In this document: piece by piece, positions 1 through 50,784 of the stretch
Position numbering within the stretch: position 1 is the stretch's first letter
Layout: each line of letters starts with the position of its first letter
Assembly: GCA_017556585.1 (NCBI GenBank)
Contig: JAFYMP010000041.1
Location: 1 to 50,784 of the forward strand
Direction of reading: 5' to 3'
From: Bacteroidaceae bacterium
Lineage (GTDB): Bacteria > Bacteroidota > Bacteroidia > Bacteroidales > Bacteroidaceae
Length of the DNA: 50,784 nt
Position numbers and translations under genes: made by a program
The notes under the pieces: model-generated
Databases searched by the model: none
What the model was told of the DNA's origin: nothing
The model's input: the letters and a program-made list of their open reading frames with translations, nothing else

Positions 1-1
1 A

Positions 2-109
2 GAGTGCTTTAATGCTAAAATCAAACTTTTTAGAGCTAATTTAAGAGGTGTTGCTGATAAGAAATTCTTTCTATTCAGAATTGCAAATTTATTTGCTTAC
101 CCACAGTAA
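2..109 (+). mobile_element. C-terminal end of an ISAon1-like (ISL3-type) transposase, cut by the window edge
   Basis: The frame open from base 2 ends at TAA 107-109 and encodes 35 residues beginning ECFNAKIKLFRANLRGV and ending FRIANLFAYPQ. The pattern (A)E-x-FNAKIK-x-FR-x-x-x-RGV-x-x-x-x-FFLFR is, to my recollection, the conserved extreme C-terminus of ISAon1/ISL3-family DDE transposases of Bacteroidota. The catalytic Glu would lie upstream, so most of the gene is outside the window and whether the element is intact cannot be judged. It sits directly upstream of a tRNA-Lys terminator on the opposite strand. Confidence 0.7.
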
Positions 110-117
110 ATTTCTAC

Positions 118-174
118 TGAGCCAAACTTTCTTTTTTTATTGTGTTTAATTTTCACTCAAACAAGTTTGGCTCA
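118..174. repeat. 12-base inverted repeat after the transposase
   Basis: TGAGCCAAACTT (118-129) is matched perfectly by AAGTTTGGCTCA (163-174), with a 33-base AT-rich spacer. It could be a stem-loop ending the transposase transcript, or the outer copy could belong to the terminal inverted repeat of the insertion sequence. The left end of the element is not in the window, so these cannot be separated. Confidence 0.5.
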
Positions 175-186
175 AATATACACAAT

Positions 187-214
187 AAAAAAACGCCTAA
201 CTTTTCGTTAGGCG
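187..214 (-). terminator. Intrinsic terminator of the tRNA-Lys gene
   Basis: CGCCTAAC (194-201) and GTTAGGCG (207-214) form a perfect 8-bp stem with a 5-base loop. Read leftward, the stem runs into a seven-T tract (187-193) and then ATTGT. It begins about 16 bases beyond the tRNA-Lys 3' end. Confidence 0.8.
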
Positions 215-230
215 CTTTACTTTGGGTTTG

Positions 231-303
231 TGATTCGCTTGGGATTCGAACCCAAGACCCCATCCTTAAAAGGGATGTGCTCTACCTGCTGAGCTAGCGA
301 ATC
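231..303 (-). tRNA. tRNA-Lys (anticodon TTT)
   Basis: On the minus strand a full cloverleaf can be drawn. The acceptor is GATTCGC/GCGAATC with discriminator A. The D arm carries GCTCAGC...GGTAGAGC. The anticodon arm has loop CTTTTAA, giving anticodon TTT. The T arm is CTTGG/TTCGAAT/CCAAG. Length is 73 bases and no CCA is encoded (CAAAC follows the discriminator). It has its own promoter and terminator. Confidence 0.97.
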
Positions 304-328
304 TACCTTATGTGCCGTTAAGCGGGTG

Positions 329-360
329 CAAAGATATGCTCTTTTAGTTTAGTGTGCAAG
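329..360 (-). promoter_or_regulatory. Promoter of tRNA-Lys
   Basis: Read leftward: CTTG (357-360), 20 bases, then a perfect -7 box TATCTTTG (329-336), fitting the Bacteroidota consensus. The 17 bases CTTTGCACCCGCTTAAC from the end of the -7 box are repeated exactly at the tRNA-Pro gene. Confidence 0.7.
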
Positions 361-391
361 TATTTTGCAATTTTTTTCTTTTTTTAGGCTG

Positions 392-2038
392 TTATTTTCC
401 TATGCTGCGCATAAATAATCCACCGGTATGGTTGGTGTTGCCTTTAACGTTTATGCATTTAACTGAATTATCTGTACTGAAAGCAAATGTTTCGCCTCCG
501 GAGATATTCAGGTCTTGCTCGGTGTAAATTGCTGCGTGGCTTGATGCAACATTCAGTAAGTTATTGCCTTGAATGGTAAGACTACCGGCATCAATAGCAC
601 GCGGACGTACATTTTCTGTGCCATTGCTAAATGAATTACCCTCTGTAACAACAGTAATATTGCTCTCGTTAAGTGTAACATTGCCTATTGCATTGATACC
701 TTTTCCGCCTTCTCCGCTGCTCAGAATGGCAATCTCCGATTTTGAAACAGCTAATGAGCTCTTGGCACGAATACCTGCTGCAGATGAATAATCGGCTTCT
801 GCATCGTCATATAATGGATTTCCGGATGTCTGCAACTTAAGATAAGAATCGGCAATAGTGATGTCAAGATCTGCAGAAACGGCTTTTGATGCAGCCCCCT
901 TTGCATCTGCTTTAATTACTGCGTTGCTTATGTTTAGTTTACCTGATGTAGCAATAGCATGTCCCTTAGGACCTGTAGTATTTATCTCTGTGTAACCACC
1001 CAAAATATCAATGTGTGTGGTATCGTTTGCACTATAATCGGCTGAAATGCCATTATCTACAGAGTTTATACGCAATTCACCGCCATACATACCTACAAAA
1101 CCTTCGCTTACGGTAACACCGTCATCTTGTGCTGTAATGTTAACAGTACCACCTAACATAATAAGGTGGTCTTTGGTGTTTATGCCATCTTTAGCAGAAT
1201 TGATGTTAATTGTACCGCAGGTTTTGCGCAGGTGGATATAGTCATCACTGCAAAGACCATGTCCGCCGTATGATGTAATGTTTAATGTACCGCTTCCATC
1301 AATGATTAACTGACCCTCACTAAAGAATGTACCCTTTCTATCTTCTCCTTCCGGTCCAAAATACATAGTGCCATCTTTAAGATAGTTAGTTGTACCACTT
1401 GCTATATTTACATAAACCGATTTTCCACTCTGAATGTTGATAGCAGGTCCATCCAAATTAGTGATATTGGCATCTTTAAATTCCAGAACAAACTTTTTAT
1501 TTTCTTCTGTAACTTCGTCGTTTGCCAACATTTTAAATGAACCATTTTGTGTAGTTCCTGTCAGTCTGTAACGAACCTTTCCCTTTGTAGATTTAACAGT
1601 AACATCTGCACCACTGATAGAGATATCTACACCTTCTACCGATGTGTTGACAGATGCGCTGCTTCCGTTGTATGTAATGACTATAGTTTTTGTTTGTGAA
1701 TATATCTCTTCTGTATCTTCACCATTGTTAGTATATACAGGAGAAACACTGTTTGTAACTAAGTCTTTGAATTCTGTTCCGTCAGGAAAGGCTTTTGCAC
1801 TGCTTACATTACAGTTAAAGGTCAAACTATCAATCTGTTGAAGAGGATAGGTGACTATGCTGTTGCCCATGTAAAACGATGCAAAAGTTTCATCATCGGA
1901 GAAATTTATGGAGTCCATTTCAGCATAATCCATAAAACGTACAATGCCGTTTCTCTGATGAAAATTCACACTTTGTGCCCATGTATTGCAGGTAACAAAG
2001 CCTGTCAATGCCAACAAGAAAAGATGCTTGTTCTTCAT
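392..2038 (-). CDS. DUF4353-type secreted beta-helix protein
   Basis: Last gene of the five-gene operon, 548 aa, overlapping the previous stop by ATGA. A signal peptide (MKNKHLFLLALTGFVTCNTWAQ) is followed at about residues 24-74 by a short two-part module ending in IDSLTF. From about 120 onward there are regular repeats of the form x-I-x-x-S-x-x-D-G-I/V (for example DGINTKD, DDGVTVSEG, DNGISADYS), which indicate a right-handed parallel beta-helix. This matches the carbohydrate-binding DUF4353 family, whose genes often lie beside VTC and CotH-kinase genes. No CotH gene is in this window. No clear type IX C-terminal domain is visible, so its final location (periplasm or surface) is open. A substrate or scaffold role for the polymer made by the upstream VTC protein is inference. 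Confidence 0.8.
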   Translation of the reverse strand: MKNKHLFLLALTGFVTCNTWAQSVNFHQRNGIVRFMDYAEMDSINFSDDETFASFYMGNSIVTYPLQQIDSLTFNCNVSSAKAFPDGTEFKDLVTNSVSPVYTNNGEDTEEIYSQTKTIVITYNGSSASVNTSVEGVDISISGADVTVKSTKGKVRYRLTGTTQNGSFKMLANDEVTEENKKFVLEFKDANITNLDGPAINIQSGKSVYVNIASGTTNYLKDGTMYFGPEGEDRKGTFFSEGQLIIDGSGTLNITSYGGHGLCSDDYIHLRKTCGTININSAKDGINTKDHLIMLGGTVNITAQDDGVTVSEGFVGMYGGELRINSVDNGISADYSANDTTHIDILGGYTEINTTGPKGHAIATSGKLNISNAVIKADAKGAASKAVSADLDITIADSYLKLQTSGNPLYDDAEADYSSAAGIRAKSSLAVSKSEIAILSSGEGGKGINAIGNVTLNESNITVVTEGNSFSNGTENVRPRAIDAGSLTIQGNNLLNVASSHAAIYTEQDLNISGGETFAFSTDNSVKCINVKGNTNHTGGLFMRSIGK

Positions 2039-2493
2039 TTTCTTATCTTAACAGTGATACCATTTAGCCTTAACAGGTAGAAGCCATCCTGCAAACCGGA
2101 AAGATCTACACTCTCTGCATCAGTTGATATTTGTTTCTGTAAAACAACCTTTCCGCTTATGTTATAAACTGTCAGGTTAGAACCCTTTGAATCTGTAACA
2201 AAAGCAGTACCGTTTTGCGATGAATATGCCAGATGTCCATCCATTATTTCTATGGAATTCAATCCTGTGCCTGTTTCAAAAGCCAATTTACCAATAGTAG
2301 AAAGTGCATACTCTGAATATGTGCCATCGGAATAACTGGCTTTCATATTACCTTTTGAGAATGTGATTTTTCTCAAATTTTCCAGATTAAGATCTGTTGT
2401 GCTGCCATCCTTACCATTTATCAGCAGATTTTGAGCTGCCGATGGCAAACTTAGCATAGCACCGGTAACAAAAAGAAGTAGTATTTTCTTCAT
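2035..2493 (-). CDS. Small secreted protein with type IX (T9SS type A) sorting domain
   Basis: 152 aa. Signal peptide MKKILLLFVTGAMLSLPSAAQ. Residues about 22-75 form a module (NGKDGSTTDLNLENLRKITF, then EYALSTIGKLAF) resembling the N-terminus of the next gene. The last ~70 residues carry the classic CTD signature: NLTVYNISGKVVLQ, then VDLSGLQDGFYLLRL and VKIRK. Such domains direct transport through the type IX translocon and attachment at the cell surface; porX and porW in this window show the host has that route. It lies between the outer-membrane barrel gene (18-base gap) and the DUF4353 gene (4-base overlap). With so little sequence besides the two modules, it may be an anchor or adaptor rather than an enzyme. 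Confidence 0.8.
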   Translation of the reverse strand: MKKILLLFVTGAMLSLPSAAQNLLINGKDGSTTDLNLENLRKITFSKGNMKASYSDGTYSEYALSTIGKLAFETGTGLNSIEIMDGHLAYSSQNGTAFVTDSKGSNLTVYNISGKVVLQKQISTDAESVDLSGLQDGFYLLRLNGITVKIRK

Positions 2494-2511
2494 ACGCGTA
2501 TAATTTTCAAA

Positions 2512-3378
2512 TTAGAACTCAAATTTATAATTAAAACCAATCACAGAACTATTAGGATCGTCGCCACTCTTCTGGTCCTGATATTGATAATACAGTTTGA
2601 AGGAGTGTACTTTTTTATAAGTATATGCTCCGCCAATGATATATCTGGTTTTGTTTAATGCAAAATTTTTGTTCAAATTGTTGAACAGCTCTACAGAACA
2701 GTATGGATTAACCTTAAAGTTAGGAATGTCATAATCAATGCTAAGTCTGCTTCTAAAGGCATTGCTTGTCTTTGCATCTTTCCATTCCAATTCGCTCTCT
2801 TTGGTTATACTGCCAGGAATGCCATCTGTGTCGCCCTCTACAATAGCTTCATTATATCTATACTTATGTTCCATTACCTGAATCTTATCATTGTAGGTCA
2901 TCTGGTAACGTTCACGCAAACCAAATTTGAATCTGCCTAATTCATAACTTGCAGATAATGAAACGTATGCACGATGTTTGGTGATGTTATACGCTTCGTC
3001 CAAATTGTATTCCTGGAAGGTGTAATCTACATCGGGATGAACGTAAAGATCTTTGTCATCACGTTCTTCTGCATTCCAAACATTCATATATTTGTAACCC
3101 ATATCTGCCTTTACGCTGAAAGTCTTATCTTCATTTCTATAAAGGCGATACGATAGTCCTGCACCTACAGTCCAACGATCTGTATGGTTGAAATTATCGC
3201 GCATACGATACTCAACCTCAAAATCAGCATTAAACCCTTTAGCTATTTTCTTTTCGGCACCTATGCTGCTCCAGAAACCAATGCCTTCTCCGTCATTGTT
3301 CTGTGCCGATAATGAAGCGGGTAACAACGCTATGCATGATGTTGCAATAATCAATCCTTTAAAAAACTTTTTTCCCAT
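2512..3378 (-). CDS. DUF2490 outer-membrane beta-barrel protein
   Basis: 288 aa with a signal peptide ending in ASLSAQ and a mature part made of alternating aromatic/polar strands: NADFEVEYRMRDNF, WTVGAGLSYRLYRN, HRAYVSLSASYEL, FKFGLRERYQMTY, FKLYYQYQDQ. It ends in GFNYKFEF with a terminal Phe, the usual BAM recognition signature. Length and strand spacing fit a 10-12-stranded DUF2490 barrel. It is the third gene of the operon, 10 bases after the DUF4956 gene. Its position between the polymerase-like inner-membrane pair and two secreted proteins suggests an outer-membrane exit or assembly role, which is inference. Confidence 0.8.
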   Translation of the reverse strand: MGKKFFKGLIIATSCIALLPASLSAQNNDGEGIGFWSSIGAEKKIAKGFNADFEVEYRMRDNFNHTDRWTVGAGLSYRLYRNEDKTFSVKADMGYKYMNVWNAEERDDKDLYVHPDVDYTFQEYNLDEAYNITKHRAYVSLSASYELGRFKFGLRERYQMTYNDKIQVMEHKYRYNEAIVEGDTDGIPGSITKESELEWKDAKTSNAFRSRLSIDYDIPNFKVNPYCSVELFNNLNKNFALNKTRYIIGGAYTYKKVHSFKLYYQYQDQKSGDDPNSSVIGFNYKFEF

Positions 3379-3388
3379 AGTACAATAA

Positions 3389-4135
3389 TTAAAATTTCTT
3401 ACTTCCCTTTACTACGTTGTCAATTGTTCCGAATTCATCCATTACCGGTTCGTAGTATATCTTCAGAATGGCTGAATCTTTCAGAAAATCAACATTGCCA
3501 ACCTCTATTCTTATGATTTTCAAGCCCAGTCTCTTTTCAAGATCGGCCTTTAACTCTTCTTCCTTATCGGGTGCCACCAGTTTGATGTTGTCGTATGTTA
3601 TAAGTTTTGACGGAATATGTTTCATCCAGGTGGTGTTTTCACATACACATAATGCAATCAGGAATATGGAGTTTGTCAGAATCAGCTCAAAATAGCTGAC
3701 GCTGGTAGCCAGACCATTGATTGCCGATACTGCAATAATCACAAAGAGGTATGTCATCTCTCTGATAGGCACCTGTTCGGTACGATACTTTATTATACCG
3801 AATATGGCAAACAGACCCAGTGCAAATCCAATCTTCAGTTTTACACCTCCCATCAGATAGATAAGCATAAAGATGCTGATGCCAATCAGGGAGAAGGTAA
3901 AATAATAATCGCGTCTTTTTGCTTTCGGATAGTAGAAAGCATGTACAATGACTGCAACTGTCAATATATTTAGGCCAAGTCTGATGAGCATCTCCCAAAC
4001 ACCATCCCACATTGGCCAGAAGGGTGTTGCAGTAACACTCTGTGCTATTTCGTTAACTTCATCTCCTAATAGTTCAGTCTCATCTGCCATTGTGGCAAGC
4101 ATCTGGGTTAATCCTCCTGATAGTAATTTAAGCAT
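3389..4135 (-). CDS. DUF4956 membrane protein, partner of the VTC enzyme
   Basis: 248 aa. About five hydrophobic segments lie between residues 48 and 165, including the conserved stretch GFALGLFAIFGIIKYRTEQVP and then REMTYLFVIIAVSAIN. That stretch is the DUF4956 hallmark. A soluble C-terminal domain (about 175-248) has a ferredoxin-like alternation. The start overlaps the end of the VTC gene by 8 bases, so the two are translationally coupled. DUF4956 and VTC genes are regular neighbours in many bacteria. By analogy with yeast VTC, where synthesis is coupled to transport, this protein could be the channel or membrane anchor; that role is not demonstrated by the sequence. Confidence 0.85.
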   Translation of the reverse strand: MLKLLSGGLTQMLATMADETELLGDEVNEIAQSVTATPFWPMWDGVWEMLIRLGLNILTVAVIVHAFYYPKAKRRDYYFTFSLIGISIFMLIYLMGGVKLKIGFALGLFAIFGIIKYRTEQVPIREMTYLFVIIAVSAINGLATSVSYFELILTNSIFLIALCVCENTTWMKHIPSKLITYDNIKLVAPDKEEELKADLEKRLGLKIIRIEVGNVDFLKDSAILKIYYEPVMDEFGTIDNVVKGSKKF

Positions 4136-4904
4136 AGTGGTTAGTTATTTTGTTTATTTTTCTTAATCTTATGTTGAAACGGTTTCTCTTAATTCCGTCG
4201 GCAGTTAAAGCTGTACCTATACAGTATTTACTGAATCCCGATGGATGAATACGCAATTTGCGCAGTATCTCCAATATGGGTGAATAAGTGTTGCCGTCTC
4301 TTTTTACCTCTATAATTACCAGATTGTCCATTGTCAAATCTTTGCCGGAAACTTCATTGTGGAATGATAGTCCGGTGTCAATGGTTAATCTTTCTGTTTT
4401 TGCATTGTTTACCAATGTTATGCGTTCAAAATGGTTGGTGATTTTAGGTGACATATCGCTCAATTTTATGGGCAGGATTGCATAATTGTCCAGAAAATCG
4501 GATGTCTCGTCTTTATATACATTATCTACACCCTCCACCTCTATGCGTTTCTTTTTTGTTCTGCCGTGATTGTTTTTAATCTTGACTTCAAAAAAAACAT
4601 CGCCGGTGGTAAGATACTGTCTTACTCTAACTTTTTGTCTTCTCAAGAAACCATTGTGATGCTTAATGTACATAGTGTAATCATCGTCGTCAAAATATGT
4701 GGTTTGGTATTCCGCATATCTTTTATCATTGATAACCTGCACCATATAGTCGTCTTGTGCCATCTCCAGCAGCTTCAGTAACTGTTCTTCTGTAGCCAAA
4801 TATTTCCTGTCCGTTCTGTTCATAAGACGGATAGCAGACATCTCGTCCAGTGAAATACCGGGCAGAGTCTCTAAATATTTTAAGAAATCGGCACGCATAA
4901 GCAT
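4128..4904 (-). CDS. VTC-domain polyphosphate polymerase-like protein
   Basis: 258 aa, no signal peptide, so cytoplasmic. It has the triphosphate-tunnel fold signature of the VTC family: RTDRKYLA (30-37), RVR (93-95), FEVKIK (105-110), KKKR (117-120), FERITL (159-164), RLTID (172-176), IIEVKRDG (197-204) and FSKYC (224-228). K34, R93, R95, K108, R161, R172, E199 and K226 line up in order with the tunnel residues known from yeast Vtc4, so the catalytic set looks intact. Vtc4 makes polyphosphate from ATP. Bacterial homologues are annotated as polyphosphate polymerase domain proteins, with little biochemistry to my knowledge. It is the first gene of the operon, with a promoter at 4942-4971. An alternative start is three codons in. 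Confidence 0.88.
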   Translation of the reverse strand: MLMRADFLKYLETLPGISLDEMSAIRLMNRTDRKYLATEEQLLKLLEMAQDDYMVQVINDKRYAEYQTTYFDDDDYTMYIKHHNGFLRRQKVRVRQYLTTGDVFFEVKIKNNHGRTKKKRIEVEGVDNVYKDETSDFLDNYAILPIKLSDMSPKITNHFERITLVNNAKTERLTIDTGLSFHNEVSGKDLTMDNLVIIEVKRDGNTYSPILEILRKLRIHPSGFSKYCIGTALTADGIKRNRFNIRLRKINKITNHYA

Positions 4905-4941
4905 AAATGGCGGTAATTAAGAATAAATTACCTATATTATG

Positions 4942-4971
4942 CAAAAGTAGCAATAATATCTTATTTGCAAA
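4942..4971 (-). promoter_or_regulatory. Promoter of the VTC-DUF4956 operon
   Basis: Read leftward: TTTG (4968-4971), 18 bases, TACTTTTG (4942-4949), a perfect -7 box. It lies about 40 bases before the VTC start codon. Confidence 0.55.
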
Positions 4972-5011
4972 GCCATAAAGCCCTTTTTTTCAAAAAAAGC
5001 AGAAATACTTA

Positions 5012-5042
5012 CTTGTTATTTATCATACTTGCACTATCTTTA
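5012..5042 (+). promoter_or_regulatory. Promoter of frr-rsgA
   Basis: CTTG (5012-5015), 19 bases, TATCTTTA (5035-5042), one mismatch from each box. The frr ATG is 40 bases downstream. Confidence 0.5.
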
Positions 5043-5081
5043 CATTCCAACAAAATACTACAACATAAAAATTGAAGAATT

Positions 5082-5642
5082 ATGTTCGATATTGATGAAT
5101 GCCTGATGCAGGCTGAAGAGATGATGGAGATGGCCATCATCCACTTAGAAGACGAATTTGCACACATACGTGCAGGTAAAGCAAATGTTCGCATCTTGGA
5201 TGATATTCGTGTGGATTCATACGGATCTATGGTTCCGTTGAACAACGTGTCAGCTCTGTCCACCCCCGATGCTCGTACAATAGCAATTCGTCCTTGGGAT
5301 AAGGGAATGATTAAAGTTATTGAAAAAGCAATAATCGATTCACCGGTGGGTATTATGCCAAGTAACAATGGTGAAGTAATCAGACTTGCTATTCCACCGT
5401 TGACCGAAGAACGTCGTAGGGATTTGGTTAAGCAGAGCGGTAAGGCAAACGAAGCTACAAAGGTTTCTATCCGTAATGCTCGTCGCGATACCATCGATGC
5501 TTTGAAAAAGGCATTGAAGGATGGTCTGCCTGAAGATGCAGAAAAAGATGCAGAAGAGAAATTGCAGAAACTGCACGACAAGTTTATAAAGAAGGCAGAA
5601 GAACTCTTTGCTGAAAAGGAAAAAGAGATAATGACAATTTGA
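5082..5642 (+). CDS. frr: Ribosome recycling factor
   Basis: 186 aa, the normal length for RRF. It works with EF-G to split the post-termination ribosome. Recognisable features are [22 protein letters not shown] (at about residues 28-50), ISxxDARTIxIxPWDK-like text ([19 protein letters not shown]) and the closing helix [23 protein letters not shown]. These span the long-helix bundle and the small alpha/beta domain. The stop overlaps the first in-frame TTG of rsgA, and the real rsgA ATG follows 8 bases later, so the pair is co-transcribed. Confidence 0.97.
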
Positions 5643-5650
5643 TTGTGCCG

Positions 5651-6586
5651 ATGCGCGGAATAGTAGTCAAGAGTACCGGTAGCAGTTATCTTGTATATAC
5701 CGACGATGGTAATATGCAAGAGTGTATAATAAAGGGAAACTTCCGTATTAAAGGTATAAAGAGTACTAATCCCGTAGCAGTGGGCGATTATGTTCAGATA
5801 TCGGTTGCATCGGCCGATGTACCCGCATATATAGTAGATATAGAGGAACGTCGTAACTACATAATACGACGCTCCTCTAATTTGTCTAAACAGTCTCATA
5901 TTCTGGCATGTAATCTGGACTTATGTCTGCTGGTGGTTACAGTAAATCATCCTGAAACATCTACAGTGTTTATAGATAGATTCCTGGCATCGGCCAGAGC
6001 ATACAGAATACCGGTTACTTTGCTTTTTAACAAAGTTGATTTGTACAATGAAACGGAAATTCAACGCCTTGATGAACTTATAGATCTGTACAAATCTGTT
6101 GGGTATGATTGTTTGGTTTGCGATGCTCTTCACGGCAAGGGAATAGATGAAATCCGTGCCCAACTGAAAGATAAAATTACTCTTATTTCGGGTAATTCAG
6201 GTGTAGGTAAAAGTACTCTTATAAATAATCTGCTTCCAAATCTTAATCTGAAGACATCAAAAATATCGGAAAAACATAATACAGGTATGCATACCACTAC
6301 ATTTTCTGAAATGTTCCAGTTACCCGATGGTGGTTGGATAATAGATTCACCCGGAATAAAGGGTTTTGGTATGTACGATATGAATCCCGAAGAAATAGGC
6401 CACTATTTTCCAGAAATTTTCCAACATTCAGAAAACTGTAAATACGGAAATTGCACTCATACCAACGAACCTCAGTGTGCCGTAAAACGTGCGGTGGAAA
6501 CGGGAGAAATCAATATATCTCGTTACTCCAGTTATCTTAGTATGCTTGAAGATAACGAAGAGGGAAAATATCGTTCAAATATTTAA
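5651..6586 (+). CDS. rsgA: Ribosome small-subunit-dependent GTPase RsgA
   Basis: About 311 aa from ATG 5651. A TTG at 5639 would extend it by four residues, but [15 protein letters not shown] is the expected family N-terminus. It is a circularly permuted GTPase that matures 30S subunits. An OB-fold N-terminal domain is followed by G4 NKVD (about 127-130), then G1 GNSGVGKST (181-189), and G3 DSPG (232-235). The C-terminal zinc site is C-x4-C-x-H-x5-C ([14 protein letters not shown]). The order G4 before G1 is diagnostic. Pairing with frr puts two ribosome-turnover factors in one transcript. Its stop abuts the stop of convergent tadA with no spacer. Confidence 0.96.
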
Positions 6587-7021
6587 TCAGCGTCTGTTTT
6601 TGAAGAACTCTTTCATCAGTTCTGCACACTCTTCTGCCAATATACCGGAAGTTACAGTTGCTTTTGGGTGTAGTACATTGGGCGCAAATTTAGTGTAACC
6701 ACGCTTTTCGTCACAGGCCCCATAGACCAGTCTGGATACTTGTGCCCAACCTATTGCGCCGGCGCACATAGGGCAAGGTTCCAGAGTAACATATAATGTG
6801 CATCCATCAAGATATTTGCCACCCAGATAGTTGGCGGCCGATGTAATTGCCTGCATCTCTGCATGAGCAGTAACATCTGTCAGCATTTCTGTAAGATTAT
6901 GAGTACGGGCAATCACTCTGTTCTGGCAAACCACCACAGCACCAACCGGAATCTCACCCTGGTCGGCTGCCATCTTGGCCTCTTCTAATGCCATCTTCAT
7001 ATATTTGATGTCTTGCTCCAT
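6587..7021 (-). CDS. tadA: tRNA-specific adenosine deaminase
   Basis: 144 aa from the ATG at 7021. An in-frame ATG at 7114 lies inside the upstream gene and encodes no family sequence. The zinc deaminase motifs are HAE (53-55) and PCPMC (82-86). MALEEAKMAADQGEIPVGAVV is the typical start of TadA, which converts A34 to inosine in tRNA-Arg(ACG). It begins 2 bases after a small RHH-like gene and ends against rsgA. Confidence 0.94.
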   Translation of the reverse strand: MEQDIKYMKMALEEAKMAADQGEIPVGAVVVCQNRVIARTHNLTEMLTDVTAHAEMQAITSAANYLGGKYLDGCTLYVTLEPCPMCAGAIGWAQVSRLVYGACDEKRGYTKFAPNVLHPKATVTSGILAEECAELMKEFFKNRR

Positions 7022-7023
7022 AA

Positions 7024-7224
7024 TTATCTTCTCATATCCTGTTCTGTAAACAGAGTGGGATAGTCCTGCTCCAGATTCTTCATAATGAAAGCCAAAATAG
7101 TTTCGCGCATCCATCTGCTTTTATTTGTAATCTTGTATTTGCGCAGATAATGGTCTATGATACGCTCCTCTTCTTCGCTTATCAAACAGGTTATTCTTTT
7201 ATCTCTTATCACTTCTTTTTTCAT
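7024..7224 (-). CDS. Small ribbon-helix-helix-like protein upstream of tadA
   Basis: 66 aa, highly charged: KRITCLISEEEERIIDHYLRKY, then KITNKSRWMRETILAFIMKNLEQDYPTLF. A short beta-strand-like segment followed by two helices, the second starting at NKSRWMRE, is the layout of ribbon-helix-helix DNA-binding proteins. It ends 2 bases before the tadA start, so the two are probably one transcript. The DNA-binding role is inferred from the fold pattern. It could be a small autoregulator of the tadA transcript. Confidence 0.65.
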   Translation of the reverse strand: MKKEVIRDKRITCLISEEEERIIDHYLRKYKITNKSRWMRETILAFIMKNLEQDYPTLFTEQDMRR

Positions 7225-7233
7225 AATTGGTAG

Positions 7234-7265
7234 CGAAGATATTACATTTTCACTAATTTCGCAAT
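7234..7265 (-). promoter_or_regulatory. Probable promoter of the RHH-tadA transcript
   Basis: Read leftward: ATTG (7262-7265), 20 bases, TATCTTCG (7234-7241), one mismatch in each box. On the other strand TAATTTCG (7254-7261) could be the -7 box for yraN, but no -33 box is seen for it. Confidence 0.4.
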
Positions 7266-7282
7266 GTAAAATACTTGTATCT

Positions 7283-7651
7283 ATGGCAAAACATAACGAA
7301 TTGGGTATAACGGGCGAAGATATAGCTGTTAACTATTTGATAAGTAAGGGCTACAGAATATTGGAGCGTAATTGGCGAAGCGGTCACAAAGAGTTGGATA
7401 TAGTGGCTTCTATAGGCACAGAATTGGTGGTGGTAGAGGTTAAAACCCGCAGGGGCAACGATTACGGTAATCCGGAAGATGCTGTAAATAACAAAAAGAT
7501 AAAGCGTATAGTAATGGCTACCGATGCTTACCTTAAATTCAAACAGATTGATGCCAACGTCCGTTTTGATGTGGTAACAGTGTTGTTTAACCATGCCGGA
7601 AAATATGAAGTGAAACATTTAGAGGATGCATTTTTTGCTCCTATGTGGTAA
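7283..7651 (+). CDS. YraN family (UPF0102) nuclease-like protein
   Basis: 122 aa from ATG 7283; the longer open frame upstream would run through the divergent promoter region. MAKHNELGITGEDIAVNYLISKGYRILERNWR is the family N-terminus. ELDIVA...LVVVEVKTRRG supplies the D-x(n)-E-x-K core of a PD-(D/E)xK nuclease fold, which resembles Holliday-junction resolvases. The biological role of the family is unsettled. The stop overlaps the first possible birA start, so the genes are coupled. Confidence 0.9.
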   Translation: MAKHNELGITGEDIAVNYLISKGYRILERNWRSGHKELDIVASIGTELVVVEVKTRRGNDYGNPEDAVNNKKIKRIVMATDAYLKFKQIDANVRFDVVTVLFNHAGKYEVKHLEDAFFAPMW

Positions 7652-8418
7652 AATATATGAAAGAGTACAAAATAAAGAGACACAGACTGCAAACCGTTCA
7701 TTCAACAAACAGTTTCCTTAGAGAACTGAACGGTGACGATGCAAGTTTTGATATGGAACTTGCCACTACCGAATTTCAGACTGCCGGTAGAGGACAAAAA
7801 GGAAACTCCTGGGAATCGGAACAGAGTAAAAACCTGTTGTTTAGTATACTGCTTCATCCCGTTTATGTACAACCATCTAAACAGTTTTGTATTTCAGAAG
7901 CCATAGCATTGGCTGTTGTTAAATCATTGAAAGAGATTGTGGCAGAAGAATCAGTTGCTAAAGACTTTTCAGTAAAGTGGCCCAATGATATCTACTGGAA
8001 GAATAAGAAGATAGCAGGAATACTTATTGAAAACGAACTGTTTGGTTCTACCATCAGAGATTGTATTGTAGGGGTAGGTATAAACATCAATCAACAGATA
8101 TTTTTAAGTGACGCACCCAATCCGGTCTCATTATATAATATATTAGGTGTAAACACAAATGTCGAAGAGGTGTTAGATGCTATTATTAAACAGTTCGTTG
8201 CAAATGTTTCAATGATAGAGAACGGACAAACAGCCCTTTTGCATAATGAGTATATGGATTCTCTTTTCCGCAGAAAGGGAATTTACCCTTACAGAGATGC
8301 GGATTCGGAATTTATGGCAACCATTAAAGATGTGCGTGAAGATGGTAGGTTGATACTTATAGATTCCGATAATAAAGAACGGATATATGAATTCAAAGAG
8401 GTGGCAATAGTGTTGTAA
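7645..8418 (+). CDS. birA: Biotin--[acetyl-CoA-carboxylase] ligase
   Basis: 257 aa from ATG 7645, or 253 from ATG 7657 (MKEYKIKRHRLQTVHSTN), which may be the true start. It activates biotin with ATP and attaches it to the carboxyl-carrier protein. Visible motifs are the biotinyl-AMP loop GRGQKGNSWES, KWPNDIYW, KIAGILIE and GVGININQ. It lacks the N-terminal helix-turn-helix of E. coli BirA, so it is a ligase without repressor function. It overlaps the end of yraN. Confidence 0.94.
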   Translation: MVKYMKEYKIKRHRLQTVHSTNSFLRELNGDDASFDMELATTEFQTAGRGQKGNSWESEQSKNLLFSILLHPVYVQPSKQFCISEAIALAVVKSLKEIVAEESVAKDFSVKWPNDIYWKNKKIAGILIENELFGSTIRDCIVGVGININQQIFLSDAPNPVSLYNILGVNTNVEEVLDAIIKQFVANVSMIENGQTALLHNEYMDSLFRRKGIYPYRDADSEFMATIKDVREDGRLILIDSDNKERIYEFKEVAIVL

Positions 8419-8430
8419 ATCCTGCAATAA

Positions 8431-8462
8431 GTTGCTATGTACCGGAAAATAGATTACTTTTA
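8431..8462 (+). promoter_or_regulatory. Probable promoter of pyrH
   Basis: GTTG (8431-8434), 20 bases, TACTTTTA (8455-8462). The ATG of pyrH is 20 bases further on. Both boxes deviate from consensus, so this is moderate support. Confidence 0.4.
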
Positions 8463-8482
8463 CAAAAAAATATTTTGAATAT

Positions 8483-9193
8483 ATGGCAAAGTTTAAAAGA
8501 ATACTGCTTAAACTCAGCGGTGAAAGTTTGATGGGCGAACAGAAATACGGTATAGACGAAAAACGTCTTACCGAATATGCTCAACAGATAAAAGAGATTC
8601 ACGATATGGGAGTAGAGATAGGTATTGTAATAGGTGGTGGCAATATCTTCCGCGGATTAAAAGGTACAGGACGTGGTTTTGACCGTGTTAAGGGTGACCA
8701 AATGGGTATGTTGGCAACCGTAATCAATGGTCTGGGCTTAAGTTCTGCCCTGACATCGGTAGATTGTCCTAACGTAGTTCTTACAGCTATAAGAATGGAA
8801 CCAATAGGTGAACTCTACAGCAAATGGAAAGCCATAGAAGCTATGCAAAATGGTAAAATCGCTATTCTGGTAGGTGGTACAGGAAATCCTTATTTCACTA
8901 CAGATACAGGCTCTTCACTGCGTGGAATTGAGATTGAAGCAGATGTTATGCTTAAAGGTACTCGTGTAGATGGTGTATATACTGCCGATCCTGAAAAAGA
9001 TCCAAATGCAGTAAAATATGATGAAATTACTTTTGATGAGATTTATAACAAGAATCTAAAGGTTATGGATCTTACTGCAACCACAATGTGCAAAGAGAAT
9101 AACCTTCCTATATATGTCTTTAATATGGATGTAGTGGGAAATCTTAAAAAAGTAATGGATGGTGAACCAATAGGAACATTTGTTCATAACTAA
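8483..9193 (+). CDS. pyrH: UMP kinase
   Basis: 236 aa, the usual length. It phosphorylates UMP to UDP in pyrimidine synthesis and belongs to the amino-acid-kinase fold. LKLSGESLMG at the N-terminus, GGGNIFRG (about 53-60), a DQMGMLATVING stretch and the nucleotide-binding VDGVYTADPEKDP are all present. It has its own promoter and a hairpin follows. Confidence 0.97.
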   Translation: MAKFKRILLKLSGESLMGEQKYGIDEKRLTEYAQQIKEIHDMGVEIGIVIGGGNIFRGLKGTGRGFDRVKGDQMGMLATVINGLGLSSALTSVDCPNVVLTAIRMEPIGELYSKWKAIEAMQNGKIAILVGGTGNPYFTTDTGSSLRGIEIEADVMLKGTRVDGVYTADPEKDPNAVKYDEITFDEIYNKNLKVMDLTATTMCKENNLPIYVFNMDVVGNLKKVMDGEPIGTFVHN

Positions 9194-9228
9194 GAAAAAA
9201 GATGAGGAGGTTTACTTAACCTCCTCAT
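9191..9228 (-). terminator. Terminator between pyrH and the psd-pssA operon
   Basis: ATGAGGAGGTT (9202-9212) and AACCTCCTCAT (9218-9228) form a perfect 11-bp stem with a 5-base loop. Read leftward it is followed by a T-rich run (complement of 9191-9201), so it fits best as the terminator of the DUF4834 gene, whose last codons lie inside the stem. It may also stop pyrH transcripts. Confidence 0.75.
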
Positions 9229-9433
9229 AATCTACATATTCGCCTTCGTTGTCAGCGTAAATCTTCTTTTTACGTTTGGTGCTGCGTCTAACTTTTGGTT
9301 CGTTAGGCGTATCTTTTTTATTCTTTCTGAAAATACCTATTACACCGGCTATCATGGCCAATAATACATTTCTGAAAAATGTAAGTATAGCCACTATTAC
9401 AAATAGCGAAGTAAATAGAAGAATCATCATCAT
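9212..9433 (-). CDS. DUF4834 small membrane protein
   Basis: 73 aa. One hydrophobic segment (about residues 3-35) is followed by a strongly basic stretch (KVRRSTKRKKK) and an acidic end (DNEGEYVDYEEVK). This matches DUF4834, a short Bacteroidota family that, as I recall, sits after pssA in Bacteroides genomes. No function is known. It is the last gene of the psd-pssA operon, 49 bases after pssA. Confidence 0.75.
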   Translation of the reverse strand: MMMILLFTSLFVIVAILTFFRNVLLAMIAGVIGIFRKNKKDTPNEPKVRRSTKRKKKIYADNEGEYVDYEEVK

Positions 9434-9482
9434 AGGCTCTTAATATTTTTTTTAAGAATGGTACAAAAGTTTTGCCAATAGG

Positions 9483-10181
9483 TTAACTCTGACCTTTTGT
9501 CAGTAGTGATAAAATTATATACCAACCTATAACTGCCGGAATTCCTGAAATACCAAGCCAGATAAGAATAGCTACAGATACTATCAGGAAAATAAATCTA
9601 AACTTGTTTTCGCTCCATCCTAAACTCTTGAATTTTAGAGAAAACATAGGAATTTCACTAATCATCAGGAATGAGAATATTACTACAAGGATAATAGTGA
9701 TCCATGGATTCTCTTCCAGTAGTGTTATGTCTCCATAAAACAGACCGCACCAGAATAGCGCATTTGCAGGTACCGGTAGCCCTATGAATGAATTTGTTTG
9801 GCGTGTGTCAGTGTTGAATTTTGCCAAACGAATAGCAGAGAAAACAACAATGAGAAATCCTAAAAGTGGGATTCCGTATAAAAGAATAGAAGATTCAGTG
9901 TTATAATTACAGCGTCCCAATATGGAATAACATAGTAATGATGGTGCCAAACCAAAAGTGATCAGGTCTGCTAACGAATCCAATTGCAAACCAACCGGTG
10001 AATAAGCTTTTAAAAGTCTTGCTGCAAAACCATCTAAAAAATCACAAACAGCACCAATAACCACCCACATAAGAGTAGAAGTGGTGTCGCCGGCAAATGC
10101 AGCCAATACCGCCATGCATCCCGAAAACAGGTTGCAGCAAGTAATAAAGTTTGGGATATGTTTTGTTACCTTATTGCTCAT
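9483..10181 (-). CDS. pssA: CDP-diacylglycerol--serine O-phosphatidyltransferase
   Basis: 232 aa from the ATG at 10181. An ATG at 10253 lies inside psd and adds no family sequence. MSNKVTKHIPNFITCCNLFSGC is the expected membrane N-terminus. The CDP-alcohol phosphotransferase motif D-G-x2-A-R-x8-G-x3-D-x3-D is complete in DGFAARLLKAYSPVGLQLDS, followed by LAD. Multiple membrane helices follow. It makes phosphatidylserine, the substrate of psd, encoded 13 bases upstream. Confidence 0.95.
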   Translation of the reverse strand: MSNKVTKHIPNFITCCNLFSGCMAVLAAFAGDTTSTLMWVVIGAVCDFLDGFAARLLKAYSPVGLQLDSLADLITFGLAPSLLCYSILGRCNYNTESSILLYGIPLLGFLIVVFSAIRLAKFNTDTRQTNSFIGLPVPANALFWCGLFYGDITLLEENPWITIILVVIFSFLMISEIPMFSLKFKSLGWSENKFRFIFLIVSVAILIWLGISGIPAVIGWYIILSLLTKGQS

Positions 10182-10194
10182 TCTGGATTCAAAC

Positions 10195-10881
10195 TTACGG
10201 AAGTTTTGCCAATATGGTAATATCTGCTTTGGTTTTTTGGTTGATTTTAGCACAAATTAAGGAATTTACCGGCAGATATACATCAACTCTTGAACCTAAT
10301 TTGATAAAACCAAGATGTTGGTTTATATGACATTTATCGCCTACTTTAGGGTAGGTTACTATTCTGCGGGCACATGCACCTGCTATCTGGCGAACCATAA
10401 CCTCTTCTCCTTCCGGAGTCTTGATTATGACCATTGAACGTTCATTTTCTGTGCTCGATTTAGCCTTGTATGCGGCATGGAAATTTCCTTTCTGGTGTTC
10501 CACTTTAGTAACAGTACCATTTACCGGAAACCAGTTTGCGTGAACACTGAAAATGCTCATAAAGATAGAGATAACTACTCTTCTGTCGTTGAAATAATCC
10601 AGCTCGTCAACCTCTTCAATAGCCACTATAGAACCATCGGCAGGGGCTACAACAACTTTATCTGTATCTTCCGACGGAAATACTCGTTTAGGATTGCGGA
10701 AAAAATTCAGAAGCAGTAGGAAAAAAAGTATCGATAAAACTGCTACCACAAAAGAGTACCAACCAAAAACGTTTGGAAGGAATAATACTATATTCAGTGC
10801 AATAGAGGAAAGGAGGACTGTGGCCAATGTGGTTTTTCCCTCTTTATTTATTGTTGTTATTTTCTTATTGTTTTCTGCCAT
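10195..10881 (-). CDS. psd: Phosphatidylserine decarboxylase proenzyme
   Basis: 228 aa, the short archaeal-type PSD used by Bacteroidota. Hydrophobic N-terminal segments (about 19-60) are followed by [34 protein letters not shown] and the self-cleavage site FIKLGSRVD. Cleavage between G196 and S197 would form the pyruvoyl cofactor. It converts phosphatidylserine to phosphatidylethanolamine. First gene of the operon, with a strong promoter upstream. Confidence 0.95.
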
Positions 10882-10917
10882 GTATCAATAGCTTACTCTT
10901 TTAGCTGTAACAGTTTG

Positions 10918-10949
10918 CAAAGTTATATGATTTATATCAGAATAGCAAA
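10918..10949 (-). promoter_or_regulatory. Promoter of psd-pssA-DUF4834
   Basis: Read leftward: TTTG (10946-10949), 20 bases, TAACTTTG (10918-10925). Both boxes match the Bacteroidota consensus perfectly. The -33 box touches the base of the preceding gene's terminator hairpin. Confidence 0.7.
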
Positions 10950-10990
10950 TCAGGGCAAAGAAAACACCTGCAAGTGTTCCTTTGCCCTGA
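10950..10990 (-). terminator. Terminator of the carboxylesterase gene
   Basis: TCAGGGCAAAG...ACAC pairs with GTGT...CTTTGCCCTGA across 10950-10990, about 15 bp with one internal mismatch and a short loop. It lies 30 bases beyond the esterase stop and directly upstream of the psd promoter. Confidence 0.75.
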
Positions 10991-11019
10991 TTAAATCCTT
11001 GTTTATAAAGGTATGCTAC

Positions 11020-12483
11020 TTATCTGATAGGAGCACCCATTTCTGAGTTCTCTACGTCAGCTTCGTCCAGTTTGAAGAGCATAAATTCAGGATTCTCCTT
11101 TGTGCAAGGTGTCCATTCGCCACCATTTGCGCCGTTAGGATCGCCATATTTTGCAAAGTTTGTCCAAGCTGTAAGCATAACTTCTGAAAGATCCCAGTCA
11201 CCCTGTACCCAAGGTCTCCAGCAGTGCTGTAGTGATTTGAATACATACCACAAATCTGATGAATGGAATGCGCCGCTTAATACGTTGCTGCGTCCGTCAG
11301 TTGGAAGAGGACGTGCAAATTCGTATGCGTATGCTTTATCGCCAACACTTTCACGGTTGTAGCAGAAATCAGCAATACCACCTGCCATATTACCCATATC
11401 ATTCAGTGTATAACCAATCATATAAGGTATGTTAGGCAGAGTATTTGACAGAGCTGCCTCGTCAAAACTCTGTGTAGATACATAACCGTCAATGATAGGA
11501 GAACCGGTGAGACGAGCTGAGCGATTACCTGTAACCTGGCTGTAGATAGTACCAACGGTGTACATAACTTCTGTAGAAGCTGCACGCATTTTTGACAACG
11601 ATGTCAAACCTGCCCAATCCAAAATCTCTTTAGCCTGAGCTTCTGCTCTTTCCAGCGCGGTACCGCTTGTTTCAGGGCGTGACATTCCCATGCCCATTCC
11701 CATGCCCATTCCCATGCCGCCGGCAGGAGATGTGGAAATACCGCCACCACTCATAATAACAGCCTTGTTGAACAAACCCTTTGTAAGAGGTGATGCGCAA
11801 AGAGTCTTAACGCTACCTGCACCTGCACTCTGACCAAATATCATTACATTTTCAGGGTCACCACCAAACTGTGCAATATTCTTCTTAATCCATTTCAAAG
11901 ATTCAATCTGGTCTAAGATACCATAGTTACCCGATACACCATTTGGGCTTTCTGCAGAAAGTTCTGGGTGTGTAAGGAAACCAAATACGCCAAGACGATA
12001 GTTGATAGATACCAATACTACATCTTTAGCAGCCCATTCCTGAGCATCGAATTCAGGTTCTGAACCCCAACCTTCTCTGTAACCACCACCATGTATCCAT
12101 AAAGCTACAGGAAGTTTTTTGTCTGTCTGACCAGGATATTTTGTCCAAACGTTCAGGTAAAGGCAATCTTCGCTGTAAGGAGATTCTTCGCCATAACCCC
12201 ATTCTGTAGTATAACCACCCGGATAGTGAACTGCCTGATAACCAGGATGACCAAATTTATCTGCTATCAGCACGCCTTCCCATGGAATAACAGGCTGTGG
12301 AGCCTTCCAGCGTAAATCTTTGATAGGAGGAGCAGCGTATGGAATACCACGATAAACATATACGCCGTCAATTTCAGCCTCTACACCTTGTACCTGTCCG
12401 CCTTCAATAGTCAGGATAGGATTTTCTTTAGCGCAACCTATAAGTAGGATTGCTGCTGCCAGTAATGAAACTATCTTCTTCAT
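11020..12483 (-). CDS. Lipoprotein type-B carboxylesterase
   Basis: 487 aa. Lipobox LIGC puts the acylated Cys at residue 17. The carboxylesterase type B fold is shown by GGQVQGV...VYRGIPYAAPP, EDCLYLNVW, the oxyanion-hole HGGG (131-134), NYRLGVFGFL, and the nucleophile elbow FGQSAGAGS with Ser 219. The probable catalytic His is in GAFHSSDLWYVF. It hydrolyses ester bonds; the natural substrate cannot be read. An unusual Met-Gly run (257-267) comes from three tandem 12-base units and sits in a surface loop region after the nucleophile strand. Monocistronic, with its own promoter and terminator. Confidence 0.9.
   Translation of the reverse strand: MKKIVSLLAAAILLIGCAKENPILTIEGGQVQGVEAEIDGVYVYRGIPYAAPPIKDLRWKAPQPVIPWEGVLIADKFGHPGYQAVHYPGGYTTEWGYGEESPYSEDCLYLNVWTKYPGQTDKKLPVALWIHGGGYREGWGSEPEFDAQEWAAKDVVLVSINYRLGVFGFLTHPELSAESPNGVSGNYGILDQIESLKWIKKNIAQFGGDPENVMIFGQSAGAGSVKTLCASPLTKGLFNKAVIMSGGGISTSPAGGMGMGMGMGMGMSRPETSGTALERAEAQAKEILDWAGLTSLSKMRAASTEVMYTVGTIYSQVTGNRSARLTGSPIIDGYVSTQSFDEAALSNTLPNIPYMIGYTLNDMGNMAGGIADFCYNRESVGDKAYAYEFARPLPTDGRSNVLSGAFHSSDLWYVFKSLQHCWRPWVQGDWDLSEVMLTAWTNFAKYGDPNGANGGEWTPCTKENPEFMLFKLDEADVENSEMGAPIR
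11683..11718. repeat. Three tandem 12-base units inside the esterase gene
   Basis: CATTCCCATGCC occurs three times back to back (11683-11694, 11695-11706, 11707-11718). Each unit encodes MGMG on the minus strand, so slippage would change the protein by four residues without a frameshift. Confidence 0.9.
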
Positions 12484-12505
12484 AATTGTTAATTGTTAGT
12501 TACAA

Positions 12506-12536
12506 CAAAAGTAGAACATATTTTTTAATAGACAAT
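12506..12536 (-). promoter_or_regulatory. Promoter of the carboxylesterase gene
   Basis: Read leftward: ATTG (12533-12536), 19 bases, TACTTTTG (12506-12513), a perfect -7 box and one mismatch at -33. The ATG is at 12483. Confidence 0.6.
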
Positions 12537-12570
12537 TAATACTTGTTGAAAACTTTTTGTTCAATTTATC

Positions 12571-12601
12571 TTGTAGAGTTCTATTATCGGAAGTAACTTT
12601 A
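12571..12601 (+). promoter_or_regulatory. Promoter of dnaE
   Basis: CTTG ending at 12573, 20 bases, TAACTTTA (12594-12601), one mismatch in each box. Transcription would begin near 12608. This places the upstream ATG (12601) inside the promoter and favours the ATG at 12631. Confidence 0.5.
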
Positions 12602-12630
12602 TGAACTTTTTCAAAAAAAAAACTAAGAAT

Positions 12631-15600
12631 ATGCAGGATTTTGTTCATTTACACGTACATACCCAATACTCACTTCTTGATGGTCAAACCAACATTAAGA
12701 AGATGATAGACAAAGCTGTAGCCGACGGAATGCGTGGCGTAGCGATAACCGATCATGGAAGTATGATGGGTGTAAAAGAGTTTATGAATACCTGTAACAA
12801 GAAAAACAAGGACCTTAAAGAACAGGGACTGCATATAAAGCCTATAGTAGGTTGCGAAGTCTATGTGGCTCCCAGAAAGAAGGAACAGAAAGACGGCAGA
12901 CAGGATTCTGCAAACTATCACCTTGTATTATTGGCCAAAAACAATCAGGGTTACCATAATCTGGTAAAGATAGTATCGCGTGCCTGGACAGATGGTTTCT
13001 ATTCGCACGCCCGAACAGACCGCTACGATCTGGAGAAATACCACGAAGGCTTAATCTGTTGCTCTGCCTGTTTGGGAGGTGAACTGCCTAAAATGATAAC
13101 AGCAGGACAGATAGAAGAGGCAGAAAATGTGGCCAGATGGTATAAAAATCTGTTTGGCGATGATTACTATATAGAACTACAGCGCCATAAAGCTACAGCA
13201 TTAAAGGCAAATCATGAAACATATCAAATTCAGCAACAGGTAAATACGGAACTTATCCGTATAGCAAAAAAGCTGGATATTAAGATAATATGTTCTAACG
13301 ATGTGCATTTTCTTGATGAAGAGAATGCCGATGCGCATGAACTTTTAATCTGTCTATCAACAGGTCGCGATCCGGACGATCCAAACCTGATGCGCTATTC
13401 AAAGCAGGAGTGGTTCAAGACCCGTCAAGAGATGAACGACGCCTTTGCCGATCTGCCCGAAGCACTCGATAACACCATCGAGATATTAAATAAGGTAGAA
13501 GAGTATTCTATAGACCATGCACCTATCATGCCGAATTTCCCCATTCCGGAAGAGTTTGGAACAGAGCAGGAGTATAGAAAAAAATACACCGATGAGGACA
13601 TCTTTAATGAATTTACCCGCGATGAACACGGCAATGAGGTGCTTTCACCGGAAGAGGCAAAGAAGAAAATTGATAAATTAGGTGGTTGCGATAAACTATA
13701 TAGAATCAAACTGGAAGCCGATTATCTGAAAGAATTGACCTTTATAGGTGCAAAAAAACGATATGGCGATCCAATCCCTGAATCTGTGGTAGAGCAGTTA
13801 ATATTTGAACTGCACATTATGAAAACTATGGGTTTCCCGGGATACTTCCTTATAGTACAGGACTTTATAAATGCAGCACGTACAGAACTTGATGTCTCTG
13901 TGGGTCCAGGTAGAGGATCTGCTGCCGGTTCGGTAGTAGCATATTGTTTGGGTATTACACAAATAGACCCAATAAAATACGACCTGCTTTTTGAACGATT
14001 CCTGAATCCAGACCGTATATCGCTCCCTGATATAGATGTGGATTTTGATGAAGATGGTCGCGGACGTGTTTTGCAGTGGGTAACAGAAAAGTATGGAGAA
14101 GAAAAGGTGGCTCATATTATTACATACGGAACAATGGCTACCAAGATGGCGCTGAAGGACGTTGCCAGAGTGTTGCGTGTACCACTAAATGTAGCAAACG
14201 ATTTGTGTAAGGCTATACCTGACCGTCTGCCCGATTTACCCGATGGAAAGTCCAGAAAGATGAACCTGCAGAACGTATTGGAGTGCGTACCGGAGATACA
14301 GCAAGCCTCTGTTTCGCCCGACGAACGTCTCAGAATGACTGTTCAATACGCAAAGATGCTGGAGGGTAATGTGCGTAATACAGGTGTCCATGCGTGCGGA
14401 ACAATTATCTGTCGTGACGATATAACAGACTGGGTGCCTGTATCTACTGCCACCGATAAGACCACTAAAGAACGTCAGATAGTAACACAGTACGAAGGCA
14501 GTGTGATTGAAGACACAGGTCTTATCAAAATGGACTTCTTAGGACTTAAAACATTGTCTATCATAAAAGAAGCGGTAGAAAATGTTAAGCACAGTCTGAA
14601 TATAGATATAGACATAGACAATATCCCTATAGATGATGAAAAGACCTTCCAGCTCTATTGTGAAGGAAAAACCATAGGAACATTCCAATTCGAATCGCCC
14701 GGAATGCAGAAATATCTGCGTGAACTACAGCCCGGAGTCTTTGAAGATTTGATAGCAATGAATGCCCTTTACCGTCCGGGTCCAATGGACTATATCCCCG
14801 ATTTCATCGATAGAAAATTGGGTAAGAAGCCTATTGAATACGATATACCTGTAATGGAAAAATATCTGAAAGATACATACGGCATTACAGTCTATCAGGA
14901 GCAGGTGATGTTGCTCTCCCGTCTGCTTGGAAACTTTACTCGTGGTGAAAGCGATACATTGCGTAAGGCCATGGGTAAAAAGATACGTTCCAAACTGGAC
15001 GAACTGAAACCAAAATTTATTAGCGGTGGTAAAGCAAACGGTCACGATCCCAAAGTGCTGGAAAAGATATGGGCAGACTGGGAAAAGTTTGCTTCGTACG
15101 CATTTAACAAGAGTCATGCAACCTGCTATTCCTGGGTGGCTTATCAGACTGCATACCTGAAAGCAAACTATCCATCGCAATACATGGCAGCCACGTTGAG
15201 CCGCAACCTTTCAGACATTACAGATATAACCAAACTGATGAATGAATGTAAGGCAATGGGAATCAATGTGCTTGGTCCCGATGTAAATGAGAGTGAACGC
15301 AAGTTCAGTGTAAATGCTAAAGGAAACATACGTTTTGGTCTTGCAGCAATTAAGGGCGTAGGTGATAGTGCTGTAAACAGTATTATTAAAGAGAGAGAGA
15401 CCAATGGCCCATTCAAAGGCATCTTTGATTTTGTTCAGCGTGTAAACCTGAGCGCTTGTAATAAGAAAAACGTAGAGTGTCTGGCTTTGGCAGGCGCATT
15501 CGATTCTTTTCCTGAAATTACCAGAGAGCAGGTTATGGCACCAATCAGTGCAAACGAAACCTTTGCAGATGTATTGGTAAGATACGGAAACAAGTATCAG

Positions 15601-16341
15601 GCCGATAAAAACGAAAGACAGAATTCGCTTTTTGGCGATTTTGGTGACGATATAGCATTGGTAACGCCAAAGATAGTAGATGCTCCCGCATGGAGTACAC
15701 TATTAAGACTGAACAACGAAAGAGAGCATGTTGGAATTTATATCTCCGGTCATCCATTGGACGAATATAAGGTAATAATAAACAACGTATGCAACACAAA
15801 ACTATCGGCATTAAAGAATGACAGACCCTCTTTAAAGAACAAAGAGGTGATAGTGGCAGGCGTTATTACTGCCCGTCGTGAAGCAATGACCAAAAAATCT
15901 GAAAAATGTGGTTTTGTTACCATAGAAGACTTTACTGAATCCGGAGAACTGGCATTGTTCGGTGAACAGTGGCTGAAGTGGGAATATATGTTGAAAGAGG
16001 GAAATTTTGTACTTGTAAGAGCCACAGGTAAACCCAGAAGATACAACGAAGATATTGTAGATGTTGATGTTAATTCTGTCAGCCTGTTGCAGGATGTAAA
16101 AGATACAATTATAGAAAAGCTTACAATTACAATTCCTTTGACAGAAATTGACGGACTTCTTGTGGATGAATTGGATGATTTATTATCTTCGCAAGGAAAT
16201 ACAACTTTGATGATAAATATTGTTGATTATGTCAGCAAAGAAACTGTAGATTTAGTATCTTCGTCACGTAAAATTACAGTGACAGATGCTTTGATAGAGT
16301 ATCTTGAGAGTAAAGATGGAATAGTATTTAAAATAAATTAA
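12631..16341 (+). CDS. dnaE: DNA polymerase III alpha subunit
   Basis: 1236 aa from ATG 12631. An in-frame ATG at 12601 would add ten residues but overlaps the -7 promoter box. The replicative polymerase begins with the PHP domain (FVHLHVHTQYSLLDGQ; ITDHGSMMG). The palm has GPGRGSAAGSVVAYCLGI and the catalytic PDIDVDFDEDGRGRV with its metal-binding Asp residues. The finger region includes ALYRPGPMDYIPDFI and GITVYQEQVM, and the C-terminal OB-fold lies near 1000-1100. Length is normal for a DnaE1. trxA follows after 12 bases. Confidence 0.97.
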   Translation: MQDFVHLHVHTQYSLLDGQTNIKKMIDKAVADGMRGVAITDHGSMMGVKEFMNTCNKKNKDLKEQGLHIKPIVGCEVYVAPRKKEQKDGRQDSANYHLVLLAKNNQGYHNLVKIVSRAWTDGFYSHARTDRYDLEKYHEGLICCSACLGGELPKMITAGQIEEAENVARWYKNLFGDDYYIELQRHKATALKANHETYQIQQQVNTELIRIAKKLDIKIICSNDVHFLDEENADAHELLICLSTGRDPDDPNLMRYSKQEWFKTRQEMNDAFADLPEALDNTIEILNKVEEYSIDHAPIMPNFPIPEEFGTEQEYRKKYTDEDIFNEFTRDEHGNEVLSPEEAKKKIDKLGGCDKLYRIKLEADYLKELTFIGAKKRYGDPIPESVVEQLIFELHIMKTMGFPGYFLIVQDFINAARTELDVSVGPGRGSAAGSVVAYCLGITQIDPIKYDLLFERFLNPDRISLPDIDVDFDEDGRGRVLQWVTEKYGEEKVAHIITYGTMATKMALKDVARVLRVPLNVANDLCKAIPDRLPDLPDGKSRKMNLQNVLECVPEIQQASVSPDERLRMTVQYAKMLEGNVRNTGVHACGTIICRDDITDWVPVSTATDKTTKERQIVTQYEGSVIEDTGLIKMDFLGLKTLSIIKEAVENVKHSLNIDIDIDNIPIDDEKTFQLYCEGKTIGTFQFESPGMQKYLRELQPGVFEDLIAMNALYRPGPMDYIPDFIDRKLGKKPIEYDIPVMEKYLKDTYGITVYQEQVMLLSRLLGNFTRGESDTLRKAMGKKIRSKLDELKPKFISGGKANGHDPKVLEKIWADWEKFASYAFNKSHATCYSWVAYQTAYLKANYPSQYMAATLSRNLSDITDITKLMNECKAMGINVLGPDVNESERKFSVNAKGNIRFGLAAIKGVGDSAVNSIIKERETNGPFKGIFDFVQRVNLSACNKKNVECLALAGAFDSFPEITREQVMAPISANETFADVLVRYGNKYQADKNERQNSLFGDFGDDIALVTPKIVDAPAWSTLLRLNNEREHVGIYISGHPLDEYKVIINNVCNTKLSALKNDRPSLKNKEVIVAGVITARREAMTKKSEKCGFVTIEDFTESGELALFGEQWLKWEYMLKEGNFVLVRATGKPRRYNEDIVDVDVNSVSLLQDVKDTIIEKLTITIPLTEIDGLLVDELDDLLSSQGNTTLMINIVDYVSKETVDLVSSSRKITVTDALIEYLESKDGIVFKIN

Positions 16342-16353
16342 AAAGAGATAATT

Positions 16354-16668
16354 ATGGCATTAGAAATTACAGATCAGAACTTTGAATCATTGGTTGCAGA
16401 AGGTAAACCAATTGTGATTGATTTTTGGGCAACTTGGTGTGGCCCTTGCAAACGTTTGGGCCCAACAATAGAAGAGTTGGCTGCAGAATACGAAGGTAAG
16501 GCTATTATCGGTAAGTGCGATATAGAGGAAAATGTAGATTTGACCGAAAAATTCGGAATAATGAGTGTTCCTACTGTTGTCTTCTTAAAAGGTGGAGTAG
16601 AAGCAGGTCGTCAGGTTGGTGTAGCCAATAAGGCTTTTTATGCAGATGCAATAAATTCAATGCTTTAA
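16354..16668 (+). CDS. trxA: Thioredoxin
   Basis: 104 aa. Active site WCGPC at 28-32 and the cis-proline loop SVPT in FGIMSVPTVVFLKGG. VIDFWATWCGPCK is a textbook cytoplasmic thioredoxin without signal peptide. It reduces disulfides in ribonucleotide reductase and other proteins. It sits 12 bases after dnaE and 6 before the next gene, so the three are probably one transcript. Confidence 0.96.
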   Translation: MALEITDQNFESLVAEGKPIVIDFWATWCGPCKRLGPTIEELAAEYEGKAIIGKCDIEENVDLTEKFGIMSVPTVVFLKGGVEAGRQVGVANKAFYADAINSML

Positions 16669-16674
16669 CCGATT

Positions 16675-16998
16675 ATGATAAACGACGAATATATCAATGA
16701 AGATATAGACGACGAAAAAACAGTCGAATATATTAAGAATGCTCTTCCGGTAGAACTGAAGGAGAAATATTCAGATGACACCTTATATTATATATTGGAT
16801 GTTATCAATGACTATTTCACTAACAGCGGAGTGTTAGATCAGGAGGCCGACGAAGACGGATATGTAGATATAGACAACGATGCACTTGTTGCATATATCG
16901 TAAAAGAGGCAAAACGCGACGAAATGGGCGATTTCCCTGCAGAAGAGATCTTGCTTATTGTGGAAGCAGAAGCCGATTACGTTGATTCCTTAGAGTAA
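16675..16998 (+). CDS. Small acidic conserved hypothetical protein
   Basis: 107 aa, very acidic, no signal peptide or membrane segment. Recognisable pieces are LPVELKEKYSDDTLYYILDVINDYF and YVDIDNDALVAYIVKEAKRDEMGDFPAEEILLIVEAEADY. Predicted mostly helical. It follows trxA by 6 bases and ends 2 bases from convergent tsaE. I recognise it only as a Bacteroidales protein that tends to accompany trxA; no function can be given. Confidence 0.75.
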   Translation: MINDEYINEDIDDEKTVEYIKNALPVELKEKYSDDTLYYILDVINDYFTNSGVLDQEADEDGYVDIDNDALVAYIVKEAKRDEMGDFPAEEILLIVEAEADYVDSLE

Positions 16999-17000
16999 AA

Positions 17001-17423
17001 TCAATCAGGAATAGTAATAATACGTTCTCCATCGTTGTTCTCTTCGATGGAGATCTTTTTTGTATCCTCCGGAAGCAGTTCCTCTATCAGTTCCGGCCAT
17101 TCAATAAAACATAGCGCACCACTGTAGAAATAGTCTTCGTAACCTAAATCGTAAACCTCTTCTACCTTCTTAATGCGGTAAAAATCAAAATGATAAATCA
17201 GTTCTGCAGTACTCTCTGAACGATATTCATTTACTATGGCAAATGTAGGAGAATTAACTTCGTCTTCTACACCCAGGGCTTTGCACAGAGCCTTAATGAA
17301 GGTGGTTTTTCCAGCACCCATCTTGCCATAAAATGCAAAAATAGTATCATCGCCCATCAGGTTGATAAACTCTTTTGCTACCTCTTCTATATTATCTAAC
17401 GATGTTATTTTCAAACTTTTCAT
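17001..17423 (-). CDS. tsaE: tRNA threonylcarbamoyladenosine biosynthesis ATPase TsaE
   Basis: 140 aa. Walker A GKMGAGKTTFIKAL (about 34-47), then the family signature SPTFAIVNEY, HFDFYRIKKVEEVYDLGYEDYF and FIEWPE. TsaE cycles the TsaB-TsaD complex that makes t6A37 on ANN-decoding tRNAs. It is the last gene of the porW-porX operon, 3 bases after porX. Confidence 0.95.
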   Translation of the reverse strand: MKSLKITSLDNIEEVAKEFINLMGDDTIFAFYGKMGAGKTTFIKALCKALGVEDEVNSPTFAIVNEYRSESTAELIYHFDFYRIKKVEEVYDLGYEDYFYSGALCFIEWPELIEELLPEDTKKISIEENNDGERIITIPD

Positions 17424-17426
17424 AAT

Positions 17427-18980
17427 CTATTTTTTCTTTGGTTGAAGTGTAATAAAAGGAATAATCATCTCTTCCATAGATATACCGCCGTGCTGGAAAG
17501 TATCCTTGTAGTATTGAGCATAATTATTAAAGTTATTCTGATACACAAAGTAATCCGATTCACATGCAAATATATACGATGTACTTACGTTTGGCGATGG
17601 CAGATGTGCCTTTTGAGGCTCTGATATCTCAAAAATCTCTTTTGGGTTAAAACCTAAATTCCTGCCCAACTTATATCTTAAATTGGTGTTGGTGTTCTTA
17701 TCGCCAGCTATCTTTACAGCCTTGTTTACCATAATACTGCCATGATCTGTGGTAATCATCACCTTGTAGTCGGTCATAGACAGTCTGCGGAACAACTCTT
17801 TTACAGAAGAGTGCCTGAACCATGACAGAATAAGACTTCTGTATGCTGCTTCGTCCTGTGCCAGTTCTCTAACCATCTTTGAATCTGTTTTGGCATGTGA
17901 AAGTATATCAATAAAATTAACCACTATCACATTCAAATCGTTGTTAAGCAGGTTGTTGAATTGTGAAATCAGTTTGTCTCCGGCACTTGAATTATTCAGT
18001 TTGTTGTAAGAATAACTATGTTTTCTTCTATATCTGTCCAGATGTGTCTGAATAAGTGGAGATTCATTTATGTTTTTACCATCTTCTGAATCTTCGTCCA
18101 CCCACAGTTCAGGAAACATCTGCTCTATCTTGTTGGGCATCAATCCGGAGAATATGGCATTACGTGAATATGCTGTGGCTGTAGGCAGTATGCTGTAGTA
18201 GAGATCTTCATCAAAAGTAAACAGCTCTGCCAGTTCGCTGCTCAGCACCTTCCATTGGTCGTAACGGAAGTTGTCCATCACTATCAGAAACACCTTTTCG
18301 CCATTGTCAAGGGTGGGGAATATGTATTTCTTAAACAGATCGGGGCTCATTGTGGGACTGCACTCTCTGTTTATCATCCAGCGCATATAGTTGCGTTTTA
18401 TGAATTTTGCAAAGGCGGCATTTGCTTCGGTCTTCTGCATATAGAGCATTTCGTGCATATTGCTATCGGCATCGTGTAGCTCTAATTCCCAATAAACCAG
18501 CTGTTTGTATAATTCTATCCAGTCGTCGCTGGTAAGAGAGTCGTTAATCTGCATACTGATTTTACCAAAATTCTGCTGATAGCTCATATTGGTAGTGGCA
18601 GTTACTATCTCTTTTTTGTGGATATTCTTCTTAAGTGTCAGTAATATTTGATTTGGATGTACAGGCTTAATAAGATAGTCGGCAATCTTTGCACCTATAG
18701 CCTGTTCCATAATGTTCTCTTCTTCACTCTTTGTGACCATTACAATGGGTATATTGGGATCTATCTCTTTAATATATCCCAAAGTCTCCAATCCGCTCAT
18801 ACCCACCATGTGTTCATCTAACAGAACCAAATCATAGCTGAATTTACGGCACTGCTCTATGGCATCGCGACCATTGGTTACGGTGTCAACCTGATAACCC
18901 TTGTTCTCCAGAAACAGTATGTGGGCTCTCAGCAGGTCTATTTCGTCATCAACCCAAAGTAATACTCCGTTTTTACTCAT
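17427..18980 (-). CDS. porX: PorX: response regulator with PglZ/alkaline-phosphatase-like effector
   Basis: 517 aa from the ATG at 18980, which overlaps the porW stop by 8 bases (ATGAGTAA); an earlier in-frame ATG at 19022 adds no family sequence. The receiver domain has acidic residues D11/D12, phospho-acceptor D55 (LVLLDEHM), T83 and K105 (YLIKPVHP). A helical linker precedes the PglZ domain from about 225: VFLIVMDNFRYDQW carries the nucleophile region and ITTDHGS the metal-binding DH. PorX is known to control type IX secretion with the sensor PorY, and its PglZ domain is a metal-dependent phosphodiesterase. No PorY gene is in the window. Confidence 0.93.
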   Translation of the reverse strand: MSKNGVLLWVDDEIDLLRAHILFLENKGYQVDTVTNGRDAIEQCRKFSYDLVLLDEHMVGMSGLETLGYIKEIDPNIPIVMVTKSEEENIMEQAIGAKIADYLIKPVHPNQILLTLKKNIHKKEIVTATTNMSYQQNFGKISMQINDSLTSDDWIELYKQLVYWELELHDADSNMHEMLYMQKTEANAAFAKFIKRNYMRWMINRECSPTMSPDLFKKYIFPTLDNGEKVFLIVMDNFRYDQWKVLSSELAELFTFDEDLYYSILPTATAYSRNAIFSGLMPNKIEQMFPELWVDEDSEDGKNINESPLIQTHLDRYRRKHSYSYNKLNNSSAGDKLISQFNNLLNNDLNVIVVNFIDILSHAKTDSKMVRELAQDEAAYRSLILSWFRHSSVKELFRRLSMTDYKVMITTDHGSIMVNKAVKIAGDKNTNTNLRYKLGRNLGFNPKEIFEISEPQKAHLPSPNVSTSYIFACESDYFVYQNNFNNYAQYYKDTFQHGGISMEEMIIPFITLQPKKK

Positions 18981-21741
18981 CGTCATTGTATTCTTCAAAT
19001 AGTGAAATACCGTCAATTTCAAATTCCGGAATGCTTAGGAACTGCTCTTCGTAGAATTTCTGGTAATCGTTAAAACTATAGTATTTGAACAAAAGTTCCA
19101 GATTCTCTTCTGTTATGATGAATGCTTTAATACCACTCAGTTTCTCTGCAAGAGCACTATCGGAATATATACTCTGCTTGTAGAAATATGCTTCATCATA
19201 GTTCAGGAATTCAGAAATCTTCATTATACCCACTCCCTTCTGTTCCATAAAAGAGATTTCAAAGTTACGCACCATGAAATTGGTAAAGTTGTACTTTGCA
19301 ACTTCGTATAATAAATGGTTCTCGTTAAGAGAATCGGCAGGGTAGGCCAATATAAATATGTAAGGCTGATACCTTTCTGCATTAAACTGCGGCTTCAGAC
19401 TATCCGGCATACCTAATGTTTCGTCTGTTACATTACTAACTTCCCAGATGTTATTCAGTGAAGCTGTCTGTAAAATTCTACCCTCCTGCACACCTTGAGC
19501 TATAAGACCTGCCAATGTGCTAATCTCATTATCTGGATAATTGGTTACAATCTCCTTAAGTAGCAATAAAAATTCGTCTGTTTTCTCCTCTTCAAGCAGA
19601 ACAGATGCCTGCAGGAACATAAATTTTGCTCTGTGTGCCCCCAACGGATATTTCTGTGCAGACAGGTCGCAGTTGTTTCTTACCATTTCAAAATCTTTCT
19701 CCCGATAGGCTTTGTATGTTTCTGCATATAGCGAATCTTCTCGATGTTTGCCGTATCTGGCATTCTCTATAAAATCCGGATTGCATATAGTCTTTGTAAG
19801 CGAATTGTCCGGAAAGAGTCGTTCCATCCTGCTTCTGCAGGAATCGGCATCTATGGCTCTGTCCCACAATGAATACATCAAATATAATTGGTAATAAGCA
19901 TTTGGGGCTTCTTCAGATTCGGGATAACTGTTTATAATTCTGTTGAACGATTCTTCTGCCATCTCATATTCAGACAGCCTGTCCTTATATACAATACCGG
20001 CATTAAGCAGTGCGTCGGTTAAAATCCTGTTAGATTCATTCAACTGTTCTTCTGTATATGGAATATCCTGCAGGTAATACTCCTTAGAGAAAGGATCGTT
20101 ATTTATCACAACGGTTGCAGTGTCTGCAATGATGTTCAGAGAATCGGTCAAAAGGCTGTCTGAAAGTGCTGTACCGTTAACTTCCGGTGTATCTTCTGCA
20201 AGTACAGTCTTGTTGGAACGTCTCCAGTTGTCTTCTAACTTTCTGCTACCCCACTGTTGTGTAAAATATTTCTTTCCGTTTTCTACCAATGATGTATTAT
20301 AGAAATACCAATCACTATTGTTGTTACCACCGGCAGCTGCTCCTAATCTGCCACCCTCTTCTATATTTAATGCAGCAGCCTCTTCTGCAGCCTTTTGTCT
20401 GGCCTCTTCTTCTATTTTAGCCTGCTCTATAAGTTTCTCTATAATTAAATCCAGTTCAGCTTCCGGCAGGGTAGCCAAATGTTGCAGACTATCCTGCAAC
20501 TGAATGTTTTCTGTGTACAGAGACAGTTCGTCCAGCACTTCGGAACGCAGCTTTACCACACTATATTCCTTATGATTCTTATCTATTAAACCTATAGCTT
20601 CTGAATAACATCTGCCGGCATTGGCATAATCGGTCAAATCCCAATACAGATTTGCCATAGAGAGTAACAAAATACCCTTTTCGGGACTTGTTTTGGTACT
20701 CTTTTCCAGTCCTGTCTCGTAATTGGCAATTGCTTCCAGTGTATCTTTGCTTGCAAGATGTATGTTGCCTATGGCATAATAAATCTGGTCTAAATAGTCT
20801 TTGTTGTTGGGGTCGCGTTCCATTTTACGCAGTTTTTTGAGCATCTGTTTTTTATTGCTCAAATTCATTGTCTCGGTTTGCTGAATTCGTGCATAGAATT
20901 CAATTATGTATGGCGGATTCATATTCAGAACCTTCTGAAAAGCCTGATATGCCTCTGCATCTCTGCCTACCGATTTATACAACTGTGCTAAAAGATACCT
21001 TTCACGTATGCGCTGCAGTTTGCTCTGCCCCTGACGTGTAACAGCATCTTCCAGTAAAGGAATGGCTTCGTTATATCTGCCTTGTCCCAGCAGATGAGCC
21101 GATTTTCTTGCCGCATACTCTTTCTTTAGTTTGGCCGGAATGGAATCTATTCTGTCAAACAGTTCGTCCGATTCATAGTTCCAACCAAGTTCCGAGTAGC
21201 ATTGGGCCATCTTCATCAGTGCTTCCGCCACTATCTCCTTTTCGTCCTGATAAAGATTAGAAATGTATGTATAGGTGCTGGCAGCCTCTATGAATTCACC
21301 CTTCTGCATCTGTGCATCTGCCAAAAGCATCCACGCATTCCACAAGAATGGATTGTATTCGTTCTTGTTTTGCCACTGCTTCTCTTTGTCTGTAAGCGAT
21401 TTACCAGGTTTTTGCTTAGGCTTTACAGTTATAGAGTGTAGTTTTATGCCTTTTTGTGCTTTCTCTATAGCAACATCGTAGTCTGATGTGCCCACACTCC
21501 ACACCTTCTCATCACTAACGGGATACAGGTCTAAAATTTCCAGATAGTTGTCATTGACCGCCTTTTCCTGTGCTTCGTATCCCTGTTTGTATGCTTCATG
21601 ACCGTTATGATACACATTATATTTAGTTACCATAGACTGATAGAATCTGGAACCTGCTGTGTTTTTTGCCGTAGAGCAACCTGCCAAAATCAAAATGATA
21701 ATGGCAGAACACAACAAACCATAAATTCTACGTCTCTGCAT
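18973..21741 (-). CDS. porW: PorW/SprE-type type IX secretion lipoprotein with TPR repeats
   Basis: 922 aa. Lipobox LAGC puts the lipidated Cys at residue 22. The text after it, RFYQSMVTKYNVYHNGHEAYKQGYEAQEKAV, is typical of SprE/PorW. TPR units fill about 140-420 (for example NAWMLLADAQMQKGEFIEAASTYTYI; LLSMANLYWDLTDYANAGRCYSEAI) and about 600-760. A Glu/Ala-rich coiled stretch lies near 450. PorW is an outer-membrane lipoprotein of the type IX machine, reported to bridge the translocon and the motor. It is followed by porX with an 8-base overlap. Confidence 0.88.
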   Translation of the reverse strand: MQRRRIYGLLCSAIIILILAGCSTAKNTAGSRFYQSMVTKYNVYHNGHEAYKQGYEAQEKAVNDNYLEILDLYPVSDEKVWSVGTSDYDVAIEKAQKGIKLHSITVKPKQKPGKSLTDKEKQWQNKNEYNPFLWNAWMLLADAQMQKGEFIEAASTYTYISNLYQDEKEIVAEALMKMAQCYSELGWNYESDELFDRIDSIPAKLKKEYAARKSAHLLGQGRYNEAIPLLEDAVTRQGQSKLQRIRERYLLAQLYKSVGRDAEAYQAFQKVLNMNPPYIIEFYARIQQTETMNLSNKKQMLKKLRKMERDPNNKDYLDQIYYAIGNIHLASKDTLEAIANYETGLEKSTKTSPEKGILLLSMANLYWDLTDYANAGRCYSEAIGLIDKNHKEYSVVKLRSEVLDELSLYTENIQLQDSLQHLATLPEAELDLIIEKLIEQAKIEEEARQKAAEEAAALNIEEGGRLGAAAGGNNNSDWYFYNTSLVENGKKYFTQQWGSRKLEDNWRRSNKTVLAEDTPEVNGTALSDSLLTDSLNIIADTATVVINNDPFSKEYYLQDIPYTEEQLNESNRILTDALLNAGIVYKDRLSEYEMAEESFNRIINSYPESEEAPNAYYQLYLMYSLWDRAIDADSCRSRMERLFPDNSLTKTICNPDFIENARYGKHREDSLYAETYKAYREKDFEMVRNNCDLSAQKYPLGAHRAKFMFLQASVLLEEEKTDEFLLLLKEIVTNYPDNEISTLAGLIAQGVQEGRILQTASLNNIWEVSNVTDETLGMPDSLKPQFNAERYQPYIFILAYPADSLNENHLLYEVAKYNFTNFMVRNFEISFMEQKGVGIMKISEFLNYDEAYFYKQSIYSDSALAEKLSGIKAFIITEENLELLFKYYSFNDYQKFYEEQFLSIPEFEIDGISLFEEYNDDE

Positions 21742-21746
21742 ATAGC

Positions 21747-22148
21747 CTATTTAGTTTCGTTTATTATGGCAAAAGCCTCCTCTTTAAGTTCGTTTGGTAA
21801 CTCTATCTCTCTTGCAGTAAGCGATTCTAACCACTCCATAACCTCTTCCGGCTGCATAGTGTACATTACGTAACGGAATTCCTCTATATCCTGGTCCTGG
21901 TAACTATCAGCATCAAATCCACGATAACGATCCAGATCTTCGTCTTCAAAATAGTGCGCACCATTCATTTTTGCATCTGCCAAACGTTGTTTTTCGCAAA
22001 CTGCATGCTGTCCGCAACACTCTGAATCATCTTCATCGTGATGATGATCTTCCACCACAACTGCACCCTGTTTTTTGTTTCTGTTAACGTAGCTCATTAA
22101 CAGCACAAGTGCAATTAAAATTATTCCGCAAATAGCGTAAATATTCAT
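21747..22148 (-). CDS. Membrane-anchored acidic hypothetical protein, first gene of the porW operon
   Basis: 133 aa from the ATG at 22148. A longer frame from 22238 would start upstream of the promoter. One N-terminal membrane helix (IYAICGIILIALVLLMSYV) is followed by a metal-ligand-like patch with a His cluster and two Cys (DHHHDEDDSECC), one more Cys (AVCEKQ), and a helical acidic end (MQPEEVMEWLESL). Not recognised as a named family. It precedes porW by 5 bases, so a link to type IX secretion or to envelope metal handling is possible but unproven. Confidence 0.75.
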   Translation of the reverse strand: MNIYAICGIILIALVLLMSYVNRNKKQGAVVVEDHHHDEDDSECCGQHAVCEKQRLADAKMNGAHYFEDEDLDRYRGFDADSYQDQDIEEFRYVMYTMQPEEVMEWLESLTAREIELPNELKEEAFAIINETK

Positions 22149-22188
22149 CTCTTTATACTCTTTTATATATGCTCCTGTTTTCAGTTTG

Positions 22189-22220
22189 TAAAGATACACA
22201 TAAAGAAATTCTTTGCCAAA
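22189..22220 (-). promoter_or_regulatory. Promoter of the hypothetical-porW-porX-tsaE operon
   Basis: Read leftward: TTTG (22217-22220), 20 bases, TATCTTTA (22189-22196). Transcription would start near 22182, so the usable start codon is the ATG at 22148. Confidence 0.6.
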
Positions 22221-22600
22221 AAAACAACGTAAAACCATTGTATTTATTGGATTTAGCGTTTACAAAATTGTTCAACGGTGTTTAATCTTGTTTTTTTACA
22301 ATGTATAAAAATAATCATTTTGTTCAACTTTGGTTAAATGGCAAAAAATATTCCACAAAAGGTTTGCAAGTATGAATTTAAAAATAATTCTTTGCACAGA
22401 CCAAATGAGTTACGCAAGTTGAAAGATAGCGTAACATTAATGCTTAAAAAGAGAATTAAACTAACCTAAATTACAAGGAATAACGGTATGGGCTGAGAGA
22501 ATGATATTCAGGTTTGTGAGAGCCATAGATTTTGGCTTTCCACATTCCGTTTGAATATCTCCTGAGAACCGTACCATTATTCATTAAATGTATATTGCTT
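22221..22600. other. Gap between the porW operon and the fimbrial locus
   Basis: About 380 AT-rich bases between divergent transcripts. TTGTTCAAC-like words occur near 22268 and 22321. On the plus strand TTTG at 22361-22364 followed by TAATTCTTTG could be a weak promoter for the fimbrial side with a roughly 200-base leader, but the -7 spacing is wrong. No gene or RNA is recognised. Confidence 0.4.
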
Positions 22601-23581
22601 ATGAGAGCCAGATTGTTTTTCATTGTTTCATTGGTAATGTCATTGACATCGTGCCTGCAAAGCGAATGTCTTACTGTATTAGATACCGAAATAGGTTTTA
22701 CAGCTAAGACAAGCGCTATCACGAAATCCATATATCATAACCAAACCTTCTCTACAAACGAAATGTTCGATGTTTGGGGATTCTACTCAAACCAGGGAGA
22801 CTTTAGTGAATTTTCAGAAACCTCCACTTCAAATTTCATGGGTGGACTTACTATGGAGTGGACAACAGATGCATCTCATTCAGTACAATCAGCATGGCGC
22901 AGCAGAAACTATCGTTATTATTGGCCTGTTTCAGGTAAAGTAGGTTTTTACGCACTCTATCCCGCAGGAATAGCGAACGTAGCAGCACCACAGTATAGAG
23001 GTAATGGTTTGCAGATAGATAATTACACCATAGATATGACAAATAAATTTACCGATTTAATGTATGCATATCAGGTGGGTTCATTAGATACTCATGTACT
23101 GTCAATAGATTTCAAACACGCCCTTGCGCAGATAGAATTTATGGTGCAGTTAGATGCTCCTTCTTCTGATTATACACTCAGCATAACAGAAATTGATATT
23201 CAGAATGTAGATCTTTCTGCACAGTTCAATTACGTACAGTCACAAGATGTATGTAAGTGGACAAACAATACAGATAACCAGACCGACGTAATAAAGTATT
23301 CCGATAATTTTGTGATGCTTACCGATGAATCAAAGACCTATGCTTCTGCTATGGTAATGATGCCGCAAACACTCAGCAGTGAAACATCTGTACGTATAGA
23401 GTATAAGATGGTAGATGCAGAAGGAAATGTCACTTGGGGTGAAACCGTAAAGCAGCTAACTTCTATGCAAAACGAATGGAAAGTGAGTACCAAATATAGC
23501 TATTTGCTTAACTTCTCCATAGAAGAAAATTCACCAACTCCAACTGTTAATTTAAATCTCGATAATGTACAAAATTATTGA
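22601..23581 (+). CDS. Fimbrillin family lipoprotein
   Basis: 326 aa from ATG 22601, chosen because MRARLFFIVSLVMSLTSC is a lipoprotein signal (Cys 18); the frame is open 69 bases further upstream. The body has the fimbrillin/Mfa-like text: MFDVWGFYSNQGDF, YRYYWPVSGKVGFYALYPAG, DLMYAYQVG, LSIDFKHALAQIEFMVQLD, then a second domain. These two-domain transthyretin-like proteins are secreted as lipoproteins and either join type V pili or stay at the surface. A potential trypsin-like cleavage point is AITKSI. It is separated by 142 bases from the DUF3575 gene and may have its own control. Confidence 0.82.
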   Translation: MRARLFFIVSLVMSLTSCLQSECLTVLDTEIGFTAKTSAITKSIYHNQTFSTNEMFDVWGFYSNQGDFSEFSETSTSNFMGGLTMEWTTDASHSVQSAWRSRNYRYYWPVSGKVGFYALYPAGIANVAAPQYRGNGLQIDNYTIDMTNKFTDLMYAYQVGSLDTHVLSIDFKHALAQIEFMVQLDAPSSDYTLSITEIDIQNVDLSAQFNYVQSQDVCKWTNNTDNQTDVIKYSDNFVMLTDESKTYASAMVMMPQTLSSETSVRIEYKMVDAEGNVTWGETVKQLTSMQNEWKVSTKYSYLLNFSIEENSPTPTVNLNLDNVQNY

Positions 23582-23723
23582 TTTGGTAATTTAAAATAGT
23601 TTAATTGTAAGCGAGTTGTGTTAATATGCGTTAAAATCCGTGAAAATAAAAATTGAAAAACTGAATAAATAATTAAAAATTATGCATATTTGCACCTTGT
23701 TATAAAAAAGAGGTCAAGCAAAT

Positions 23724-24317
23724 ATGATATGTAAGGTGAAAAAAGCAATTTTTTTGCTGCTTTTCTTTGTTATAGGTTTGCCACTCGCATCACAGAATAT
23801 TGCAATAAAAAACAATGTGCTCTACGATCTGACAACTACTCTGAATTTTGGAGTAGAGGCGCGTTTTGCGCCCCAATGGACAGCAGAAATTTCAGGAAAT
23901 TATAATCCTTTTGCATTCAGGGAGAACACCAAGTGGAAACACTGGATGGTTCAGCCGGAGGTTCGCTATTGGTTCTGCGAATCATTTAACCGTCATTTTG
24001 TGGGCTTTCACCTGATGGGTGGAGTCTTTAATATGAGTAACATAGATGTGCCCATAGTGCTTGTGCCAACAGAAAAAGGCCGTCGTTACGAAGGCGAAAT
24101 GTTTGGTGCAGGTCTGTCGTATGGTTTTCATCACATATTAACCCCGCGTTTAAGTTTGGAATACTCCATAGGTTTAGGCTGGTTACATTCCGAATATAAA
24201 AAATATCAATGCCCACGCTGCGGATCACTGTTGGAAACAGGCAGTAAAGATGCTTTTGGTCTAACCAAGGCAGCAGTATCGGTAGTTTATATGTTAGACC
24301 TTTCAAAGAAAAAATAA
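23724..24317 (+). CDS. DUF3575 family outer-membrane protein
   Basis: 197 aa. Signal peptide ending in PLASQ. NIAIKNNVLYDLTTTLNFGVEARFAPQWTAEISGNYNPF and HWMVQPEVRYWFCE are the DUF3575 hallmark, an 8-stranded OmpW/OmpA-like barrel. The family accompanies FimA/Mfa fimbrial operons in Bacteroidales. A CPRCG motif near residue 167 is a possible metal or disulfide site. It is 4 bases before the DUF3868 gene. Confidence 0.85.
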   Translation: MICKVKKAIFLLLFFVIGLPLASQNIAIKNNVLYDLTTTLNFGVEARFAPQWTAEISGNYNPFAFRENTKWKHWMVQPEVRYWFCESFNRHFVGFHLMGGVFNMSNIDVPIVLVPTEKGRRYEGEMFGAGLSYGFHHILTPRLSLEYSIGLGWLHSEYKKYQCPRCGSLLETGSKDAFGLTKAAVSVVYMLDLSKKK

Positions 24318-24321
24318 CGTT

Positions 24322-25803
24322 ATGAATATCCAGAATCGCATATATATATACTTATTTATATTATTAACACCTCTGTTTGCCCATGCAGAAGAGACTGCCT
24401 ATCTAAGCCAAATAGAGATAGCCAATTACAGTTTAGATAAACTTATGGGCAGCAAAAATGCATATCTGCGTGTAGAGTTCAATTTTGATAGTCTGGAACT
24501 GAACGAACAGCATGTTCTGAGATTAGTGCCTGTACTGTATTCTGCAGATGGCGCACAGACATACTCACTGCCCGGCGTACAGCTATACGGCAAACAACGC
24601 TATAAAGTGGCAGAACGCGCCAATAAGTTAAGCGGAGAACCAATGGTATTAACCGGCGACAGACTGCATAACTACCAGAAAGGCCATACCTTACCCCTGA
24701 ACTACAGTGTAACCATACCATATAAACGATGGATGTCAGGCAGCCATCTGCGTATAAAGGCATACACAGTAGGTTGTGCTTATTGTGAAGAAGGCAATGA
24801 AACCACCTATCTGGCAGAGACACTGCTGCCTATGCCTGAATGGAAACCCACATACGTAGGAGTACAACCACTTCCTGTGGTAGAAAAACAGCGTTACGAA
24901 CCTCACAGAGCATACATACAGTTTGCTCAGAGCAAACACGATATTCGTCCTGCATTAGCCGGCAACGCAGAACAGTTGGACAGTGTCTTTGCCAAACTGG
25001 AAAGTGTTATAGGCGATGAAAAACTAACCCTTACAGCCATAAACGTAGAGGGATGGGTATCACCGGAAGGAACACTAACCTACAACCAGGGACTCTCTGA
25101 ACGCCGTGCAAATTCGTTTATGGACTACGTATCAAGACGCGTAAAGGGAATAAACAAAAAACTATGGCATGCAGAAGGTAAGGGAGAAGCATGGGGGCAT
25201 CTGCAAACACTGTTGGTTGAGACACCACTGCCAGCCGATTCTACAGCCCACCTATACATACAGGAGGCTATAGATAACCCTGCCGATGCAGACAATATAG
25301 ACCGTCGTCTGCGTGCGTTACCGGAAATAGGTAACACCATCTACCAGGAGTACTATCCGCTGTTACGTTGTATTCTCTACACTCTGCATTACGAAGTTCG
25401 TCCGTTTACCGTAGAAGAGGGTCGTGTGCTTATAGACACCAAACCAAACCTGTTCAGCCCTAATGAAATGCAACAGGTGGCAGAGAGCTATCTGCCTGAC
25501 ACTGTAATGTACATAAAGACACTTCAGAAAGCTGTAAAACAGTATCCTGCCGATGCAGCATTAGTCTATAACTTAGCTTTAGCACTCTTTAATGCCGATA
25601 GAAAGGCAGAAGCACTGCGACAGCTGGAAAATATAGAACCTACAGCACCTATATGTAATCTGCGTGGAGTACTATGTATGGAACTGCAGAGATATGCCGA
25701 TGCAGTACCACACTTTAAGCAGGCCATAGAGTTAGGAAGCCAGGAGGCAAAAACCAACCTGCCTATGGCTGAGGCAGTAATAAATTTGGCTGTAGCAGAA
25801 TAG
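24322..25803 (+). CDS. DUF3868/OmpA-like periplasmic protein with TPR tail
   Basis: 493 aa. Signal peptide MNIQNRIYIYLFILLTPLFAHA. The N-terminal ~175 residues form a DUF3868-type beta domain. About 195-275 resembles an OmpA C-terminal domain (AYIQFAQSKHDIRPALAGNAEQLDSV ... EGWVSPEGTLTYNQGLSERRANSFMDYV), which would bind peptidoglycan. TPR-like helices near 400-480 (AALVYNLALALFNADRKAEALRQLE) close it. With the barrel encoded just upstream it probably forms a cell-wall-anchored outer-membrane unit that helps fimbria assembly; that is inferred from the pairing. Confidence 0.82.
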   Translation: MNIQNRIYIYLFILLTPLFAHAEETAYLSQIEIANYSLDKLMGSKNAYLRVEFNFDSLELNEQHVLRLVPVLYSADGAQTYSLPGVQLYGKQRYKVAERANKLSGEPMVLTGDRLHNYQKGHTLPLNYSVTIPYKRWMSGSHLRIKAYTVGCAYCEEGNETTYLAETLLPMPEWKPTYVGVQPLPVVEKQRYEPHRAYIQFAQSKHDIRPALAGNAEQLDSVFAKLESVIGDEKLTLTAINVEGWVSPEGTLTYNQGLSERRANSFMDYVSRRVKGINKKLWHAEGKGEAWGHLQTLLVETPLPADSTAHLYIQEAIDNPADADNIDRRLRALPEIGNTIYQEYYPLLRCILYTLHYEVRPFTVEEGRVLIDTKPNLFSPNEMQQVAESYLPDTVMYIKTLQKAVKQYPADAALVYNLALALFNADRKAEALRQLENIEPTAPICNLRGVLCMELQRYADAVPHFKQAIELGSQEAKTNLPMAEAVINLAVAE

Positions 25804-25883
25804 AAACTTGTATGGTGTTTAACCGAACAAAATAAAACAAACTTATAATTAAATTATTTATTAACTTTTAAATTCATGTAATT

Positions 25884-26981
25884 ATGAAACTAACAAAGAG
25901 TTTATTTATGCTTTGCGCAGCAGGACTAAGTCTTTGCGCATGCAACAGTGATGACAAAGAATTGTTCCCAGAAGGTGAAGGTATCGTTGAAGTACAAATC
26001 GTACCTCCCACAGTAGCTACTCGTGCAACTATTGGTTCAATGACGGAAAATAATGACGCAGCACTTACAGTTACAGGTGAATATACTGTAACATTGACTG
26101 CTAATAAGGGCGGTGGTTCCCAAACTTGGGAACAGGGTGATCCTAACGTAAAATTTACAGGTGTAATTGGTCCTAAGAAAGTTACTGTAACTGTTAATGG
26201 TGGTCTTGTATCCCAAACAACTTCTCTCTCTGATTTGAATACAGAAGCCACTAAAAATGCAACAAAAGTTCCAGCATATGGTGAAACTACATCATTCAGC
26301 CTCAATGATAATTTGTATACAGCGCAAGTTGAAATGGCGATCCCTGTAGCTCGTTTGGAATTTGGTTCAATTAGCTTCTCTGGTACTGAATTCCAAAAAT
26401 TGCAAGTTGTAGGTGTGTATCTCGATAATCTGAGAACAATTGGTGGTAGTTATAGTGTAAATGGTTTTTCTGCTAATGCTACTCCTCAAATCAAAGATTA
26501 TTATTTTAAAGATGGTTCTGATAACGTATATGGTGAGGATGATGATAATTCAACAAGAGCCGAAGACGCAAAAGAATTACCTTATGTGTTGGGTGATGCT
26601 GTTACAGTTAATTTGACGGCTGCTCCCGCGCCTGGTATCTATGCTTACAATTTCTACGGTGCTACAACTACAGATGATGTGACAGAAATAGACCCTGCAA
26701 CATATGCAGATAATCCACAATTTAAAATTTGTTTCTCAGAAGCTCAGCTCAATAGCGAAAGTAATTCAATTACTCGTTATGCAAAGATTACCAAATATAA
26801 GAAAGGTGATAAATATATTGCATTGGAGAATGGAAAGATTTATCAAGTAACAGCTGCAGCAATATTGGATAAAAATATAGTTGATGCGGAAGATGATGAA
26901 ACCATTGAATACGAATTAGAAGTTGAAGTTACAGAAGCTAAATGGCAGGTTGTACCTGTTACAGGTGAATGGGCAGAGTAA
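25884..26981 (+). CDS. Major fimbrillin subunit (FimA/Mfa1 type)
   Basis: 365 aa. Lipoprotein signal MKLTKSLFMLCAAGLSLCAC (Cys 20). VATRATIG near residue 47 is the expected Arg-x cleavage site, where a surface Arg-protease removes the N-terminal strand so the next subunit's donor strand can insert. Two beta-sandwich domains follow (VAEMAIPVARLEFGSI-like text at about 150-165). The end KWQVVPVTGEWAE resembles the C-terminal strand of major pilins. A strong hairpin lies 75 bases downstream. Type V pilus assembly by strand exchange is known for the family; its role here is by homology. Confidence 0.85.
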   Translation: MKLTKSLFMLCAAGLSLCACNSDDKELFPEGEGIVEVQIVPPTVATRATIGSMTENNDAALTVTGEYTVTLTANKGGGSQTWEQGDPNVKFTGVIGPKKVTVTVNGGLVSQTTSLSDLNTEATKNATKVPAYGETTSFSLNDNLYTAQVEMAIPVARLEFGSISFSGTEFQKLQVVGVYLDNLRTIGGSYSVNGFSANATPQIKDYYFKDGSDNVYGEDDDNSTRAEDAKELPYVLGDAVTVNLTAAPAPGIYAYNFYGATTTDDVTEIDPATYADNPQFKICFSEAQLNSESNSITRYAKITKYKKGDKYIALENGKIYQVTAAAILDKNIVDAEDDETIEYELEVEVTEAKWQVVPVTGEWAE

Positions 26982-27055
26982 TCAACACTAAAAAATAAGT
27001 TAAAAAACAATTTGAATTCAAACACCATTAGTTGACGTTTGAATACCTCCAAAAT

Positions 27056-27088
27056 ATCTACAGGTAGTGTTCTTTGCTACCTGTAGAT
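27056..27088 (+). terminator. Strong stem-loop between the major fimbrillin gene and the anchor gene
   Basis: ATCTACAGGTAG (27056-27067) and CTACCTGTAGAT (27077-27088) form a perfect 12-bp stem with a 9-base loop. No T-tract follows, so it may be a leaky terminator, an mRNA 3'-end stabiliser, or a processing site that makes the major subunit more abundant than the downstream proteins. Confidence 0.65.
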
Positions 27089-27248
27089 GTTAAGGTGGGG
27101 GAATAAATGCTTACAAGGTATAAAAAGGTAATGGCGCACCAATTTTATCTGCTACGCGAGGAAATTTTTTCTTTATCGCCAGGCAAATAAAAAAACATAA
27201 CGTGGGCTGTTAGCTAATGCATTTGAAAATATTTTACAAAAAATAATA

Positions 27249-28178
27249 ATGAAGCAAACTATCAACATACTGCTTATTCTCTGTGCAGCAACACTGCTCT
27301 CCGCCTGTATTCGCGAAGACCGCAGTGACTGTAGCAACACTTTTGTACGTTTGGAATATTTGGCAGACGGTACAGAGAGTGTACTGAATGAGTATATAAA
27401 AGATGTTGACCTGTATATATTCGATAGGAAGGGTTATAGACTGAAAAGTTACACTATGACCGAACTGCCTGATGGTACTCTTAAACTGAACCTTCAGCCG
27501 GAAGAATATACTCTGATTACTGTGGCAAATGCAAATAAACATACCTATATAATGGAGAGTACAACCGATAAACGTGAATATTTCTACGTGCAGCATCCTA
27601 ACTGGTTCAGTGCAGGAGATGTGGTTGAGACTCACGACCATAATTATATAGGTGAAGTAAAGATTAAGCTTGTGAACGACGAATTTCATCACTATGATAC
27701 ATTGATGTTTCGTAGTGCACACGTAAATATGGATATTCAGATTGAAGGCTTGCCGGCACCTGCTCAAGGCGCTGCCACCAGAGCCTCCATACCTTATACA
27801 CTGCGCATAGAGCAAAGCACTGCGCGCATAAACTTTTATAATCAGCTTTCGGCTATAGGAGAGGAGATTGTAGAGCCTACCTTGATTTATGATGCCGAAA
27901 ACCAATGCTATCGCACCACAGATCTGGCTCTGTTCCGTTTAGATCAAAATGGTGTGGTAACACGAACCAGTTGCCCGCATCAGGTAGTACTGCTTGATGC
28001 ACAGGGTAATGAAATGACACGTTTTTCACTTTACGACTATCTGCAACAGAATGCAGACAAGATAGATGTAACCAAGCAAGAGGCAGATGTGCCTATTGCT
28101 ATTAAATTTAGCACACTGGGTGTAGAGATTGTTCTGCCCGGGTGGAAAATAGAAGATATAACACCTGATTGGGGATGA
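27249..28178 (+). CDS. FimB/Mfa2-like fimbrial anchor lipoprotein
   Basis: 309 aa. Lipobox LSAC with Cys 20. CIREDRSDC soon after the signal and FVRLEYLADGTESVLNEYIKDVDLYIFDRKGY fit the FimB/Mfa2 family. Its mid-region GAATRASIPYTLRIEQSTARINFY is the start of the second domain. Anchors of this type keep the lipid and fix the pilus base to the outer membrane. The last codons overlap the next gene by ATGA. Confidence 0.83.
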   Translation: MKQTINILLILCAATLLSACIREDRSDCSNTFVRLEYLADGTESVLNEYIKDVDLYIFDRKGYRLKSYTMTELPDGTLKLNLQPEEYTLITVANANKHTYIMESTTDKREYFYVQHPNWFSAGDVVETHDHNYIGEVKIKLVNDEFHHYDTLMFRSAHVNMDIQIEGLPAPAQGAATRASIPYTLRIEQSTARINFYNQLSAIGEEIVEPTLIYDAENQCYRTTDLALFRLDQNGVVTRTSCPHQVVLLDAQGNEMTRFSLYDYLQQNADKIDVTKQEADVPIAIKFSTLGVEIVLPGWKIEDITPDWG

Positions 28179-29716
28179 TGTGTAAAGTTCTGACATACAG
28201 CCTGACGTTGCTGACCATTGTGGTCGGCCTCTTCGTTATGTCCGCATGTCAGAAAGAGGATGTAGGTAAATCGGAAGTGATGATGACCTTTAATACACGT
28301 GCTATTGTATCGGATGCGGCATCGGATGCCGATGAATTGGAACGGATGAAAGACCTTCGTGTAATAATGGTGCGTCAGGATGGAACGGTGGTTGATAATC
28401 ATTTAGCGCAAGGCATTAATGCCAGCAGTGTAAAGTTTACCTTTAGCACACCTGTTAAAACCGGGGGTGAATACTTTACCTTTTATGCTGTTGCAAATGA
28501 AAATGCACTGACCCCTGTTCCTGCAGAAGATAATCTGCTTAGCTGGATGAAAACTTGTCAACGTAATGTAGAACTGACCAACGAGAATATTACAGCTATA
28601 AAGATACAGGAGATAGGTAATGGTAGCGCATTCACTATTCCTAATGGAGAAGCTATTCCGCAAACCAAGATCTGGACTGTCTATGTACCGCAACAAGATA
28701 AATATGCAGTGCCTGATCCGCTTCAGCTGGAATATGTGGCAAGTAAGATATCGGTTAAGTTTGTAAACCAAACAAACGAAAAGCAATTATTGAGCGATAT
28801 TCGCATAACGGGTATCACTCCTAACGGCAAGGGACGTCTTTTCAGTGATTATGTAAAGAATGGTACACACGATTCCTATTCTGAAGTTTATGTAAAAAGT
28901 GATGTTCAACTGGGCAATATTATTCCCTTTGATGGTGTTACATTGGCTGAAAATGCAGAATCTGCTGTTCAAACTTACTACACATATCCTGTAGATGCAG
29001 ATTATATTTCAAACCCTATGCTATATGCTGAGTGGGGTGAAAAAGAATTCCACATGCCTATAGGTGTTACCTCTATTCCTCGTAACAAGCATATAGAGAT
29101 AGTTGTAAATATACTTCAGGGTAAACTTACTGTAGATTACAATGTTAAGGATTGGAAAGAACATGAACTTAACATAGGCGGTGCACCTACTGCCCCTGAT
29201 AAAAACGATGGCTACTACGTAGAAGACTGGTTTGCCGACAACAACATCGAAATTGGTGGTGGTACTAGTCTTGGTGATGAATGGAAACTTGAAGATGGTA
29301 CAACTATTAAAGGTGAACAGAACTGGAGTTATAATCAAGGTTCGGAATTTGATATTAATGACTTTATATTCTTGAATGTACCAAAAGATTTGTTAGAAGC
29401 CGGTAATACAATACTTCTATATTTTACAGAATACAGATATCCTAATCAGAATAATAAAAAAATCAGAATTAGATTTGAGACAGGGTGGGGTGGTGATTAT
29501 GACTTAAAAGATGATTTCGTGGAATTTGAACTTGGCGATGATCCTACAAAAGAACATGTAAGACACCTTACTATAACTGAAGATATGATGATGATTAACG
29601 GACATGGTTTGAAGGAAATGAATTTGGCAATTCGTGTTAGGGATGAGAATGACAGACCTATTCATGTACAGGTAACTAAATTGATTCTAATCACTCCAAC
29701 TGCATTGAATTTGTAA
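28175..29716 (+). CDS. Fimbrial accessory lipoprotein
   Basis: 513 aa from ATG 28175, which overlaps the previous stop. The open frame begins two codons earlier with TTG. Signal MMCKVLTYSLTLLTIVVGLFVMSAC gives a lipidated Cys. FNTRAIVSD soon after is the usual Arg-protease site. The N-terminal half is fimbrillin-like (MKDLRVIMVRQDGTVV; NKHIEIVVNILQGKLTVDYNVKDW). Residues from about 340 form an extra domain (WKLEDGTTIKGEQNW ... NDFIFLNVPKDLL). Probably a FimC/Mfa3-like connector or tip component. The next gene begins in TAATG overlap. Confidence 0.78.
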   Translation: MMCKVLTYSLTLLTIVVGLFVMSACQKEDVGKSEVMMTFNTRAIVSDAASDADELERMKDLRVIMVRQDGTVVDNHLAQGINASSVKFTFSTPVKTGGEYFTFYAVANENALTPVPAEDNLLSWMKTCQRNVELTNENITAIKIQEIGNGSAFTIPNGEAIPQTKIWTVYVPQQDKYAVPDPLQLEYVASKISVKFVNQTNEKQLLSDIRITGITPNGKGRLFSDYVKNGTHDSYSEVYVKSDVQLGNIIPFDGVTLAENAESAVQTYYTYPVDADYISNPMLYAEWGEKEFHMPIGVTSIPRNKHIEIVVNILQGKLTVDYNVKDWKEHELNIGGAPTAPDKNDGYYVEDWFADNNIEIGGGTSLGDEWKLEDGTTIKGEQNWSYNQGSEFDINDFIFLNVPKDLLEAGNTILLYFTEYRYPNQNNKKIRIRFETGWGGDYDLKDDFVEFELGDDPTKEHVRHLTITEDMMMINGHGLKEMNLAIRVRDENDRPIHVQVTKLILITPTALNL

Positions 29717-31659
29717 TGAAGAGACGAACTGACATATTAACCCATTTGCTGTTGCTGCTACTTGTGCTTGTAGCCTGCACAGCCGATGATGCGATAAAAG
29801 AAAATCTATCGCATCAGGATGAATATGTCACTGTTCGTATGCATATTCCGGGAATGAAAGCAGTTGCTACCCGTGCAGCAGAAACTGATAACATAACATC
29901 TATTGTGGCTTTGGTGTTCAGTAATGACAAGTTGGAATTATTTAAAGAATATTCTACTAACTCGGCATTACATCCTATCAGTCCAATTTCGGGTACTATT
30001 ACTATTGACAAACCTAACAATGGAGATGTTATTCATTTCTTGGCGAACTTACCTGCTAATTATAACAACGAAAAAACATATATAGCTTATCTTAACGAGC
30101 AATTAGGTAAATCACAAACTGAAGTATTGTGTAATCTCAGTTCAAGAGATTACGACAAACTATCATATTGGGGAATGGCTACCAGAAATGATAATAATGC
30201 TGTGATGGACGTAATTCTGTATAGAAACAAAGCCATGATAGAAATAAAACCCGGCGCAGATTGTACATTCCGTCAGGATGAACTCTTTATAGCCGGTCTG
30301 GATAATCCGAATAATGTTGGTTTGTTAGTGCCTTACAATGGTGGTTTTAATTTTGATTTAGATAACAACGATTATCTAACATTGCCCGATGAACCGGACC
30401 CATTAGATAAGACAGACGAACTTACAAACTATGGTGCCGGTTATGATAATGCCTACTACGTATTTGAACATGCAAATCCAAATGATGAACATGGTCTATA
30501 TGTAATCTGTAAAATAGGCGATGACTATTATAAGGTGGCATTGCACGATGAAAAGGGACAGCCATACCGCATTATCCGCAATCATAAATACACCATTTTG
30601 GTGAACGATTTGGATGCAGGCTGTAAAACTTATAGTGATGCATTATTGGCCGACCCCATAAAACCAACCGTCATAGAAACCAAAGATGTAACATTTACCT
30701 ATACAGATAATGCTATGCTAAACTTGAACAACAATGATACCTATACCGTAACGATGAACGTTCCAAATGGTGGTATATTGACTGCACTCAATATTGCGGC
30801 AGAAGGATTTACGGTAACATCATCAGGTGGTTCTTTGTCCGGTCCTACAAATAATGAATATAGTTACACAGGTGGCACTACACAATTTACTTTCACCCCA
30901 ACAAGTGCCGGAAACAGAACTATCAGTTTCAATGGTGGTGCAGGCGTGGATATCACTGTGCCAGAAAAAAATATTAGTGTAACGGTAAATGCAGCTATCG
31001 CAGCTACAGCAAACCCAAGCACAATCTATTACGATGGTAATGATAAGAACGTAACTGTAAACGTAACGATACCGAAAGGTGTATCAGGATTGAAAATATA
31101 TGCAGATAACTTTAGTGTAGCACTTCAAAATGGAAATGGTACTCTCAGTGGTAATACATATACTCCAATCGATAATAATGGTCAAACGGCAGTATTTGTA
31201 TTTACATTGAAGGGTGGAGTTACTGAAGATACATCTATTACGTTCAGTGATGCAAGTGCTAATCAGTATGTGGCAAATGCAACAGTAGTTATTAATGTGG
31301 AGGCAACTCCGGGTGTGGGAGCTGAAACTCCGCTTTGGACAGGAGAAAAAGCGTTAGGTAATAATAATTCTATAGAAGTTAAAACATTAAACTCAGATTA
31401 TTTGACTTATATTTCAGACGGAGTAACTATTAAAGCGGAATTCAAGAGCACAGATTCATCTTCAGTTTCAATAATTAAATTTATTACTCAATGGTATAAT
31501 AATTTAAGTGAAGAATATCAATATTCAGGTGAAGGAACTACTTCTTACTCGTTATTGATAACAAGTGATTTGTTGAAGATGATAAAAGAACAAGGTGGTA
31601 TATATATATTGGGTACAAATATTACCATTACTAAGATTAGTATTATTCCGGCACCATAA
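29716..31659 (+). CDS. Fimbrial tip-type lipoprotein with beta-sandwich repeats
   Basis: 647 aa. Lipobox LVAC at residues about 18-21 and VATRAAETDN as the cleavage site. N-terminal fimbrillin-like half (ITSIVALVFSNDKLELFKEY; YRIIRNHKYTILVNDLD). Then two beta-sandwich repeats: about 325-425 (YTVTMNVPNGGILTALNI...) and about 430-530 (VTVNVTIPKGVSGLKIYADNF). The C-terminal ~115 residues (LWTGEKALGNNNSIEV to ITKISIIPAP) resemble the WxG-type domain near the end of the next protein. Likely a minor tip subunit. The start overlaps the previous stop. Confidence 0.78.
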   Translation: MKRRTDILTHLLLLLLVLVACTADDAIKENLSHQDEYVTVRMHIPGMKAVATRAAETDNITSIVALVFSNDKLELFKEYSTNSALHPISPISGTITIDKPNNGDVIHFLANLPANYNNEKTYIAYLNEQLGKSQTEVLCNLSSRDYDKLSYWGMATRNDNNAVMDVILYRNKAMIEIKPGADCTFRQDELFIAGLDNPNNVGLLVPYNGGFNFDLDNNDYLTLPDEPDPLDKTDELTNYGAGYDNAYYVFEHANPNDEHGLYVICKIGDDYYKVALHDEKGQPYRIIRNHKYTILVNDLDAGCKTYSDALLADPIKPTVIETKDVTFTYTDNAMLNLNNNDTYTVTMNVPNGGILTALNIAAEGFTVTSSGGSLSGPTNNEYSYTGGTTQFTFTPTSAGNRTISFNGGAGVDITVPEKNISVTVNAAIAATANPSTIYYDGNDKNVTVNVTIPKGVSGLKIYADNFSVALQNGNGTLSGNTYTPIDNNGQTAVFVFTLKGGVTEDTSITFSDASANQYVANATVVINVEATPGVGAETPLWTGEKALGNNNSIEVKTLNSDYLTYISDGVTIKAEFKSTDSSSVSIIKFITQWYNNLSEEYQYSGEGTTSYSLLITSDLLKMIKEQGGIYILGTNITITKISIIPAP

Positions 31660-31676
31660 AATTGAAATGAACAAAA

Positions 31677-34600
31677 ATGAGCATAAAAAATAGATATATA
31701 TTCAATCAAATGGCTATGGCAAAGGGATGGCTTATAAAGACATTCCTTCTGCTGTTATTGCTGTTCGTAGCCTGTGGTGAACCGGACGATATGTTTGGTA
31801 CTATACATGGTGATGATGAAGAGATAGAATTAACTATCAATACATTGTTACCGGATGGTGGTATATCAACACGTACAGCACCTGCAGAGAATATTACATC
31901 TATAACGGCTCTTGCTTTTGATAGAAATCATGAACTGATTAAAGTTCAAACAAGTGTAGTAGTTCAACCAACAACGTCAAATACTACAGGAATATTTAAG
32001 ATTACAGTACCACAGCGCACACGCAGAATCCACTTTATTGCCAAAAACAATGGAGAATTTACAGAAATAACAGAATCTGACTATGGAAAGACCGATGTAG
32101 GTCTGTTGGTAAACAGAATTAGCAGCATACAGAATTCACAGGATGCAGATGGAATATCAAACGCTCTGCACTATTGGCAAATGCTTGATTTTGAAAGTGC
32201 AGAAGACTTGAAAGATCTTTCTGATGAACTCCAAGCTTTAGATAAAAAGACAGGCTATCAGTTGCCTCTTATTCGCAATATGGCAAAAATTACGTTGAAT
32301 CTGCAGAATGGAATGACTGGCCATATAGCCGGAATATTGAACTATAACACCACCGGTACTATAGTTCCATATCTTAAAGATGGAAATAATTATACGTTCG
32401 GTTATCAAGATAAAACCAATCACGAACTGCCATCAACTTTTGTCATTACATCTGATGTAAGTGATTGTAGCGAATTGGGCACAGTGCATTATCTGTTCGA
32501 AGAATACGACGATGTAGGTGACCTTATCTATGTAATGTGCTATATAGATAATGATGGAAGTGGCACTGAAGATTCCGGCCATTTCTATAAGGTTGCACTT
32601 GTAAAACCAGAATTTACAGGTGTGGAAGATAAATACTATTATGTTATTCGTAATCAGGCTTATAACATCAACATAGTTGACAAATTAGATGTTGATTTAG
32701 GTAAGACAGATTATTCTGATGCAGTTCAGTACGGTAAACCTATTAATGACTCTGAAAAGGAACAGGTACACCTTGACTTTGAACCCGATGAAGTATATAT
32801 GTATATAGGTGAACCGGGTACTGTTACTGTAAAGATTCCGGAAGGCATAACCGAATTGCAGATAGGTTCCCCGTCAGAAAGATTTGATGCTGATGGCGTA
32901 ATTGCTAAAAATACAGCGGGTAATAATTTAGAAAACAGTACAATAACTAATGGTAATATCCATATTTCTACTTATGATGTTACCGGTTTAAGTGAAATTG
33001 TACTCTCTATGAACTTGAAAAGTAGTATTCAGGATGCTATCAGTGGTATGGAGTTACAGTTTATAGGTAGTGGTGAAGATAAGATAGTGAATGATAAACT
33101 TGTGGTTCATGTATTGAAACGCGATGCGCTTAACGTAACACCTACTGCTGTAGAGATACCAAGAACAAAAGGAAACAGCTTTAGTGTTAATGTTATTATT
33201 CCAAGTTTTGATAACTATGATGGTGCATACGAACTTACTGTAAATGATAAAGATAATAAGTATAACATAACAGCACCTGGTACTTTGGCTCTTCATGATG
33301 GCGTTTACAATGTGGAAAAAGGCCAGACTTATACCTTTGAATTTGAGTTAAGAGAAGATGGAACTGCGGGTGAAAAACATACAATAGATTTCCATCTGGA
33401 TACAGATTATCACGATTACGATGCTACTACAATAGTTACATTGATAGATAATGTTGCTCATGACCAGGATTATGAAATCTGGGTAGATAATAGTACATGG
33501 ACAGGAACTGAAAATTCGGTTACGTTCTTTGGGTATAACAAAGAAACTCCGCAAGGCAGTTTTACCACTGGAACTACACCAAACGGTTTTAGAACAGAGT
33601 TCTATGATGCGGGTGCCAATAGCCATAAATCGCAATCTATGGTTATGGGAAGCGATGATAGTTTTACCTTTACTATACCGGAAGGTGAGAATCGTTACTT
33701 GACAATGTTGGTGGCAGCGAATGATGGAACTTCCCCGTCAATCAATCTTACTGGTAATTTGACCAATGGTACTTCCTGGACAACTGCAAACAGCGATGAC
33801 GATGAATCTGTACCGTCTAACTATAACTTTGGTGATGGTGAAATTGGTTCATCAGGTCGTTTAATCCGCTACGAACTTGCTCCGGGTACTTATACTCTTC
33901 AAAGAGGTTCTGCCGATTACTTGCTCTACTATATGCGCTTAACCAGAACCAAACCGGAAATGACAGATGTTGCGCAACCTCTCATCACCGATTATACTCT
34001 TAACTGGAGTGGTGCTACGTATGTAAACACCGATGCAAAGGGTTATCTAAAAATTAATGATTCAAAATATATAGTAGATCAAGATAATCTGAACCACACG
34101 GTAATATTGAAATCAGAAAATAATAGTTTGGCTTCTTCGCTGAATTTATCCACATTTACATTGTCTGAAATAGATGTGCAGCTTGCAACAAAGGTAATAG
34201 CATTTCAAGCTACTAATAGTAATGACCTAAAAATAACTGAAAATAATCAGGGTAAATCTGCACAATCCAATACTTGTACTTTGGACACTTATAATGCGGG
34301 TAATTATGCTACCAGCGGAACAATTAACGAACCGGATTATAAATACGAGGTTTTCTATGAAAAACTGCATCTGAATTCCGTACAGTATGAAGTGAAGAGT
34401 CCTATCATTCCCAGACTATACACGTCGTTAGATGGCGATAAACTTACACCTGTTGATAAATTTACCAATTTGGATGATGCTTGGGCAATTGGCTTTAAGA
34501 TGCCAATGGTTGTTCCGGCTCCTCATTCAGACTTGCTTCCGGTGGCTGAAAGATATGGAAATTATACAATTGATATTAATATTCCCGAATGGACTAAGCG

Positions 34601-36932
34601 AAGTGATAATACCAGTTCCGGTTTGGGAGTTATTGTGGGTAATGATAAAAATTACACATTAGGAAAACAGAGTAATTCCAATTCAGGTGGTACGGAAATG
34701 CTTCATCCTCGTGAAGGCTGGACATATAAAATAGCGTTTGAAAGTATTCCTGATTCAAAGCAAATAGTACCAAGCCTAAATGGTGGTAATAAGGCCAACG
34801 ACACTGATCACTATTTTATTTATAATGGTACTATTGCCAAGGCTGTGACCATTCCTACTCCTTATGAAGTTATAAACCTGAATCTTCAATCACTTGAATT
34901 CCGTTCGAATTCAAATAATGGTGATAATCAGACATATAACCTGAATTTTGGTGATGATTTCTATCTTAAGGCAACTATCTTACCAGAAGATGCACAGAAA
35001 TATGCAGGCAAATTTGTAAAGTTACAGGGTAGCTTCAGTAATCAACAAAATGGAGGAAATAGCTCTATAGACTGGAGTAAAAGCAGGCAGGATGGTAGTT
35101 CTATTGTAGATAGAAATAATAATGGAAACTCTTTACAATTTGAGATTAAAGCCGGGCAAACAGAATATGAGATTCATTGGAATTTTGTAAGACCGGAAGG
35201 TAATACCTCAAATCCTGTTCAGTTTACTTATACTGTTGGCAATTCTGATTTTACCGGCGATAATACTGCCACTGCCACAATCAACTTATCAGATAACGGA
35301 CAAAGTTCAGATTCGCAACTAAATATTTCGCTTGATTTCTATGCTGATGTATATGACAATGGAACTATTGATAATAATGGCGATAACTTTGATAATTTAT
35401 TGCTTGGTACTTCGCGCGTCTATCTGAAAGCCACACTCTCTGGCAATGTACCATCAAGCGGAACTGTACAATTACAAGGAGAATTCAACTCTCCTTATCA
35501 GTGGGCGAATGCAAATGGTGCTATTCATTGGGACGATAGTAGGAAGAGTGGTGATATAATCTATTATGGCAATCATAATGGAGAAGGACTGGAATTCACT
35601 ATTCAAAGTGGTAAAACCGAATATTTGATTGACTGGGTATTTGTAACTGGTAGTAATTATCCGGGTAGTGGTGATATTCAATTTACTTATAGGCTATCTA
35701 ACAATCAAGGATATACTGTTACAGGTGATATAGGGGACAATAGCCCAACATTTGCTTTTGCTAACGAACCTATAAGTAACGGACAAATACAAGTGGCTAC
35801 AAATGGTCAGAGTGGAACTACTGCATCTATTCCGTTGTATTATGGGCAGAATTCAAGCGAAGAATTTACTGTTGATGTAACTATTCCTGCAGGGGTGACG
35901 CAACTAAATATTCAGGCAGATGATTTTAACGTATCCAGGGTAAATGGTAATAATATTGATAATTCAACTTCCATTACTACTACTGGCGGAGAAACTATGC
36001 GATTAAAATTTACACTAAAGGATGGAAGTCACACTGATAAGAATTCTACGATAACTTTCAGTGGTAATAATAATGTTTCATCTGCAACAGTTAATGTAGA
36101 TTTGTCACCAAGAGCCTCAGAATCATCAGGTGTAACTACTATTTGGAATGGTTGGGCTCAATTGAACTGGGCTTATGGTATTAATTATTTATCTACAGGC
36201 TACCAGATTCCTGTTGGTAGTGTGGTGACTTTAAACTTTACTACTACTGGCGGATCAATTAAATTACACGATTTTAATGGAGGTGCTAATATAATAGCTT
36301 TGCCTGGTAGGGATTATGGAAACAATGATAATTTAGGTATTATACCGGTTAATTCAGGAGATACTTCATTCTCGTTTAACGTAACAAATGATATTAAGGT
36401 TAATAATCAAAATATAAATGGTTATTTAAACGGTTTAAAAATTAATGGCGAGAATGTGATATTGACAAGTATTGTAGTTTCTACTTCTTCTTCTGGAACG
36501 GTTGAGTATGACTTTGAAAATGGTCAAAGAATAGATGGTTGGAATAATGTAACAACCTCTATTGTTTATGATAATATTGCGCAATCAAATGTTCTTAGAA
36601 TAGAGATGCAACAAAACAATAATAATTGGGGACAGTTAGGTATTGGTGGTGGTAATTATAGTGGAAAATATAAATTGTTCCTGAAATTTAAAAAAGGTTC
36701 GTCATCTAGTAGTGGAACTATGAAACTTGCATTTCAAGATTCATCAAATAACTACGAAAAGCGCGCAACTATTGATTTAAGTCTCAGTGCGAACGCCGAT
36801 GATTCGTGGCACAGTATTGAACAGGACGTAACTCTATCTGGTTTTGCTGACCAATTTGTGATACAATTAGAAGGTGTCAATGGAGGTACTGTTATCTATA
36901 TCGATGACTTGAAGTTGGTAAGAACTAATTGA
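31677..36932 (+). CDS. Giant fimbrial tip adhesin-like lipoprotein (1751 aa)
   Basis: The start may be ATG 31677, 31710 or 31716; MAKGWLIKTFLLLLLLFVAC is the lipoprotein signal. ISTRTAPAEN is the Arg cleavage site. An N-terminal fimbrillin-like part (to about 360, ending YYYVIRNQAYNINIVDKLD) leads into: Ig-like beta-sandwiches (about 370-590); a jelly-roll-like segment (about 599-758, YEIWVDNSTWTG ... YLLYYMRLTR); two tandem ~110-residue repeats (about 1092-1208 and 1242-1352); a further IP-x-GVTQLNIQADDF sandwich (about 1395-1480); a WNGWAQLNW domain; and a C-terminal jelly roll (about 1608-1751, YDFENGQRIDGW ... YIDDLKLVRT). The last resembles carbohydrate-binding modules. Asn/Gly-rich throughout. 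Much longer than usual Mfa/Fim tip proteins. Confidence 0.8.
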   Translation: MSIKNRYIFNQMAMAKGWLIKTFLLLLLLFVACGEPDDMFGTIHGDDEEIELTINTLLPDGGISTRTAPAENITSITALAFDRNHELIKVQTSVVVQPTTSNTTGIFKITVPQRTRRIHFIAKNNGEFTEITESDYGKTDVGLLVNRISSIQNSQDADGISNALHYWQMLDFESAEDLKDLSDELQALDKKTGYQLPLIRNMAKITLNLQNGMTGHIAGILNYNTTGTIVPYLKDGNNYTFGYQDKTNHELPSTFVITSDVSDCSELGTVHYLFEEYDDVGDLIYVMCYIDNDGSGTEDSGHFYKVALVKPEFTGVEDKYYYVIRNQAYNINIVDKLDVDLGKTDYSDAVQYGKPINDSEKEQVHLDFEPDEVYMYIGEPGTVTVKIPEGITELQIGSPSERFDADGVIAKNTAGNNLENSTITNGNIHISTYDVTGLSEIVLSMNLKSSIQDAISGMELQFIGSGEDKIVNDKLVVHVLKRDALNVTPTAVEIPRTKGNSFSVNVIIPSFDNYDGAYELTVNDKDNKYNITAPGTLALHDGVYNVEKGQTYTFEFELREDGTAGEKHTIDFHLDTDYHDYDATTIVTLIDNVAHDQDYEIWVDNSTWTGTENSVTFFGYNKETPQGSFTTGTTPNGFRTEFYDAGANSHKSQSMVMGSDDSFTFTIPEGENRYLTMLVAANDGTSPSINLTGNLTNGTSWTTANSDDDESVPSNYNFGDGEIGSSGRLIRYELAPGTYTLQRGSADYLLYYMRLTRTKPEMTDVAQPLITDYTLNWSGATYVNTDAKGYLKINDSKYIVDQDNLNHTVILKSENNSLASSLNLSTFTLSEIDVQLATKVIAFQATNSNDLKITENNQGKSAQSNTCTLDTYNAGNYATSGTINEPDYKYEVFYEKLHLNSVQYEVKSPIIPRLYTSLDGDKLTPVDKFTNLDDAWAIGFKMPMVVPAPHSDLLPVAERYGNYTIDINIPEWTKRSDNTSSGLGVIVGNDKNYTLGKQSNSNSGGTEMLHPREGWTYKIAFESIPDSKQIVPSLNGGNKANDTDHYFIYNGTIAKAVTIPTPYEVINLNLQSLEFRSNSNNGDNQTYNLNFGDDFYLKATILPEDAQKYAGKFVKLQGSFSNQQNGGNSSIDWSKSRQDGSSIVDRNNNGNSLQFEIKAGQTEYEIHWNFVRPEGNTSNPVQFTYTVGNSDFTGDNTATATINLSDNGQSSDSQLNISLDFYADVYDNGTIDNNGDNFDNLLLGTSRVYLKATLSGNVPSSGTVQLQGEFNSPYQWANANGAIHWDDSRKSGDIIYYGNHNGEGLEFTIQSGKTEYLIDWVFVTGSNYPGSGDIQFTYRLSNNQGYTVTGDIGDNSPTFAFANEPISNGQIQVATNGQSGTTASIPLYYGQNSSEEFTVDVTIPAGVTQLNIQADDFNVSRVNGNNIDNSTSITTTGGETMRLKFTLKDGSHTDKNSTITFSGNNNVSSATVNVDLSPRASESSGVTTIWNGWAQLNWAYGINYLSTGYQIPVGSVVTLNFTTTGGSIKLHDFNGGANIIALPGRDYGNNDNLGIIPVNSGDTSFSFNVTNDIKVNNQNINGYLNGLKINGENVILTSIVVSTSSSGTVEYDFENGQRIDGWNNVTTSIVYDNIAQSNVLRIEMQQNNNNWGQLGIGGGNYSGKYKLFLKFKKGSSSSSGTMKLAFQDSSNNYEKRATIDLSLSANADDSWHSIEQDVTLSGFADQFVIQLEGVNGGTVIYIDDLKLVRTN

Positions 36933-36961
36933 TAGTGTGAATACATTTTGTATTAATAAAT

Positions 36962-36999
36962 TAGCCGCTATTGGCAGGTTTTCCTGCAAGTAGCGGCTA
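36962..36999 (+). terminator. Terminator-like hairpin closing the fimbrial operon
   Basis: TAGCCGCTA (36962-36970) pairs with TAGCGGCTA (36991-36999), and inside it GCAGG/CCTGC extends the stem around a TTTT loop. It lies 30 bases after the last fimbrial stop. The downstream T-run is weak. Confidence 0.7.
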
Positions 37000-37094
37000 T
37001 TAGTTCCTACTTGCTTGCTATTCGCCTTTAGTGTATAAATTTTAAATCATGCCCGTCATAAGTATCAGAGTTAGTAAGTCAACTTGCTATCTGG

Positions 37095-37125
37095 TTTATC
37101 TGTTTGTGGAAAATCAATATCTTTG
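37095..37125 (+). promoter_or_regulatory. Promoter of the DUF6922/MNT/HEPN genes
   Basis: TTTA (37095-37098), 19 bases, perfect -7 box TATCTTTG (37118-37125). The ATG at 37143 follows 17 bases later. Confidence 0.55.
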
Positions 37126-37142
37126 CAAAAAAATAGTGTGAT

Positions 37143-37448
37143 ATGTCAGAAAGAGAATGTATTTCAAAACTTTCAAAAGTGCTGTTTTGGGATATGGATA
37201 TGGAACTGGTGAATATGGATTCCTGTCCGTCTCAAATAATTCAGCGTGTTTTGGAATATGGAACTATTGACGATTGGCGCATAATTCGTACTTATTATGG
37301 CTTGGATAAGATTGTTGAGGTGTGCCGTAATCTTAGGTCTTTAGATCCTATTGCACTGTCTTTTATTAGTACTATTTCTAATACAGATAAAACTGAATAT
37401 AGATGTTATCGTACAAAACAGTCGAATCCCACACTTTGGAATCAGTAG
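37143..37448 (+). CDS. DUF6922 domain protein
   Basis: 101 aa, soluble. VLFWDMDMELVNMDSCPSQIIQRVLEYGTIDDWRIIRTYYG, followed by LDPIALSFISTI, is the DUF6922 pattern: a small helical domain that, as I recall, usually precedes an AbiEii-type nucleotidyltransferase in Bacteroidota and may act as an antitoxin-like or DNA-binding partner. Here the next gene is instead an MNT-type nucleotidyltransferase, 79 bases on. The function is not known. Confidence 0.7.
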   Translation: MSERECISKLSKVLFWDMDMELVNMDSCPSQIIQRVLEYGTIDDWRIIRTYYGLDKIVEVCRNLRSLDPIALSFISTISNTDKTEYRCYRTKQSNPTLWNQ

Positions 37449-37527
37449 CAAAAAATCTTATAATCGCAAAAAGATAATTTGGTGAAATCAAAAATTACTT
37501 GTTTATTTGCGGTGTTATTAATTGTAG

Positions 37528-37845
37528 ATGATGAAACAGTCGGTCATAGAAAGTATAAAACAGACGCTTATCACTAATCTTCCGTATGGTGCTAAAGCAT
37601 GGATTTTCGGTTCGCAAGCTCGTGGTGATGCTCATGATGGTTCCGACTGGGATATTCTCATAGTATTGAATAAGGATAAACTTTTACCATCTGATTATGA
37701 TACTGTTACTTATCCATTGACGGTATTAGGTTGGGATCTGGGTGAACAGATAAATCCTATAATGTATTCTAACAAGGAATGGGAAGATAGTAAGATAACT
37801 CCTTTTTATCACAATGTTCAAAAAGATGCAATTGCTTTGATATGA
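37528..37845 (+). CDS. MNT-type minimal nucleotidyltransferase (antitoxin-like)
   Basis: 105 aa; ATG 37528 or 37531. The Pol-beta nucleotidyltransferase core is FGSQARGDAHDGSDWDILI: G28-S29, and Asp 40 and Asp 42 as metal ligands. In known MNT-HEPN systems this enzyme AMPylates the HEPN toxin on a tyrosine and so silences it. The third carboxylate is not obvious by eye (LGEQINPIMYS is the candidate strand). The stop overlaps the HEPN start as ATGA, the usual coupling of the pair. Confidence 0.85.
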   Translation: MMKQSVIESIKQTLITNLPYGAKAWIFGSQARGDAHDGSDWDILIVLNKDKLLPSDYDTVTYPLTVLGWDLGEQINPIMYSNKEWEDSKITPFYHNVQKDAIALI

Positions 37846-38246
37846 GTTTAAGTGTAGAAGACCGTAAAACAGTAGTAAAACTACAGATGGATAAAGCACA
37901 TTTGTTTTTAACGCAAGCAGAACAGATGTGTGTTCAGCAGTTTTGGGATATTGCTGCGAATAGGTATTATTATGCTTGCTTTCATGCAATACAAGCACTA
38001 TTTATTCAAAATAGTATATCTTGTCACACTCATGATGGATTAATAACGTTATTTGGACTTCATTTTGTTAAAACAGGTAAGGTAGAATCACATATAGGAG
38101 CATTTCTTTCAAGAATTGAACAACTTAGAAAGAAGGGAGATTATAATTGTCTCTATTCTGTATCGGAAGATGAAATTCTAAGTATGGTGAATCCCGCAAA
38201 AGAGCTTATTCAAAAGGTTGAGGATTTACTTTTATCAGAGCCATAA
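37842..38246 (+). CDS. HEPN-domain protein (toxin-like)
   Basis: 134 aa, all helical. The R-x(4-6)-H RNase motif is R41YYYACFH48, in AANRYYYACFHAIQALF. Such HEPN proteins are ribonucleases or degenerate versions of them. The three tyrosines beside the motif are candidate AMPylation sites. Its 3' end overlaps by 37 bases the remnant gene on the other strand. Confidence 0.85.
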   Translation: MSLSVEDRKTVVKLQMDKAHLFLTQAEQMCVQQFWDIAANRYYYACFHAIQALFIQNSISCHTHDGLITLFGLHFVKTGKVESHIGAFLSRIEQLRKKGDYNCLYSVSEDEILSMVNPAKELIQKVEDLLLSEP

Positions 38247-38596
38247 GTTGCTCTGGTACACTCTGGTACACTCTGGTACACTCTGGCACGCTCTGGCACG
38301 CTCTGGCACACCTCTGGAACGCCTTGGTACGTTGTTGGATCATCGTTGGAACGCTTTGGATCACCTTCTTCATTTACACGCCAAATAACAACCCTAAAAT
38401 CTTCTTCTTGATAAAACTCTGGAGTTTTCAGTCCGTACTCGCGACATTTGTTTATGATATCTTCTGTTCCTGTACCCACCTTTTCGATATAACCATTCCA
38501 ATACATTGGGTCGGCAAGTAGCGGATTTGTAGGTAAATTCTCGGTACGGAGAAACAACTCGAAGTTGGTTATGAATGCCGGGGATAGTTCATGCAA
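38210..38596 (-). pseudogene. Remnant of an AlbA_2/HATPase-type transcriptional regulator
   Basis: The open frame of 128 codons matches only the C-terminal part of this family: FLRTENLPTNPLLADPMYWNGYIEKVGTGTEDIINKC, followed by REYGLKTPEFYQEEDFRVVIWR. That is the end of an HATPase_c_4 domain as found in proteins with an N-terminal Schlafen-type AlbA_2 domain. The AlbA and front of the ATPase domain are missing: the upstream bases carry no matching frame and the DUF418 gene begins within 55 bases. The tail reads as a 10-residue repeat (VYQSVPERAR; VYQSVPECTR) from a DNA tandem array, then stops. No C-terminal winged helix is seen. Confidence 0.75.
38251..38331. repeat. 10-base tandem repeat in the regulator remnant
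   Basis: CTCTGGTACA three times (38251-38280), CTCTGGCACG twice (38281-38300), CTCTGGCACA (38301-38310), then degenerate units CTCTGGAACG and CCTTGGTACG to 38331. The period is not a multiple of three, so gain or loss of one unit shifts the reading frame. Confidence 0.95.
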
Positions 38597-38650
38597 GGCA
38601 ATGTCGCTTACCTGTTATAGCAATCAAACAAACCCATTGAAATTTGGCTA

Positions 38651-39817
38651 TTACTTGTTGGTCCCTATCCAGGTGGCTTTGTTCCAAAGTCCTTCTAACG
38701 GGCCTCTTTTGTGATTTTTCATCCACCAGTGGCTAAATATAATTTGCAATGCTACAAATACTATAGCCATACATAAACTTTCGGTGTGACCGCTGGTTTT
38801 GAATAGTGCCAATCCCCATCCGTAGAATATAAAAGCACCAATTACTGACTGGCCTATGTAGTGTGTCAGACTCATTTTACCGTATGGAGCCAGTACCATA
38901 AGCCTCTTGCCGTTTTTGGTGCGATGAAGCAACCATGTTATACCCATTACGTAGAATAGAGCCATTGCTACATTTCTCCACATATTAAGCATAACTCCTA
39001 ATGAATTTGATACGCAACGGTTTTCTATAGTACCGGGAACAAATTTGGCTAATGGAGCAAATACTGCAAATGCGATGAATGTAATTAACATTATCTTCTG
39101 CCATTTCTTGTAATTATCGCCTTCATTATAGAGCAGACGGCTTCTGCCTATCATAATGCCAACTAAGAACAGATATATGTTTTGTGTGAAACGTCCGTTT
39201 TCTATAGCCCATAAGAAGTTGCAGGGCAGTCCGTCTTTTATACCTACTAATGCTACATCCCATATAGTTCCGTTAGCCTGTGCCGGCATCATATTCATAA
39301 AATGCATGCCGGAACCTAAATTCAAAGGTCTTGTTTCAGGGTTTATAAGTCCTAATACTATATAGATAACCTCTATAGGCTGTATCATCAATATTAAGAT
39401 AATCCAGTTTAAAACTTTATTGCTACATCTTATAAAAGGAATAATTAGCAGACCGCATACAGCATAAATAAACAGAATGTCTCCATTATAGAACATTAAA
39501 TCGAGCAGTCCGAATAGCATAAGCAGTACCATTCTCCACACAAAACGTGGGCGGAAATCTTTTCCTTTTTGTGCCTGATTATCGTGTTGAATAAAGAAAC
39601 TTAGTCCAAACAGCATGGCAAATATGGCATACATCTTTCCAGCAAACAGGAAGAATATGGTGTCCCACACGTTTTCGTCTAACTTTGTCAGTTCCGGAAA
39701 CGAATAGAAATTCATGTGTTCCAGAAAGTGTATTAAAATAATGCCTGCTATGGCAAATCCACGTAAAACATCGGCTGCATCGATGCGGCTGTTTGGTAAA
39801 GTTGATGGTTTATACAT
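38651..39817 (-). CDS. DUF418 family membrane protein
   Basis: 388 aa with about ten membrane helices. RIDAADVLRGFAIAGIILIHFLEHM is the typical start of YeiB/DUF418 proteins. The C-terminal part has the DUF418 features APYGKMSLTHYIGQSVIGAFIFYGWGL and FSHWWMKNHKRGPLEGLWNKATW. The family is related to acyltransferase-3 membrane proteins; the substrate is unknown. Monocistronic, with its own promoter. Confidence 0.9.
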   Translation of the reverse strand: MYKPSTLPNSRIDAADVLRGFAIAGIILIHFLEHMNFYSFPELTKLDENVWDTIFFLFAGKMYAIFAMLFGLSFFIQHDNQAQKGKDFRPRFVWRMVLLMLFGLLDLMFYNGDILFIYAVCGLLIIPFIRCSNKVLNWIILILMIQPIEVIYIVLGLINPETRPLNLGSGMHFMNMMPAQANGTIWDVALVGIKDGLPCNFLWAIENGRFTQNIYLFLVGIMIGRSRLLYNEGDNYKKWQKIMLITFIAFAVFAPLAKFVPGTIENRCVSNSLGVMLNMWRNVAMALFYVMGITWLLHRTKNGKRLMVLAPYGKMSLTHYIGQSVIGAFIFYGWGLALFKTSGHTESLCMAIVFVALQIIFSHWWMKNHKRGPLEGLWNKATWIGTNK

Positions 39818-39849
39818 ATCTGTTTGTATTGGTTAGAAATTTCAGTTTG

Positions 39850-39880
39850 TAAATATATGCATAAAAATTTATATAACAAA
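39850..39880 (-). promoter_or_regulatory. Promoter of the DUF418 gene
   Basis: Read leftward: TTTG (39877-39880), 19 bases, TATATTTA (39850-39857). Ideal spacing and one mismatch at the last base of the -7 box. Confidence 0.55.
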
Positions 39881-40009
39881 AAAGAGGAGAGCACAAACAA
39901 CCAACAACAATCCAAATTGCATTTATGGCCATCTACGATGATCCCTAAATACAATTTTTGTTTTCTATTGTTCCATCCCGCCTGCAAGTAAACTTGCGCG
40001 GAGGTTTAA

Positions 40010-40106
40010 GGACTGGATTCGCTCACTTGTTCGCGCATCCAGGTGTTCTCCAACACTTCGTTTTGAAAGGGACTGGATTCGCTCGTTTCACTCGCGCATC
40101 CAGGTG
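40010..40106. repeat. Two hairpin repeats with identical stems and different loops
   Basis: Units at 40010-40045 and 40070-40106 both start GGACTGGATTCGCTC and end CGCGCATCCAGGTG. In each, CTGGATTCGC pairs with GCGCATCCAG with one mismatch. The loops differ (ACTTGTT and GTTTCACT cores). Both share the 11 bases GACTGGATTCG with the adjacent tRNA-Pro gene (40270-40280). Confidence 0.85.
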
Positions 40107-40220
40107 CCCCTTTTGGAGAGCACAAACAACCAACAACTGTCGCTGCTTATCAGCAGCTTTGTTTTCTATTGTCTTATCCTGTTTTGCAAGCGGGGCTTGC
40201 CACAGTCTAATACAATAGAA

Positions 40221-40250
40221 AACGGTCATTGCTTTTTTGCAATGACCGTT
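40221..40250 (-). terminator. Terminator of tRNA-Pro
   Basis: AACGGTCATTGC (40221-40232) and GCAATGACCGTT (40239-40250) form a perfect 12-bp stem with a 6-base loop. Read leftward it is followed by TTCTATTGT. It is the hairpin of repeat copy 3. Confidence 0.8.
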
Positions 40251-40262
40251 GTTGGTTGTTTG

Positions 40263-40337
40263 TCGGGATGACTGGATTCGAACCAGCGACCACACGCCCC
40301 CCAGACGCGTACTCTAACCGGGCTGAGCTACATCCCG
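40263..40337 (-). tRNA. tRNA-Pro (anticodon GGG)
   Basis: Minus-strand cloverleaf: acceptor CGGGATG/CATCCCG with discriminator A at 40263; D arm GCTCAGCCCGGTTAGAGT; anticodon loop CTGGGGG, giving GGG; T arm GCTGG/TTCGAAT/CCAGT. 75 bases, no encoded CCA. The 16-base trailer word of the repeat array begins at its discriminator base. Confidence 0.95.
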
Positions 40338-40353
40338 TGCTGTTAAGCGGGTG

Positions 40354-40385
40354 CAAAGTTACCGTTTTTTGGTTTATGCACCAAG
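40354..40385 (-). promoter_or_regulatory. Promoter of tRNA-Pro
   Basis: Read leftward: CTTG (40382-40385), 20 bases, perfect -7 TAACTTTG (40354-40361). It lies within an 11-bp inverted repeat, GTTACCGTTTT (40358-40368) with AAAACGGTAAC (40386-40396), which may also terminate the upstream gene ending at 40406. Confidence 0.65.
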
Positions 40386-40405
40386 AAAACGGTAACTTTT
40401 TGTCT

Positions 40406-41077
40406 TTACAGTCTACTACCGGAACGATTTGTGTCACTATTGTTGCGTTCTGTAGGGCGATTATTGTTTGGAGCCGGTTGTGGCTTGTTGTCACTACGTG
40501 GAGGTATAGCTCTGTAGTGATAATCGTATCTGTTGTCTCTTCTTCTGACAGCGTCTTCTATGTCTCTTGACATAGGACGATATTTATCCTTTGGTATATC
40601 TATTACTCTTGGTTTGTAAGGTGATTTAGCCGGTGGGCGGTTAATGATAGCCGCTCTCAATATAAAGTTTTCAGGGCGTTTACCTTCAAAACTGGCAATT
40701 GGTACTATCTGATGGTCTTCTATATATTCAAAACTGATTGCATATCTTACAAATGGGGCCAATCTGTCTGTGGGGAAGGTGGCTGTTATTCTATATATGC
40801 GTCCGGGTTTCATCTTGATTTTGGGGCATGCCAATACCTGATGGCTGACGCCACGTTCAAATATACGCAGGTAGATAGGGCCGTCGTATGTTAGATGACT
40901 ATCGTTTATAAGTTCAAATGTAACAAAACCCTCGTCTCCAACAAAAAGGTCGTTTAAACCTACTATAGGTTCGCTATAGAGTTTAATTCTGCGTTCTGTT
41001 TGTGGAAATCCAAAAAATTGCGCTTGCGCAACTATTGCCAGCAGTAATGTGGCACAGGTTAACATAAACTTTTTCAT
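40406..41077 (-). CDS. Secreted hypothetical protein with disordered basic tail
   Basis: 223 aa. Signal peptide MKKFMLTCATLLLAIVAQAQ. Residues about 35-140 form a beta-rich, Ig-like domain (FVGDEGFVTFELINDSHLTYDGPIYLRIFERG; PGRIYRITATFPTDRL). Residues about 150-223 are Pro/Arg/Asn-rich and probably unstructured (RDNRYDYHYRAIPPRSDNK). Not recognised as a named family. It has its own promoter and a hairpin after the stop that overlaps the tRNA-Pro promoter. Confidence 0.75.
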   Translation of the reverse strand: MKKFMLTCATLLLAIVAQAQFFGFPQTERRIKLYSEPIVGLNDLFVGDEGFVTFELINDSHLTYDGPIYLRIFERGVSHQVLACPKIKMKPGRIYRITATFPTDRLAPFVRYAISFEYIEDHQIVPIASFEGKRPENFILRAAIINRPPAKSPYKPRVIDIPKDKYRPMSRDIEDAVRRRDNRYDYHYRAIPPRSDNKPQPAPNNNRPTERNNSDTNRSGSRL

Positions 41078-41110
41078 AATCCAATGTATTTATGGTTATC
41101 ATTATAATTT

Positions 41111-41142
41111 CAAAATTATATAATAGTAAACAAAGTTGCAAG
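41111..41142 (-). promoter_or_regulatory. Promoter of the secreted hypothetical gene
   Basis: Read leftward: CTTG (41139-41142), 20 bases, perfect -7 TAATTTTG (41111-41118). The ATG is at 41077. Confidence 0.5.
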
Positions 41143-41149
41143 AGTTTTC

Positions 41150-41506
41150 TTAAAAACCTTCTCTACAAAAATCAAATGCTTCAATAAGTTCTTTTTTGTC
41201 GATAGTTTGGGCAGTGTAAATATTTTCTGAATTTGGCAGTTCCAAATAACAGCTGTTTTGAATGTTGTTAGAAACAAGTGCCCAGATTTTAGGATACCAT
41301 TTACACTCTATCTTGGTCTCTCCGTATAGTTCTTTTAGATGGTACTGCCAGCTGCGTATGGTTGCGGTAGGAGTATTGAAGATAATATGTGACAGATATA
41401 ACTCTATCAGTCTTCCCCAATCGCAAGCCTCCTGCAGTGAATGGTCTATGTTGTATTCTGATGCAACAGAAGCAATGATTTTACCCAATAATTCGTGACA
41501 TTTCAT
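41150..41506 (-). CDS. Hypothetical cytoplasmic protein
   Basis: 118 aa without signal or membrane segment. Mostly helical by eye: SLQEACDWGRLIELYLSHIIFNTP, then RSWQYHLKELYGETKIECKWYPKIWALVSNNIQ. Codon usage resembles that of neighbours and no longer frame competes. It ends about 70 bases before the start of the secreted hypothetical gene. No family is recognised and no function can be offered. Confidence 0.55.
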   Translation of the reverse strand: MKCHELLGKIIASVASEYNIDHSLQEACDWGRLIELYLSHIIFNTPTATIRSWQYHLKELYGETKIECKWYPKIWALVSNNIQNSCYLELPNSENIYTAQTIDKKELIEAFDFCREGF

Positions 41507-41638
41507 AGTGTAAAACTAATGATTTTATATCATAATCTAATCGGTCTCCTGTATAAAGTGTATAATTTATATAAATAAGGTGCTTTTTAATTAAACCATT
41601 GGCCTGTTATTGAGTCAAAAAATGGCAAAACAATTTAT

Positions 41639-44600
41639 ATGAGAAAACGAATACAATTACTAGCCCTTTTATTTCTTGTTGTGTCAGGTATATCGGCACA
41701 AAATAACAATAATAAAGTAGAGAAACAGCAGCGACTGACAGGTAGAGCAAATATATCCGGTAAGACAATAGATTACGCAACCGACGAAGTTATGTCTCAG
41801 GTTGCTGTACAGTTATATTCATTACCCGATTCCAACTTTGTTTATGGTGTTACCACCGACGATGGTGGCTGGTTCAGCATTAAAAAACTTAATGTGGGAA
41901 AATACTATCTCAGAATGTCATTTATTGGCTATAAGACTCAGGATTTGAATCTGGAAATAGTAAAAGATGACAGAGAGAAACCACTGGGTGTAGTTAAAAT
42001 GCAGGACGATGCCATAATGCTGGGCGAAGCTGTTATTCAGGATGCACTGCCACCTACTCAGGTTGTAGATGACACCCTTATGTATAATGTGGATGCATTT
42101 AAGGTACCTGATGGATCTGTGTTGGAGGACCTTGTAAAGCGTCTGCCGGGTGTGGAGATAGACGAGAATGGCGCAATAACGGTTAATGGTCAGCCTGTAA
42201 CAAGAATTCTTGTAGATGGTCAGGAATATTTTGGAAATGACCAGAATATGGCTATGAAGAATATCCCTGTAAATATTATAGACAGGATTAAAACATATAG
42301 AAGAAAGAGTGATTTTACCAGAATTACCGGTGTGGAAGATGGTGAAGAGGAGACAGTGCTTGATCTTCGTGTGAAAAAGAATATGCACAAAGGATGGTTA
42401 AGCAATTATGATGCAGCATTGGGCTATCCGGTAGGCGAAAACGATTTCAGAGAGTGGCTGAAGGCGTTGTATTCCGGACGTTTTACTTTAAACAGATTCC
42501 AGGCTAACACGCAGTTCTCACTGAATGCAAATACAAACAATTCCGGTAGAGGAGGTGGAGTGAACAAGAGTACTCAGTTAGGTGTAAACTTCTCAAAGAA
42601 TATAGGTGAACCATATCCTCGCCGCAGAAATGAATTCCCTCTGGTAGTGGGCGGTAATATACGTTGGAATGGATCTTCATCACGTTCTCTCAGTGAATCG
42701 GAATCAGAGACATTTACAACTGAATATACATCGTCTTCTTTCAGAAACAACCGTTCAAGAAGTAACAATGAAAGTAATAGTGTAAGTGGTGATGCACGTT
42801 TTGAATGGCGCCCCGATACATCTCTTACCATTGTATTCCGCCCAAGTTTCTCAATAAGCAGAAGCAATAGCTCTTCAAGAAGCGCCTCTGTGACATTCAA
42901 CACAGATCCATATATGGCAACCGATATGGAAGATGTACTGAATGAATATATGAGCCTGCCAACTGAACTGCTCGATTCAATTGGTGTGAACTCACAGACA
43001 AGTGCAAACAGTAATGACAACAACAGTAATCAGATAAGCGGTAACTTCCAGATAAGCAAGAAGTTTAATAAGGAACGTAACAGTAATGGCCGAAATCTGT
43101 CGGTTGATATGTCTTTCTCAAAGAATGGTGGTGAAAGCATCAGCCGTTCTGCTACTGTTCAGGAGTATTATCAGAGACATGACAGAGATACTGTGATGAA
43201 TCGCTATAATGTAAATCCTACCGATAACAGTAGCATGTCAGGTAGAATTATGTGGACTGAACCATTTGATTCAGGTAGAACAAGCTTGAGCTTAAGTTAT
43301 CAGATACAGGCTCAGAACCGTGAACAGAATCGTCAGACATACGTACTTCCGGTAACAGGCGATTATGAGTATTGGGATGAACACTGGTATGTACCTTCAG
43401 AGTTGCAGCAATATCTGAATAGTGAACTGAGCCGTCAGGCTACCAATGTAACTCGTAACCACACCATATCAATGACATTGCGCCGAAATACAGAAAAGGT
43501 GAATTTCCAGATGGGTCTGAATATTCTGCCTCAATATACCGGTATGGATAACTTCAAATACATGGGTTATGAAATAGGTGATACATCACGTGTGGTTGTG
43601 AACTATACTCCAAGCATGAGCTTCAGATATCGCTGGACCAGACAGAAGAGTTTAAGAATCAATCTGAACTCCAGAACCAGCCAGCCGTCAATGGAACAGA
43701 TGATGGATATTACAGACGATAGTAATCCTCTGAATATCTCAAAGGGTAACCCTGGCCTGTTGCCTACTTTGAACAATACTATGAGTCTGGAGTTCCAAAA
43801 CTATATAGAAGAGACCAGACAGACATTCAATGCCAATGTTTCAATAGGAAACACCTTGCGCAGTATATCAAACAAGACCGACTATGATCCTGAAACAGGT
43901 GTCTCTATGACACAGCCTATGAATATGGAAGGTTTCTGGACAAACTGGAATACCAGCGGTAACTTCTCATATCAGAAGACATTTAAGAACACCAAGTACA
44001 GAATGTCATCAACTACAAATATGCAGTACCGTCATCAGGAGGCATATATGAGAACAGGTAGTATAGGTAACTATAACGAATCGGCAGGTACCGGTGGTGC
44101 AGCTGTACTAAGTACAACCAGAACACTTTCCGGAGGCGAAAGAGCATCAGTTACATATCGTGATGACTGGTTGGAATTTAGTCTGAATGGTAATATCAAC
44201 TTTAACCATTCTGAGAACAGTGTAAGAAAAGATGGTAATATGGACACCTATAACTTTAGCTATGGTGGTCGTATAGATGCTACTTTACCATGGAAGAATG
44301 TTCATCTGGCAAGCGATATAAATATGTCCAGCCGCAGAGGTTATAGTGGTGGATATAATCGTGATGACCTGATATGGAATGCTTCTGCATCAATGAGTTT
44401 CTTTAAGGGTAATTCAGGTACATTGCGTGTAGAATACTTTGATATATTGAACGATGAATCAAATGTAAACAGAAGTGTATCTGCAACAGGAAGAACTGAC
44501 TCCAGAAACTACAATATCAATAGTTATTTCATGGTTCACTTTATATATCGCCTGAATGTCTTTGGAAACAGACAGGCTCGTCAGGAGATGCGCCAGAATC

Positions 44601-44755
44601 AGGGAGATAACAGAGGTGAACGTCAGGCTCCACCTCAGATGCAAAGAGGTGGCAACTACGGCGGCGGCAGACCAGGTGGTAACTTTGGTGGTGGTCGTCC
44701 AGGCGGTGGCGGCGGTTTCGGTGGCGGTATGCCAGGTGGTGGCGGAAGAATGTAA
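41639..44755 (+). CDS. TonB-receptor-like outer-membrane beta-barrel protein with Gly-rich tail
   Basis: 1038 aa. Signal peptide MRKRIQLLALLFLVVSGISAQ. About 36-125 is a carboxypeptidase-regulatory-like domain (ISGKTIDYATDEVMSQVAVQLY ... YYLRMSFIGYKTQDLNLEI). About 145-235 is a plug-like domain (GSVLEDLVKRLPGVEIDENGAI, then LVDGQEYFGNDQNMAMKNIP). The rest, rich in Ser/Asn/Arg, is a large barrel of the OMP_b-brl_3 type. No TonB box is obvious and no SusD partner is adjacent. After the last strand (FMVHFIYRLNVFG) comes a tail of Arg/Gln followed by GGGRPGG repeats that would extend from the barrel. It ends 6 bases before the convergent rsmD stop. Confidence 0.85.
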   Translation: MRKRIQLLALLFLVVSGISAQNNNNKVEKQQRLTGRANISGKTIDYATDEVMSQVAVQLYSLPDSNFVYGVTTDDGGWFSIKKLNVGKYYLRMSFIGYKTQDLNLEIVKDDREKPLGVVKMQDDAIMLGEAVIQDALPPTQVVDDTLMYNVDAFKVPDGSVLEDLVKRLPGVEIDENGAITVNGQPVTRILVDGQEYFGNDQNMAMKNIPVNIIDRIKTYRRKSDFTRITGVEDGEEETVLDLRVKKNMHKGWLSNYDAALGYPVGENDFREWLKALYSGRFTLNRFQANTQFSLNANTNNSGRGGGVNKSTQLGVNFSKNIGEPYPRRRNEFPLVVGGNIRWNGSSSRSLSESESETFTTEYTSSSFRNNRSRSNNESNSVSGDARFEWRPDTSLTIVFRPSFSISRSNSSSRSASVTFNTDPYMATDMEDVLNEYMSLPTELLDSIGVNSQTSANSNDNNSNQISGNFQISKKFNKERNSNGRNLSVDMSFSKNGGESISRSATVQEYYQRHDRDTVMNRYNVNPTDNSSMSGRIMWTEPFDSGRTSLSLSYQIQAQNREQNRQTYVLPVTGDYEYWDEHWYVPSELQQYLNSELSRQATNVTRNHTISMTLRRNTEKVNFQMGLNILPQYTGMDNFKYMGYEIGDTSRVVVNYTPSMSFRYRWTRQKSLRINLNSRTSQPSMEQMMDITDDSNPLNISKGNPGLLPTLNNTMSLEFQNYIEETRQTFNANVSIGNTLRSISNKTDYDPETGVSMTQPMNMEGFWTNWNTSGNFSYQKTFKNTKYRMSSTTNMQYRHQEAYMRTGSIGNYNESAGTGGAAVLSTTRTLSGGERASVTYRDDWLEFSLNGNINFNHSENSVRKDGNMDTYNFSYGGRIDATLPWKNVHLASDINMSSRRGYSGGYNRDDLIWNASASMSFFKGNSGTLRVEYFDILNDESNVNRSVSATGRTDSRNYNINSYFMVHFIYRLNVFGNRQARQEMRQNQGDNRGERQAPPQMQRGGNYGGGRPGGNFGGGRPGGGGGFGGGMPGGGGRM

Positions 44756-44761
44756 TTCCGT

Positions 44762-45298
44762 TTAGATATATTGGAAGAATGAGAAGTGTACTGAACCGTA
44801 CTTTCTCATCTCTTTAAAGTGAGGATGTTCACTAAAGTTGTTGCTTTCTCCGTGCTCCAATACAAATATACCGTCACTTTTAAGTAATCCTTTCTCAAAT
44901 ATCAGATTGGGTATTTCTGCTATGTTTTCTAACTGATATGGTGGGTCGGCAAATATGAAATCGAATTTGGAACTGCAGCGGTCAATGTACTTGAATACAT
45001 CTCCTTTAATAGGCAGACAGCAAGTGGTACCCACTGTGTTCATTACCTTGGTTATAAATGCATAGTGTGCCTGATCTTTTTCTACCGAAATAACTTTGCT
45101 ACATCCTCTTGAAACCAATTCCAAACTTATGCTGCCTGTGCCGGCAAAGAGATCTAATGCTGTTGCATCTTCAAAGTCTAATCTGTTTGACAGTATATTA
45201 AAAAGATTTTCTTTTGCAAAATCGGTAGTAGGACGTGCACTAAATGATCTTGGCACTTCAAATCTACGATGTTTATATATTCCGCTTATTACTCTCAT
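44762..45298 (-). CDS. rsmD: 16S rRNA (guanine(966)-N(2))-methyltransferase
   Basis: 178 aa from the ATG at 45298 (MRVISGIYKHRRFEVP is the family start; an ATG nine codons upstream is less likely). Rossmann methyltransferase with SAM motif LDLFAGTGSISLELVSRG, VEKD, GDVFKYID and the catalytic DPPY of N2-guanine/N6-adenine enzymes. It methylates G966 in 16S rRNA. Confidence 0.94.
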   Translation of the reverse strand: MRVISGIYKHRRFEVPRSFSARPTTDFAKENLFNILSNRLDFEDATALDLFAGTGSISLELVSRGCSKVISVEKDQAHYAFITKVMNTVGTTCCLPIKGDVFKYIDRCSSKFDFIFADPPYQLENIAEIPNLIFEKGLLKSDGIFVLEHGESNNFSEHPHFKEMRKYGSVHFSFFQYI

Positions 45299-45312
45299 AT
45301 AGTTTTGTGTAT

Positions 45313-45347
45313 AAAAAGAATCCACCCGCTATAAGGCAAGTGGATTC
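45313..45347 (-). terminator. Terminator of the anchored hypothetical gene
   Basis: GAATCCAC (45318-45325) pairs with GTGGATTC (45340-45347). Read leftward it is followed by TTTTTAT. It stands 20 bases after the stop of the 45367 gene and before rsmD. Confidence 0.65.
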
Positions 45348-45366
45348 CATTATTTTATTGTCTGTA

Positions 45367-46104
45367 TTATTCCCAGTTACCTGCGTTGTTGTTACCGCTG
45401 AATGCGTCACCAACTTTCATACCAGGATAACGACCTAACTGTTCACGTTCGTCAATCAAATTGATGATTTCCTGTTCGTTCAGGCCTTTCAGATATGTGT
45501 CAAACAATACTCTTGCTTCAAACAAGCTCATGAATGAACCAGACTTTGTTGAATCAAGACCAACTTCCATCTCAAATTCTGCACCATTTCCAAAAGGAAC
45601 ATAACGCAATGAATCCGGATTGATTCTGCCTTTGTAGATAGAATCGTAAAGGCTTACCCAAATAGTATCACGACTGAATAGATAATTGATGTTGCCCTCT
45701 TCATCTCTTGTTACAAAACCTGCTTCAATAGCTTCGTCCCATTTAGCCTTTGCAGTATATCTGTTCTTTGCCTCTTTAGCTTCCTTGTAAAGGTTAAGAA
45801 CTTTACTTTCTGTCCAACCGTTTTCAAGCTGGGTGTCATTCAATTCACCAACCTTGTTTACTACAGGAAGTTTACCGGTCTTTACAAACGCAATAAGTGA
45901 ATCAAAACTATCAGTATAGTAACCACCGTGCTGAGCATGATATTCAACCTGTGCTGAACGGATATCGATAAGTCTAGCGATAACTTCGGTATCTCTGATA
46001 GTTTTCTCGCGATCAAATTTGATAGGGCCCATTATGCTACCATAGAAAATGTAACCCAATCCCACTACGCAAAGTGCAAGAAGAATGTTGATAACTTTTT
46101 TCAT
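45367..46104 (-). CDS. Membrane-anchored conserved hypothetical protein
   Basis: 245 aa. One N-terminal membrane helix (VINILLALCVVGLGYIFYGSI), then a soluble part: IKFDREKTIRDTEVIARLIDIRSAQVEYHAQHGGYY, a helical region, and SLFEARVLFDTYLKGLNEQEIINLIDEREQLGRYPGMKVGD. Hydrophobic helix, then ARLIDIRSAQ-x-x-Y, loosely recalls pseudopilin-like N-termini, but no prepilin cleavage site is present. I believe it is conserved in Bacteroidales; the function is unknown. TATTTTTG at 46136-46143 (minus) may be its -7 box. Confidence 0.75.
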   Translation of the reverse strand: MKKVINILLALCVVGLGYIFYGSIMGPIKFDREKTIRDTEVIARLIDIRSAQVEYHAQHGGYYTDSFDSLIAFVKTGKLPVVNKVGELNDTQLENGWTESKVLNLYKEAKEAKNRYTAKAKWDEAIEAGFVTRDEEGNINYLFSRDTIWVSLYDSIYKGRINPDSLRYVPFGNGAEFEMEVGLDSTKSGSFMSLFEARVLFDTYLKGLNEQEIINLIDEREQLGRYPGMKVGDAFSGNNNAGNWE

Positions 46105-46198
46105 TATATGATGATTAATTGATTAATTTCGTCCCGCAAAAATAAAACAAATATCCGTATATCACTACGAATTTTAATAATTTTTGCCTCATAAGTAG

Positions 46199-47656
46199 AT
46201 GATTACAGAGAAAATAACCGATAAAATAGTCAATTTGTATCCGTTTACTCCTACAGAAGAGCAAATGGAAGCTATAAAAGCGATGTCTCACTTTGTGGCA
46301 ATGTCTGCAGAGCGGCAGGTTTTTTTACTTAAAGGTTATGCCGGTACAGGTAAAACTACATTGGTTGCCACGCTTGTTAAAGCTCTGAAACAGATGCGCA
46401 GAAAGGTAATACTTATGGCGCCTACAGGTAGAGCTGCAAAGGTCTTTTCTACCTATTCGGGTTTTATGGCTTATACTATTCATAAAAGGATTTACAGGCA
46501 GAAATCTATAGTTGACAATACATCGTTTCAACTGAATGTCAACAACTATGAAGATACTCTTTTTATAGTGGATGAATCTTCTATGATATCAAATCAGGGG
46601 CTATCCGGTAGTATGTTTGGTACGGGCAGATTACTTGACGATCTTATTACTTACGTATATTCTTCTAAAAGTTGTTCGTTGCTGCTGTTGGGCGATTCCG
46701 CGCAGTTGCCACCGGTAGGCGAATACTCCAGTCCGGCTCTGCTTGAAAAGGAACTGGAATCTTATAATCTTAAGGTTACTCCGTTTACTCTAAAAACGGT
46801 AATGCGACAGACCTATACATCCGGTATTCTCTATAATGCAACGCAGCTTAGAAATATGTTGCCTGAAAAAGTTGATATTCCGGCAGAGATAATGTCCGGC
46901 TTTAAATTTAAACTATCGGGCTTTACAGATGTTGTAAGAATAAGCGGTCAGGATCTTATAGAGTCCATAAGTCAGTGTTATGGGAGAGATGGGATAGAAG
47001 AGACTATTGTCCTATGTCGTTCAAACAAAAGGGCAATAGTATATAATAACGGCATACGAAACACTATCTTAGACAGAGAAGATGAACTGAACAGGGGAGA
47101 ACATCTGATGATAGTAAAGAATAACTATTATTGGACAGAACATCTTACTCCGGAAGATAGAGATTCCTATTTGGAGTATCCCTCTTTTATTGCTAATGGC
47201 GATGTGGCAGTGGTTCAACGTATTCGTCGTTCCAGAGAGATGTATGGTTTTCGCTATGTGGATGTGGTTCTTACTTTCCCCGATTATGATGATATAGAGA
47301 TGGATGTGACGTTGTTGTTAGATACATTGCATAGTGAATCTCCATCGCTTACCCAACAGGAGAACGAACGCCTTTTTGGCAATGTAATGGAAGATTATAT
47401 TCATATCCGTTCTAAAAAGGAACGAATGAAACAGTTGCGTGAAAATCAGTATTACAATGCTATTCAGGTGAAATATGCTTACGCTATTACTTGCCATAAA
47501 GCACAAGGTGGTCAGTGGAAAAATGTCTTTATAGACCAGGGATATGTACCGGAAGGGGGTAGGGATGCCGATTATGGCAGATGGTTATATACGGCTTTAA
47601 CCCGAGCTACAGAGACGGTCTATCTGGTTAACTGGCCTAATGAGGGGATTGAATAG
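46199..47656 (+). CDS. RecD-like ATP-dependent DNA helicase
   Basis: 485 aa. Superfamily 1 helicase: Walker A LKGYAGTGKTTLVATL (about 44-59), motif Ia LMAPTGRAAKVFS, Walker B FIVDESSMI, motif III LLLGDSAQLPPVG, RxxRQ-like KTVMRQTYTSG, and motif V AITCHKAQGGQW followed by LYTALTRATETVYLV. It is shorter than full RecD2 because N-terminal domains are lacking, giving a compact UvrD_C_2-type enzyme. It probably unwinds DNA 5'-3' in repair; not linked to recBC genes here. Confidence 0.9.
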   Translation: MITEKITDKIVNLYPFTPTEEQMEAIKAMSHFVAMSAERQVFLLKGYAGTGKTTLVATLVKALKQMRRKVILMAPTGRAAKVFSTYSGFMAYTIHKRIYRQKSIVDNTSFQLNVNNYEDTLFIVDESSMISNQGLSGSMFGTGRLLDDLITYVYSSKSCSLLLLGDSAQLPPVGEYSSPALLEKELESYNLKVTPFTLKTVMRQTYTSGILYNATQLRNMLPEKVDIPAEIMSGFKFKLSGFTDVVRISGQDLIESISQCYGRDGIEETIVLCRSNKRAIVYNNGIRNTILDREDELNRGEHLMIVKNNYYWTEHLTPEDRDSYLEYPSFIANGDVAVVQRIRRSREMYGFRYVDVVLTFPDYDDIEMDVTLLLDTLHSESPSLTQQENERLFGNVMEDYIHIRSKKERMKQLRENQYYNAIQVKYAYAITCHKAQGGQWKNVFIDQGYVPEGGRDADYGRWLYTALTRATETVYLVNWPNEGIE

Positions 47657-47665
47657 ATACAAATA

Positions 47666-47702
47666 AAGAACTGTGCCAAAATCTGAGTTTGACACAGTTC
47701 TT
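47666..47702. terminator. Bidirectional terminator between the helicase gene and alaS
   Basis: AAGAACTGTG (47666-47675) pairs with CACAGTTCTT (47693-47702), extended inside by CAAA/TTTG after one mismatch. The flanks are T-rich on the right and A-rich on the left, suiting both convergent genes. Confidence 0.8.
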
Positions 47703-47719
47703 ATTTTATATATTCAGCA

Positions 47720-50329
47720 TTACTGCAGTTTAGCTACAATTGCATCTACAGCCTGCTGTAAGCCATCTTTGTTCTTACCACCGGCTGTTGCGTAGTGCGC
47801 CTGTCCGCCACCGCCACCTTGTATAAGTTTGGCAGCTTCGCGTACCAACTGACCGGCATTGAACTGTTGTGTCAGGTCATCGCTTACACTTACAGTAAGC
47901 AGAGGTTTGTCTGCATCTACACTGCCTATTACAACAACAAGTTTTTCTGTGATTTCTCCACGTAACTGGAATGCCAAATCTCTGGCAACATTAGCAGAAA
48001 CAGGCAGAACTGCACTAATAACTTTTATGTCGCCAATGCTCTTTATGCTGTCAGCAAGAGTCTTCTTCAGTTGAATGGTTTTCTCTTTCTGGAACTCTTC
48101 CAACTGTTTTTTTAATGCATTATTCTCTTCTATCAACTTCTGAACAGATGCTGTAACTGCATTGCCCGGCAGAATGGCTTTGATAGATGATATGGTGTCT
48201 TGTAATTCTGCAACCATATTTTCTACGGCAGTACCAGTGATAGCCTCTATACGTCTTACACCGGCTGCAATTGAACTTTCACTGATGATTTTTATCATAC
48301 CGATATGTCCTGTTGATGATGCGTGTACACCACCGCAGAACTCTATGGACTGACCGAACTGAACTACGCGAACTCTATCGCCATACTTTTCTCCGAACAG
48401 AGCTATAGCGCCCATTTTTTTAGCCTCTTCCAATGGGGTATCTCTATGTTCCATCAAAGGAATGTCCTGGCGAATCTGAGCATTTACTATCTCTTCTACT
48501 CTGCGTATCTCTTCTTCTGTAACCTTCTGGAAATGAGAGAAGTCAAAGCGCAGGCTCTCCGGAGTTACCAATGAACCTTTCTGTTCAACGTGTGTGCCTA
48601 AAACCTCTCTTAGTGCAGCATCTAAAAGGTGTGTTGCTGTATGGTTGGCTTCACAAGCACGACGTTTTTCTGTATCTACGCAAGCCATCATAGGAGCATC
48701 AAGATGTTCAGGCATCTTTTTTGCAATATGCAGTGCAAGACCGTTCTCTTTTTTGGTGTCGAGAATTTCTATGGTTTCAAATTCGCTTACCAATACACCG
48801 GTATCGCCTACCTGGCCACCCATTTCAGCATAGAAAGGAGTTTTATCTAATACTATCTGCCAAATGGTTCCGTTCTTCTGTTTAACTGAACGATAACGCA
48901 AGATAGATGTTTCAAATTCTGTGAAATCGTAGCCAACGAACTCTGTTTCGCCCTCTTTTAGAACTATCCAGTCGCCATTCTCTACTGCAGCAGCATTACG
49001 TGCACGTGCTTTCTGCTTCTCCATTTCAGCATTGAAATCGTCTATGTTTACGTTCATGCCGTTTTCGCGGAGAATAAGTTCTGTCAGGTCTAATGGGAAT
49101 CCGTATGTATCGTACAGAGTAAATGCACTCTTACCGTTTATAGTGGTTGTGCCGTTCTCTTTAGCTTCTGCTATAACTTTGTCCAACAGTTTAATACCTG
49201 TTTCAAGTGTACGCAAGAATGATTCCTCTTCTTCTATAATAACCTTTTCAATAAGTGTCTTTTGTGCATTAAGTTCCGGATATGCATCGCCCATATTGTC
49301 AATCAGGGCAGGAATCAGTTTGTAAAGGAATGCCTCTTTCTGTTTTAAGAATGTGTAGGCATATCTTACAGCACGACGTAGTATTCTGCGTATTACGTAA
49401 CCGGCTTTTGCATTAGAAGGTAACTGACCATCTGTAATGGAGAATGCAATGGTACGAATATGGTCGGCAACTACTCGCATAGCAACATCAACCTGTTCGT
49501 CTTTGCCATATTCCAGTCCGGTAAGTTCACCAATAGTTTTGATGATTGGCTGGAATACATCAGTATCGTAGTTTGAAGTTTTGCCCTGTAGAGTGCGTAC
49601 CAAACGTTCAAAGCCCATACCTGTATCTATAACTTTTGCAGGTAGTGGTTCCAATGAATGGTCAGCCTTGCGGTTGTACTGCATGAATACTAGGTTCCAT
49701 ATTTCAATAACCTGAGGATGGTCCTTATTAACCAGCTGATTGCCTGGTATAGCTGCTTTCTCTTCATCTGATCTGGAATCAATATGAATCTCAGAACATG
49801 GTCCGCATGGACCGGTATCGCCCATTTCCCAGAAATTGTCGTGTTTGTTTCCATTTAGGATATGGTCTTTTGGTAAGAATTGTTCCCAAATGGCTGCTGC
49901 TTCGTTATCGCGCTCCAAACCCTCTTCTGCGCTTCCTTCAAATACTGTTGCATAGAGGTTTTTTGGATCTATTTTGAGAACGTCAACAAGATATTCCCAA
50001 GCCCATTCAATGGCCTCTTTCTTAAAATAGTCTCCAAACGACCAGTTACCCAACATTTCAAACATTGTGTGGTGATATGTGTCGTGTCCAACCTCTTCTA
50101 AATCGTTATGCTTACCGCTTACTCGCAGGCATTTCTGTGAATCGGCTACACGCTTGCTTTTGGCAGGCGCATTTCCCAAAATAATATCCTTAAACTGGTT
50201 CATTCCTGCATTGGTGAACATCAGTGTAGGGTCATCTTTAACTACCATAGGAGCAGATGGAACTATAAGATGTTCCTTGCTCTTGAAGAACTGTTTGTAA
50301 GATTCGCGAATCTCTTTAGCTGTCATCAT
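47720..50329 (-). CDS. alaS: Alanine--tRNA ligase
   Basis: 869 aa from the ATG at 50329 (or 50326; [14 protein letters not shown]). An upstream in-frame ATG at 50380 overlaps the -7 promoter box. Class II core: [52 protein letters not shown] and DTGMGFERL. The editing domain has zinc ligands H-x3-H (HTATHLL) and C-x3-H (CGGVH). The C-Ala domain ends [16 protein letters not shown]. It charges tRNA-Ala and clears mischarged Ser and Gly. Confidence 0.97.
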
Positions 50330-50377
50330 AGTGCTATATATCAATAAACGTTTATTTGCAATATATTTTACAACGTG

Positions 50378-50407
50378 CAAAGATACTACATTTTTTTGCT
50401 ACATTTG
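50378..50407. promoter_or_regulatory. Back-to-back promoters of alaS and the M23 peptidase gene
   Basis: Leftward -7 box TATCTTTG (50378-50385) and rightward -7 box TACATTTG (50400-50407), both perfect and both followed by CAC, are 14 bases apart. Each promoter's -33 position (GCAA in both cases) falls on the other's -7 region, so polymerase could occupy only one at a time. Confidence 0.6.
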
Positions 50408-50428
50408 CACAGAAGTATCTATTCGTAT

Positions 50429-50784
50429 ATGAGAAAAGTTTATTATCAGTACGATCCGCAGAAAAGAGTCTATAGAAGAATATATCCGACATTGGCTCAG
50501 AAATTCTTGACATACATATCAAGAATCCTCTACTCCTGCCTATTGGGAGGCGTATTTTTCTTGATTTACTTCTTTTCTATCAAAACACCTTCTGCCATAG
50601 AGTTAGCAGAAGAAAATTCTGAACTTTTGGCTCAATATAAAGTGCTTTCCAAAAAGGTTGATGAATCTTTGTTGATATTAGAAGATATAGAACAGAGAGA
50701 TGACAATCTCTATAGAGTGCTTTTGGAGGCGGAACCCGTATCGTCAGATTCCCGTAAGGTTAGTTATAACGGAACAAACCGCTA
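50429..50784 (+). CDS. M23 family metallopeptidase, N-terminal part (runs off the window)
   Basis: 118 codons are visible from ATG 50429. The start MRKVYYQYDPQKRVYRRIYPTLAQKF is followed by a membrane helix (about 33-50, LYSCLLGGVFFLIYFFSI), then a coiled coil (AEENSELLAQYKVLSKKVDESLLILEDIEQRDDNLYRVLLEAEP). I recall this layout from Bacteroidales M23 murein endopeptidases encoded divergently from alaS. The catalytic LytM domain would lie beyond the window, so activity cannot be confirmed. Confidence 0.75.
   Translation, partial: MRKVYYQYDPQKRVYRRIYPTLAQKFLTYISRILYSCLLGGVFFLIYFFSIKTPSAIELAEENSELLAQYKVLSKKVDESLLILEDIEQRDDNLYRVLLEAEPVSSDSRKVSYNGTNR

Follow-up and report, generated by a model that had tools for sequence, protein, structure and literature searches.

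A recurring VTC-DUF4956 gene set with a candidate surface protein in a Bacteroidaceae bacterium

Here we describe five genes carried on the window, by which we mean the whole stretch of 50,784 nucleotides that was analysed from a Bacteroidaceae genome (contig JAFYMP010000041.1). In the ORF listing of the window they form an operon of five minus-strand reading frames within positions 392 to 4904, given here in the order of transcription and preceded by a promoter-like site.

4942..4971, minus strand: promoter-like site TTTG-N18-TACTTTTG (pattern scan)
4128..4904, minus strand: VTC-domain protein, 258 aa (Pfam VTC 2.1e-32); triphosphate-tunnel fold, putative polyphosphate polymerase
3389..4135, minus strand: DUF4956 membrane protein, 248 aa (Pfam DUF4956 2.8e-55)
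2512..3378, minus strand: DUF2490 outer-membrane beta-barrel family protein, 288 aa (Pfam DUF2490 4.8e-30)
2035..2493, minus strand: mini T9SS type A substrate, 152 aa (Por_Secre_tail: NCBIfam 1.7e-9, Pfam 2.5e-7)
392..2038, minus strand: Cthe_2159-type beta-helix protein, 548 aa (Pfam Cthe_2159 1.5e-47)

The junctions between successive genes measure -8, +10, +18 and -4 bases, the last being the 4-base overlap of the mini T9SS and helix genes. A preliminary description of this DNA had named five tightly spaced leftward genes with these domains, and the reading frames, the Pfam and NCBIfam matches and the junctions all agree with it. The site TTTG-N18-TACTTTTG, which spans 67 to 38 bases 5′ of the VTC start and comes from a pattern scan without a chance expectation, resembles a promoter of the Bacteroidetes type. 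A sigma-70 scan of positions 1 to 5600 gave 21 sites against a shuffle mean of 19.5, that is, not above shuffles, and the idea of a promoter conserved across the genus was dropped because its matches in the genus loci fall at shifting places or are missing.

The first gene encodes a protein whose triphosphate-tunnel fold is closest to Vtc4 and its kin by profile, model and Foldseek search alike. A profile match links it to the Vtc4 structure 3g3q (2.4e-8), its AlphaFold model has a pLDDT of 95.8, and the 13 best Foldseek matches of that model are Vtc chains, the best ones at 15-17% identity, with the tripolyphosphatase ygiF as the next structural match below them. The residues aligned with Vtc4 R196, K200, R264, R266, E426 and K458 are invariant in the two sets of sequences compared (23/23 and 48/48). 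Of these, R264, R266, E426 and K458 are named in the yeast VTC literature, and K200, also an active-site position, agrees by counting. In the tunnel hydrolases, according to PMC4641920, a second metal is held by three glutamates of an acidic patch; the corresponding positions map to R30, D32 and K201, of which two are basic as in Vtc4, while residue 32 is acidic in 48/48 and 23/23 aligned sequences, like Glu-4 of AtTTM3. This mapping covers three positions, the fourth residue of the patch, AtTTM3 Glu-90, being without a certain counterpart in the alignment. Vtc chains lead the structural matches and basic residues occupy two of the three second-metal positions; polymer synthesis is thereby favoured and the activity predicted, whereas the acidic position 32 counts against a polymerase. 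The label "polymerase-like" in the preliminary description thus finds backing at two of the three mapped diagnostic positions and is opposed at the third. No VTC relatives were confirmed in viral contigs.

The model of the DUF4956 protein (pLDDT 83.5) has five long helices and a small alpha-beta domain that is ferredoxin- or ACT-like. A sequence search found no solved relative, and the identification of the protein as a known channel was dropped because Foldseek gave no structural match at or below 1e-3; the weak matches above that value include ACT proteins such as AcuB. For DUF2490, PMC4827864 speaks of a putative porin family (TC 1.B.81) whose functions are not established.

The mini T9SS protein is made up of a signal peptide, recognized by eye, a short N-terminal domain and a C-terminal sorting domain scoring 37.5 bits against a cut-off of 23. 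It resembles T9SS type A substrates in its signal peptide and sorting tail and differs from the usual ones in being very small, with little beyond these two parts. A search for the translocon component SprA, the one component sought, located it in the source genome (G000:C16). The helix protein begins with a plain signal peptide, again by eye, and carries a Cthe_2159 domain at 162.6 bits (curated cut-off 25.8); neither Pfam, NCBIfam nor a tail profile built here found a sorting tail in it. Its solved relative by phmmer is 4peu (6.9e-11), and 4peu and 4phb we take to be Cthe_2159 of Clostridium thermocellum. Pfam and phmmer thus place the two proteins in one beta-helix family, although the operon's helix is longer, has an extra N-terminal region and is encoded with a T9SS mini-protein. 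With the VTC protein in the cytosol, DUF4956 in the membrane, a barrel family of the outer membrane and a T9SS substrate in a genome with SprA, the earlier claim that every compartment is covered is plausible.

These genes recur together as a real unit. We compared 121 loci: the window, all 16 other loci of the genus, 24 family loci spread over genera (from 164 VTC genomes in a sample that includes the genus), 40 order loci (from 102 VTC genomes) and 40 class loci, mostly those with the top VTC scores (from 69 VTC genomes). About half of the order loci came mostly from genomes with Cthe_2159 matches, and in about ten such a match had already been seen near VTC when they were picked, so the order helix count of 9/40 is inflated. 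A further 80 named loci are the best of at least 551 DUF4956 matches to the window and for that reason lean to near relatives. DUF4956 adjoins VTC in 117 of the 121 loci, and VTC adjoins DUF4956 in 78 of the best 80; DUF2490 is present in 88/121 and 74/80, respectively. In the class sample every VTC genome has DUF4956 (69/69), compared to 12 of the 80 genomes without VTC, which is far above chance. The co-occurrence that had been asserted is therefore real, and the proposed check outside close relatives finds the core recurring. The five-gene version holds up in part, for the core is widespread, but the mini T9SS protein directly precedes a helix in only 17/121 loci, 15 of them in the window's family. 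A small tailed protein lies downstream of VTC in 15/17 genus loci and 12/24 family loci; ten of the 17 genus loci have the mini T9SS gene but no helix gene within the fetched stretch, and in six of those ten genomes no Cthe_2159 match was found anywhere. An apparent VTC-DUF4956 fusion in Bacteroides cellulosilyticus (L163) was dropped, its single frame crossing a stretch of N. Adjacent DUF4956 and DUF2490 genes also occur as BT3498-BT3499 of B. thetaiotaomicron, which in PMC10434189 stand in an expression table, named by domain only.

By Pfam, no CotH is among the five operon genes. The statement that this is a version "without CotH" is accordingly true of the operon but too strong as a mark that sets it apart, for CotH is found somewhere in 68 of the 69 VTC genomes of the class sample. 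The source genome itself has three CotH matches, one of which is a CotH protein, on contig C7 rather than the operon's contig. Called with a profile of the kinase domain only, without T9SS tails, a CotH-type protein lies near VTC in 21 of the 40 class loci fetched, often with a T9SS tail of its own. Helix and CotH are never both near VTC in the 121 loci (helix alone 31, CotH alone 31). Strict mutual exclusion was reduced to a tendency, because L177, one of the 80 named loci, has both, the counts are uncorrected for kinship and some loci were picked for their helix.

Taking these data together, we read the operon as a bacterial phosphopolymer unit of the VTC type that brings its own surface protein, at a probability of roughly 0.42; the identity of the polymer, its export and its surface binding are what we infer. 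The cytosolic tunnel enzyme, whose fold and site are those set out above, would lengthen inorganic polyphosphate from ATP. DUF4956, its nearly constant neighbour, would tether it at the inner membrane and take the chain up or across, the part that yeast VTC subunits carry within the same polypeptide. The DUF2490 barrel might serve as passage or anchor in the outer membrane, and the mini T9SS protein, by a route that comparison supports, would deliver the helix to the surface, there to bind the polymer or to attach the cell. In yeast, VTC links synthesis in the cytosol with translocation across the membrane (PMC9911596). With the yeast complex (Vtc1/Vtc3/Vtc4) the operon shares the tunnel-enzyme fold, the six compared active-site residues and a cytosolic domain coupled to a membrane part; unlike it, the operon's VTC has no SPX domain by Pfam, its model shows no membrane helices in the chain, and the membrane part is a separate protein, DUF4956, without a structural match. 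Counting against the unit are this want of a known-channel match, the genus loci with a mini T9SS gene and no nearby helix, and the failure of VTC to track PPK, present in 53/69 VTC genomes and 65/80 others (p 0.55), a result that also leaves VTC as a PPK substitute unsupported at class level; no PPK was found in the source genome, which is 82.8% complete. VTC enzymes are a eukaryotic route to polyphosphate, and a widespread bacterial VTC with a membrane partner would offer a simple genetic system for the chain's membrane crossing and its role outside. The VTC-CotH link, with some CotH proteins T9SS-tailed, raises the question of whether exported kinases use an exported phosphate chain, little ATP being expected outside the cell.

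The best-surviving alternative, which we consider rather unlikely, is regulatory: VTC and DUF4956 would sense phosphate or nucleotide state and set the display of matrix or adhesins, and the polymer, if any, would be an internal signal that is not exported. DUF4956 carries its ACT-like domain, with the weak ACT matches noted above, on a membrane part that has been called MgtC-like in print. The preliminary description had missed existing, if partial, genetic tests of the CotH-VTC-DUF4956 trio in Streptococcus intermedius: in the available portion of PMC12345266, changes in aggregation or Pel are reported for deletion of the DUF4956-like gene (more Pel) or the CotH gene (less), and no such change for the polymerase homologue, a result that speaks against polymer being the chief output in that species. 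Gram-positive Pel loci carry CotH-PPP-DUF4956 (PMC7112168). Like these CotH-PPP-DUF4956(-DUF4832) genes, which include SIR_1592-1594 of S. intermedius, the operon sets its putative polymerase beside DUF4956 with a secreted partner; it shares that adjacency with the CotH-VTC-DUF4956 module without a CotH gene of its own, and its partner is instead a Cthe_2159 helix with a mini T9SS protein and an outer-membrane barrel. Regulation alone would leave unexplained the barrel (74/80) and the helix (38/80) in the neighbourhood of the best 80 of at least 551 DUF4956 matches.

We think it unlikely that the mini T9SS and helix genes are passengers on the VTC promoter serving another process, such as binding plant fibre in the gut. 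The founding Cthe_2159 protein binds cellulose and polygalacturonic acid, a pectin component (PMC6712302), helix genes also lie far from VTC in genomes of the window's taxonomic family (e.g. G474, G502), and 90 of the 121 core loci are without a helix nearby. Set against this, VTC has a helix gene no more than about 5 kb away in 31/121 loci, some order loci among them picked for helix genes, and DUF4956 has one at that distance in the 38 named loci just counted; the helix gene sits before or after the core in several families across both sets; and in the order sample VTC is present in 24 of the 32 genomes with a helix, compared to 102/198 overall. It is also unlikely that the VTC protein acts as a triphosphate hydrolase, or as some other kind of tunnel enzyme, and not as a polymerase. 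Many proteins with the fold do hydrolyse or cyclise, position 32 carries an acidic residue and ygiF follows the Vtc chains, but those chains score above the hydrolases, two of the three second-metal positions are basic and the lysine aligned with catalytic Lys-458 is invariant.

Within the phosphopolymer unit, the preliminary description had missed that the mini T9SS protein and the helix appear to be matched to each other, and the pairing of the mini-protein with the helix signal type is, on present comparisons, new here. Helices with a mini T9SS protein directly upstream start with a plain signal peptide (27/27); those without one are usually lipoproteins (33/38). Lipoprotein signals were called by an in-house rule, not SignalP, and 65 of 77 helix rows were used: four were dropped as duplicates (L168, L169, L172, L173), six as truncated or mis-started (L062 with 429 aa, L078, L190, L195, L208 with 251 aa, L227), one at a contig edge (L204) and one for a possible fused tail (L080). 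Judged by eye, the last starts with a plain signal peptide, though the rule flagged a cysteine, and it has no small protein upstream; counting it as a plain signal peptide gives 33/39. Four rows were relabelled by eye: L185 and L223, with a small protein upstream whose tail is weak or missed by profiles; L069, a signal peptide rather than a lipobox; and L216 (638 aa), without cargo despite a weak small tail match downstream. Fused sorting tails on the L080 and L052 helix proteins look convincing by eye and were set aside, being matched by no profile. Comparison of group profiles suggests that helices preceded by a mini T9SS protein share an N-terminal domain with it; direct BLASTP between the N-terminal regions of the window's two proteins gave no match, and the mini-protein profile reached the window's helix at only E 0.08, so that the group comparison alone is positive.

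The split in signal type and the common N-terminal domain suggest a split T9SS substrate, in which the mini-protein would act as a detachable sorting tag, pairing with the tail-less helix by way of this domain and escorting it across the type IX translocon, while relatives without the mini-protein would use a lipid anchor for the same surface delivery. We regard this as doubtful. On the tree of the 65 helices the label switches at least four times on well supported branches, yet there are only four independent pairs (on average 2.8 agree, 0 disagree and 1.2 are equal; p 0.25), so kinship could account for much of the pattern. If a mini tailed protein does carry a tail-less partner, searches for cargo based on tails alone overlook proteins. 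Taken unedited, the rows have no lipobox in 26 of 27 cases with a small protein upstream and a lipobox in 36 of 50 otherwise.

Five genes run along the minus strand from position 4904 down to 392, as confirmed by open reading frames and by Pfam/NCBIfam domains, and in transcription order, with the tRNA that follows them, they are:

4128..4904, minus strand, VTC polymerase-like protein, 258 aa
3389..4135, minus strand, DUF4956 protein, 248 aa
2512..3378, minus strand, DUF2490 protein, 288 aa
2035..2493, minus strand, mini-protein with a T9SS type A sorting tail, 152 aa
392..2038, minus strand, Cthe_2159 beta-helix protein, 548 aa
190..303, same strand as the operon, tRNA-Lys and hairpin region, the tRNA lying 88 bases 3' of the helix gene

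The junctions measure -8, +10, +18 and -4 bases, which bears out the preliminary description of five linked genes with overlaps or gaps under 20 bases, and its observation as a whole was right. The DUF4353 that it named is, we take it, the older name for the Cthe_2159 family. Directly 5' of VTC stands a match to the Bacteroidetes-type promoter consensus, a putative promoter of the operon. At the other end, a terminator-like hairpin sits 3' of the operon beyond the tRNA-Lys, and since this tRNA is on the same strand and comes before the hairpin, the operon transcript may extend into it.

How far this arrangement reaches was counted in genomes and in loci. The class sample of 149 genomes contains VTC in 69, DUF4956 in 81, CotH in 85, DUF2490 in 118, PPK in 118 and Cthe_2159 in 3; in the order sample, Cthe_2159 occurs in 32 of 198 genomes and VTC in 102, and in the family sample the two reach 168 and 164 of 261. 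Uncorrected for kinship, DUF4956 in the class sample accompanies VTC in 69/69 genomes versus 12/80 without VTC. The neighborhoods themselves were scored at the window and at 120 further VTC loci, fetched as a subset of all that were found, using profiles built for this work.

Table. Genes at the 121 VTC loci, by taxonomic rank shared with the window
DUF4956 adjoining VTC: genus 17/17; family 24/24; order 38/40; class 38/40
DUF2490 near VTC: genus 16/17; family 23/24; order 22/40; class 27/40
Helix near VTC: genus 5/17; family 17/24; order 9/40 (inflated by locus choice); class 0/40
CotH near VTC: genus 0/17; family 1/24; order 9/40; class 21/40
Small tailed protein downstream of VTC: genus 15/17; family 12/24

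The small protein lies directly 5' of the helix gene in 17 of the 121 loci (3 genus, 12 family, 2 order). A separate set comprises the 80 top-ranking named loci among at least 551 found by DUF4956; it has VTC adjoining DUF4956 in 78, DUF2490 in 74, the helix in 38, the small tailed protein in 18, the full set in 14 and CotH in 2. The nearest named relatives by DUF4956 are gut and rumen Bacteroidales assemblies, several carrying the label Bacteroidaceae, and on this basis Bacteroidaceae is taken as the family of the window and Bacteroidia as its class. Judged by these counts, the core of the operon extends across the class, with DUF4956 beside VTC in 117/121 loci, and the five-gene version occurs mainly within the window's family.

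The enzyme itself resembles a polymerase. Its profile matches Vtc2 (1.1e-8) and Vtc4 (2.4e-8) in the PDB, and the top 13 structural matches of its model (pLDDT 95.8) are all Vtc chains, with the tripolyphosphatase ygiF next. Among such tunnel enzymes, AtTTM3 has an acidic patch of four glutamates (2, 4, 90 and 171); in ygiF three of the patch glutamates bind a second catalytic metal, and Vtc4 carries basic residues in their place (PMC4641920). Three of the four positions could be placed with certainty: the counterparts of AtTTM3 2, 4 and 171 are R30, D32 and K201. R30 and K201 are invariant in 23/23 and 48/48 aligned VTC sequences, as is the lysine aligned with the catalytic Lys-458 of Vtc4, so the protein would be polymerase-like, with one caution, because position 32 is acidic (D in 48/48 of one set; 19 D and 4 E among the 23). 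The preliminary description had proposed that a phosphate polymer is made, moved outward and bound at the surface; fold, active site and partnership support synthesis, short of proof, and export and surface binding are inferred. The PPK family PF02503 gave no match in the window's genome, a 2.09 Mb draft of 82.8% completeness, versus the 118/149 class genomes with one.

The model of the membrane partner, DUF4956 (pLDDT 83.5), places helices at 43-72, 76-95, 99-118, 124-142 and 148-167 ahead of a small alpha-beta domain; a Streptococcus relative is described with four membrane segments and an ACT domain (PMC12345266). A sequence search for a solved relative returned only two interleukin-34 matches (E 0.33 and 0.35), and Foldseek returned none at or below 1e-3, its weak ones including ACT-domain proteins. 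Two motifs, YYPKxKRRDYYFTF and YRTExxPIREMTYLF, contain many invariant or near-invariant residues and by the positive-inside rule would face the cytosol.

CotH kinases are a near-constant companion of VTC, present in 68/69 VTC genomes of the class sample versus 17/80 others (kinship uncorrected), and for this reason we speculate that an exported phosphate chain could supply them outside the cell. The sole VTC genome of that sample without CotH has a Cthe_2159 gene in its VTC operon. Earlier reports group CotH, polyphosphate polymerase and DUF4956 in Gram-positive Pel loci (PMC7112168) and place VTC genes close to CotH in C. perfringens (PMC2879425). In S. intermedius, deleting the DUF4956-like or CotH gene altered Pel and aggregation; for loss of the polymerase, the available part of PMC12345266 reports neither effect. 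Its authors state that they encountered the three-gene arrangement nowhere beyond the Pel locus; VTC, DUF4956 and CotH lie within ~5 kb in 29/121 of our loci in this class, counted irrespective of Pel genes. An expression table in PMC10434189 includes a DUF4956-DUF2490 pair, BT3498-3499 of B. thetaiotaomicron, and PMC4827864 calls DUF2490 a putative porin family of function not established. Searches by exact spelling found no paper naming both DUF4956 and the VTC domain, nor one with polyphosphate polymerase domain plus 'Bacteroid'. On another contig of the window's genome (L231:4141-5811), a 556-aa CotH protein is encoded beside a GDSL-type esterase-like gene (by eye); it shows a signal peptide on visual inspection, and Pfam detects no T9SS tail in it.

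Upstream of VTC, within loci L031-L150, two small secreted-looking proteins recur, chiefly at the order and class ranks. The shorter (median 137 aa, 38 loci) is mostly two genes 5' of VTC, and the longer (median 188 aa, 33 loci) sits immediately 5'. For one long example of each, Pfam gave only weak matches. Immediately 5' of VTC in 11 order or class loci is a ~355-aa protein of HlyD membrane-fusion type by eye (e.g., L089:7716-8813, where Pfam found nothing). DUF2490 was not found near VTC in 13 loci (L086-L095, L111-L113), and as the four of these aligned (L088, L092, L111, L112) share only 20-22% VTC identity with the window, a divergent VTC branch may do without the barrel.

The best new lead is a split T9SS substrate, in which the mini-protein (signal peptide, short domain, T9SS tail) would act as a detachable sorting tag carrying the helix through the type IX translocon; a sorting tail was sought in the window's helix and none was found. 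We classed 65 usable helix proteins by our own lipoprotein-signal rule with hand-edited rows. Where the small protein is encoded directly 5' (27 cases), every helix has a plain signal peptide, and 33 of the 38 others have a lipoprotein signal, a pattern that depends on few independent changes along the helix tree. The two genes overlap by exactly 4 bases in 14 of 25 non-duplicate pairs measured. In a comparison of profiles, the N-termini of 29 plain-signal-peptide helices that have a neighboring small protein (27 upstream, 2 downstream) matched the domain of 28 small proteins (probability 84.9%, E 6e-6 for this comparison alone), and those of 33 lipoprotein helices did not (0.9%); individually, L070 is clear (4e-17) and the others weak (window 0.08). 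SprA is present in the window's genome and in 36 of 41 genomes tested, with small proteins in 26/36 SprA genomes versus 1/5 without (p 0.04, loci matched to genomes by hand). A lysine of a type A tail is reported to touch PorV (PMC10994853); the small proteins examined terminate in a basic strand. Against the split-substrate reading, three close relatives (L042, L154, L155) pair a lipoprotein helix with a small protein 3' of it. The small protein also occurs without a helix gene in 10/17 genus loci, six of them in genomes without any Cthe_2159 match, and therefore must serve some purpose alone or work with a different partner. No title among the matches listed for T9SS piggyback secretion names such a case. 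Loci L207, L214 and L225 carry tandem helix genes: one encodes a lipoprotein, and the product of the other has a plain signal peptide together with a GDVNGD-type motif close to the N-terminus.
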